This document shows, in pieces, positions 1 through 43,229 of a stretch of DNA of 43,229 bases (positions are counted from its first letter, which is position 1; every line of letters begins with the position of its first letter). The position numbers and the translations under genes are program-made. The stretch spans positions 1-43,229 of the forward strand of contig JAADIY010000034.1 of NCBI GenBank assembly GCA_013151045.1, written 5' to 3'. The notes beneath the pieces were generated by a model, which did no database searches, was not told the origin of the DNA, and saw only the letters and a program-made list of their open reading frames with translations. This DNA comes from Gammaproteobacteria bacterium (GTDB lineage Bacteria > Pseudomonadota > Gammaproteobacteria > GCA-2400775).

Positions 1-335
1 CTGCCTTTCACCGCTGTATTGGTCAATGCCCGCCCCTCAAACAAGATTGTCAGCGCTGCGAACAGCAAGCTACTCAATGCTTTGCATCACAGCCCCTATC
101 TCAAGATCAATGATGCGCTATAAAAAAATGCCACTCGCGACCTTCTTTACTAACACCCTGTTAAAGTTAACAAGCACTTTGCGCAGTTTTCTTACACTGC
201 AGATCCTATTTAAAGTGGTATTGGTCTGTTAGAAGAAATATCTTCTTTCAAACTGACAGACGATGGGCTGACGAACATGGGGGTTTATGGATAAAAACCA
301 GGTTAACGGTATTGGAGCCAGGCGCCTTACTCCAG
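1..335. other. Left-edge stretch with no recognisable gene
   Basis: Short open stretches exist in all three plus frames at the left edge. The frame starting at base 3 ends with a cysteine-rich tail before a stop near 113, and another runs to about 232. None resembles a family I know, none has a convincing ribosome binding site, and codon use is not persuasive. A small AT-rich inverted repeat lies at 231-246 (agaaga, 4-nt loop, tcttct). The stretch lies downstream of the decayed AbiE locus and may be more accessory debris, or the 3' end of a gene cut by the window edge. Confidence 0.4.
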
Positions 336-536
336 TTATGTTCTATGCTCTGCCAGGGAGGCCACACCACCTGATGGGCTAAGCTCTATTTGATAACGAG
401 GGACATAAACTTGATTTGTCATTGAGGCGTCATTGATCTGATTAATCTTATATGCTCTGATTTGACCATCTTCAGTACGAACGGCATAAAGTAGGATATT
501 GCCATTTTGGGCTTGCCTTAATGAGTAAGGCTCGAC
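336..536 (-). pseudogene. Remnant of a WYL-like C-terminal domain
   Basis: On the minus strand, the frame from 536 to a TAA at 336-338 encodes about 66 residues beginning VEPYSLRQAQNGN, followed by ILLYAVR and VYVPRYQIELSP. VEPYSLR is the usual signature near the end of WYL domains. The stretch has no start codon of its own. It begins exactly where the AbiEii-like N-terminus at 613-536 stops resembling its family, and it is in a different reading frame. I infer that a deletion joined the start of the toxin gene to the end of a following WYL-type gene. That the WYL gene belonged to the same defence operon is inference only. Confidence 0.6.
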
Positions 537-613
537 ACATAGTCTTTCTCAACAACTGCTGGAGTCAGTCCTGTTTCTCCCGCTACGGTCAGAATTTCAT
601 CTTTGGTGATCAC
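518..613 (-). pseudogene. Truncated AbiEii-like toxin (N-terminal scrap)
   Basis: A GTG start at 613-611 overlaps the AbiEi stop codon as GTGA, the translational coupling typical of abiEi-abiEii pairs. The first 26 codons read VITKDEILTVAGETGLTPAV followed by VEKDYV, which matches the conserved N-terminus of AbiEii nucleotidyltransferase toxins (the xxVEKDYVL signature). Right after YV the frame becomes unrelated (SSLTH) and stops at 518-520. A normal AbiEii is roughly 300 residues, so the whole nucleotidyltransferase catalytic domain is missing. The toxin cannot be functional. The antitoxin next door is therefore an orphan. Confidence 0.8.
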
Positions 614-1404
614 AACTTAAGCTCTTTGGGGACCCATAAGCGCCATTTTGTTACTAATTTATTATCCTTCGCATTTTTATCGAGGTATGCATAACCTGTT
701 GTCAGGTGCATGGCACAGGCGTCAACAAATGATGAATCAAAATTTAACTTTTCAGCTAAGAACCCCAGTTTTTTAAACAGTGCTCCATTATTGATTTGAA
801 GGGTATAGTCCAAAAGTCGACTAAGATCTTCTTGCTTGCTGTACGTTTTTTTAAATTCAGACAAGCTATCGATTGTATGCTGCAAACCTGCACCTAAATA
901 GGGATCATTAATAATATCCAGCATCGTTTTATAGGGGTCTGATATTTTTAGTTTAACGTTATCCCGCCAGATGGTTTTTGTTCCAAAGCTATTTTTTTCA
1001 GGTGCGTATTGAATAAAGAATCCCACTCCCTGGTGCATAGCTTTACCATAGCTTGTACGCTTACTTGTCAAAACACAGACAGATCGGAATAACTGCTCGG
1101 TAAGTTCCCAGTATTCCAGTGCGCTCCAGCCTCCGATGTAGCCAGGTTCGTATAATGCTGGGACGAGCACCCAAGGATCGTCGAGAACTTGGGTTTGCTC
1201 TAACGCGCTTGGCTGCACAGGAACATATAACCCCCGTGCAATACGCCGAATAACGCCTTGTTTATGCCATCCTGCAAGCAACTTGGCTGCGTGTGGGCGT
1301 TCAAGCCCCAGCACTTCCATTGCATCGCTTATACGTATCGTGCCAGATGTGGCGCGTATTAACGCGGCTAGTCGTTTCTGCCTTATCGAAGCTTGGTTGA
1401 CCAT
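610..1404 (-). CDS. abiEi: AbiEi-family type IV antitoxin, orphan
   Basis: 264 residues. The protein has an N-terminal winged-helix region (about 5-60, including GTIRISDAMEVLGLE and the wing segment GVIRRIARGLYVPV) and a C-terminal antitoxin region with YIGGWSALEYWELTEQ near 90-106. These are hallmarks of AbiEi transcriptional-autoregulator antitoxins of type IV abortive-infection systems. AbiEi normally represses the operon and neutralises a nucleotidyltransferase toxin that blocks protein synthesis after phage infection. The toxin gene downstream is reduced to a scrap, so this copy may persist only as a DNA-binding repressor or by chance. I saw no good Shine-Dalgarno before the ATG at 1404. 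The upstream DNA is AT-rich with a perfect 12-bp palindrome. Base composition is more AT-rich than in the core genes to the right, which fits acquired DNA. Confidence 0.85.
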   Translation of the reverse strand: MVNQASIRQKRLAALIRATSGTIRISDAMEVLGLERPHAAKLLAGWHKQGVIRRIARGLYVPVQPSALEQTQVLDDPWVLVPALYEPGYIGGWSALEYWELTEQLFRSVCVLTSKRTSYGKAMHQGVGFFIQYAPEKNSFGTKTIWRDNVKLKISDPYKTMLDIINDPYLGAGLQHTIDSLSEFKKTYSKQEDLSRLLDYTLQINNGALFKKLGFLAEKLNFDSSFVDACAMHLTTGYAYLDKNAKDNKLVTKWRLWVPKELKL

Positions 1405-1459
1405 GTGCTATATAAAAATACATTTAATTCGCCATTTATGAGAATATCATACGATTTGG

Positions 1460-1471
1460 TATAGCGCTATA
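1460..1471. promoter_or_regulatory. Candidate AbiEi operator palindrome
   Basis: The perfect 12-bp palindrome tatagcgctata lies about 55 bp upstream of the AbiEi start codon in very AT-rich DNA. On the minus strand a -10-like TATGAT (1451-1446) sits just downstream of it, with no good -35. AbiEi antitoxins are known to autoregulate by binding inverted repeats before their own gene, so this is a plausible operator, but there is no direct evidence. Confidence 0.35.
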
Positions 1472-1638
1472 TTATAATACAGCTAAATCGCGATAAAGAT
1501 GAATAAAATGTTTTTTAATATAGTTTTTGTCCGGCGGTATATCCAATCACTATAAATTATCCATGCAGATAATTTAGCTAAACAGTGCGGGCATTAAATG
1601 CCTTCTCCTAGGTGAAATCAGCAACAAGAGAGTTGGCT

Positions 1639-2287
1639 ATGGACGTTCAACACTATCTGGCTTTTCTTGATGCCCGAAAGAAGGATATTCAGCGTATAGC
1701 TCGGCACAGCCGTGGAGAATCTCAGCCTGAGGATGTACAAGGGAAAATCTGCTTGATTGCCGATGAGCTGTCACAAAGATGCAGTCACCCTATTGATTTT
1801 CATAATCCTGAAGATCAGAAGATTCTGATTGCCCATATCGACCGAAAACTGGTGCGTTATTACGAAATCAATGTGCGCTACGCGGCGCGGCTGGATAATA
1901 CAGCCCCCGAAAGGAGTCACCCCAATTATGCCCATCGACTAACTCACGGTAGTATTGAAGACTCTCTTAACAAACTGCTTATTCAGGCGGATATCCCCTT
2001 GGTTACAGGTGTTGAGCTGTCACTCATTGGGCTATGCCTGGGTCGCTGTGTTAAATCGCTGCAATAACACGATAACATCGCTTGCTTACTTTTTGAAAAT
2101 CTCGGTGGGACACGGTTATCGCTGTTTTAACCAGGCCTTACACGTCGCTCAGTGGCAACACCCATTGCCTTTGTCTCTACCTGACAATGGCCCACCATTG
2201 AATCCACGACCTTGGCGGCGCTATCGCCGCTATCGGAAACCAGAACAATTGGCGTTTGCCTTTGATGAGGTGTTACCGTTTCAGTAA
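1639..2287 (+). pseudogene. Frameshifted gene of unknown function
   Basis: Two plus-strand frames read on from one another. The first runs from ATG 1639 (AGAGAG just upstream; a GTG at 1612 is possible) with MDVQHYLAFLDARKKDIQRI and HPIDFHNPEDQKILIAHI, then stops at 2067. The second frame, open past 2030, continues with RCNNTITSLAYFLKISVGHG, YRCFNQALHVAQWQ and a tail rich in Arg/Tyr, ending FAFDEVLPF at 2287. The second half looks like a helix-turn-helix type segment, and the N-terminal half is helical and charged. A one-base change near the GGG at about 2030 would join them into one protein of roughly 215 residues. I do not recognise the family with certainty. A sigma-factor-like or DNA-binding role is a guess. 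It could be a true pseudogene or a sequencing error. Confidence 0.55.
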
Positions 2288-2331
2288 ACCCGCCACAGAA
2301 TGGAGTTGAACGTAGACGCAGAAAATACACC

Positions 2332-2730
2332 TCACTTTTTCAAGTTTGGTATCGCTCCCAATGCCAGTTTTTTAAAACTCTCTTTTAATTGCCGCTGGAT
2401 CATAAAGCCGCTGGCTTGAATAATAGTTGGCACATCCCGCGTCTGCCGGATTAACGCAACAATTACGATGCGCTTGCCACTGATTGGTACATACACGAGA
2501 TAGTGCTCCCGGACTGGATGAACACTCAATTCGGTTGCGTCAGCAACATGTTCCATTGAAGCAATGCGTTTATAATTCTGGGCGATATTCTCTGCACTTT
2601 TATGTAGATCAGTAAAATATTGCTTGGTCAGTTCACTGCCCCACCGTGATAAAGACCACTGCCGAGCCTCCCGAAAATCGTGCTCTGCCGTTTTAGTCAG
2701 AATGTAGTGCTGCTTGTGCTTCCTTGCCAC
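2332..2730 (-). CDS. parE: RelE/ParE-superfamily toxin
   Basis: 132 residues from a GTG start. Features of the RelE/ParE fold are visible: YILTKTAEHDFREARQWSLS (the N-terminal helix pair typical of ParE), RIASMEHVADATELSVHPVR, HYLVYVPISGKRIVIVALIR (the central beta strands) and a C-terminal basic helix. ParE toxins of this group poison DNA gyrase, while RelE relatives cleave mRNA. The sequence looks closer to ParE, but I cannot exclude the other activity. The C-terminus (SFKKLALGAIPNLKK) is longer than in most ParE proteins. The gene starts 5 bases after the antitoxin stop, so the two are translated from one message. Confidence 0.8.
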   Translation of the reverse strand: MARKHKQHYILTKTAEHDFREARQWSLSRWGSELTKQYFTDLHKSAENIAQNYKRIASMEHVADATELSVHPVREHYLVYVPISGKRIVIVALIRQTRDVPTIIQASGFMIQRQLKESFKKLALGAIPNLKK

Positions 2731-2735
2731 CAGAA

Positions 2736-2963
2736 CTAATCTTCTGACGCAATATCAAGAATAGATTTATCAGAAAAACGACCATGGGCAAGATCATCCA
2801 GGCCACCCATCACATGTGTGACTATCGATTGAGCTTCCATATCATGGCGGATTAAGTCACGGAGATATTCGCTGGGTGTTGCATAGACACCCGCATCGCC
2901 GGTACGACTATTAACAAAGTCTCGCAGCTCGTCGGTCAGGGACAGATTCATACTACTTGCCAT
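2736..2963 (-). CDS. parD: ParD-like ribbon-helix-helix antitoxin
   Basis: 75 residues from ATG 2963, which has a clear GGAGG eight bases upstream. A longer reading to 3023 would need a TTG inside an operator and is unlikely. MNLSLTDELRDFVNSRTGD and YATPSEYLRDLIRHDMEAQ form the ribbon-helix-helix DNA-binding domain of ParD (CopG superfamily): the beta strand binds the operator, and the conserved SEYLRDLIR helix makes the dimer. The C-terminal part (LDDLAHGRFSDKSILDI) is the toxin-wrapping segment. It precedes the ParE-like toxin by 5 bases. The complex presumably autorepresses from the palindrome just upstream. Confidence 0.85.
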   Translation of the reverse strand: MASSMNLSLTDELRDFVNSRTGDAGVYATPSEYLRDLIRHDMEAQSIVTHVMGGLDDLAHGRFSDKSILDIASED

Positions 2964-2994
2964 CTTGAGTGCCTCCGCATAGTGTTGTTGTTGA

Positions 2995-3023
2995 ACTCTA
3001 GCCTCACTGTCGAATAATGTCAA
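2995..3023 (-). promoter_or_regulatory. parDE promoter
   Basis: On the minus strand TTGACA (3023-3018) is followed by a 17-base spacer and TAGAGT (3000-2995), giving a near-consensus sigma-70 promoter. Transcription would start about 25 bases before the parD ATG at 2963. A second possible promoter, TTGACT with 17 bases to GAATAT, lies just upstream and overlaps the same palindrome. Confidence 0.65.
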
Positions 3024-3044
3024 TATTCGACAGTGAGGCTAGAG
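2996..3044. promoter_or_regulatory. Perfect 21-bp inverted repeat, ParD operator
   Basis: Two perfectly complementary 21-base arms (2996-3016 and 3024-3044) flank a 7-base centre, atgtcaa. On the minus strand the centre plus the adjacent base contains the -35 element TTGACA of the parDE promoter, and the left arm covers its -10. A ParD dimer or ParDE complex bound to the arms would block RNA polymerase. Each arm contains CTCACTGTCGAATA. No T-run follows, so a terminator is unlikely. Confidence 0.7.
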
Positions 3045-3741
3045 CAGTCAAAATATAACGCTATTTACATGCAACACTGAAAGTAACATTCTGAAAATTA
3101 AACTTTTAATGCTCTTATTAAAAATAATATAGATAGGGGAAAAATAAAGCCTTCTTTTGGGTACCAAAAAGATTTCAATTTTTTCGTTGCAAAAAATCAA
3201 TCGGACTACCAGCTACTCATCGCAGGTTAGCGGCGTTCAACTACGCGCAAAGCATTGCTTTGCAATCGCTTGTTTCTCCCTCTTCTGGGCACCGTTTCAT
3301 ATTTTTATCATTACACTGAATCAGTCAGGAAATTTTCAGGTCTAATATAAGTTAGGATATGATATTTTGACCACTAACTCACAATTCCAGTCAAACTGGC
3401 TTAACAGTGTCTTTTCGGACTTTATTTTAGAAGAGATTAAATATAATTTCACATCACGCTAATTACTCATATACGGCAATTTTTAGGCACATCGGTGTCT
3501 CTTAGTGTCATTTTTTTCACCCTAACAAGGCATTAGAATACATTTAACAATACCTGGGAATTAAAAATAACAAAAAAAACAAGCAGTTATAGGTTTTTTC
3601 TGTAAAAAACTAAAATAGGCATAGCTATTGCTAGTTAGTAGATGACATACCTAATTCGGAATGTCTTTTCTCCTTACATCTGGCGGATATATGCCTATAT
3701 CCGCCATTTTTTTTGCCTAATATTTACCTAACAGATAGTAC
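3045..3741. other. AT-rich intergenic region without a supported gene
   Basis: About 640 bp of AT-rich DNA lies between the parDE promoter and the terminator near purA. The only open stretch, about 62 codons at 3157-3345, starts at a non-ATG codon with no ribosome binding site and resembles nothing known. Small inverted repeats are visible: gcaaagc-att-gctttgc at 3247-3263, and ccagt-caa-actgg near 3400. The region could hold a small RNA ending at the strong terminator at 3681-3714. I see no protein gene. Confidence 0.5.
3681..3714 (+). terminator. Strong plus-strand intrinsic terminator
   Basis: A perfect 11-bp stem (tggcggatata / tatatccgcca) with a 4-base loop tgcc is followed at once by eight T residues on the plus strand. 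It lies 28 bases beyond the purA stop codon, but its T-run faces the other way, so it mainly serves plus-strand transcripts. For purA messages the hairpin alone might still help. No plus-strand gene is visible within 1.3 kb upstream. Confidence 0.8.
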
Positions 3742-5049
<1,308 letters not shown>

Positions 5050-5077
5050 TTAAATATGGGATAAAAAAATAAAGCTG

Positions 5078-6265
5078 TTACGAAATTTGCTCAATCGTCC
5101 AATCATTACCTTGCTTTACAAGCTGACGATCACAACCCTGCTCTACTGGATCTGACACTTGGTTTGGCAACAACTCTACGACTCTTTCACCGGCTGCTCG
5201 CATTGCTGCAATTTTTGCTAATAAACCACTGTCATCACTAGCAAACGGAGCCAAAACACCTAATACCACATTAGCACTTTGATCTCCTAATTGTAGTAAT
5301 GTCTTTAGATCGGCACTAAAACCTGTAGCAGGTCGTGCACGGCCAAAGGCGGCGCCAATTTCATCATAACGCCCGCCACGTGCCACTTCTTGACCATAAC
5401 CAGGCACATAAGCCGCAAACACTACGCCTGTTTGATATTGATAACCGCGCAATTCGGCTATATCAAAATTCAGCGATACGTTTGGCATGCGTTTTTCTGC
5501 TAGATCAGCAATTTTCTCTAAATCATCAATGGCATTAATCACATCTGCACCAGCGGCGGCCAATACCTTACGGGCACGCGCTAAAACGTTTCTATCACCA
5601 TTGAGCTGTGGCAATGCCACTAACATATCGTGTTGTGCACCGCTAATCTTATGATCGTTAAGAAACTTATCGATACCTGGTATATCTTTGCGTTGCAGTG
5701 CATCAAAGAACTCAGCTTGTTGCTCTTCATCAAGATCGAGCTCACGCATCAGCGTACGGTAGATACCGACATGGCCCAGGTCTAAGTGAACATTTTTAAT
5801 GCCTGCGCATTCCAAGGTGGCAACAGCTAGCGCTATGACTTCAACGTCGCTCTCTGCGCCAGCATGGCCATATAGCTCTGCACCCAATTGCAATGGGCTG
5901 CGGTTACCACCGAAGTCTTGCGAACGTGTGTGTAAAACCGTACCCATATAACAGAGTCGCGTTGGCACATCTTGCTTAAGACGGCAAGCATCAATACGCG
6001 CCACCTGAGGGGTCATATCTGCACGTATACCGAGCATGCGACCACTTATCTGGTCAACAATCTTAAATGTCTGTAGGTCCATCTCGCGACCTGTGCCAAC
6101 CAATAGCGATTCGACATGTTCAATAAATGGCGTCAAAACTAGCTGATAGCCCCAACTATGAAATTGGTCGAGCAAACTGCGACGCATGCGCTCTAAACGC
6201 TCTGCTTGCGCAGGCGGCATTTCTTCGATGCCTTCTGGCAAAAGCCAATGGGTATTTTCGGACAT
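5078..6265 (-). CDS. hisZ: ATP phosphoribosyltransferase regulatory subunit
   Basis: 395 residues. HisZ is a catalytically inactive relative of histidyl-tRNA synthetase that binds the short form of HisG and makes the first enzyme of histidine synthesis active and feedback-regulated. Visible blocks are WLLPEGIEEMPPAQAERLER at the start, RADMTPQVARIDA (motif 2-like), GNRSPLQLGAELYGH, and the late RGGRYDEIGAAFGRARPATG, the degenerate HisA-type motif of HisZ. The classical anticodon-binding domain of HisRS is absent. Its partner hisG is not in this window, as is usual for HisZ-HisG genomes in which hisZ sits beside purA. Confidence 0.95.
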   Translation of the reverse strand: MSENTHWLLPEGIEEMPPAQAERLERMRRSLLDQFHSWGYQLVLTPFIEHVESLLVGTGREMDLQTFKIVDQISGRMLGIRADMTPQVARIDACRLKQDVPTRLCYMGTVLHTRSQDFGGNRSPLQLGAELYGHAGAESDVEVIALAVATLECAGIKNVHLDLGHVGIYRTLMRELDLDEEQQAEFFDALQRKDIPGIDKFLNDHKISGAQHDMLVALPQLNGDRNVLARARKVLAAAGADVINAIDDLEKIADLAEKRMPNVSLNFDIAELRGYQYQTGVVFAAYVPGYGQEVARGGRYDEIGAAFGRARPATGFSADLKTLLQLGDQSANVVLGVLAPFASDDSGLLAKIAAMRAAGERVVELLPNQVSDPVEQGCDRQLVKQGNDWTIEQIS

Positions 6266-6320
6266 ATTTATAGGTTCGATAGGTTGCGGTTAGAGCATTC
6301 GCCCAGACAAACGGTGAATT

Positions 6321-6506
6321 CTAACGAAATGCGTACAGTAACACCACGCCCAGTATCATTGCGCCAAGCCCTGTGAGCCGTAAAGCACTGTCGCTCATCT
6401 CTGACATTTGCATCATAGTCTGGCGAAACAGGCCTGGACTAGCAAAGGGCAATAGCCCCTCAAAAACGAGAAATAGCGCAAATGCGCCAAGCAATTCATC
6501 TGACAT
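6321..6506 (-). CDS. DUF2065 small inner-membrane protein (YjeT-like)
   Basis: 61 residues with two hydrophobic segments (about 6-24 and 43-60) separated by a short charged loop, typical of DUF2065/YjeT. The family motif area LVFEGLLPFASPGLFRQTM is clear. It lies between hflC and hisZ, the position the family usually occupies, and is probably co-transcribed. Its function is unknown. A role together with HflK/HflC at the membrane is suggested only by conserved neighbourhood. Confidence 0.9.
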   Translation of the reverse strand: MSDELLGAFALFLVFEGLLPFASPGLFRQTMMQMSEMSDSALRLTGLGAMILGVVLLYAFR

Positions 6507-6580
6507 AGGTATTTAAGCGCAGCCTACCTAGTTAATTAACCAAGGCAAGGCTGCGCCACTTATTAACCAGCTTTATACAA

Positions 6581-7447
6581 TTATTCTGGCTTAGACTGTC
6601 TGAAGTATTTGAAGAAGTCGGCACTCGGATCAATTACCATAATATCCCCTTTATTACTAAAGGTTGTCTTATAGGCATTTAAACTACGATACAGTGAGTA
6701 GAACTCTTCATTTGCGCTATACGCATTAGCATATAAACTAGTCGCTTTGGCATCGCCATCACCGCGGATTTGCTCTGCTTCACGATACGCTTCAGCTTTA
6801 ATGATTTCACGTTGACGATCCGCATCAGCTCTAATACGCTCAGCAGCTTCAGCCCCTTTCGAACGGAAATCTTTAGCAATACGTGAACGCTCTGCTTCCA
6901 TACGACTAAAGACTGAATCACTAATTTCGTCAGACAAATCAATACGCTTTAAACGCACATCAACAATTTCAATACCAAATTTCTTCGCTTGCTCATTGGT
7001 CTTAACTGTCAGATTATCCATCACCACGCGTCGCTCACCTGACACCACTTCTTTAATGCTGCGACGACCAAACTCACTCTTTAGCGTGTCTTTAATCACT
7101 TGCGACAAACGTGAATTTGCAGTGCTGATATCTCCACCCAATGAAGTGTAGAAATCTGCAACATTGATAATACGCCATTTCAAAAACGAATCGACAACCA
7201 GGTTCTTTTTCTCGGCCGTCAAAAACTCTTCAGGCGCCGCATCTAAAGTAATAATACGTTTATCAAATTTACGGATATTATTAATAAACGGCATTTTAAA
7301 ATGTAAGCCAGGAGCATAGTCAGTATCGACAATTTCACCCAAACGGAAACGTACTGCCTTTTCTGTTTCAGACACAGTAAAAATTGACTGCGATAACAGC
7401 ACAACGACAATAACGATCAAAGCGATCGGTAACATACGACGATCCAT
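6581..7447 (-). CDS. hflC: HflC, protease modulator (SPFH domain)
   Basis: 288 residues. An N-terminal membrane anchor (about 5-24, IALIVIVVVLLSQSIFTV) is followed by an SPFH/prohibitin domain with ETEKAVRFRLGEIV, VRLKRIDLSDEISDSVFSRM and the coiled-coil AERIRADADRQREIIKAEAY. With HflK it forms a large membrane complex around the FtsH protease and modulates degradation of membrane and regulatory proteins. The start codon overlaps the hflK stop (TAATG), so the two are translationally coupled. Length and domains are normal. Confidence 0.97.
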   Translation of the reverse strand: MDRRMLPIALIVIVVVLLSQSIFTVSETEKAVRFRLGEIVDTDYAPGLHFKMPFINNIRKFDKRIITLDAAPEEFLTAEKKNLVVDSFLKWRIINVADFYTSLGGDISTANSRLSQVIKDTLKSEFGRRSIKEVVSGERRVVMDNLTVKTNEQAKKFGIEIVDVRLKRIDLSDEISDSVFSRMEAERSRIAKDFRSKGAEAAERIRADADRQREIIKAEAYREAEQIRGDGDAKATSLYANAYSANEEFYSLYRSLNAYKTTFSNKGDIMVIDPSADFFKYFRQSKPE

Positions 7448-8646
7448 TAGCGGCCTCCTCGTGAACGTGAACCATCTCGTAGCTGCTCACGCGAACTAGA
7501 TGATGGTATATTAATCTGCCCAGAATCAGAATTACTTGACGGTGATTTCGACCCACCTGACTGGCCGATCAAACGATCTAAAGGCAAATAAAGCAGGTTA
7601 CTCGCTCCTTTGGCGTCAATCATTATCTTAGAAGTATTAGCTAACACTGATTCAATCGATTCGATATACAAACGCTCACGAGTAATATCGGGGGCGAGTT
7701 CATATTCTTTTAGAACCTTAGTAAAGCGATCAGACTCACCGACTGCTTGTGCTATCACACGTTCTTTATAACCGTTAGCTTCTTCGATTTGGCGTGCTGC
7801 CTGACCACGTGCCTTAGGCAAAATGTCATTTGAATAGGCTTGCGCTTCATTAATAAAACGTTCTTGGTCTTCACGTGATTTCACTGCATCATCAAACGCT
7901 GCTTGCACCTGTTCTGGTGGTTGCGCGTCCTGCATATTGGCATCCAGCACGATCAAACCGGTGTTATAGCGATCAATGATCTCTTGTACCAATTGACGAA
8001 CATTCTGCGCAAGCTCACTACGCCCTTCTGTTAGAACGTAATCGGTACCGTTTTTACCAACAATTTCACGAATGGCACTTTCTGTTGCCTGCACCAATGT
8101 TTCGTCGGGATCAATAATACTGAACAAATAATTCGCTGCATCAACAACTTTGTATTGCACCGCGAACTTAACTTCTACAATCGCTTCGTCTTTAGTCAAC
8201 ATCAAGGCTTCTTTCAAGACGGTGGAATTAGTATTACCACCTTGATAGCCGATTTCTGCTGTACGCACTTGTTCGATATTAACGCGATGGACGTATTCAA
8301 TAGGTCGTGGCAAACGCACGTTTAAACCGGGCTGTAGCGTTGTAACATAAGCACCAAAGCGAGTCACTACACCACGTTCGGCTTGATCTATGACATGCAA
8401 ACTATCAAAAGTAAACCAAATGATCGCCGCAACAATAATTAAGCCAATAGGCCCCTTACTGCTACCCGAACCACCGATATTGGAGACCTTACCGCTACCA
8501 CCACGGCCGCCACCCAATATGCTACTCAATTTATCTTGAAGTTTACGTACCACCTCATCAAGATCGGGTGGGCCTTGGTTTTTACCATTGCCACCACCGC
8601 CCCAAGGGTCGTTGTCTTTATTACCGCCAGGCTCATTCCAGGCCAT
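7447..8646 (-). CDS. hflK: HflK, protease modulator (SPFH domain)
   Basis: 399 residues. The glycine-rich N-terminus (DPWGGGGNGKNQGPPDLDEV) is typical of HflK. It is followed by one transmembrane segment near 68-85 and an SPFH domain with VIDQAERGVVTRFGAYV, LTKDEAIVEVKFAVQYKV and DAQPPEQVQAAFDDAVKSRE. The C-terminal tail is Ser/Gly-rich. It partners HflC in the FtsH-regulating complex, mostly exposed to the periplasm. It lies between hflX and hflC in the classical hfl operon and overlaps hflC by one base. Confidence 0.97.
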   Translation of the reverse strand: MAWNEPGGNKDNDPWGGGGNGKNQGPPDLDEVVRKLQDKLSSILGGGRGGSGKVSNIGGSGSSKGPIGLIIVAAIIWFTFDSLHVIDQAERGVVTRFGAYVTTLQPGLNVRLPRPIEYVHRVNIEQVRTAEIGYQGGNTNSTVLKEALMLTKDEAIVEVKFAVQYKVVDAANYLFSIIDPDETLVQATESAIREIVGKNGTDYVLTEGRSELAQNVRQLVQEIIDRYNTGLIVLDANMQDAQPPEQVQAAFDDAVKSREDQERFINEAQAYSNDILPKARGQAARQIEEANGYKERVIAQAVGESDRFTKVLKEYELAPDITRERLYIESIESVLANTSKIMIDAKGASNLLYLPLDRLIGQSGGSKSPSSNSDSGQINIPSSSSREQLRDGSRSRGGR

Positions 8647-8679
8647 GAATTACTCCAATCTGTTTAAAACAGCGCAAAC

Positions 8680-9861
8680 TCAAACGCCATAGTATATACG
8701 AGGCGTAACATCTTCGTCATCGCCCATCCCTTGTTCTTCTTTTTTTACAGCCAACGGCATCGCTGGCTCGCCGTCAAGGCAGATCTCTTTTAACACTTGT
8801 CGCAACAAATCAGTACCCTGACCCGTCACTGCTGACAACCAAACACGGCGCACAATACCATTATTGTCACGCTCAATTCGTGGCTTCGACTCATCCAGGC
8901 GATCAATTTTATTGAACACCTGAATAATACGGACTTCGTCCGCTCCGATTTCCTTTAATACTGCTTCAACTTCAACAATAACATCGTCTTGATGTTGTGC
9001 TGTCGCATCCACCACATGCAGTAATAAATTAGCTTCTCGCGTTTCTTCTAGTGTCGCTCTAAACGCCGCTACTAAATCATGGGGGAGGTCACTGACAAAA
9101 CCAACCGTGTCGGCTAAAACAATATGCTCACCACCGTTAATAGATACCCTGCGTAATGTAGGGTCAAGTGTGGCAAACAACTGGTCTGCACAATAGGCAT
9201 CGGCGCCAGTCAGCCGGTTAAAAAGAGTCGATTTACCGGCATTGGTATAACCGACCAATGATACTGTCTGAATATTGCGCTTACGTCTTGTCTGCCTGCG
9301 CCCTTCGCGTTGCTGAGCGACTTTTTCTAAACGTTGCTTAAGGAGTTTGATACGTTTACTTATTAAGCGACGATCAGTTTCCAACTGTGTTTCACCAGGG
9401 CCGCGTAAACCGATACCGCCCTTTTGCCGCTCAAGATGGGTCCATCCACGAACCAGTCGTGTCGATAGGTGCCTCAGCTGTGCCAACTCTACCTGCAATT
9501 TACCTTCAAAGGAGTGTGCGCGTTGCGCAAAGATATCGAGAATCAAACCTGTACGATCGAGCACACGACAATTCAATAGCTTTTCTAGGTTACGTTCTTG
9601 ACCTGGACTTAAACTATGATTAAAAATAACCAGTTGAGCGTCATTCTCTTGCGCTATTTGCTGAATTTCTTCAGCCTTACCACTACCAATAAATAGCTTT
9701 GCGTCGGGGCGACTACGCTTGCCGCTCACCTTAGCAACGGGCTCTGCACCTGCTGCGCGCGCTAGCTCAACAAATTCTTCTACAATCTGATCGTCTTGGT
9801 TAGACGAAAACCGGATATGCACCAACACTGCGCGCTCATTAGCGCGCGGACGATCAAACAA
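8680..9861 (-). CDS. hflX: GTPase HflX
   Basis: 393 residues. HflX is a ribosome-associated GTPase that splits stalled or heat-damaged 70S ribosomes. The N-terminal subdomain has AKLFIGSGKAEEI and the glycine-rich linker GLRGPGETQLETDRR. The GTPase domain has G1 GYTNAGKS (204-211), G3 DTVGF and G4 NKID. The start is a TTG supported by GAGG nine bases upstream and by family alignment (FDRxxxxERAVLVHI follows the usual start). It lies 27 bases after hfq and 33 before hflK, so it is operonic. Confidence 0.96.
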   Translation of the reverse strand: MFDRPRANERAVLVHIRFSSNQDDQIVEEFVELARAAGAEPVAKVSGKRSRPDAKLFIGSGKAEEIQQIAQENDAQLVIFNHSLSPGQERNLEKLLNCRVLDRTGLILDIFAQRAHSFEGKLQVELAQLRHLSTRLVRGWTHLERQKGGIGLRGPGETQLETDRRLISKRIKLLKQRLEKVAQQREGRRQTRRKRNIQTVSLVGYTNAGKSTLFNRLTGADAYCADQLFATLDPTLRRVSINGGEHIVLADTVGFVSDLPHDLVAAFRATLEETREANLLLHVVDATAQHQDDVIVEVEAVLKEIGADEVRIIQVFNKIDRLDESKPRIERDNNGIVRRVWLSAVTGQGTDLLRQVLKEICLDGEPAMPLAVKKEEQGMGDDEDVTPRIYYGV

Positions 9862-9888
9862 TTAAATTAACCTCAAGCGAATTGCCAA

Positions 9889-10164
<276 letters not shown>

Positions 10165-10325
10165 TTATTTTTACAAGAACATCAAATTGGGACAAAAATA
10201 TTGCAAGCAATCACAATTAACGCCCCCTCGACGTCTCGCACTAAATGAAAACAACCCGGCATCCTGCCTGCCTCATTTAACGCCAGTTTTGATCCTACCA
10301 TAGAGAAATAAAAGTTGCGTACAAA

Positions 10326-11261
10326 TTATTGCAACATCAGCGCTATTTCATCAGCCAGTTTATCGACTAACTCAACATCTAAGGCATCAAACACCTTGGC
10401 ATTATTTTGTCCACGCAACCACGTCATTTGACGCTTAGCGTAACGCCTTGTCGCAACAATACCGCGTCGACGCATCTCATCATTATCATAATCACCATCG
10501 AGGTGTTCCCACATCTGACGGTAACCGACCGCTCGTACGGCTGGTAACGCTGAATGCATGTTCTCCCTTGCTCTCACACGACGCACTTCATCAGCAAAGC
10601 CTTGCTTTAACATGGTGTCAAAGCGTTGTTCTATTCTCTGATGCAGTAACGCACGGTCTTCTATAGTTAAGACCAACTTTAACAGCGGGTGGCTCAATGG
10701 CTCAGCAACTTTTTCTTCTTGCAGCGCTGACATAGAGCGACCGGTTAGCTCGTAGACTTCGAGTGCACGTTGAATACGTTGCGGATCATTCGGATGAATG
10801 CGCGCAGCGGCTCTCGGGTCAATATTTTGCAAACGCGCATGCATTTTCTCCCAACCTAGCTGCGCTGCTTCAGCTTCTAAACGTGCCCTTACTTCCACAT
10901 CAGCACTTGGCAACCAAGAAAGGCCTTCTTCTAATGCTTTGAAATAAAGCATACCGCCGCCAACCAGCAATGGAATACGGCCCTGTTGATGAATAGCATC
11001 AATATGAGTCAAAGCATCTTGGCGAAAACACGCCGCAGAATAAATTTCGTCAGGCTCACAAATATCGATCAGCCGATGCGGCGCCTGCAATAAAGTTTCT
11101 TTATCTGGCTTGGCCGTACCGATATCCATGCCACGATAAATCAAAGCAGAATCAACACTGATAATTTCTAGCGGTAAACACTTGACCAACTCGACCGCAG
11201 CAGCAGTCTTGCCAACAGCCGTTGGCCCCATGAGAAAAATTACTGGTAGTGGTTTAGTCAT
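10326..11261 (-). CDS. miaA: tRNA dimethylallyltransferase MiaA
   Basis: 311 residues. MiaA transfers the dimethylallyl group to A37 of tRNAs reading UNN codons. The P-loop GPTAVGKT is at 12-19. [19 protein letters not shown] binds substrate, and [17 protein letters not shown] and the C-terminal [16 protein letters not shown] and [14 protein letters not shown] are family blocks. The usual upstream partner mutL is missing here; a response-regulator gene 28 bases upstream takes its place. Together with hfq downstream it keeps the standard miaA-hfq-hflX order. Confidence 0.97.
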
Positions 11262-11289
11262 AGCACGCTATCGGCATCAGCCAAGCGTA

Positions 11290-11922
11290 TCAAGCGTCTA
11301 TAACACCATGGCGTATGGCCAAATGTGTTAATTCAACGTCCGTATTGACCTTAAGTTTTTCCATTAGGCGATAACGATAAGTACTGACCGTTTTAGGACT
11401 GAGACAAAGACTATCAGCAATATCTTGCACTTTGTCTCCGCGCGAGATCATGGTCATAATTTGCCATTCGCGTTGCGATAAGCCATCAAAAGGAGATTTA
11501 CCTTCGGTAGCAAAATTCATCGCCATTTCTTGCGCAATCTGCGCGCTGAAATAAAACTCACCTTTTGCTGCGGTGCGAATAGCCGTGGCAATTTCACTGC
11601 CATCACATTCTTTGGTGATGTAACCTTTGACGCCCGCCTCAAGCAAGCGCGAAGGATATGGCTGCTCACCATGGGCTGTTACCGCGACCACACTTAATTC
11701 GGGAACTAATTTCAATAATTTGCGTGTTGCTTCAACACCGCCAATGCCTGGCATGTTGACATCCATCAACACCACATTGGGCTTATGCTCTCTAACCAGC
11801 GATAAGGCGTCCTCACCACTAGCAGCTTCGACAACCACTTCAATATCGTCAAAGTCACCTAGCAAGCGACGAACACCCAGGCGTACTAGCTCGTGATCGT
11901 CGACCAGCATCACCCTAATCAT
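11290..11922 (-). CDS. uvrY: GacA/UvrY-type response regulator
   Basis: 210 residues from ATG 11922, which has AGGGA eight bases upstream; the earlier TTG at 11946 is unlikely. The receiver domain has MLVDDHE, acidic pair Asp8/Asp9 and phosphorylation Asp54 in VVLMDVNMPG. The C-terminal LuxR-type helix-turn-helix has LSQREWQIMTMISRGDKVQD and SLCLSPKTVSTYRYRLMEKL. The closing VELTHLAIRHGVID is characteristic of GacA/UvrY, which with the BarA/GacS kinase drives CsrA-controlling small RNAs. GacA is usually followed by uvrC, but here miaA follows. The function assignment is by motif resemblance. Confidence 0.85.
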   Translation of the reverse strand: MIRVMLVDDHELVRLGVRRLLGDFDDIEVVVEAASGEDALSLVREHKPNVVLMDVNMPGIGGVEATRKLLKLVPELSVVAVTAHGEQPYPSRLLEAGVKGYITKECDGSEIATAIRTAAKGEFYFSAQIAQEMAMNFATEGKSPFDGLSQREWQIMTMISRGDKVQDIADSLCLSPKTVSTYRYRLMEKLKVNTDVELTHLAIRHGVIDA

Positions 11923-12137
11923 CAAATCTATCCCTGGTTTAGACAATACATTGAGGATAACACCTAAAATTCACGAGGAATTATTCTTAAATTGTTAACA
12001 AAAAGTTCCATTTTTCAACTTTAAGTACCAATTAAGGCAACCCAGCACCTTCAAATAACTGTACTAGCAGAAATTGGCGAAGTGATTAAACAACTCAACA
12101 TTAGGCGTTTAGCCACGACAAAGCTTACCAACCACAA

Positions 12138-12225
12138 TGGCGGAGAGGGAGGGATTCGAACCCCCGGAAGGTTGCCCTTCAACGGTTTTCAAGACCGCCG
12201 CTTTCGACCACTCAGCCACCTCTCC
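12138..12225 (-). tRNA. tRNA-Ser (UGA)
   Basis: On the minus strand the sequence begins GGAGAGGTGGCTGAGTGGTC and ends GGTTCGAATCCCTCCCTCTC then CGCCA. The acceptor stem GGAGAGG pairs with CCTCTCC, the CCA is encoded, the TTCGAATC T-loop is present, and the anticodon loop contains TGA (12191-12189). The long variable arm (GAAGGGCAACCTTC) is typical of serine tRNAs. It reads UCN codons. It stands alone. Confidence 0.95.
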
Positions 12226-12269
12226 GAAACTTTTGCTCTCACCCTGAGTCTCAAGATTTGAGTCCGAGG

Positions 12270-12298
12270 AAAATACTAGGGTTTTTAACACTTTGCAA
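12270..12298 (-). promoter_or_regulatory. Promoter of the tRNA-Ser gene
   Basis: TTGCAA (12298-12293), a 17-base spacer and TATTTT (12275-12270) lie 45 bases upstream of the tRNA 5' end on the minus strand. A GC-containing CCTCGGACTC discriminator follows, as in stringently controlled stable-RNA promoters. The match is 4 of 6 in each box, so it is plausible but unproved. Confidence 0.4.
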
Positions 12299-12418
12299 GC
12301 GAAGATTAAGCTTGAAAAGGGTGAAATCAGTCATATATTCATGACAAGCTTGGGAAATGAACGCACTTATCGACTAGAATAGGTGAAATCGCGATTTATC
12401 AACGGAGGTTGTACTGAA

Positions 12419-13081
12419 ATGAATGTTGTAGGTTCTAATACCGCGCTCAGCGGCGTAGTTGTCAATAAGGTACTTCGCAATACCTTTACCCTGTTATCCA
12501 TGACGTTGCTGTTTAGCGCCGTTACAGCAGGCATCTCTATGGCTCTCAACGTTTCTTTCATGGTGAGTATGGGCTGCTCTATCGCAGCGTTAGTCATGTT
12601 ATGGTTCGTTATTCCTCGTGTTGCCAATTCATCAATGGGAATTGTTGCCGTTTTCGCAACCACGGGCCTGCTCGGTTTTGGTCTCGGCCCAATGCTCAAT
12701 CACTACTTAGCATTACCTAATGGCGGCCAATTAATTATGACAGCCATGGGCGGTACTGCGGTTATCTTCTTAGGTCTTGCTGGTTACGCTTTAACAACTC
12801 GCAAGAACTTCCGCTTCCTCGGTGCATTCTTATTCGTCGGTATTCTTGTTGCGTTCTTAGCTGGAATCGGCGCAATGATCTTCAGTATGCCTGGCCTGTC
12901 ATTAGCAGTATCAGCAATGTTTGTATTACTGATGTCTGGTTTGATTTTGTATCAGGTAAGCGAGATCATCCACGGTGGTGAAACCAATTATATTTTGGCA
13001 ACGACCACACTGTACGTTAGCATCTATAACCTATTCGCCAGCTTGCTACACTTGCTCGGTGCTTTTAGTGGTGATGACTAA
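12419..13081 (+). CDS. Bax inhibitor-1 / YccA-family membrane protein
   Basis: 220 residues from ATG 12419, preceded by GGAGG ten bases upstream; a GTG at 12383 would give a longer version without support. Seven hydrophobic segments run through the protein, including GFGLGPMLNHYLALPNGG between segments and the C-terminal LYVSIYNLFASLLHLLGAF typical of the BI-1/YccA family. YccA-type proteins inhibit the FtsH protease in E. coli, which would link it loosely to hflKC in this window. It is transcribed alone, away from the minus-strand genes, and ends at a strong terminator. Confidence 0.88.
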   Translation: MNVVGSNTALSGVVVNKVLRNTFTLLSMTLLFSAVTAGISMALNVSFMVSMGCSIAALVMLWFVIPRVANSSMGIVAVFATTGLLGFGLGPMLNHYLALPNGGQLIMTAMGGTAVIFLGLAGYALTTRKNFRFLGAFLFVGILVAFLAGIGAMIFSMPGLSLAVSAMFVLLMSGLILYQVSEIIHGGETNYILATTTLYVSIYNLFASLLHLLGAFSGDD

Positions 13082-13104
13082 ATAGCAATAAGAAAATAAT
13101 ACTT

Positions 13105-13141
13105 AAAAAGCCCTGCTTAAGAAATTAAGCGGGGCTTTTTT
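13105..13141. terminator. Bidirectional terminator after the YccA-like gene
   Basis: A 16-bp stem (aaaaagccctgcttaa / ttaagcggggcttttt, one G-U pair) with a gaaa tetraloop has T-runs on both strands. It ends the plus-strand gene at 13081 and can also end the cysG messages arriving from the other side. Confidence 0.9.
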
Positions 13142-13183
13142 ATGCGTGTTTTATCTACACCAAACATCTCTAAATGATACAAG

Positions 13184-14566
13184 CTAATTGCCAAACCAAT
13201 TTAGCTTATCGTGCAATTTCACCACATCGCCAATAATCGTCAATGTCGGCGCATGAATTTCTTTCCCTTCAATCTCATCTGACAAGCTTGCCAATGTCGC
13301 TGTAATGACATCCTGATTAACCGTGGTGCCACGTGAAACCAGGGCGACCGGCGTATCTGCTGACATACCGTGAGCGACCAATTGATCGCATAACACATCA
13401 ATATTGGTCAAGCTCATATACACGACGACTGTTTGCTGTGGCTGTGCTAATTGCTTCCAGTTAAGTTGCAATTCACCGTCTTTTAAATGCCCGGTGACAA
13501 ATATCACCGACTGCGCATAATCACGATGCGTTAAGGGAATGCCTGCGTAACACGCACAACCTGAGGCCGCAGTGACACCAGGGACAATCTGAAACGGTAC
13601 ACCTTGCTCAGCAAGAGTTTCTACTTCTTCACCGCCGCGGCCAAAAATAAAAGGATCTCCACCTTTTAATCGCAACACACGCTTACCTTCTAACGCCAAA
13701 CGCGCCAAGGTCTCATTAATTTCCTCTTGTCTCACTGCGTGGTACGCGCGACGTTTACCGACATACACGCGCTCGGCTTCGCGTCTCACTAAATCCAATA
13801 TCTCTGGCGCAACCAAACGGTCATATAGCACCACATCAGCTTGCTGCATCAAACGTAAAGCACGGAAACTCAATAAATCAGGATCCCCAGGACCGGCACC
13901 AACCAAATAAACCTCACCACTCTCTGTGTTTTCTGTATCAGCCAACACCTTTTCGACAAGCTGCTCGGCGTCAGCATCTCTGCCACTAAAGACCAACTCG
14001 CTAATAGGGCCCTGCAACGCTCGCTCCCAAAAGCCACGGCGCGCCTGGGGCACTGTGATTTGCTCTCGTACTTTATTGCGCAATTTACCGATAAGCTCAG
14101 CCAAACGACCATAGCGAGCAGGAATGAGTGTTTCTAAACGAGCACGTAATACCCGCGCCAGCACTGGTGAACGCGCGCCACTCGAAACAGCAACAATGAC
14201 TGGGTCGCGATCAATAATACTAGGCAAAATAACACTGCATAATTCAGGCGCATCGATAACATTTACCGATATCGCCAGAGCATGTGCTTGCTCTGCCACC
14301 TGTTGATTGACCTGAGTATCATCAGTTGCTGCAATAACCAAACGGTAATCACTACTAACATCGCCCTGCTGATATTTGCGCTCAACATGAGTCAGTGTCT
14401 TATCTTCAATTAATGACGCGAGGTTTTTAGTAATATCTGGCGCAATGACTGTAATGACGGCACCAGCGCGCGCTAACGCTGCTGCTTTTCGTGCAGCAAC
14501 AGTTCCTCCACCGACAATCAAACACGGTGTATCTGTCAGCTTGGTAAATAAAGGAAAATAATCCAT
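13184..14566 (-). CDS. cysG: Siroheme synthase CysG (fused)
   Basis: 460 residues, the full trifunctional fusion. The N-terminal part (precorrin-2 dehydrogenase and sirohydrochlorin ferrochelatase) has the NAD site LIVGGGTVAARKAAALARAG. The C-terminal SAM-dependent uroporphyrinogen-III methyltransferase has YLVGAGPGDPDLLSFRALRL, LKGGDPFIFGRGGEE and PGVTAASGCACYAGIPLTHR. It makes siroheme for sulfite and nitrite reductases. It is the last gene of the ftsK-lolA-rarA-crcB-serS-cysG run, 28 bases after serS, the same serS-cysG neighbourhood seen in pseudomonads. Confidence 0.97.
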   Translation of the reverse strand: MDYFPLFTKLTDTPCLIVGGGTVAARKAAALARAGAVITVIAPDITKNLASLIEDKTLTHVERKYQQGDVSSDYRLVIAATDDTQVNQQVAEQAHALAISVNVIDAPELCSVILPSIIDRDPVIVAVSSGARSPVLARVLRARLETLIPARYGRLAELIGKLRNKVREQITVPQARRGFWERALQGPISELVFSGRDADAEQLVEKVLADTENTESGEVYLVGAGPGDPDLLSFRALRLMQQADVVLYDRLVAPEILDLVRREAERVYVGKRRAYHAVRQEEINETLARLALEGKRVLRLKGGDPFIFGRGGEEVETLAEQGVPFQIVPGVTAASGCACYAGIPLTHRDYAQSVIFVTGHLKDGELQLNWKQLAQPQQTVVVYMSLTNIDVLCDQLVAHGMSADTPVALVSRGTTVNQDVITATLASLSDEIEGKEIHAPTLTIIGDVVKLHDKLNWFGN

Positions 14567-14594
14567 GCTTAAACGGTTAACGCTTTAGCTAAGC

Positions 14595-15911
<1,317 letters not shown>

Positions 15912-16292
15912 TTATAGATTGCCATACCATGCTCGAGCTGCATAAAAACCCAGCCATGTTGCAGAGATACATGTAACAATACTTATAACGCTATTTAACC
16001 CTGCTTTAACAAACTCACCCGCTTCCAATAAATGAACTGTCTCTAGAGAAAATGTCGAGAAAGTTGTCAAAGAGCCTAACAAACCAACCAAGATAAAACC
16101 GCGCATAGCGCTATCTAAAGCCAGTTTCTCCATCAAGACAATATAAACAATACCAGCCATCAATGAACCCATCACATTAACGAGCAACGTACCGTACGGA
16201 AAGCCTGCGCCCCACATCTGCGCCCAACCAACTAATATATAGCGTAACACCGCCCCTAAGGCACCCCCTATCGCGATGGCTACAATCATCAT
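15912..16292 (-). CDS. crcB: Fluoride channel CrcB/Fluc
   Basis: 126 residues with four transmembrane segments. Family signatures are GGALGAVLRYILVGW at the N-terminus, PYGTLLVNVMGSLMAGIV (pore Asn) and LVGLLGSLTTFSTFSLE, with the phenylalanines that line the fluoride pathway. Dual-topology dimers export fluoride passively from the cytoplasm. No fluoride riboswitch is apparent. The gene sits inside a housekeeping operon between rarA and serS, as in many pseudomonads. Confidence 0.95.
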   Translation of the reverse strand: MMIVAIAIGGALGAVLRYILVGWAQMWGAGFPYGTLLVNVMGSLMAGIVYIVLMEKLALDSAMRGFILVGLLGSLTTFSTFSLETVHLLEAGEFVKAGLNSVISIVTCISATWLGFYAARAWYGNL

Positions 16293-16308
16293 GCTGTTGG
16301 CCTCATTT

Positions 16309-17700
16309 TCATTTAGCTAACTTATCAAGTGAACGCAAATAATTAAGGCGTTCATTAATCTTGATTTCCATACCACGATTTACCGGCTCGTAATATCTCG
16401 GCTGACGCTTCATTTCTTCTGGAAAATAGTTTTCACCTGCGGCGTAGGCATCGGGTTCATCATGAGCATAGCGATAATCATGGCCATAACCGATATCTTT
16501 CATTAGTTTCGTCGGCGCGTTGCGAAGATGGTTAGGCACTGGATAAGATGGCTGCGATTTAACGTCACACTTTGCCTGGTTGAATGCTTTGTAAACTGCA
16601 TTACTTTTAGGCGCTGATGCCATATAGCTAAGCGCTTGAGCGATAGCTAACTCTCCCTCAGGGCTGCCCAACCTTTCTTGTGCCTCCCATGCATTCAGAG
16701 CCAAGCTTAAGGCTCGAGGATCGGCATTGCCAATGTCCTCACTAGCCATACGCACCACACGTCGCGCGATATACAGCGGATCACAACCACCATCAAGCAT
16801 GCGCACAAACCAATATAGTGATGCGTCAGGATCGGAACCACGCACCGATTTATGTAGCGCTGATATCTGATCGTAAAAAGCTTCACCCGATTTATCGAAA
16901 CGACGCAATTCTGCACTGGCAACTTCTCTAAATATGGCCTCATCAATATGCCATGGTTGCTCACCGACCATTGCGCAACGTGCTGCAACTTCGACAATAT
17001 TCAGTGCTCGCCGCGCATCGCCATCAGCCGAACGAGCAATTTCACCGGTTATCGCTGCATCAATTGATATATGACCGGCAAAACCACGCTCTACATCACT
17101 TAACGCATGATTCAGTAAGGTGACTAAATCTTCTTCCACCAACGACTTGAAAACATAAACTTGCGCACGCGACAACAAAGCATTATTCAATGCAAAAGAA
17201 GGATTCTCGGTCGTGGCACCGATTAACAAAAAGGTGCCATCCTCAACAAAGGGCAATAAAGCATCTTGCTGTGACTTGTTAAAACGATGCACTTCATCGA
17301 TAAATAGTATTGTTGAGCGTTGCTGTTGAGCGCGACTAAATTGCGCCTTAGTCACAGCCTCTCGTATATCTTTTACACCTGCCATCACCGCCGACAGCGT
17401 GATAAATTCGGCATCGATACGCGATGCCATTAAACGTCCACAAGTCGTTTTGCCAGTACCTGGTGGCCCCCAAAAAATCATTGAGTGCAATCGACCACTA
17501 TCAATCAATTGCTTAAGCGGTTTACCTGAAGCGAATAAATGTTGCTGGCCGACAAATTCATCAAGCGTTTTTGGGCGCATACGATCAGCCAATGGCTGAT
17601 CAAAATCAAACGAATCACTTAACGTAGAAGATGAATGGGAAGGTGAAGAGGAAGAATCAATATCGAGCGCGCTTTGATTCGATGATAAGGTCGCAGACAC
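16309..17700 (-). CDS. rarA: Replication-associated recombination protein RarA (MgsA)
   Basis: 463 residues from a GTG start. A Ser-rich N-terminal extension (about 1-32) precedes DQPLADRMRPKTLDEFVGQQ. The AAA+ domain has Walker A GPPGTGKT (78-85), Walker B LFIDEVHRFNKSQQD and sensor LIGATTENPSFALNNALLSR. The C-terminal clamp-loader-like domain has GGCDPLYIARRVVRMASEDI. RarA acts at stalled replication forks with SSB and RecQ. It lies 3 bases after lolA. The acidic/Ser-rich extension is longer than in E. coli and probably disordered. Confidence 0.96.
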   Translation of the reverse strand: MSATLSSNQSALDIDSSSSPSHSSSTLSDSFDFDQPLADRMRPKTLDEFVGQQHLFASGKPLKQLIDSGRLHSMIFWGPPGTGKTTCGRLMASRIDAEFITLSAVMAGVKDIREAVTKAQFSRAQQQRSTILFIDEVHRFNKSQQDALLPFVEDGTFLLIGATTENPSFALNNALLSRAQVYVFKSLVEEDLVTLLNHALSDVERGFAGHISIDAAITGEIARSADGDARRALNIVEVAARCAMVGEQPWHIDEAIFREVASAELRRFDKSGEAFYDQISALHKSVRGSDPDASLYWFVRMLDGGCDPLYIARRVVRMASEDIGNADPRALSLALNAWEAQERLGSPEGELAIAQALSYMASAPKSNAVYKAFNQAKCDVKSQPSYPVPNHLRNAPTKLMKDIGYGHDYRYAHDEPDAYAAGENYFPEEMKRQPRYYEPVNRGMEIKINERLNYLRSLDKLAK

Positions 17701-17703
17701 GAC

Positions 17704-18363
17704 TTAAAATTGACCAGGGTCGCTGATAATTTCAATGCCTTCTGGTTCTTGAAACTCAAACTCATCCTCAGCCAATGTTACATTGGCTTCGATATCGATA
17801 AACTCTAACTGAGTGTGATGACCAAAATCATCAGAAAAGCGGACTACTTTAAATCCATTTTCATCGAAGCCCATTTGAATCGACTCGTAACCACTTTCTT
17901 GATCAAGCGGCTTTAACAGCAACCATTCATAATCACTGTCAGTAATTTCAAGCTCACTCACAGTAAAACGCTCAAATACGCTGCTATCTCCAGATAGTAA
18001 CAAGGCCGGTGTTTCACCTACGCCTGCTTCATATGGCTTGATGGTAACTTGATCTAAGTCAGGCTCGTAAATCCATAAACGTTTACCATTGGTAATAATA
18101 TGTTGCTCATACGGCAAGGTGTAGTCCCAGCGAAATCGACCAGGGCGTAACATCGACATAGTGCCTTCAGATTCATCAACGATCGTGCCATTGGCATCGA
18201 TAACCGTCTGCACAAACCCCGCGCGCATACTGGCAAGGTCCAAAACAAAACGATCTAGCTTATCCTTAGCTTCTTCAGCACTAACACTAACTGACGGCAA
18301 TATAGCCACCAATAAGCAAGCAATCATTTTTACTATTCGACACATCATTATGGCTTTACTCAT
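17704..18363 (-). CDS. lolA: Outer-membrane lipoprotein carrier LolA
   Basis: 219 residues. A signal peptide (about 1-29, [20 protein letters not shown] then VSA) is followed by the LolA fold: [35 protein letters not shown] and [15 protein letters not shown]. LolA ferries lipoproteins across the periplasm from LolCDE to LolB. The start codon overlaps the ftsK stop as ATGA, a coupling conserved in gammaproteobacteria. Confidence 0.95.
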
Positions 18364-20645
18364 TTGGGGGGTGGTGGCGCAATCACTTCGCGTGAACCAT
18401 TAGATTGCATAGGCCCTACCACTCCCGTTGTTTCCATCGTCTCAACCAATCGTGCAGCGCGGTTATAACCAACCTTCAAACGTCGCTGCAAGCCTGAAAT
18501 AGAGGCCCGTCGCGTCTCGGTCACTATAGCTACGGCTTCATCATAAAGCTCGTCCATCTCCATATCGTCGAACTGACTGCCCAGCGTAATACCTGAGCTA
18601 CTCGCCATTAAAGCTTCAACATAATTTGGCGCACCAGTGCTTTTAATTTGTTTGACCACTTTATGCACTTCATGATCGGCGACAAAGGCTCCGTGTATCC
18701 GTACAGGGATTGCCGTTCCAGGTGGCAGATACAACATATCTCCCTGGCCTAACAGTTGTTCTGCACCTACTTGATCTAAAATCGTACGAGAATCAATTTT
18801 TGATGACACCTGAAACGCGATTCGTGTTGGAATATTTGCTTTAATTAAACCGGTAATCACGTCCACTGAAGGGCGTTGTGTTGCAACAATTAAATGAATA
18901 CCGGCAGCACGTGCTTTTTGCGCCAAACGCGCAATCAGCTCTTCTACTTTCTTGCCCACCACCATAATCATGTCGGCGAATTCATCGATAACCACGACAA
19001 TATGTGGCAAATGATGAAGCATTGGCATCTCTTCGCCTTCTGGCACCTGAGTGATCATAGGATCAGGAATCGGTTTACCTTCATCCTCGGCATCTTTAAT
19101 TTTACGGTTATAGCCTGCCAGATTACGCACACCCAAAGCCGCCATACGTGCGTAACGTAATTCCATTTCAGCGACACACCAACGTAGCGAGTTGGCCGCG
19201 TCTTTCATGTCGGTAACTACTGGGGCGAGCAAATGCGGAATATCGTCGTATACCGATAATTCCAACATTTTTGGATCAATCATAATCATGCGCACATCTG
19301 CCGGTGTTGCGTTATATAACAGACTAAGCACCATTGCATTAACGCCAACTGACTTTCCAGAACCTGTTGTCCCGGCAACCAATAAATGTGGCATACGCGC
19401 CAAGTCGGCAATAGCAGGCTGGCCAGAGATATCTTTACCCAGGGCCAATGTTAACGGTGATTTCGCATCATCGTATTGTTTCGAACGTAATATCTCACTC
19501 AGGCGCACTACTTCACGGTGCTCATTAGGTATCTCAAGGCCGATGACCGGTTTACCCGGGATCACCTCAACAATTCGGACACTGGTGACCGATAAAGAGC
19601 GCGCCAAATCCTTAGACAAGTTAACAATCTTGCTAACTTTGACACCCGCTGCAGGCTGCATCTCGTAACGCGTGACAACTGGCCCTGGTAACACCGATAC
19701 CACTTCAACGTCGACGCCAAAATCACGCAGCTTTAATTCCACTTGCCGCGACATAGCCGTCAACGATTCAGCAGAAACTGAGTGCTTAGACTTTTCTGGC
19801 GGATCTAATAGTGATAACGGTGGTAAATCAGAATTAACCGTGGGTTCAAATAGCGGCACCTGGCGCTCTTTTTCAGGCCTTGAGCTAGACTCTGGCATAG
19901 CAATAACAGGTTCGATACGCACAGGCTCACGTTTCTTCGTACGTTGGGTCTCTTCACGAATGACTTCATCACGCTGACGTCTTGCTGACATTTGGCGCCA
20001 GTATTCGACACCGCGGAAAAAATAATCTTTTGCCACCACATAACCGCGCAATGCCCATTGCCCAGTGAAATCAATCAAGCCCACCCACGACAAGCGGGTA
20101 AATAAGGTGACACCGGCTAAAAATAGCGCGAGCAAAAACAGCGTAGAACCCGTGAGATTAAAGAGACCTATCAACTTCGATGAAACAGCATCACCCAATA
20201 TACCGCCAGCATCATGTGGCAGACGCCCCAATGCCATACCAAAACGCATCGACGCCAAAGCCGCTCCTGCGGTCAGAGCCAAGAAAAATCCACCCGCACG
20301 CAACCACAGCTCATTGATATCAAACGATGCAACGTGATCTTTGCTGCCGGAATAAACTAACCAGGCGCTGTAAGCAACCATAATGGGCAACAAATAGGCG
20401 AGATAACCAAATAGATAGAGAAAGACATCAGCGAACCAGGCGCCAGCAACCCCACCGCTATTAGCAATTTCGCCGTTACCGCCACTTTGCGACCAACCCG
20501 GATCACTGGGATCAAAGCTGACTAAGGCGATAAATAAATAGGCGGCAATCGCAAGCAATATGAATAAAGCTCCCTCGCGTACACCACGGCCAATATGAGC
20601 AGTGACCAATCCTGAGCGTTCTTTTTTTTGTGTTGCTTGAGCCAA
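18360..20645 (-). CDS. ftsK: DNA translocase FtsK
   Basis: 761 residues. Four transmembrane segments occupy about 1-190; a short charged linker (about 215-290) leads to the RecA-like motor with Walker A GTTGSGKS (425-432) and Walker [17 protein letters not shown], then the winged-helix gamma domain ([20 protein letters not shown]) that reads KOPS. It coordinates septation with chromosome dimer resolution at dif. The linker is much shorter than in E. coli FtsK, as in most bacteria. The apparent start is TTG (20645) with an in-frame TAA two codons before it and no Shine-Dalgarno; a TATAAT sits only five bases upstream. Confidence 0.95.
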
Positions 20646-20761
20646 GTTTTATTATAATCCAACGAATACTAGAGTGTGGACGCCATTATATAGTGAAGTG
20701 ATCTCAGTATGTTATTGGGTTTACTACTGAGCTTATCGCCAAGCAAGGTTAAATGGATAAC
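20646..20761. promoter_or_regulatory. ftsK upstream gap with TATAAT box
   Basis: On the minus strand TATAAT (20656-20651) lies five bases before the ftsK TTG, with no good -35 at the expected distance. A 7-bp inverted repeat (ctcagta at 20703-20709, tactgag at 20725-20731) with a 15-base loop lies downstream of ald and lacks a T-run, so it is not a convincing terminator. Confidence 0.35.
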
Positions 20762-21820
20762 TTAAGCCATTAACACCGGATGCACGACCTTGCCATGATC
20801 TATATTAATGCCACTGACCAAATCGCTATGCTCACGCCAGCCAGACTGACAAAGCCTCAATAAAGGTTCAACGATGACTGCTGACAGCGCCTGAGTTGCT
20901 GTTTGCGGCACAGCTCCTGGCATATTTGTGACCGCGAAGTGAATAACATCATCAACAATATAAGTCGGTGCATCGTAACTCGTCGGTCGGGATGTCTCGA
21001 TACAACCGCCCTGGTCGATAGCAATGTCTACAATGACACTACCAGCGGCCATCGCTTTAATCGCTTGCGCATTGACAACATGTGGCGCTTTTTCGCCAGC
21101 AACCAATACTGCGCCAATGACCAAATCTGCATCAATAACAGCTTGCTCTACCGCATCAGGATAAGCATATAAAGCTGTCACATTAGCGCCCAATACACGC
21201 GCACGTTCTAAGGGGCCACGTTGCCGATCAAAAACAATCACTTCGGCACCCATTGCCGCAGCCATCGATGCCGCATTAAAACCCGCTGCTCCCGCACCAA
21301 TAATGACAACACGTCCACGCTCTGAACCACTAACACCACCGAGCAATACGCCTTTACCGCCCTGCGAATAATGTAATAAATGAGCTCCGGCCTGCACAGC
21401 AATGCGGCCGGCAATATCGCTCATTGGTGCTAACAAAGGCAGTCTACCTTGATCATCTACAACGGTTTCAAAAGCGATAGCAGTGACGCCAATTTTAGAT
21501 AAGGATTTTGTCAGCTCGGGATTCGCCGCGAGATGAAGATAACTAAAAACGATATGTCCCGCGCGTAGATGATGAAGCTCTTTCTTAGTAGGTTCTTTAA
21601 CTTTAACAATGAGCTTTGCTTTTTCGTACAAATCAGCAGCCGATTCACTAATCAGCGCACCCGCAGCAGTATAAGCAGCATTATCATAGCCACTAAGCAC
21701 ACCTGCATTGGTTTCAACAAATACACGGTGGCCCGCCGCAACGAGATTCGCCACCGCTGAGGGTACTAGCGCAACACGCCCTTCCCTTACCTTTGATTCT
21801 CGTGGTATCCCAATTTCCAT
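20762..21820 (-). CDS. ald: Alanine dehydrogenase
   Basis: 352 residues from ATG 21820, preceded by GGAG seven bases upstream; the first 13 residues of a longer reading are not family-like. MEIGIPRESKVREGRVALVP is the conserved N-terminus with the substrate Arg, YLHLAANPELT contains the catalytic His, and the Rossmann stretch VVIIGAGAAGFNAASMAAAM binds NAD. It interconverts L-alanine and pyruvate plus ammonia. The C-terminus HGKVVHPVLMA is a family ending. It is slightly shorter than many Ald proteins (about 370). It appears monocistronic. Confidence 0.93.
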   Translation of the reverse strand: MEIGIPRESKVREGRVALVPSAVANLVAAGHRVFVETNAGVLSGYDNAAYTAAGALISESAADLYEKAKLIVKVKEPTKKELHHLRAGHIVFSYLHLAANPELTKSLSKIGVTAIAFETVVDDQGRLPLLAPMSDIAGRIAVQAGAHLLHYSQGGKGVLLGGVSGSERGRVVIIGAGAAGFNAASMAAAMGAEVIVFDRQRGPLERARVLGANVTALYAYPDAVEQAVIDADLVIGAVLVAGEKAPHVVNAQAIKAMAAGSVIVDIAIDQGGCIETSRPTSYDAPTYIVDDVIHFAVTNMPGAVPQTATQALSAVIVEPLLRLCQSGWREHSDLVSGINIDHGKVVHPVLMA

Positions 21821-22052
21821 TTTTAGTCTCCCCACAAAACCCTCGAGCCACAATGCCATTGTTGGCTATTTTCACCGACACCACAAGTCTAGTACTAACA
21901 TGCTAATTCACCAAAGCAATGCCTCTTAAAATTGAGGCACCATTGTCAGCATTATGCTATTTATTCTCTACTGGTTTGACCCTAGAAATATAGCTTAGTA
22001 AACAACAATCGTCGCACTAGACAATACTAAATTATAGTAAAATAGCGCTATT

Positions 22053-22715
22053 GTGGCGATAAAAGAAAAAAACATACTCATCGTTGTAACAAGTTGCGAC
22101 ACCATGCGTTCCGGCCATAAAACTGGCCTATGGTTTAATGAGTTTGCAATTCCCTATTCGATATTCCATACACAAGGTTATCGCATGACTATCGCCAGCC
22201 CACTCGGTGGCGATACACCGATTGATAAACAAAGCCTCGAAGACAGCACGCTAAAGAACAAAGAAATCAAAACGATTTTGCATAACACTCAAGCACTCAA
22301 TGAAATAGATGGCAATAGTTTTGATCTTATCTATATACCTGGGGGCAATGGCACAATGTATGACCTTTGCCAAAACCCAGTACTGAGCCAATTACTGCTC
22401 AAGCAACACACTGCTAATAAACTCATCGCTACTGTCTGCCATGGTGCAGTGTGTTTGACCACCCTTAAAATAGATAACACACCTTATGTCGCTAATCGTA
22501 AACTGACCTGCTTTAGCAATTCAGAAGAACTGACTACTGGGCAAGACAAAGAATATGATTTTTTGCTCGAAACACGGCTACGCGAACTCGGCGCGAAGGT
22601 GACAGTTAGCGAGCCATGGTCAGAACACGTCGTTGTCGACGGAAAACTGATTAGCGGGCAAAACCCGCAATCCTGCGAATGTCTGGCAAAAGTAATTGTC
22701 GACTTATTGAAATAA
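22053..22715 (+). CDS. DJ-1/PfpI-family glutamine-amidotransferase-like protein
   Basis: 220 residues from a GTG start with no Shine-Dalgarno; TATAGT at 22033-22038 suggests a very short leader. The class-I glutamine-amidotransferase-like fold is clear: FDLIYIPGGNGTMYDL, the nucleophile elbow ATVCHGAVCL with Cys129-His130, and Glu30 in GLWFNEFAIPY, which together form the DJ-1/Hsp31-type site. The tail EHVVVDGKLISGQNPQSCE matches family members annotated as Hsp31-type glyoxalase or chaperone. Its role could be methylglyoxal detoxification or protein repair; I cannot decide. A peptidyl-prolyl isomerase gene follows 46 bases later. Confidence 0.85.
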   Translation: MAIKEKNILIVVTSCDTMRSGHKTGLWFNEFAIPYSIFHTQGYRMTIASPLGGDTPIDKQSLEDSTLKNKEIKTILHNTQALNEIDGNSFDLIYIPGGNGTMYDLCQNPVLSQLLLKQHTANKLIATVCHGAVCLTTLKIDNTPYVANRKLTCFSNSEELTTGQDKEYDFLLETRLRELGAKVTVSEPWSEHVVVDGKLISGQNPQSCECLAKVIVDLLK

Positions 22716-22761
22716 GATATTATCCTGACAGAATAACCAACCAAGAAAAAGGGCTCATTCC

Positions 22762-23466
22762 ATGAAAATGTTGTCACTACTAATTACTACAATGCTCTTA
22801 TCAGCGCCACTTAGCAGTATTGCTGAAGAAAAAAGCACCCGTATAGTCATCACAGCAGACAAAGAAGTGAGCTACGCACTTGGCATAGAAGTCGCGCAAA
22901 AGTGGCGTGACGAAGGCTTAATTGTCGACCCCAAGGTTGTTGCCTTAGCTATTAATGATGTGCAAAATCATGGGCCTAGACGCTTAAGTAGCGAAGCCGG
23001 TAGACAAGCGATTTATATCGAAAAAGACCGCATCAAACGTGCTAGCGCTGCCGTATGGAAAGCTAGACGAACGGCTGCGCGCGAATTCATGGAAAACAAC
23101 AAAAATGCTGAGGGCGTGGTAACTACCGACAGTGGTTTGCAATACGTTATTCAAGAACCTGGTACTGGTGCAGTACCCAACGAAAACAGTTCAATAGTGG
23201 TGAGCTATACTGGAATTTCTGCAACCAAAGGCAATATATTCGGTCGTGTCAAAGCGCCGCAAGATGGCTCTACATTCAGCATGAACAGCGTTATTGACGG
23301 CTGGAAAGAAGGCATACCACTCATTAAAGAAGGTGGGAAGATAACTTTGTATGTACCGGCACATCTTGCCTACGGCCGTGACGGCATTAAACACAGGAAG
23401 CTTTATATTATCGAACCCAATGACGCACTAGTATTTGATATTGAGCTTATCAAAGTCAGTAACTAA
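22762..23466 (+). CDS. FKBP-type peptidyl-prolyl isomerase, exported
   Basis: 234 residues. An N-terminal signal peptide (about 1-21, MLSLLITTMLLSAPLSSIAE) precedes a helical domain (ADKEVSYALGIEVAQKW, FMENNKNAEGV) like the N-terminal dimerisation region of FkpA/Mip proteins. The C-terminal FKBP domain has GLQYVIQEPGTGAVP, VVSYTGIS, DGWKEGIPLIKEGGKITLYV, PAHLAYGRDGIK and NDALVFDIELIKV. Some FKBP active-site residues are altered (the usual GTVFDSS block reads KGNIFGRV), so isomerase activity may be weak and chaperone function dominant. It would act in the periplasm. Confidence 0.9.
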   Translation: MKMLSLLITTMLLSAPLSSIAEEKSTRIVITADKEVSYALGIEVAQKWRDEGLIVDPKVVALAINDVQNHGPRRLSSEAGRQAIYIEKDRIKRASAAVWKARRTAAREFMENNKNAEGVVTTDSGLQYVIQEPGTGAVPNENSSIVVSYTGISATKGNIFGRVKAPQDGSTFSMNSVIDGWKEGIPLIKEGGKITLYVPAHLAYGRDGIKHRKLYIIEPNDALVFDIELIKVSN

Positions 23467-23467
23467 A

Positions 23468-23515
23468 ATAAGAAAAAGCGATTTTGACTAGCCAAACATT
23501 TCTAGTCAGAATCGC
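23468..23515 (-). terminator. Minus-strand terminator overlapping a coding end
   Basis: A 14-bp stem with one mismatch (gcgattttgactag at 23478-23491 and ctagtcagaatcgc at 23502-23515) and a 10-base loop is followed on the minus strand by TTTTTCTTATTTT. The right arm contains the last codons and TAG stop of the small membrane protein gene. It also separates that gene from the convergent FKBP gene. Confidence 0.75.
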
Positions 23516-23729
23516 CTGATGAATTCCCGATAGAGTCCTGTGTAGAATTCTGAGAAGGGTTTTTCGAGGTATTTTGTAACTCCTTTTCAGCTCGCTCCTC
23601 TTCGTCAAGACGTTTGCTCGCGCGCCGATCACTCACGGCTAAAAACACAACAAAGGCAATCAGCGAACCAAAAAATAGTATTTGCGCCAGAATAAATAAA
23701 TAGCTGACATCATTAGTAAGCTTAAACAT
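23502..23729 (-). CDS. Small single-pass membrane protein, unknown
   Basis: 75 residues. One transmembrane segment at about 11-32 (LFILAQILFFGSLIAFVVFL), then a basic patch DRRASKRLDEEERAEKE and a Ser/Asn/Asp-rich disordered tail. I recognise no family. It is encoded 62 bases after the ion-channel gene on the same strand, so it may be co-transcribed and could be an accessory subunit, but that is inference from position only. Its last codons form part of the terminator stem. Confidence 0.65.
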   Translation of the reverse strand: MFKLTNDVSYLFILAQILFFGSLIAFVVFLAVSDRRASKRLDEEERAEKELQNTSKNPSQNSTQDSIGNSSGDSD

Positions 23730-23791
23730 ATATTAAAAATCTCTACCTATTAGCGCTTATTCTAGCACTTATTCAACCTAATACTTATTCA

Positions 23792-24595
23792 CTAGGGGCC
23801 ATGTTTTTCCAAGGACTTACTTAAGCGCGTCAATGTTTCTTGCGTAGACCTTAGCTCTTTAATTAATTCTTCTTTTGATACGGGCGCAATCATTTTTAGC
23901 AAACGCTCATTTTTCGCATCATCTAAATTATTCAGCACCACCGCGATAAACAAATTGATAACCACAAAAGTACAAATAATGACAAAGCTAACAAAGTAAA
24001 TCCACGCATAGGGGTTTAACTCCATCGCGGTGTACATCACATCAGTCCAATCTTCTAGTGTCAGCACACGAAACAAGGTCAACAAAGAAATCGGTAAGGT
24101 CTCCCAATGCGTAGGATCATGCTCGTGAAAAAAGTGAAATCCTGCCACCGCATACATATAAAAAATAACGCTAATCAATAGCATGATATTACCCATGCTA
24201 GGAATTGACTTAACCAATGTTGCGACAATCAAACGCAGTTCGGGAATAACGGTGATTAAACGGAATACTCGTAGCAAACGCGCTAGGCGAGCAATCATGG
24301 CGAATTGGCCCGTCGCCGGCAGCAAAGATAAAACGATTACGGAAAAATCAAATAGGTTCCAGCCATTGGCAAAGTACAAACGAAAACGCGGTGCCACAGC
24401 AACGATTTTAATAATAGCTTCGATGATAAAAACACCGAGTATGATGCGATTACCCCAGGCAAGAATGCTTTCGTAACTCGCCATAATGGTAGGGGATGTT
24501 TCTAAACCAAGAATTACGGCATTAATCAAAATTAGCGCAACGATAAAATATTCGAAGCTACTTGAGTCCGCAATACGCTTTGCCCAATCTCTCAT
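23792..24595 (-). CDS. Voltage-gated-type cation channel, single domain (BacNav/Cav-like)
   Basis: 267 residues: six transmembrane segments of one channel domain. S4 has Arg at 103, 106, 109 and 112 (RLARLLRVFRLITVIPELR). The pore loop carries the selectivity filter TLEDWTD (179-185), followed by S6 with FVVINLFIAVVLNNL. A C-terminal charged coiled-coil-like tail (KEELIKELRSTQETLTRLSK) is typical of tetrameric bacterial channels. The family conducts sodium or calcium. The filter differs from NaChBac-type TLESW by extra acids at the Ser and final positions, as in the calcium-selective engineered channel TLDDWSD. Its physiological role is unknown. Confidence 0.88.
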   Translation of the reverse strand: MRDWAKRIADSSSFEYFIVALILINAVILGLETSPTIMASYESILAWGNRIILGVFIIEAIIKIVAVAPRFRLYFANGWNLFDFSVIVLSLLPATGQFAMIARLARLLRVFRLITVIPELRLIVATLVKSIPSMGNIMLLISVIFYMYAVAGFHFFHEHDPTHWETLPISLLTLFRVLTLEDWTDVMYTAMELNPYAWIYFVSFVIICTFVVINLFIAVVLNNLDDAKNERLLKMIAPVSKEELIKELRSTQETLTRLSKSLEKHGP

Positions 24596-24710
24596 AAACT
24601 CGCCTTAAGCCTATCAATCAAAAGCGCAGACTTTACCATAGGCGATAGTCAGGCTACATCCCGTTCGTCGGGAATCGTCTTTGACGAACGCGCGCACTCT
24701 AAACCGAGAC

Positions 24711-25131
24711 TTATAGTGACTGATGACACTTTTCACGCAAGCAATCTAAGTCCCATAAGGTATCAAGCTTACGTAGCAACGAAAGCACAATAAATTCACT
24801 CAAGAGTGGTAGCGCGGCTATAAATAGAGGGTTACCACCAAACGGCGCCAGCCATTGCTTATGGGCTGCCAGCACTGTAGCAACATACCCAGCCCGTAGC
24901 TGAGCGTTTGATATCAACCTGCATCATCGCCACGGCTAAAATCATCTCTGCCACACTAGCAACCAGCGCTAAAGTCGAATTAATTGATAATCTGTAAAAA
25001 CCCTTGACGGTAACAACGGTGCGAACGGAACTATCAACTTATCCCAGCCCCCAAAGCAGCAAAACCCCAGCCAAACTCACTCTAAGGATAAATAAGGCTG
25101 ATCTTATTGGAGTTTGATTTGCATTGAACAT
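24711..25131 (-). pseudogene. DoxX-like membrane protein, multiply frameshifted
   Basis: Fragments of one DoxX-type protein appear in order in different frames on the minus strand: from ATG 25131 NQTPIRSALFILRVSLAGVL then LLLWGLG ending at a stop; DKLIVPF in a second frame; FYRLSINSTLALVASVAEMI back in the first; SYGLGMLLQ in the third; then AHKQWLAPFGGNPLFIAALP and LRKLDTLWDLDC, ending at 24711. The order WGLDKL, FYGLxIS, GVAEI, KQxLxPFG and RDxDTLW is that of DoxX-like proteins. At least three indels are needed, so it is a dead gene rather than one sequencing error. The last fragment looks like a 68-residue gene if taken alone. Confidence 0.7.
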
Positions 25132-25197
25132 AGGCCATACCTTACCGCTAACGCTTTGATATGGCTATACTAATCGAAAATCAAAAATGAGGAAGAG

Positions 25198-26499
25198 ATG
25201 GGAAAAATTTCCAGCCTAATCAACAGCGCACTTTGGGACGTCGACCTCAGCACCCTGCCACGCTGGCGCGCATGGTTACTACACTCACTACGCATTGCCC
25301 ATAACGTCGTCGGCGATCTTGCCGATGGGCAACTGACTCTACGCGCAATGAGCCTAGTTTACACCACACTATTATCGCTGGTACCGCTGCTAGCACTAAG
25401 CTTTTCAGTATTAAAAGGCTTTGGCGTCCACAACCAAATCGAACCTATCTTGCTCAATATGGTTGCTCCATTGGGAGAAAAAGGCGGCGAAATCATCAAG
25501 CAAATTATCGGCTTTGTCGACAATACCAAAGCCGGTGTACTTGGCACCTTAGGCCTGGCCTTCCTAGTCTATACCGCCGTCTCTCTTGTTCAAAAAATAG
25601 AACAAGCGTTTAATCATATATGGCGTGTGAGACGTCACCGCCCTCTCAGCGAGCGTTTTAGCGATTACCTCAGCGTCATCATGGTCGGCCCAATACTCAT
25701 CGTATCCGCAATAGGTCTTACCGCATCGGTACAAAGCCACACATTAGTCGAGTCACTATCAAGCATCGAACCCATAGGCAGCATTTTCACCGTTATCGGC
25801 AGACTATTACCTTATATATTGATCATGATCGCCTTCACGTTCATCTATATCTTTGTCCCCAATACCAAGGTCAAATTCCGCTCTGCCTTAATCGGCGGCA
25901 TCGTTACTGCCATTTTATGGGTCACCATCGGCTGGGGCTTCGCTAACTTCATTGCCGGCTCAGAGAAATACACAGCGATCTATTCTACTTTCGCAACATT
26001 AATTCTATTCATGTTTTGGCTATATATTGCGTGGTTAATATTGCTCATCGGCTCTAGCATCGTGTTTTACCATCAACACCCTGAAGCACTAACACGAGAC
26101 AGCGTACCAACTCGACTCAGCAACCGCCACAGAGAACAACTCGGCCTAGCCGTTATGCAATTGGTCGCAGAACGCTTTTACAATAATCAACCACCACTAG
26201 GCGAACGCGGACTTATCGACCAACTCTCGATACCCTCTTACAATCTAGAACGCGTCACCGACTCATTAGTTGCTGCTGGATTATTAGTGCTATCAGAAGA
26301 CGAGAAATACCTCCCAGCCAAGCCCTTCGACACCACACCATTAGTAGAAGTGCTACACGCAATAAGAGAAAACTGCAATCATGTCCCTGCTATGACAAAC
26401 AACACTCAATTCTCAACCAGCGCCAAATTGAGCGAGCATATCGAATCGCATTTAGATCAAGCGCTTGCAGGAAAAATGATTAAGAATTTAATTGATTAA
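25198..26499 (+). CDS. yihY: YihY-family inner-membrane protein
   Basis: 433 residues. Six transmembrane segments (about 50-290) with the family blocks LTLRAMSLVYTTLLSLVPLL, TKAGVLGTLGLAFLVYTAVS and IEQAFNHIWRVRRHRPLSER, and FVPNTKVKFRSALIGGIVTA near the end. The C-terminal cytosolic part (about 300-433) resembles a winged-helix region (EQLGLAVMQLVAERFYNNQP). YihY proteins were once called RNase BN or BrkB; that enzyme activity is not correct for this family, and the function remains unclear. It is transcribed away from the DoxX pseudogene, with AGGAAG just before ATG. Confidence 0.88.
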   Translation: MGKISSLINSALWDVDLSTLPRWRAWLLHSLRIAHNVVGDLADGQLTLRAMSLVYTTLLSLVPLLALSFSVLKGFGVHNQIEPILLNMVAPLGEKGGEIIKQIIGFVDNTKAGVLGTLGLAFLVYTAVSLVQKIEQAFNHIWRVRRHRPLSERFSDYLSVIMVGPILIVSAIGLTASVQSHTLVESLSSIEPIGSIFTVIGRLLPYILIMIAFTFIYIFVPNTKVKFRSALIGGIVTAILWVTIGWGFANFIAGSEKYTAIYSTFATLILFMFWLYIAWLILLIGSSIVFYHQHPEALTRDSVPTRLSNRHREQLGLAVMQLVAERFYNNQPPLGERGLIDQLSIPSYNLERVTDSLVAAGLLVLSEDEKYLPAKPFDTTPLVEVLHAIRENCNHVPAMTNNTQFSTSAKLSEHIESHLDQALAGKMIKNLID

Positions 26500-26597
26500 A
26501 TCTCAATACTGCCCTTTAAAAGTGAGGACGGCCGAACTATACAGGTTCACTCAAATATTCAAGGACTATGCCTGCCTGCGTAGAAATGATAATAGAG

Positions 26598-27431
26598 TTA
26601 TGCCCTAGATAATTGCTTCCGGTACATGCGTAAATCCTTAGCGCAATCGAAATCTAGCTCAAATAAACCCGACAGCTTACGTAAGATCGCAGTGACCACT
26701 TTATCTTCCCAACCCTTGTCGAACTTGATCTGTGTATTAAGCCAGTTCTCTAACCACTCAGGATCAGGCATCTTGCTCTGCACAGTATCATTTGGAAATA
26801 GAGCTTTGCTGACATGCAGGTTGGTTGGGTGCATTGCACGCGATGTTTTAGTGTTCGTCATTAACACACCGATTTTTGCGAAGGCCAGTCTTGCCTCATC
26901 ACCTAGGGTATCAATCGCTTTACGCATATAACGCATATAACACGATGCGTGACGTGCTTCATCCGCAGACAATACGTTATAGAGCTTTTTAATCACTGGT
27001 TCAGTATGCCACTCAGATGCACAACGATACCAATACGTTAAACGTATTTCACCACAAAAATGTAGCATCAAAGTTTCATTAGCCGGTGCCGAATCAAATT
27101 GAAAACGCACCTTATCCAGCTCTTCTTCCGTTGGCACCATATCCGGTCTAAAACGGCGTAAATATTCAATGAGTGATAAGGAATGTTTTTGTTCTTCATA
27201 AAACCAGACTGATATAAATGCAGAAAAATCCGAATCACCTTGGTTATCGCGTAAAAACATTTCTGTCGCTGGCAAAGCGGACCATTCAGTAATGGCATTA
27301 TGTTTTATCGATAGCGCTTGCTCATCAGTAAGCTTGTCACCATCAAATTGATCCCACGGAATATCTTTTTCCATATTCCAACGGACACTTTCTAGCGATT
27401 TATATAATTCTGGATATAGCATTTCAGACAT
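26598..27431 (-). CDS. Diiron ferritin-like / acyl-ACP-desaturase-family protein
   Basis: 277 residues. The two-metal motif set of the acyl-ACP desaturase and ferritin-like superfamily is complete: Glu49 in ITEWSALPATEM, E80QKH83, Glu128 in CGEIRLTYWY and E158ARH161 in DEARHASCYMR. It is shorter than plant stearoyl-ACP desaturases (about 360), closer to bacterial relatives. It could desaturate or hydroxylate an acyl carrier-bound substrate, but I see no partner electron-transfer gene nearby. It lies alone on the minus strand, with 66 bases to the PhnA gene upstream. Confidence 0.7.
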   Translation of the reverse strand: MSEMLYPELYKSLESVRWNMEKDIPWDQFDGDKLTDEQALSIKHNAITEWSALPATEMFLRDNQGDSDFSAFISVWFYEEQKHSLSLIEYLRRFRPDMVPTEEELDKVRFQFDSAPANETLMLHFCGEIRLTYWYRCASEWHTEPVIKKLYNVLSADEARHASCYMRYMRKAIDTLGDEARLAFAKIGVLMTNTKTSRAMHPTNLHVSKALFPNDTVQSKMPDPEWLENWLNTQIKFDKGWEDKVVTAILRKLSGLFELDFDCAKDLRMYRKQLSRA

Positions 27432-27497
27432 GGGTAAACCTTCATATTCTCTATAATAATATTAATAGCAGTATAAACTGTTCAATGATCGACCATT

Positions 27498-27836
27498 CTA
27501 AACCTTTTTCACAAAAGCTGATTTGAGCTTCATTCCGCCAACACCATCGATTTTACAATCAATATCATGATCACCTTCAACCAAACGAATATTTTTGACC
27601 TTGGTGCCGACTTTAACGACTAACGATGAACCTTTCACTTTTAGATCTTTAACAACTGTAACCGTATCACCATCCTGTAAAACATTACCATTCGCATCCT
27701 TAATGCTTACTAAGTCATCATTAGCTAAATCTGCTACCAATGACCACTCGTGTGCACACTCAGGACAAACAAGCATTGCTCCATCTTCATAAGTATACTC
27801 TGAGCCACATTCAGGACACGCTGGCAAATCACTCAT
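27498..27836 (-). CDS. PhnA/YjdM-type zinc-ribbon protein
   Basis: 112 residues. The N-terminal zinc ribbon has [20 protein letters not shown] (two CxxC pairs), followed by a small SH3-like beta domain with [17 protein letters not shown] and [20 protein letters not shown]. The family is called PhnA, but it has no proven role in phosphonate degradation (the phosphonoacetate hydrolase PhnA is unrelated). It begins 1 base after the adk stop, so it is co-transcribed with adk. Confidence 0.88.
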
Positions 27837-27837
27837 T

Positions 27838-28515
<678 letters not shown>

Positions 28516-28529
28516 TTATAGTGCTTATT

Positions 28530-29930
28530 TTAGGACTTCTCATTATTGTTATCGACCACTAAATCGCTAAGCTCAACTGGCTTGCACATCAGCAACCATA
28601 CGCTGCCAATAATTCCTGCTAGCAATGAGGCAATCAACACCCCTGTCTTGGCCATGAGCAAGGCTTCAGCCTGGCCAACAAAGGCAAGTTCAGCGATAAA
28701 TATTGCCATAGTAAAACCAATACCTGCTAATAATGCAGCTCCTGCTACATGACGCAGAGCAACTCCAGTGGGAAGCTTAGCCCAACCTAATTTTACGGCT
28801 AAAAATACAAAACCAAATATCCCTAAGAACTTGCCACCAACTAAACCAACAATAATAGATAAGGTGACAGGGTGAACAACAATTTGATCTAACGCTGCGA
28901 AATCGATGGGGATACCCGCATTAACCAAGGCAAAGACGGGGATAATGAAAAAGCCTACCGGGATATGTAAGCTATGTTCAAGGCGTTGCAACGGCGTCTC
29001 AACTTTATGGATACCATTTTCCATGGTCTGTAGTACGGAGCGTTGCTTAAAATTACGCATGATGCTAACACCATCACGATGCGCGCTACGAAACTTATCC
29101 AATAACCCACTCATGTAATCAGCGAAAACCGTAGCATTATATTTAGGCATTGCCGGAATGGTCAGCGCAACTAAGACACCTGCTAAAGTGGCATGCACGC
29201 CTGATTTAAGCATGGCAAACCATAAAATACCGCCAATCAAGAAATATGGCAGCGGCCGACGCAAACCAAATAAGTTGAACGAAACCAATATCGCAAATGA
29301 GACACCGACCAAAATCAAGGCTGGGATTGATATCGTATCGGTATAAAATAGAGCAATAACGATAACAGCACCAAGATCATCAACAATAGCTAACGCTACA
29401 AGAAACATCATTAATGATGCTGGGACACGCTTGCCCAACAAAACCAGCACACCCACAGCAAAGGCAATATCTGTTGCCATAGGTATAGCCCAACCTGCAG
29501 CACCTTCACCTTCGGGAACTAACATTATATATAGCAACGCTGGAATAGCCATGCCACCAATCGCTGCCAATATTGGCAGCATAGCATTGCGCATGGATGA
29601 CAATTCACCGACTAATATTTCGCTTTTGATCTCCAAACCAACAAGAAAGAAGAACAATGCCATGAGGCCATCATTGATCCAATGATGCAGTGATTTTTCT
29701 AATACAAAATCGCCAAAGCCGATACTAACCGTAGTTTCAATAAAATGATGGTAACTGTCCGCATACGATGAGTTTGCTAGCACCAAAGCAACAATCGTTG
29801 CCATCATCAAAACAATACCACTGCTTGTCTGGTTGTGAATGAAATCCTCAAATGGCGTTCTAACTTTATCGAATGCGCGCTCCCAAGGAGCCTCGTAACT
29901 CACGTTGGTATTGGATTTTTCTGATGCCAT
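28530..29930 (-). CDS. nhaA: Na+/H+ antiporter NhaA
   Basis: 466 residues with about 12 transmembrane segments. The ion-binding Asp pair lies in ALAIVDDLGAVIVIALFY; FFLVGLEIKSEILVGEL and GWAIPMATDIAFAVGVLVLL are family blocks. It is longer than the E. coli protein (388). The excess is an N-terminal extension (about 1-25) and a roughly 50-residue loop insertion near 275-320 (DYMSGLLDKFRSAHRDGVSI and KQRSVLQTMENGIHKVE). It exchanges external protons for internal sodium and fits life in salty water. AGGGAT precedes ATG. Confidence 0.95.
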   Translation of the reverse strand: MASEKSNTNVSYEAPWERAFDKVRTPFEDFIHNQTSSGIVLMMATIVALVLANSSYADSYHHFIETTVSIGFGDFVLEKSLHHWINDGLMALFFFLVGLEIKSEILVGELSSMRNAMLPILAAIGGMAIPALLYIMLVPEGEGAAGWAIPMATDIAFAVGVLVLLGKRVPASLMMFLVALAIVDDLGAVIVIALFYTDTISIPALILVGVSFAILVSFNLFGLRRPLPYFLIGGILWFAMLKSGVHATLAGVLVALTIPAMPKYNATVFADYMSGLLDKFRSAHRDGVSIMRNFKQRSVLQTMENGIHKVETPLQRLEHSLHIPVGFFIIPVFALVNAGIPIDFAALDQIVVHPVTLSIIVGLVGGKFLGIFGFVFLAVKLGWAKLPTGVALRHVAGAALLAGIGFTMAIFIAELAFVGQAEALLMAKTGVLIASLLAGIIGSVWLLMCKPVELSDLVVDNNNEKS

Positions 29931-30167
29931 ACTTATCCCTAGTTGGAGGTTGCAGGTCGCTTTACTGTCTTACCACGGTCAACTCAACATGAGAAACCCT
30001 AAAATATAAACAAGCAAACTCGTGGGGGTACATTATAACTGGCGGAAGCCTGTCAGAACAGATGCATGATGTCGGGATAAGACGACATGAGATTAAATGG
30101 AAATTTCAGGATTGGCTTTTTAAACAAGCACAGAGACTATGCCCTATATTTAAACCAAAATACTCAA

Positions 30168-31937
30168 CTATCGGTGGCTTTTCAATAAGCTGATATTGCC
30201 AGCCTGACGTGGCAAATCACCTAAGCTTAAACTGTGTGAATAATAACCACCTTGCGCCAGATGACAGCCATTCGCCTTAAGGCACTCGTCTTGCTCGACG
30301 GTTTCAACACCCAGCGCAATACAGTCTAGCTCTAAGTCGGTAACCAAGCTAATAATCGCCTTGAGCACAGCCCTATCACGCTTATCACTATGAATATCAC
30401 AGATATAACTGCGATCTATCTTGACAGCATCAACAGCAAAATCTACCGCTTTAAGATACGAAAGCGACGCTTGACTTGCACCAAAGTGATCAAGCACACA
30501 TTTAATCTGATATTTATTGAGTTTTCTAATTGCTGATACCACTGCTTTTTTATCGCGAGCGATTTCCGACTCAGCAATTTCAACATAGCATTCGCGACCA
30601 AAACTATTCCACAATTTACTGATTTCAGCTAAAGCCTCGACAAAGCCATTATGCCGCAACTGCCCTATATTACAGTTAACAGTTAAACGCTTTGCCCCCG
30701 ATTGCACCAAGCGCTCCATATCAGCGCCCAGCTTCTCCAGCATATAATGGCCTAGGCGAACACCTAGACGACTATCTTCAGCAGCTCGCTGTATACTCGT
30801 GTGATTCATGTCACCACCCTGGCAAGAGCGCGGCCAATGCAACAATACTTCAATAGCGTAAAGTGAATTATCAGTAATTTGCCTAACAGGCTGGTAATGC
30901 AAAAGCAGCTCTTTCTTGTCCAGCGCTTCGCGCAAATCATTCTCAAGTTGGCGTCGACGTTGACGTCCATCAACCATTGATTCGCGAAAATAACGAATAC
31001 GATTACCGCCCTGTTCTTTGGCTTCAAACATTGCCAAATCAGCGAAATACATCAAATTATGACGGTTAGCTGCATCTTTCGGGTATGAGGACACGCCAAT
31101 GCTTGCGGTAACAGAGGATGTGAAACTTTGATACATCACCGGCTCTGATACAACACGCTTTATATTTTGCAACACTTGATCGAGATTCATAGCATCATCA
31201 CAGCGCGGCAGCAACACAGCAAACTCGTCGCCACTAATGCGCGCAATAGTATCTGTCTCACGTATGTGGTCTTGAATACGACACGCTACAGTTGATAATA
31301 CAAAATCACCAGCGTCATGACCTAAGCCGTCGTTAACAGGCTTAAATCCATCAAGGTCGATAAATACTAATGCCAACGATTCTCCGCTGCGATCAGAATG
31401 TGCTAGAGCATGATTTAAACGATCAAGAAAAAGTAGTCGGTTAGGTATATCGCACACCACGTCATGCGTAGCCATATACTCATGCTCTGTACGAGCACGA
31501 CGGAGCTGACTCTTAATACGATGACGCTCAATAGCAAAGTTGATAGTTTTAAACAATAAATCTATATCGTTCAAATAATCTTTGGCAAAATAATCTTCAA
31601 TGCCTGTGCTAATTGCCATTTGGCCAATACGTTGATCACTGACACTAGTCAATATGATGATTGGCGCTAATTCGGCGTATTGACCAAGCTTGCATACCGT
31701 ACTCGCCGAATTACTATCAGGGAGATTCAGCTCAGAGATAATAAGATCAAATTTGATGCTCTCTATCACCTCAATCGCATCACTCACACAGCTAACACGC
31801 GTAATATTAAACTGCTCATAATCATAGCGACGCAAAGCATCGGCTATCATTACGTAATCGTTGTGATCATCCTCAATCAACAATAAATTCAACATTTCGC
31901 CTTCCTGACCAACATCTGGCTTAGCAAGTGTCGACAT
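30168..31937 (-). CDS. Receiver-GGDEF-EAL protein with atypical receiver
   Basis: 589 residues. The receiver (about 15-140) keeps acidic residues E22/D23/D24 and the TSVSD and YFAKD positions, but the phospho-acceptor Asp is Glu69 (FDLIISELNLPDS). The GGDEF domain has the functional variant SGDEF and an upstream RETD inhibitory-site motif, so cyclic-di-GMP synthesis is plausible. The EAL domain is degenerate: EVLLHW for EALLRW, DHFGAS for DDFGxG, and LGVETVEQ where catalytic Glu of EGVE should be, so phosphodiesterase activity is probably lost. A truncated kinase lies divergently upstream. Likely a cyclic-di-GMP synthase whose control has changed. Confidence 0.88.
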   Translation of the reverse strand: MSTLAKPDVGQEGEMLNLLLIEDDHNDYVMIADALRRYDYEQFNITRVSCVSDAIEVIESIKFDLIISELNLPDSNSASTVCKLGQYAELAPIIILTSVSDQRIGQMAISTGIEDYFAKDYLNDIDLLFKTINFAIERHRIKSQLRRARTEHEYMATHDVVCDIPNRLLFLDRLNHALAHSDRSGESLALVFIDLDGFKPVNDGLGHDAGDFVLSTVACRIQDHIRETDTIARISGDEFAVLLPRCDDAMNLDQVLQNIKRVVSEPVMYQSFTSSVTASIGVSSYPKDAANRHNLMYFADLAMFEAKEQGGNRIRYFRESMVDGRQRRRQLENDLREALDKKELLLHYQPVRQITDNSLYAIEVLLHWPRSCQGGDMNHTSIQRAAEDSRLGVRLGHYMLEKLGADMERLVQSGAKRLTVNCNIGQLRHNGFVEALAEISKLWNSFGRECYVEIAESEIARDKKAVVSAIRKLNKYQIKCVLDHFGASQASLSYLKAVDFAVDAVKIDRSYICDIHSDKRDRAVLKAIISLVTDLELDCIALGVETVEQDECLKANGCHLAQGGYYSHSLSLGDLPRQAGNISLLKSHR

Positions 31938-32113
31938 TGATTTTCAACCCCAAGCATTTATATTTATTTTCTCAAACGCATTCTGCGCCGACACCTTTCT
32001 TTATTTTTTTAGCTATCGGCTCAGCAGTAAACATATTTAGGCAGCAACACTCAAACCGATATTGCCAATGTTGATATCGTGAAGGACATCACAAGTAGAT
32101 TAATAATGGATAA

Positions 32114-32830
32114 AATAGCGATCATCAGGCGAAAATTCTACGACTGCGCAAAGAAACTGAGGACTTTACCTACATAGTTGCTCATGACCTTAACGCCCCC
32201 ATACGTCACGTCATGCAATTTGCATTGTTACTGGAACAACGCTGGTCAGATAGAAAAGTATTGCAACAAGAAGAACAGCCGTTTTTAGAGATCATTAGCA
32301 GTGCGGGTACGCGGGCACGCAATATGATTAACGCCCTATTACAGCTGTCTCGAGCAACCACAACCAAGCTCAATATAGAGCCTATCGCTCTAGACAGCCT
32401 TATCGAAGCTATTACGGGCGAATTACGCTCCGAATACCCGCAAAAAGAGATTACTATCAACCTCGATGCCCTTTCACAGACTATAAATGCTGATAAAAAC
32501 AGTCTGAAAATGGCAATAAAAGCCATTCTCGATAATGGCGTGCGTTTTTGCTCAGATCACGAGCAGGTAAAAATCAGCATACAAATAACTGCACACGAAG
32601 ATAGGATTGACTTAACATTTAAAGATAGTGGCAAAGGCATTCTCCTGAAGCTTGCCAATCAAGTCACTCAATGCTTTTATCAAGTTGAGCGCGACCCAGA
32701 AGATTTAGTCCACCTTGACATCGGCCTAACTACCGCGAACCGCATTGCACTGCGCCATAATGGTGGCTTAAGCCTAGAGCCTGAAACGGATAATGCTGAA
32801 TACGGCTGGCCTCGACTCAGCTCAGCCTAG
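32114..32830 (+). pseudogene. Truncated histidine kinase
   Basis: Open from 32114 after an in-frame TAA. The H-box with His codon at 32183 (FTYIVAHDLNAPIRHVMQF) precedes the first ATG (32213), so the only translatable product lacks the phospho-accepting His. The ATPase domain follows with NGVRFCSDHEQVKI, DLTFKDSGKGIL and LDIGLTTANRIALRHNGG, and the tail is abnormal (WPRLSSA). Just upstream in another frame VDIVKDITSR recalls the end of a PAS/PAC domain, suggesting a lost sensor part. It lies head to head with the receiver-GGDEF-EAL gene whose phosphorylation site is gone. I judge it a decayed partner. Confidence 0.65.
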
Positions 32831-32877
32831 CGCTCGACACACCCACCGACGAAATACAAGATTGAGCATTCCGTACG

Positions 32878-33993
32878 CTAGCCATGCTGTAATGCCGAGA
32901 AATGACTTAACGCAGTACCGCTATCTATAGCCTTAGTCACTTGATCAGCAGCATCTTTATAGTCGGTAGCTTTTTGGCAATGCCATAAAATCAAGGCAGC
33001 TCCGTAAACTAATGCGCCTCTCGCCACACCCTGCTCACCTGATAGTGCTTGCAACCCTATCTCTAGAACTGAATGCGCCAAATCTTGGCGTTGCTCGACA
33101 CTCATATCGACACCCTCAACGCCATCAAACTGTGATGGCAAAGAGACTGCACGCTGTTCTTGCTGTATCCCGAAATCCGACGGTGTCATTTCAAATTGCG
33201 TAGATTGCCCTGCGAGCAATTGATGAACCTTGGCGGGTTGACGCAATGTTGGTACAACACCTCCCTCAACACCTCGCAATGCCATTGCCGAATCGTAGCC
33301 TACTGCTTTAGCCAAACCGAGATAAATCGGCGGATACGCTTTATGCACATAACCGGTAACGAGGTGTGTCTGCTTACGCCCAACCAAGGCCCCTGCCAAC
33401 CCTTCAACCGTTGTCAGCACACTGCGCTTTACCATTTTATGACGCAACGCTGATAAATCTGCTAACTGAGGACAAAACTGTGTTTGTGATAGATAGGCCC
33501 AACCCATATCCGCTTTAGCCAGGTTCAGTGCCGCACCCTCGGGTGACATTGCCACATCAACCCCCGCCGCGATCAATATCTCTTCATGAGTCACGCCATA
33601 TTTTGGTCCTGCTCGCTCGACACCATGACTAAAGCATGCCAAGCCGCAAGCTGCCAACACAGCCGGTATAAACGGTGACATTGGGGCGGAACGTATATAA
33701 CCGTTGTAGGGGTCAAATAGATCTACAACCTCATCAGTCTCAACGACACAGCGTCGAGTAGATTGTCGAATCGCTTGCAATACACCAATATTTTCATCAT
33801 CAGTCTCACGCTTCATGCGCAAGGCAATCAAAAATATTGCCGCCTGCACAGGGTCAGCCTGCTGATTCAATACCAATTGCATAGCCTCTTCGGCCTGCTC
33901 TACAGACAAGTCCTTACTTAGCTCAGGACCGGTGGCAATACGCTGAATAACTTTACGCATCGCCACTTCATTAGCATTATCAATACTACTCAT
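32878..33993 (-). CDS. TrpD2-like phosphoribosyltransferase-family protein (YbiB-like)
   Basis: 371 residues from ATG 33993 with AGGTAG just upstream; a TTG at 34020 is unlikely. Fold-type blocks of the anthranilate phosphoribosyltransferase family are present: EQAEEAMQLVLNQQADPVQA in the helical N-terminus, FIPAVLAACGLACFSHG and HKMVKRSVLTTVEGLAGALV. The GTGGD PRPP loop of true TrpD is replaced by DPYNGYIRSAP, so it is not a tryptophan enzyme. Close relatives named TrpD2/YbiB bind nucleic acids; the job in the cell is unclear. No trp genes are near. Confidence 0.72.
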   Translation of the reverse strand: MSSIDNANEVAMRKVIQRIATGPELSKDLSVEQAEEAMQLVLNQQADPVQAAIFLIALRMKRETDDENIGVLQAIRQSTRRCVVETDEVVDLFDPYNGYIRSAPMSPFIPAVLAACGLACFSHGVERAGPKYGVTHEEILIAAGVDVAMSPEGAALNLAKADMGWAYLSQTQFCPQLADLSALRHKMVKRSVLTTVEGLAGALVGRKQTHLVTGYVHKAYPPIYLGLAKAVGYDSAMALRGVEGGVVPTLRQPAKVHQLLAGQSTQFEMTPSDFGIQQEQRAVSLPSQFDGVEGVDMSVEQRQDLAHSVLEIGLQALSGEQGVARGALVYGAALILWHCQKATDYKDAADQVTKAIDSGTALSHFSALQHG

Positions 33994-34114
33994 CGCACTA
34001 CCTAGCCAAATAGATAACAAACACTATTTGGCAAAATTTAAATATTAAGAGAAAGAATCAGATCGCTCTAAGCATACTCGATTTTCGATCACTTGACCCC
34101 ACACTTAAGATAGA

Positions 34115-34774
34115 ATGAGATTAATGATATTAACCCTAATAGCTATAATATTCTTACTAGCCAGCTTCCTTTTACTGGTTATGACTATTCGTTGTTGCCG
34201 CCGCGCGCAATGGTTTCGTGGCACATTTAATGGTTCACTGGCACTCAGCACCGCATTGCTATCATTAGTATTACTACTGATAGCAAGCAACCTTTATAAC
34301 TATCAACGTCTCACTCATGAACAACATATTGCCGATGTTTACATTAAAAATAATGCGGCTCAGCAATACCAAATCACCTTAAAAACACCGCAACAAGAAA
34401 CACGGCAATTCGAAATATCAGGTGATGACTGGCAGGTCGACGCACGTGTTTTAAAGTGGCACCCCTATGCCAATCTGCTAGGGCTAGATATGCAATACCA
34501 ACTGGAGCGTATCAGCGGTCGCTTTATCGATATAAACCAGGAAAAATCAAAGCCTCGTAGCGTCTACGCTCTTAGCGCAGATCACCGTATTGATATTTGG
34601 CAATTAGCACGCCATTATCCAGAATGGTTACCCTTTGTCGACGCTGTCTATGGCAGCGCTGCCTATGTACCATTAAGTGACGGAGCCAAGTATCAAGTAT
34701 TTGCTACACAAAGCGGTTTGATTATTCGCGCCGCGAACGGTTCAGCCAATAAAGCAGTAACAAGCTGGCGCTAA
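34115..34774 (+). CDS. Conserved two-pass membrane protein, function unknown
   Basis: 219 residues. Two transmembrane segments (about 4-24 and 41-61, LSTALLSLVLLLIASNLYNY) are followed by a beta-rich domain of about 150 residues facing the periplasm, with YQITLKTPQQETRQFEISGD, VLKWHPYANLLGLDMQYQLE and WLPFVDAVYGSAAYVPL. I recognise it only as a conserved proteobacterial family sometimes labelled multidrug transporter without evidence. A 78-residue membrane protein gene follows 60 bases later, so they may form an operon. Confidence 0.65.
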   Translation: MRLMILTLIAIIFLLASFLLLVMTIRCCRRAQWFRGTFNGSLALSTALLSLVLLLIASNLYNYQRLTHEQHIADVYIKNNAAQQYQITLKTPQQETRQFEISGDDWQVDARVLKWHPYANLLGLDMQYQLERISGRFIDINQEKSKPRSVYALSADHRIDIWQLARHYPEWLPFVDAVYGSAAYVPLSDGAKYQVFATQSGLIIRAANGSANKAVTSWR

Positions 34775-34834
34775 GAGTGTTTCATTTGTTACAGTCAGCG
34801 CAACCTTTAAACTGCCAAATGAGAATTAACTGAA

Positions 34835-35071
34835 ATGAAATGGCTCGACAGAATTCCGCTGCCTATATTGGCGATTGTTACGCTACCGCTAGGTCTAGCG
34901 CCCTTCAAACCACCACATGTCTACGAAAAACTACAAATGCTCTTTGCCGGCAATCTGACGAACATTACCGACATATTCGACCTGCTCTTGCACGGCATCC
35001 CGCTGGCGATATTCCTACTTAAACTTGTGCGTATAATGCAACAAAAATCTGCGCAAACTAACCAGCAATAA
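34835..35071 (+). CDS. Small conserved inner-membrane protein (RND-labelled family)
   Basis: 78 residues with two hydrophobic segments. LPILAIVTLPLGLAPFKPPH and HVYEKLQMLFAGNLTNITDI then FDLLLHGIPLAIFLLKLVRI are the conserved blocks of a small family often labelled RND transporter, which is not supported since the size excludes a transporter of that class. Function unknown. Confidence 0.7.
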   Translation: MKWLDRIPLPILAIVTLPLGLAPFKPPHVYEKLQMLFAGNLTNITDIFDLLLHGIPLAIFLLKLVRIMQQKSAQTNQQ

Positions 35072-35078
35072 ACCAAGC

Positions 35079-35687
35079 TTAAGGGATATAGTTGATGGTT
35101 TCGGTTTGTAAAACAGCACCGCCATCATCAACTACATTTACTGTCCATTGACCAGCCCAATGCGGCAACAAAGTCTTTTTAGACCACCCCCGCCAGCGTG
35201 GACCTCCGACCATAAATTCTACGTCAGCCATTACCTGGTTATCGTAGACCCAGCGATGACGTATTAACTCACCTTCAAGGCCACTTAACTCGGTAAAATA
35301 ATACACACTATTTTCACTGACAGCACTTACCTCATCAACAGGCTCGCGATCAATAATGGCTAAAGAAAAGGCTGATCGCGCTATGTTGTCTGACTGAGCG
35401 TCTGAAGGGTCAGAGGGATAGCGATCAATGACACCGGCGTTTATTACGTTATCATCAGCTGGTGAAATCAGTGGCGTGTCTTCGACTAGGATGTCTGACT
35501 CGGTATTATCAGGTTCAGTCACATCTGACCCAAGCGCATCAACTTCGTCAGCAAGAAGCTCTTCAATAAACTGTGCCTCTTCCAAGGCTTGCGCATCCAC
35601 TGCTTCTTCGTGATGATTTGCTGTAACGGCAAAAGGTAACAATAATAAGACCGGGATCAGTCTCGAGCACGAAAGTATATGAACCAT
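35079..35687 (-). CDS. Exported DUF2914 protein
   Basis: 202 residues from ATG 35687, which has GGAGA nine bases upstream; the ATG at 35702 overlaps that site. A signal peptide (about 1-18, LIPVLLLLPFAVTA) is followed by an acidic low-complexity region (LLADEVDALGSDVTEPDNTE) and a C-terminal DUF2914 domain: FSLAIIDREPVDEV, VYYFTELSGLEGELIRHRWV, DVEFMVGGPRWRGWSKKTLL and HWAGQWTVNVVDDGGAVL. Function unknown; the domain looks like a small beta-sandwich. The upstream neighbour is a PDZ protein on the same strand. Confidence 0.85.
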   Translation of the reverse strand: MVHILSCSRLIPVLLLLPFAVTANHHEEAVDAQALEEAQFIEELLADEVDALGSDVTEPDNTESDILVEDTPLISPADDNVINAGVIDRYPSDPSDAQSDNIARSAFSLAIIDREPVDEVSAVSENSVYYFTELSGLEGELIRHRWVYDNQVMADVEFMVGGPRWRGWSKKTLLPHWAGQWTVNVVDDGGAVLQTETINYIP

Positions 35688-35817
35688 TGCTATGGTCTCC
35701 ATTTAAATAGAATAAGCCTAATACACGCATTGTAGGGCCTAAGCTATAAGCTGGATAGAGAAGACTTTAAATTATTTGCATAAGATCACAATAATACTGT
35801 TATATCAGAGGCTTAAC

Positions 35818-36666
35818 TCAGGGCTCAGGCTTCAAACTCACACTTTCAAGCTGCACACCCAAGGGCCCGCGAGGAACATATAACTCGATAATTGCTTCAT
35901 CGCGTAACACCTCTACAGCCACCGTCTCGCCTGCCTCGCCTTCACTGGTTGCGTTACGCAAATCAAAACTGTCATAGATCCTGTCACCGGCATAACGGTA
36001 AATAACATCCCCACCTTCTATGCCACTACTCTCAGCAGGTGATTTCCTGATCACCGATGAAACACTAACACTATTAGACTGGCCTGTAGCGTAGAGATAA
36101 CGTTCATAAGTATCCTCTCCCAACTCATCAGAGATCGCCTCTTCTTCAGAGCTCAATTTCGCCCGTTCTTCAGCAAAACGTGGTTCCGATATCCAACCCT
36201 CACGTAACGCTTGGTCACGCAAATACAAACCTCGCAACTCTAAGTCTGCATAGCGCTCATCGAGTTCAACCGCTTTGTCATAACTAAAGCCAGCATCGAG
36301 AAAAGCCTCTACTCCTACGACCCCTGATAGAGTTTGAGGCTCTTTTACCAACTCTTCTTCAAGCGACACACCACCTAGGCTTATTGGCTCAAGCACAGAT
36401 AATTTATCGCTTAGCTGCACCAGCAATTGCTGATGCTCTTGTAAGCGACTCTCTGTCTCTGCAAGACGAATCAGAACTTCATCTAATGTCGACGATAAAT
36501 CCGCTGCTATAGTCGTACTTTCAAATACATTCTCAACCCTTACATCACTATCATCAATAAAATCATTGGCACTCAGATCATTTTTGGCAAAAACATTTGC
36601 ACCCAAAACAATACCCACTACCATGGCACTAATACTAGCTAATAAAATCGTCGACAAACCTTGCAT
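35818..36666 (-). CDS. Membrane-anchored PDZ-domain protein
   Basis: 282 residues. One N-terminal membrane segment (about 5-27, ILLASISAMVVGIVLGANVF) is followed by a predicted coiled coil (about 60-92, LAETESRLQEHQQLLVQLSD), an acidic helical region, and a C-terminal PDZ domain with SVIRKSPAESSGIEGGDVIY, YDSFDLRNATSEGEAGETVA and VEVLRDEAIIELYVPRG. PDZ domains bind C-terminal tails; no protease domain is present, so this may be a scaffold or a chaperone-like adaptor in the periplasm. Function unknown. Confidence 0.75.
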   Translation of the reverse strand: MQGLSTILLASISAMVVGIVLGANVFAKNDLSANDFIDDSDVRVENVFESTTIAADLSSTLDEVLIRLAETESRLQEHQQLLVQLSDKLSVLEPISLGGVSLEEELVKEPQTLSGVVGVEAFLDAGFSYDKAVELDERYADLELRGLYLRDQALREGWISEPRFAEERAKLSSEEEAISDELGEDTYERYLYATGQSNSVSVSSVIRKSPAESSGIEGGDVIYRYAGDRIYDSFDLRNATSEGEAGETVAVEVLRDEAIIELYVPRGPLGVQLESVSLKPEP

Positions 36667-36722
36667 AAATCAAATATTCATTAGAAAAATAGACAACGTT
36701 CAATTATGACAGCAAACACCTA

Positions 36723-36881
36723 GAGACCTTTGCATGAGACAAGTGGTAAAAGAAAAATGAAATAAAATCACACTGATCAAGGCGCAAAACTTGCCAATAC
36801 GTCCGTCTTGGCAAGTTTTGTAACGAAGACCAGGGTGATTTTAGCCATTTTTACTTGCCACTTGTCTCGTGCAAAGGCCTC
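36723..36881. mobile_element. MITE-like element, 159 bp
   Basis: Terminal inverted repeats of 24 bp (36723-36746 and 36858-36881, 22 of 24 identical, starting GAGrCCTTTGCAyGAGACAA on both ends) enclose a nearly complete long hairpin. The middle contains caaaacttgccaa and ttggcaagttttg as a perfect 13-bp stem, and taaaatcac / gtgatttta further out. No coding capacity. I cannot see a clear target-site duplication. It looks like a small non-autonomous derivative of an insertion sequence; no transposase is in the window. Confidence 0.75.
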
Positions 36882-36959
36882 ATTCAACCCCAGCTCCAGA
36901 AACAACAACGCCCGCAATACCATAAGGTAGAGCGGGCGCTATACATACTGCGCAAAAAA

Positions 36960-37412
36960 CTAAGCAAGCATTTCTTTAACACGGCTTTGACGGAAATCAA
37001 TAGCCATTTCACGTGCTTCGTCGTCACCATATTTATGTGCAGAAAAGGTCTTTTTCTGCTGGTGATAAGGTTTTGGGCACCAACTTACAACATAATGCTT
37101 GTATTCGTATTCACCTTTACGAATCCATTGTGTCGTCACACCAACCACGCCTGTCCTGTTGTTTTTATGAGTAAAGCGAATAGTACGACGATTGCTAGGA
37201 TTAATACCTTTTATTGCGAAAATTTCATTACGCCATTCCTCAGCAGCCTTTAGCGCCTTACGGCCGCTACCATGCACACCATCAGCAAAAAAGCGCGTTT
37301 GCGGACTGTGTTCAAAAGGCACTCTAACTTGATAGCCGTGCGTACTCTTATGATCGATGCGAACAATTGCCGGTTTACTCTTAGGGTTACGTTTTCTCTT
37401 CTTAACTGCCAT
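36960..37412 (-). CDS. AP2-like DNA-binding protein
   Basis: 150 residues, strongly basic (MAVKKRKRNPKSKP at the start). The C-terminal half has the AP2/ERF-type pattern GVVGVTTQWIRKGEYEYKHY, WCPKPYHQQKKTFSAHKYGD and DEAREMAIDFRQ. The N-terminal half repeats the theme: RIDHKSTHGYQVRVPFEHSP, RFFADGVHGSGRKALKAAEE, suggesting two AP2-like units. In bacteria such domains bind DNA and often occur with HNH endonucleases or integrases, but no nuclease domain is seen here. Possible small regulator. It sits just beside the MITE-like element. ATG lacks a good Shine-Dalgarno. Confidence 0.7.
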   Translation of the reverse strand: MAVKKRKRNPKSKPAIVRIDHKSTHGYQVRVPFEHSPQTRFFADGVHGSGRKALKAAEEWRNEIFAIKGINPSNRRTIRFTHKNNRTGVVGVTTQWIRKGEYEYKHYVVSWCPKPYHQQKKTFSAHKYGDDEAREMAIDFRQSRVKEMLA

Positions 37413-37597
37413 GGGACTGTTATACCTAAATTAGTGTAAAACAAAAAATATGAATGCTCGATATTTGGGCTATTCCAGTAATATCAAGCGTGGATTTATC
37501 AAAAAAATCCAATTGAGCTAAATTGAGTGTATGCGCTATGAATCGCCACTTCCTAACAATATTCTAACAAATATAAGAATTATAAACCAGCAAAGCC

Positions 37598-37885
37598 CTA
37601 TTCTTTACCTATCCATTCTTCTAGCGCAGCTATTATTTTGCGCGCTTGATCAGCACTGGAAATATTGAATTTAGACTTTTGCTGATATTCGCCATTACGC
37701 TTTTGATAGCGTCGAATGGTATATTTTTCAGGACCATAGTCCTCTTTTTTACGATCAAAATCTTGATATCGGTAGATCAGCGTCGCCCATGCCCCTTTAG
37801 TGAGCACAGTTTTATCCAGTTCTTTAACCGTTACCACACCGTTATCTGTATATTCCACAGTCAATTCATCAACAGTTTCAGCCAT
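37598..37885 (-). CDS. Conserved hypothetical protein
   Basis: 95 residues, charged, cytoplasmic. Conserved-looking blocks are LDKTVLTKGAWATLIYRYQD, YGPEKYTIRRYQKRNGEYQQ and KSKFNISSADQARKIIAALE. I recall similar small proteins in gammaproteobacteria without assigned function. Strongly alternating charged and hydrophobic residues suggest a small alpha/beta fold. It is separated from the AP2-like gene by 185 bases with no clear terminator. Confidence 0.65.
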   Translation of the reverse strand: MAETVDELTVEYTDNGVVTVKELDKTVLTKGAWATLIYRYQDFDRKKEDYGPEKYTIRRYQKRNGEYQQKSKFNISSADQARKIIAALEEWIGKE

Positions 37886-38058
37886 GCCTAGTTCTCCAAA
37901 TACAGTTTAAAAGTCATTGAAAAGCGCCGGTTATACCCCATTTATTACAATAAGGCCAACACTAAGGAAGAACCCCGACACCTCGTTTATCCCTACTCCG
38001 TATATACTTATCGGCACGTAAACCAATACTTAGCAGCAAACCTGAGGCACTAGCCTAG

Positions 38059-38502
38059 ATGAGTGGCACATTACACGACAAACTTTACACCACCTCGGAA
38101 GAAGCAGAAAAAGCATTTTACTTCGCCTTCGAAAAGTCAGACTACGACTTAATGCGCTCAATTTGGGCAGATGGCGACAATATCGTCTGCATTCACCCAA
38201 TGTCAGATCGATTAAGCGGAACTGAAGAGGTATTAGAAAGCTGGCAATCAATGTTCAAACAACCTTTAAGTTTGGCGATCACTATTGCCGCACAAAGCTA
38301 TAACATCAGCCCGACACTAGCGGTACATAGCGTTGAAGAACACTTAATGCTTGTTGAAAATAATGCCATGCAAAAATCCGTTATTCACGCAACAAACATC
38401 TATGAACTGATTAACGATAGCTGGCACATGATTTTGCATCATGCTTCGCCTTCACGTCAGCCACAAATAAAGCAAACACTTCATAGCGACGCGGTGCATT
38501 AG
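38059..38502 (+). CDS. NTF2/SnoaL-like protein
   Basis: 147 residues. The pattern AEKAFYFAFEKSDYDLMRSI, WADGDNIVCIHPMSDRLSGT and EEVLESWQSMFKQPLS, ending with the HATNIYELINDSWHMILHHA strand pair, is that of SnoaL-3/NTF2-like alpha-beta barrels. These bind or isomerise small molecules or act as dimer scaffolds; the substrate is not predictable. First gene of a compact trio with a VWA and a J-domain gene (10 and 8 bases spacing). Confidence 0.78.
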   Translation: MSGTLHDKLYTTSEEAEKAFYFAFEKSDYDLMRSIWADGDNIVCIHPMSDRLSGTEEVLESWQSMFKQPLSLAITIAAQSYNISPTLAVHSVEEHLMLVENNAMQKSVIHATNIYELINDSWHMILHHASPSRQPQIKQTLHSDAVH

Positions 38503-38512
38503 TTAAGAACTT

Positions 38513-39238
38513 ATGTCTAAGAAAACACTGAGCACAAAAACCAGCAACCCCAGCGTTAATGCGTTTTTAGAGAAAGTTGCTACCACTAAAGCGATAAAGC
38601 CTGCCTCTACGTGCCCTCGTGGTACAAAACGTGGACGGCTCCTGTTCGCTATGGATGCAACCGCCAGCCGCGAACCAAGCTGGGACAATGCCTGCCAGCT
38701 ACAGGGAGAAATGTTTAGCGCTAGCGATGCTTTAGGTGGGTTAGAAGTACAGCTTTGCCACTTTCGCGGCTATAACGAATTCGTTCATTCAAACTGGCTC
38801 AACGATACCAATACACTACGTAATACTATGTCATCGGTAAGCTGCTTAGGTGGACATACTCAAATAGAACGTGTTTTGCGCCATGCTATAAAAGAAACCA
38901 AACAATCACGCATTCACGCCATGGTCTACGTAGGGGATTGTTGCGAAGAAAATGTCGACGATATCTGCGGCGCAGCGGGCCAACTTGGCGTTTTAGGGGT
39001 ACCCATCTTTGTATTTCAAGAAGGTGTTAATCCGCATGCCCAACAAGTCTTTCTCCATATGGCAACACTAAGCCAAGGTGCTTACTGCCATTTTGATGCC
39101 GACAGTGCACAACAGCTACGTGACTTAATGGGAGCAGTTGCAGCCTATGCAGCGGGTGGGCGCAAAGCGCTCGAACAATACGGCCAAAAACAAGGTGGCA
39201 ACGCATTACAACTTACCCAACAATTACCTAACCGCTAA
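38513..39238 (+). CDS. VWA-domain protein
   Basis: 241 residues. The von Willebrand A domain begins at about 42 with [20 protein letters not shown], where D48-A-T50-A-S52 is the metal (MIDAS) motif, then [53 protein letters not shown] and the C-terminal [12 protein letters not shown]. It has no signal peptide and no membrane segment, so it is probably cytoplasmic. Partners are unknown. It is translationally close to the membrane J-domain protein downstream. Confidence 0.82.
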
Positions 39239-39246
39239 TACTCATT

Positions 39247-40011
39247 ATGCCTCCACAACTTATTATTGCGCTACTCGTCATCGGCGCGCTCGCTATATTT
39301 CTCAACGCCTTTCTTAAAGCCAGCCCTGCTCATGTTGCAAAAAAAATAAAGCAGATTGGTTTTTATGTGGCAATCGGCTTTATCGTCATACTCGCTATCG
39401 TCAAGTTAAACTGGATTATCGCTGCAATTGGTGCCTTGTTTGCGTTATTACCTCGCTTAATGCCATTACTACGTTATCTTCCCATATTAAAATGGCTACA
39501 AAATTGGCAAAAAGGCCAAGGTCGCTCTCGCCAAAGCCAACAGTCCACACGCCCCGAAAAAAAAGACGATCAAAGCTCTAAAGTTAGTGCGCGCTTGCTC
39601 ACCATGACTTTAAACCATGAAAGCGGTGAGCTAGATGGGGAAATTTGCGCAGGCCGCTTCAAGGGGCAACGACTTAGTGCCATGTCAAAAGAAGCCATCA
39701 TGCGGTTTTACGAAGAATGTCTTGCTAACGATAATGAATCTGCTGCCTTGGTTGAAACCTATCTTAATCGCATTTATGGAGAAGACTGGGGCAATAATGC
39801 CAATAGCTCGCAGCAAAGCGCTACCGATAGTAGCGGCAATATGACGCATACTGAGGCCTTAGAAATTTTAGGCCTAGATAACGGCGCAAATAAAGATGAA
39901 ATTATTTTGGCACACCGCCGCCTAATGCAAAAAAACCATCCAGACCGCGGTGGCTCAGACTATCTTGCGGCCAAAATCAATCAGGCAAAAGATACTCTGC
40001 TCAATCAGTGA
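39247..40011 (+). CDS. Membrane-anchored J-domain protein
   Basis: 254 residues. N-terminal hydrophobic segments (about 4-22, 36-55 and a third near 58-75) are followed by a linker ([20 protein letters not shown]), a small helical domain ([40 protein letters not shown]) and a C-terminal J domain with [20 protein letters not shown] and the HPD tripeptide in [11 protein letters not shown]. This topology resembles TIM14-like J proteins. It would recruit DnaK to the inner membrane; the client could be the VWA partner. No zinc or substrate-binding DnaJ domains. Confidence 0.85.
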
Positions 40012-40044
40012 TAAACGACTATTATCCGCTATACCCTGCCTGCA

Positions 40045-40416
40045 TTAGGGTGCCTTCGGTGAATACTCCGCACCATTTTCGAAAATCAATTTATCTTTAT
40101 TCTCAGAGACTCTAAATTCAGTCGGTATCGGCCGGCTGTTAACCGTCACCAACATTCTTAACAAACGGCCCTCTAAAGCATAATAACCTTCTAGGTCGCC
40201 TTGTTTGGTTTTTATAAACACCTTCCCGTCGGGCAAAAATTCAATATCATCATCATCGTCGTTCTTTGGGTTATGAGTCACTTCCCACGTACCATGAAGC
40301 CAACTCGCTTCAGCCGCATTATTTGCTCCGCTGCAAGCGCTTAACAATAGCAAAGACAGCACACACACAAGCCCAATAGTTTTGTAAATCATTGTTTTAG
40401 TTAACTTTATATTCAT
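40045..40416 (-). CDS. Small lipoprotein, unknown
   Basis: About 123 residues from ATG 40416 (an ATG at 40392 is another choice). A lipobox-type signal peptide is present: TIGLVCVLSLLLLSACSG, with Cys at the end of LLSAC. The mature part has ASWLHGTWEVTHNPKNDDDD, IEFLPDGKVFIKTKQGDLEG and YYALEGRLLRMLVTVN, a beta-rich small domain seen in many lipid-anchored proteins. A longer reading upstream into 40542 would overlap the divergent gene and is not supported. It lies divergently from the DUF4126 gene. Confidence 0.7.
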   Translation of the reverse strand: MNIKLTKTMIYKTIGLVCVLSLLLLSACSGANNAAEASWLHGTWEVTHNPKNDDDDDIEFLPDGKVFIKTKQGDLEGYYALEGRLLRMLVTVNSRPIPTEFRVSENKDKLIFENGAEYSPKAP

Positions 40417-40483
40417 AATCGATGCGCTATGATAACGTATAATTAGCATTAAAAGCATCTCAAGTGCTTTTCGGGGAACATCA

Positions 40484-41173
40484 ATGCAGTCTATCGAAAC
40501 CATTGCTTTGGTTATGGGAGTTGCCTGGGCTAGCGGCATCAATCTCTATGCCGCTATTGCAACACTGGGTGCATTTGGCTTAACAGGCCATATCGACCTA
40601 CCACCTAATCTTGAAGTACTCAGCAACCCACTGGTATTAGCCGCAGCGGGTTTAATGTACAGCATCGAATTTGTCACTGATAAAGTGCCCGGCCTGGATA
40701 CTCTATGGGATGCTATTCATACCTTCATTCGTATACCTGCCGCAGTGGTATTATCTGCCAGCGCAATCGGTGACGTCAGTCCGGCATTAACTATTGCCGC
40801 AGGCTTAGTCGGCGGCAGTCTCGCTACTGCCAGTCATGCTACCAAAGCGGGCAGCCGCGTTATAATTAATACCTCACCCGAGCCCGTATCAAATTGGACC
40901 GTCTCGCTAGGTGAAGATGTCGCAGTATTTACCGGCCTCTGGGTAGCGCTTAATTACCCAGCGGTGTTCTTGGCGCTACTAGCAATCATGATTTTATTAA
41001 TGACCTGGTTGTTACCTAAACTCTGGAAAGGGATAAAACAATTATGGCAAGTCATTCGCAGTGTTGGTTATCGCACCCCGTTAAATGTTGTCACCGCCGA
41101 GAATCAACCCGAAACATTAATATCACCGACCGTGACAAAACTGAAACAGTTTGATACAAAACACGATCAGTAA
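40484..41173 (+). CDS. DUF4126 membrane protein
   Basis: 229 residues with about five hydrophobic segments. Family blocks are MGVAWASGINLYAAIATLGA, NPLVLAAAGLMYSIEFVTDK then VPGLDTLWDAIHTFIRIPAA, and GGSLATASHATKAGSRVIIN. DUF4126 is an uncharacterised inner-membrane family. Its C-terminal tail is cytoplasmic and polar. A promoter is presumably shared or close to that of the divergent lipoprotein gene. Confidence 0.85.
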   Translation: MQSIETIALVMGVAWASGINLYAAIATLGAFGLTGHIDLPPNLEVLSNPLVLAAAGLMYSIEFVTDKVPGLDTLWDAIHTFIRIPAAVVLSASAIGDVSPALTIAAGLVGGSLATASHATKAGSRVIINTSPEPVSNWTVSLGEDVAVFTGLWVALNYPAVFLALLAIMILLMTWLLPKLWKGIKQLWQVIRSVGYRTPLNVVTAENQPETLISPTVTKLKQFDTKHDQ

Positions 41174-41243
41174 TTCACTCGCCATTCAGCCAAGTTATCG
41201 CAATCTGTAACCGTACAACAGCTAGCCAATAAAGGAGGTAGCT

Positions 41244-41678
41244 ATGTTGACTCAACGTGCACTAGGAACGATAAGCTCACTTTTAATCGCCACAATGGCG
41301 ATGATTACACCCGCTCAGGCCGAGCATAAACGGCACAGCGGCGGCGATGCTACCGTAGCCATTATAGCTGGTGCAGCCATTGCAACAGTTGGCTATCTTG
41401 CTTATAAGAATCAGCACCGTCATAACTACAAAAAAAACAAGCACTATAAAAAGCGCCACTACAATAACCGCGGTTATGATGATGATCGCGGCCATTACAA
41501 GAAAAAATATATTCAACGTGAGCACTATAGTAACGATCATACCGTGAAGTCTTATCGCGGCAATAGTCATAGCAACCATTATCGAAATAAACGTTACTCA
41601 TACAAAAAGCGTTATTATCACGACAGTCCGAAACATTATGGTTACAAACAGCGATACTATCGCTACAAAAATCACTAA
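41244..41678 (+). CDS. Exported Lys/His/Tyr-rich basic protein
   Basis: 144 residues. A signal peptide (about 1-26, ISSLLIATMAMITPAQAEHK) is followed by a short hydrophobic glycine/alanine segment (ATVAIIAGAAIATVGYLAYK) and a low-complexity tail of about 90 residues made mostly of His, Tyr, Lys, Asn, Arg and Asp in repeats such as YKKNKHYKKRHYNNRGYDDD. It could bind metal, nucleic acid or acidic polysaccharide; there is no recognisable family domain. AAGGAGG lies just before ATG. DUF4197 follows 17 bases later, so they are likely one operon. Confidence 0.75.
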   Translation: MLTQRALGTISSLLIATMAMITPAQAEHKRHSGGDATVAIIAGAAIATVGYLAYKNQHRHNYKKNKHYKKRHYNNRGYDDDRGHYKKKYIQREHYSNDHTVKSYRGNSHSNHYRNKRYSYKKRYYHDSPKHYGYKQRYYRYKNH

Positions 41679-41695
41679 AATAGGGCAGAGCCGTT

Positions 41696-42511
41696 ATGCA
41701 GAACTCGATTAAAGCGATAAACCACGAACACACTGATTTTCGTGTCAAGCAACGTCGAATGACAACGATTGCCGTTGTCTGTGTTATCGCTGGTGTAACG
41801 GCACTCACCTTTAGTTTACGTAGCGAAGCAGGCTGGGCAGATTTTTTAGATAAATATATTAGTAGCGATGACAAAAAAAGTGGCGATATATCGCTATCCA
41901 ACCTGACTGATGGTGAAATGGTTGATGGCCTAAAAGAAGCCTTATCTGTCGGAGTGCAACGAGCTATCTCACTGCTTGGTAAAGAGGGTGGCTTTCTCAA
42001 TGATGCCGCTGTGCGAATCCCTATGCCTAGTGCTTTAAAATCAGTAGAGAAAGGTCTGCGTGCGGTTAAACAAGATAAGTACGCCGATCAATTTATAGGC
42101 ACTATGAATAGTGCTGCTGAAAAAGCGATTCCTCTTGCTGGCGATATTTTTGCTAAAGCTATAAAAAACATGTCTTTGGAAGATGCAAAATCAATACTTA
42201 GCGGACCAGAGAATGCAGCGACCGCGTTTTTCCGGAAGAACACCGAAAGCCAACTCAGTGCAGCTATTTTTCCTTTAGTACAAAATGCCACCAACGAAAC
42301 AGGCGTTACGTCTTCTTATAAAAACCTGACAAAAAAGGCAGGTATGTTGGGTGGGCTAATCAAGAAAGACGATTTAGATTTAGATAAGCACGTGACAGAC
42401 AAAGCCTTAGATGGCTTATTTGCAAAACTTGCACTTGAAGAAGCTAAGATACGACAAGACCCACTGGCACGAAGCAGCGATTTACTTAGAAAAGTATTTA
42501 GCTCACTTTAA
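41696..42511 (+). CDS. DUF4197 protein, membrane-anchored or exported
   Basis: 271 residues. An N-terminal hydrophobic segment (about 23-42, TTIAVVCVIAGVTALTFSLR) acts as signal or anchor; a start at a second ATG (41759) would leave a normal signal peptide. DUF4197 blocks follow: LTDGEMVDGLKEALSVGVQR, DAAVRIPMPSALKSVEKGLR, AKSILSGPENAATAFFRKNT and TDKALDGLFAKLALEEAKIR. Family function is unknown. Confidence 0.85.
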   Translation: MQNSIKAINHEHTDFRVKQRRMTTIAVVCVIAGVTALTFSLRSEAGWADFLDKYISSDDKKSGDISLSNLTDGEMVDGLKEALSVGVQRAISLLGKEGGFLNDAAVRIPMPSALKSVEKGLRAVKQDKYADQFIGTMNSAAEKAIPLAGDIFAKAIKNMSLEDAKSILSGPENAATAFFRKNTESQLSAAIFPLVQNATNETGVTSSYKNLTKKAGMLGGLIKKDDLDLDKHVTDKALDGLFAKLALEEAKIRQDPLARSSDLLRKVFSSL

Positions 42512-42552
42512 AAAACGATAGCGGGAAACCATTAGCTCTTAAATCAAAAGCA

Positions 42553-42597
42553 GGCCTCTTACGCGGAATTCTGTCGCGTAAGGAGTTCGTTTTTTTC
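42553..42597 (+). terminator. Terminator after DUF4197 gene
   Basis: The stem cttacgcg / cgcgtaag with a 9-base loop is followed by gagttcg and a run of seven T on the plus strand. The stem contains the stop codon and last codons of the convergent minus-strand gene, so the same DNA serves both as coding end and terminator. Confidence 0.65.
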
Positions 42598-43125
42598 GTA
42601 AATAATTTCATATTCAGACATGATTTTTTCATTGTCGGCGGTTAGCTTATCTATTTTATAGCGTAAATCCTCATTTTCATCGCGTAATGTCTGAATCAGT
42701 TCTTCGTGTAATTTTTCGTCTGCCGGCTCTGCTTCACTTTCACCCTTTTTAGGCAATTTAATATGGCAGGCCTTAATTAAATCATCGACATACTGATTAA
42801 CATGCTCGATAGCATGTCCTTCATGTTGCATCACAACTTTTACAAACTTGCCATATAGTGAATTTTCTTTTTCTAATAAGGAATCAACATGGGCGGTAAT
42901 TTCTGATTCATCAAAATGCTCACCAAAACTCTCCTTGGCAAACTCTAAATGTTTCTCTTTTCTGGTGCTGACATTAGCATTAATTTGTTTAACAAAATCT
43001 TTTGCTTCTGTCGTTTTACCTTTACTTTTTCGCAGTAAAATCACCACAGTCGCAACACATATCACAATCAATACAAGTGCCACTTCAACAATGATCATTC
43101 CAGAGCTAGCAATCAACTCCTCCAT
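42559..43125 (-). CDS. Single-pass membrane protein with coiled coil
   Basis: 188 residues. One transmembrane segment at about 10-31 (MIIVEVALVLIVICVATVVI) and a cytoplasmic region that is charged and helical, with KEKHLEFAKESFGEHFDESE and a C-terminal coiled coil (about 145-188, HEELIQTLRDENEDLRYKID). I recognise no family; such proteins often act as scaffolds. AAGGGG lies upstream of ATG. It follows by 18 bases an acidic gene that enters from the right edge. Confidence 0.7.
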   Translation of the reverse strand: MEELIASSGMIIVEVALVLIVICVATVVILLRKSKGKTTEAKDFVKQINANVSTRKEKHLEFAKESFGEHFDESEITAHVDSLLEKENSLYGKFVKVVMQHEGHAIEHVNQYVDDLIKACHIKLPKKGESEAEPADEKLHEELIQTLRDENEDLRYKIDKLTADNEKIMSEYEIIYEKNELLTRQNSA

Positions 43126-43143
43126 TCATCCATCCCCTTACGG

Positions 43144-43229
43144 TTAAGCGACCTTATCGGCCTCAGATTCGACAGCTTCTTCTACCTTTTCTTCAGCTGC
43201 ATCCGCTTCAGCTTTTTCGGTTTTTTCGG
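43144..43229 (-). CDS. 3' end of an acidic protein, cut by window edge
   Basis: The minus strand reads in from the right edge through EKTEKAEADAAEEKVEEAVE and SEADKVA to a TAA at 43146-43144, in a Glu/Ala/Lys-rich frame with no stop before. It is only the last 27 or so codons. The same strand and 18-base gap to the coiled-coil gene suggest one operon. Confidence 0.75.
   Translation of the reverse strand, partial: EKTEKAEADAAEEKVEEAVESEADKVA

Follow-up and report, generated by a model that had tools for sequence, protein, structure and literature searches.

A genus-restricted REC-GGDEF-EAL protein with glutamate at the receiver phosphorylation site, and the histidine kinase encoded beside it

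How pseudo-receivers originate, and whether a natural Glu can mimic phosphorylation, has yet to be settled in the field (PMC12632262). The locus described here, part of a 43,229-nucleotide stretch of gammaproteobacterial DNA (the window), poses that question in concrete form: a receiver (REC) domain with Glu at the phospho-acceptor position is joined to GGDEF and EAL domains, and a histidine-kinase gene lies divergently beside it. Does the Glu hold a cyclic-di-GMP (c-di-GMP) synthase in its active state, or has the receiver drifted away from control by phosphorylation?

Our sample comprised five genomes of the order, all from one genus; four carry the gene, and the fifth is 52% complete. The four gene-carrying genomes resemble draft or metagenome assemblies, two being named MAGs. 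Their orthologs, with identity to the window protein, are as follows.

G000 (source genome of the window): Glu69, SGDEF, kinase out of frame by one base
G001: 84% identity, Asp69, GGDEF, intact kinase, Asn at DD2
G004: 77% identity, Asp69, GGDEF, kinase remnant with stops
G002: 70% identity, Glu69, SGDEF, kinase remnant with stops

Across 84,980 species genomes, a scan turned up just two orthologs, which correspond to those of G001 and G002, and two weak matches, and among 369 sampled genomes of the class only general REC-GGDEF-EAL relatives were found outside the genus. The neighbours of the locus are conserved, with nhaA on one side and a TrpD-like gene on the other.

The REC-GGDEF-EAL protein

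The Response_reg, GGDEF and EAL matches to the 589-residue protein all lie above the curated Pfam cut-offs. Its parts, in the order of the polypeptide, are these.

30168 to 31937, minus strand: REC-GGDEF-EAL gene, 589 aa, ATG start
31563 to 31895, minus strand: receiver (REC) domain, residues 15-125, Pfam Response_reg 1.6e-10; aspartate-less pseudo-receiver by pocket comparison
31869 to 31874, minus strand: Glu22-Asp23, the Mg-binding acid pair; E-D intact solely in the window protein (orthologs E-N, D-K, E-P)
31731 to 31733, minus strand: Glu69, codon GAG, phospho-acceptor position; E in G000, D in G001, D in G004, E in G002
31647 to 31649, minus strand: Thr97, the signal Thr/Ser, kept in the window protein; Ala in G002
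31581 to 31583, minus strand: Lys119, the phosphoryl-binding Lys, present in all four orthologs
31479 to 31562, minus strand: alpha5/coiled-coil linker, residues 126-153; extended by one heptad (seven residues) relative to the canonical comparators, 93% identical to G001
30999 to 31472, minus strand: GGDEF domain, residues 156-313, Pfam 5e-42; lowest pN among the three domains
31251 to 31262, minus strand: RETD product-inhibition (I) site, residues 226-229; RESD in the three orthologs, RxxD intact in all
31221 to 31235, minus strand: active-site motif SGDEF, residues 235-239; GGDEF in G001 and G004, SGDEF in G002
30234 to 30941, minus strand: EAL domain, residues 333-568, Pfam 9.8e-48; predicted from the alignment to be non-catalytic
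30480 to 30491, minus strand: DHFG (canonical DDFG), residues 483-486; the second catalytic Asp is His484 in all four orthologs
30300 to 30317, minus strand: ALGVET (canonical AEGVET), residues 541-546; the catalytic Glu is Leu542 in all four orthologs

Five canonical REC-GGDEF-EAL proteins served as comparators, namely G026 and G330 (each with an adjoining kinase gene), G344, and two paralogs from the window's own genome. All five retain the complete five-residue receiver pocket (DD1, DD2, D, T and K), and departures at DD2/D/T and at EAL positions 484 and 542 occur only in the genus orthologs. As judged from this alignment, Glu69, His484 and Leu542 set this locus apart and are not traits of the whole genome. 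The preliminary description had read a Glu where the phosphorylation Asp should be, a persisting SGDEF motif with its RETD inhibitory site, and an EAL domain lacking catalytic residues; all three readings are borne out, the last against comparators with canonical motifs at the positions of DHFG (483-486) and ALGVE (541-545).

Glu69, within DLIISELNLPDS, occupies the position of the Asp in canonical receivers. Across the genus the five pocket residues read E-D-E-T-K in the window protein, E-N-D-T-K in G001, D-K-D-T-K in G004 and E-P-E-A-K in G002; the aromatic residue at K-3 is kept in the window protein and lost in G004. A receiver that lacks any one of the five residues is by definition a pseudo-receiver (PMC12632262), and since at least one is missing in each, all four orthologs qualify, G001 with its intact kinase included. 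Phosphorylation chemistry would thus be compromised in G001 without any Glu, because Asn replaces a direct Mg ligand there despite the intact kinase. Asn at DD2, Glu at D and Ala at T are common replacements in pseudo-receivers (PMC12632262), and all three occur within this one genus. The window protein combines receiver homology and retained DD, T and K residues with a missing phospho-Asp; it thereby resembles known aspartate-less receivers, in which the fold persists, the Asp is replaced most often by Glu (26%), and GGDEF is among the enriched output types (PMC4395418, PMC12632262). It differs from them in that orthologs of a single genus vary in which of the five residues has been lost, and in that its partner kinase is found in three states: intact, disrupted by a single base, and wrecked.

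Compared with G001, the gene has a pN of about 0.08 and a pS of about 0.76; pN and pS are reported in place of dN/dS because synonymous sites are saturated. By part, pN is 0.045 in the linker, 0.064 in the GGDEF domain and 0.100 in the receiver, and private changes in the window receiver number 3 of 111 sites. The 589-codon frame is free of stops in three genomes, and in G004 it holds a single one, in the leader. On these counts the gene is under strong purifying selection. In G004 the receiver gene has a frameshifted 5' leader that also contains a TAA ahead of residue 15; translation there probably begins from the TTG at L022:9670, which falls directly on the first receiver strand. An AlphaFold2 prediction made with the three orthologs reached a pLDDT of 45 and was set aside.

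The linker is the most conserved part of the protein relative to G001. In Rec-GGDEF enzymes linker lengths step by seven, and coupling through the coiled coil has been described (PMC8041772); a conserved linker extended by one heptad fits such coupling, as expected by analogy. DgcR, WspR and PleD likewise join a REC domain through an alpha5 coiled coil with heptad-stepped length to a GGDEF domain with an RxxD I-site (PMC8041772, PMC2270323), whereas the window protein lacks the phospho-Asp, has SGDEF for GG(D/E)EF and carries an additional EAL domain. The metal and GTP residues D194, N202, D211, D237, E238 and K307 are intact in G000, G001 and G004, and the equivalent of PleD Arg446 is Gly in all four orthologs. 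In G002 (locus L004) the motif FINLDDFK replaces FIDLDGFK, changing the metal ligand Asp194 to Asn, so this ortholog is probably no longer a cyclase, its gene still being conserved. As to the motif itself, the SGDEF proteins ECA3270 and Dickeya W909_14945 share the Ser at the first position and are reported active cyclases (PMC3974145, PMC7733949), the latter with PAS/GAF inputs where the window protein has REC. In VCA0965, Ser in this place abolished activity (PMC3974145); whether an SGDEF protein is active thus depends on context, and transfer of the conclusion to the window protein is uncertain.

The DD(F) and EGVE acids of an active EAL phosphodiesterase are incomplete in all four orthologs, and because His484 and Leu542 are common to them the inactivation appears old, predating the split of the four species. 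Residues E363, N421, E453, E456, D483, K506 and Q562 are nonetheless kept in all four; these are expected to contact c-di-GMP, so the pocket itself seems preserved. Among solved structures, the nearest in sequence to the GGDEF-EAL part are PDB 5m3c and 4rnh, which we take to be the MucR and MorA GGDEF-EAL tandems; both show canonical GGDEF, DDFG and AEGVE motifs in the alignments.

The neighbouring histidine kinase

An atypical kinase adjoining a REC-GGDEF-EAL response regulator, as here, was reportedly described by Levet-Paulo et al. in 2011 for the Legionella pair Lpl0330/Lpl0329; Lpl0329 is said to be bifunctional and controlled by its kinase, and the window protein differs in its EAL domain, predicted to be dead, and in its receiver, which lacks the Asp. 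The kinase gene of the window comprises the following.

32106 to 32108, plus strand: conserved kinase start ATG, one base out of frame with the body; a short run of four A (32112-32115) follows
32114 to 32830, plus strand: histidine-kinase body (HisKA + HATPase_c), 238 open codons and a stop; no in-frame standard start before 32213
32183 to 32185, plus strand: phospho-acceptor His in the H-box AHDLNAPIRH, upstream of the sole in-frame ATG (32213)
32492 to 32785, plus strand: HATPase_c domain, Pfam 1.7e-9; G1 box DSGKGI kept, G2 box HLDIGL degenerate

The kinase frame is open from 32114 and includes EDFTYIVAHDLNAPIRHV; upstream it is blocked by the TAA at 32111-32113. Aligned with the intact 250-aa kinase of G001, the body is 59% identical, without internal gaps until near the C-terminus, and the differences at codon positions 1/2/3 number 81/56/134 (pN 0.27, pS 0.74). 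In a simulation that ignored indels, the chance of the frame being stop-free after 0.1 neutral substitutions per site was 6.5%. The open body, the codon-position bias and this chance together suggest that selection acted on the kinase until a very recent date, or that it continues today should the offset be an assembly error; the one-base frame break would be either a very recent break or such an error.

The ATP lid is the only degenerate-looking part of the window kinase: its G2 box reads HLDIGL, compared with HVGIGL in G001 and GTGIGL in canonical kinases. Being one glycine further from the canonical form than G001, it makes weak kinase activity plausible even if the body is translated. As an adjoining partner the gene therefore presents a recognisable HATPase_c domain and a His within the body frame, but no in-frame start and a degenerate G2 box. 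The intact G001 kinase starts MSSNNDSTGAEIQRLRKEIEDFTHIVSHDL / MSSNNDSTGAEIQRLRKEIEDFTHIVSHDLNAPIRHV and has no sensor region, and more distant kinase/REC-GGDEF-EAL pairs carry regions upstream of the kinase core. An earlier suggestion that the window lineage had lost its sensor part is rejected, because the intact relative has none either. The same account had called the kinase decayed, which overstates the case: the 238-codon body is nearly intact and shows purifying selection, and the label may hinge on one base. Its further claim, that the phosphorylated His is lost from the only ATG, describes correctly the 205-aa ORF from 32213, which excludes the His, but not the same open frame read from 32114, which contains it.

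Descent of the locus within the genus

The flanking genes support the quartet (G000,G001)(G004,G002) at 42 sites, against 8 and 13 for the other two arrangements, and the REC-GGDEF-EAL gene itself supports the same quartet (13 sites against 4 and 6). Both counts reject the shared Glu69 as a mark of G000-G002 grouping or of recombination. Given this quartet, Glu69 and SGDEF each need at least two changes; two Asp-to-Glu changes are the simplest reading, because every comparator has Asp, as does the receiver whose kinase is intact, and the ancestral residue at position 69 was very probably Asp on the sequences compared. The former two-component pair proposed at the outset stands up, in that the pair is intact in G001 (Asp69 and a 250-aa kinase, though with Asn at DD2) and synteny is conserved; a search of the four genomes for Glu69 beside an intact kinase found none.

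Asp-to-Glu is seen only in the non-sister lineages G000 and G002, whose kinases read as frameshifted or broken. That no Glu is seen with an intact kinase is compatible with activation by Glu69, while Asp69 in G004, which lost its kinase, and the crippled GGDEF domain of Glu-bearing G002 speak against a simple rule. Glu69 and Ser235 (31731-31733 and 31233-31235 in the window) also occur together in these two genomes, and Asp69 with Gly235 in the other two (loci L002, L003 and L004). Six homoplastic sites share the Glu69-type pattern and four show the other homoplastic pattern, so that the coincidence of Glu69 and Ser235 does not clearly exceed background; four genomes do not suffice to separate coupling of the two residues from chance.

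Competing explanations

The reading that we favour, and hold to be probable with real room for doubt, is that a diguanylate cyclase of REC-GGDEF-EAL type, confined to this genus and derived from a conventional two-component pair, has slipped out of phosphorylation control as its receiver drifted. In the sequences, the receiver is an aspartate-less pseudo-receiver in the genome of the window, and a pseudo-receiver through a different lesion in each ortholog, with Glu69 as the commonest endpoint of Asp loss; the two EAL catalytic acids were lost ahead of the diversification of the genus; and the divergently encoded kinase, which has no sensor part, is intact in one relative, wrecked in two and one base out of frame here. 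The GGDEF domain would make c-di-GMP as a dimer held by the conserved, heptad-extended coiled-coil linker, its output being set by the resting conformation of the receiver, product inhibition at the I-site and expression rather than by phosphoryl transfer, and the dead EAL domain would persist as a structural or c-di-GMP-binding module. Several points weigh against this account: the Ser of SGDEF was inactivating in VCA0965; activity could have dropped rather than turned constitutive, since the two Glu lineages are also the two SGDEF lineages; the gene is carried by only four genomes, of draft or metagenome appearance; and the kinase break in the window amounts to one base that could be an assembly error.

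That last point has a reading of its own, to which we assign a substantial minority chance: the kinase is unbroken, its offset an assembly or sequencing error or else bypassed by a rare start, and the kinase protein still works with the aspartate-less receiver (e.g., as a binding partner) or serves another receiver. The stop-free, essentially gap-free body, its codon-position bias and low pN relative to pS, the simulated 6.5% chance after just 0.1 neutral substitutions per site, and the conserved ATG one base out of frame beside an A run all argue for it; against it, the non-synonymous rate is about three times that of the receiver protein (0.27 vs 0.08), a further glycine is gone from the G2 box, and the kinase is eroding in other lineages. 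The scenario of the preliminary description, which is partly supported, we think unlikely as a whole: kinase loss would have been followed by Glu69 locking the receiver in its active state through Thr97 and Lys119, yielding a constitutive c-di-GMP synthase limited only by the I-site. Glu69 as an activating phospho-mimic is possible on the residues seen: the window protein retains the DD pair, Thr97, Lys119, the K-3 aromatic and the linker, Asp69 accompanies the intact kinase in G001, Glu69 arose in two non-sister lineages with broken or frameshifted kinases, and in many response regulators Glu brings partial activation (PMC12632262). However, G004 has no kinase and yet keeps Asp69; in G002 the Glu is accompanied by T97A and the lost metal Asp194, so it cannot simply drive an active synthase there; the homoplastic pattern of Glu69, shared by six sites against four of the other kind, does not stand clearly above background; and elsewhere an Asp-to-Glu change on its own often fails to activate (PMC4395418), the mimic hypothesis having been disproved in some tested pseudo-receivers (PMC12632262). 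Literature searches returned no direct precedent for a Glu mimic in a REC-GGDEF enzyme.

A non-enzymatic role strikes us as rather unlikely; here SGDEF and the dead EAL domain would leave the protein as an effector that binds c-di-GMP, either at the I-site or in the EAL pocket, as is the case for other degenerate GGDEF-EAL proteins. The c-di-GMP-contact residues kept in all four EAL domains while both catalytic positions are lost, the conserved G002 gene without its metal Asp, and the Gly at the Arg446 position throughout are consistent with it, but the GGDEF domain evolves the slowest of the three, its metal and motif acids are all kept in G000, G001 and G004, and SGDEF enzymes can be active. 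Plain decay of a pair in the course of being lost, with Glu69 of no consequence, is improbable: each lineage has its own lesions, two kinases are wrecked and the G004 leader has decayed, yet the long open frame, a pN held low against saturated pS and the few private receiver changes oppose it. We give similarly little credence to a scenario in which kinase loss was followed, on two independent occasions, by Asp-to-Glu with a parallel GGDEF-to-SGDEF change, giving an on-like switch with a lowered catalytic rate; were it true, the genus would be a natural series for the passage from a two-component cyclase to a constitutive one.

Returning to the favoured reading of a receiver adrift from phosphorylation, the protein is a new member of the aspartate-less receiver cyclases, such switch-less receivers being already known, and the value of the locus lies in the within-genus series rather than in the single protein. 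One syntenic locus in one genus presents Asp with a kinase, Asp without a kinase and, in two lineages, Glu with no readable kinase. Because Asp/Glu and kinase states vary within one genus, the Glu-mimic hypothesis becomes testable with orthologs, beyond engineered mutants: an inert Glu69 would provide a counter-example to mimicry, and an activating one would document how two-component control can give way to constitutive c-di-GMP synthesis.

Two minor observations concern the surroundings of the locus. In G002, two transposase-like ORFs (L023:14833-16879) lie near the locus, downstream of adk and a ferritin-like gene and on the side opposite to the kinase remnant. Also, a 150-aa basic protein (MAVKKRKRNPKSKPAIVRIDHKSTHGYQVRVPFEHSPQ...) encoded at 36960-37412 on the minus strand of the window, at L022:13381-13833 and at L023:4644-5096 looks almost the same in G000, G004 and G002 on visual comparison, most neighbouring proteins being about 62-88% identical; this unusually conserved small protein is possibly DNA-binding.
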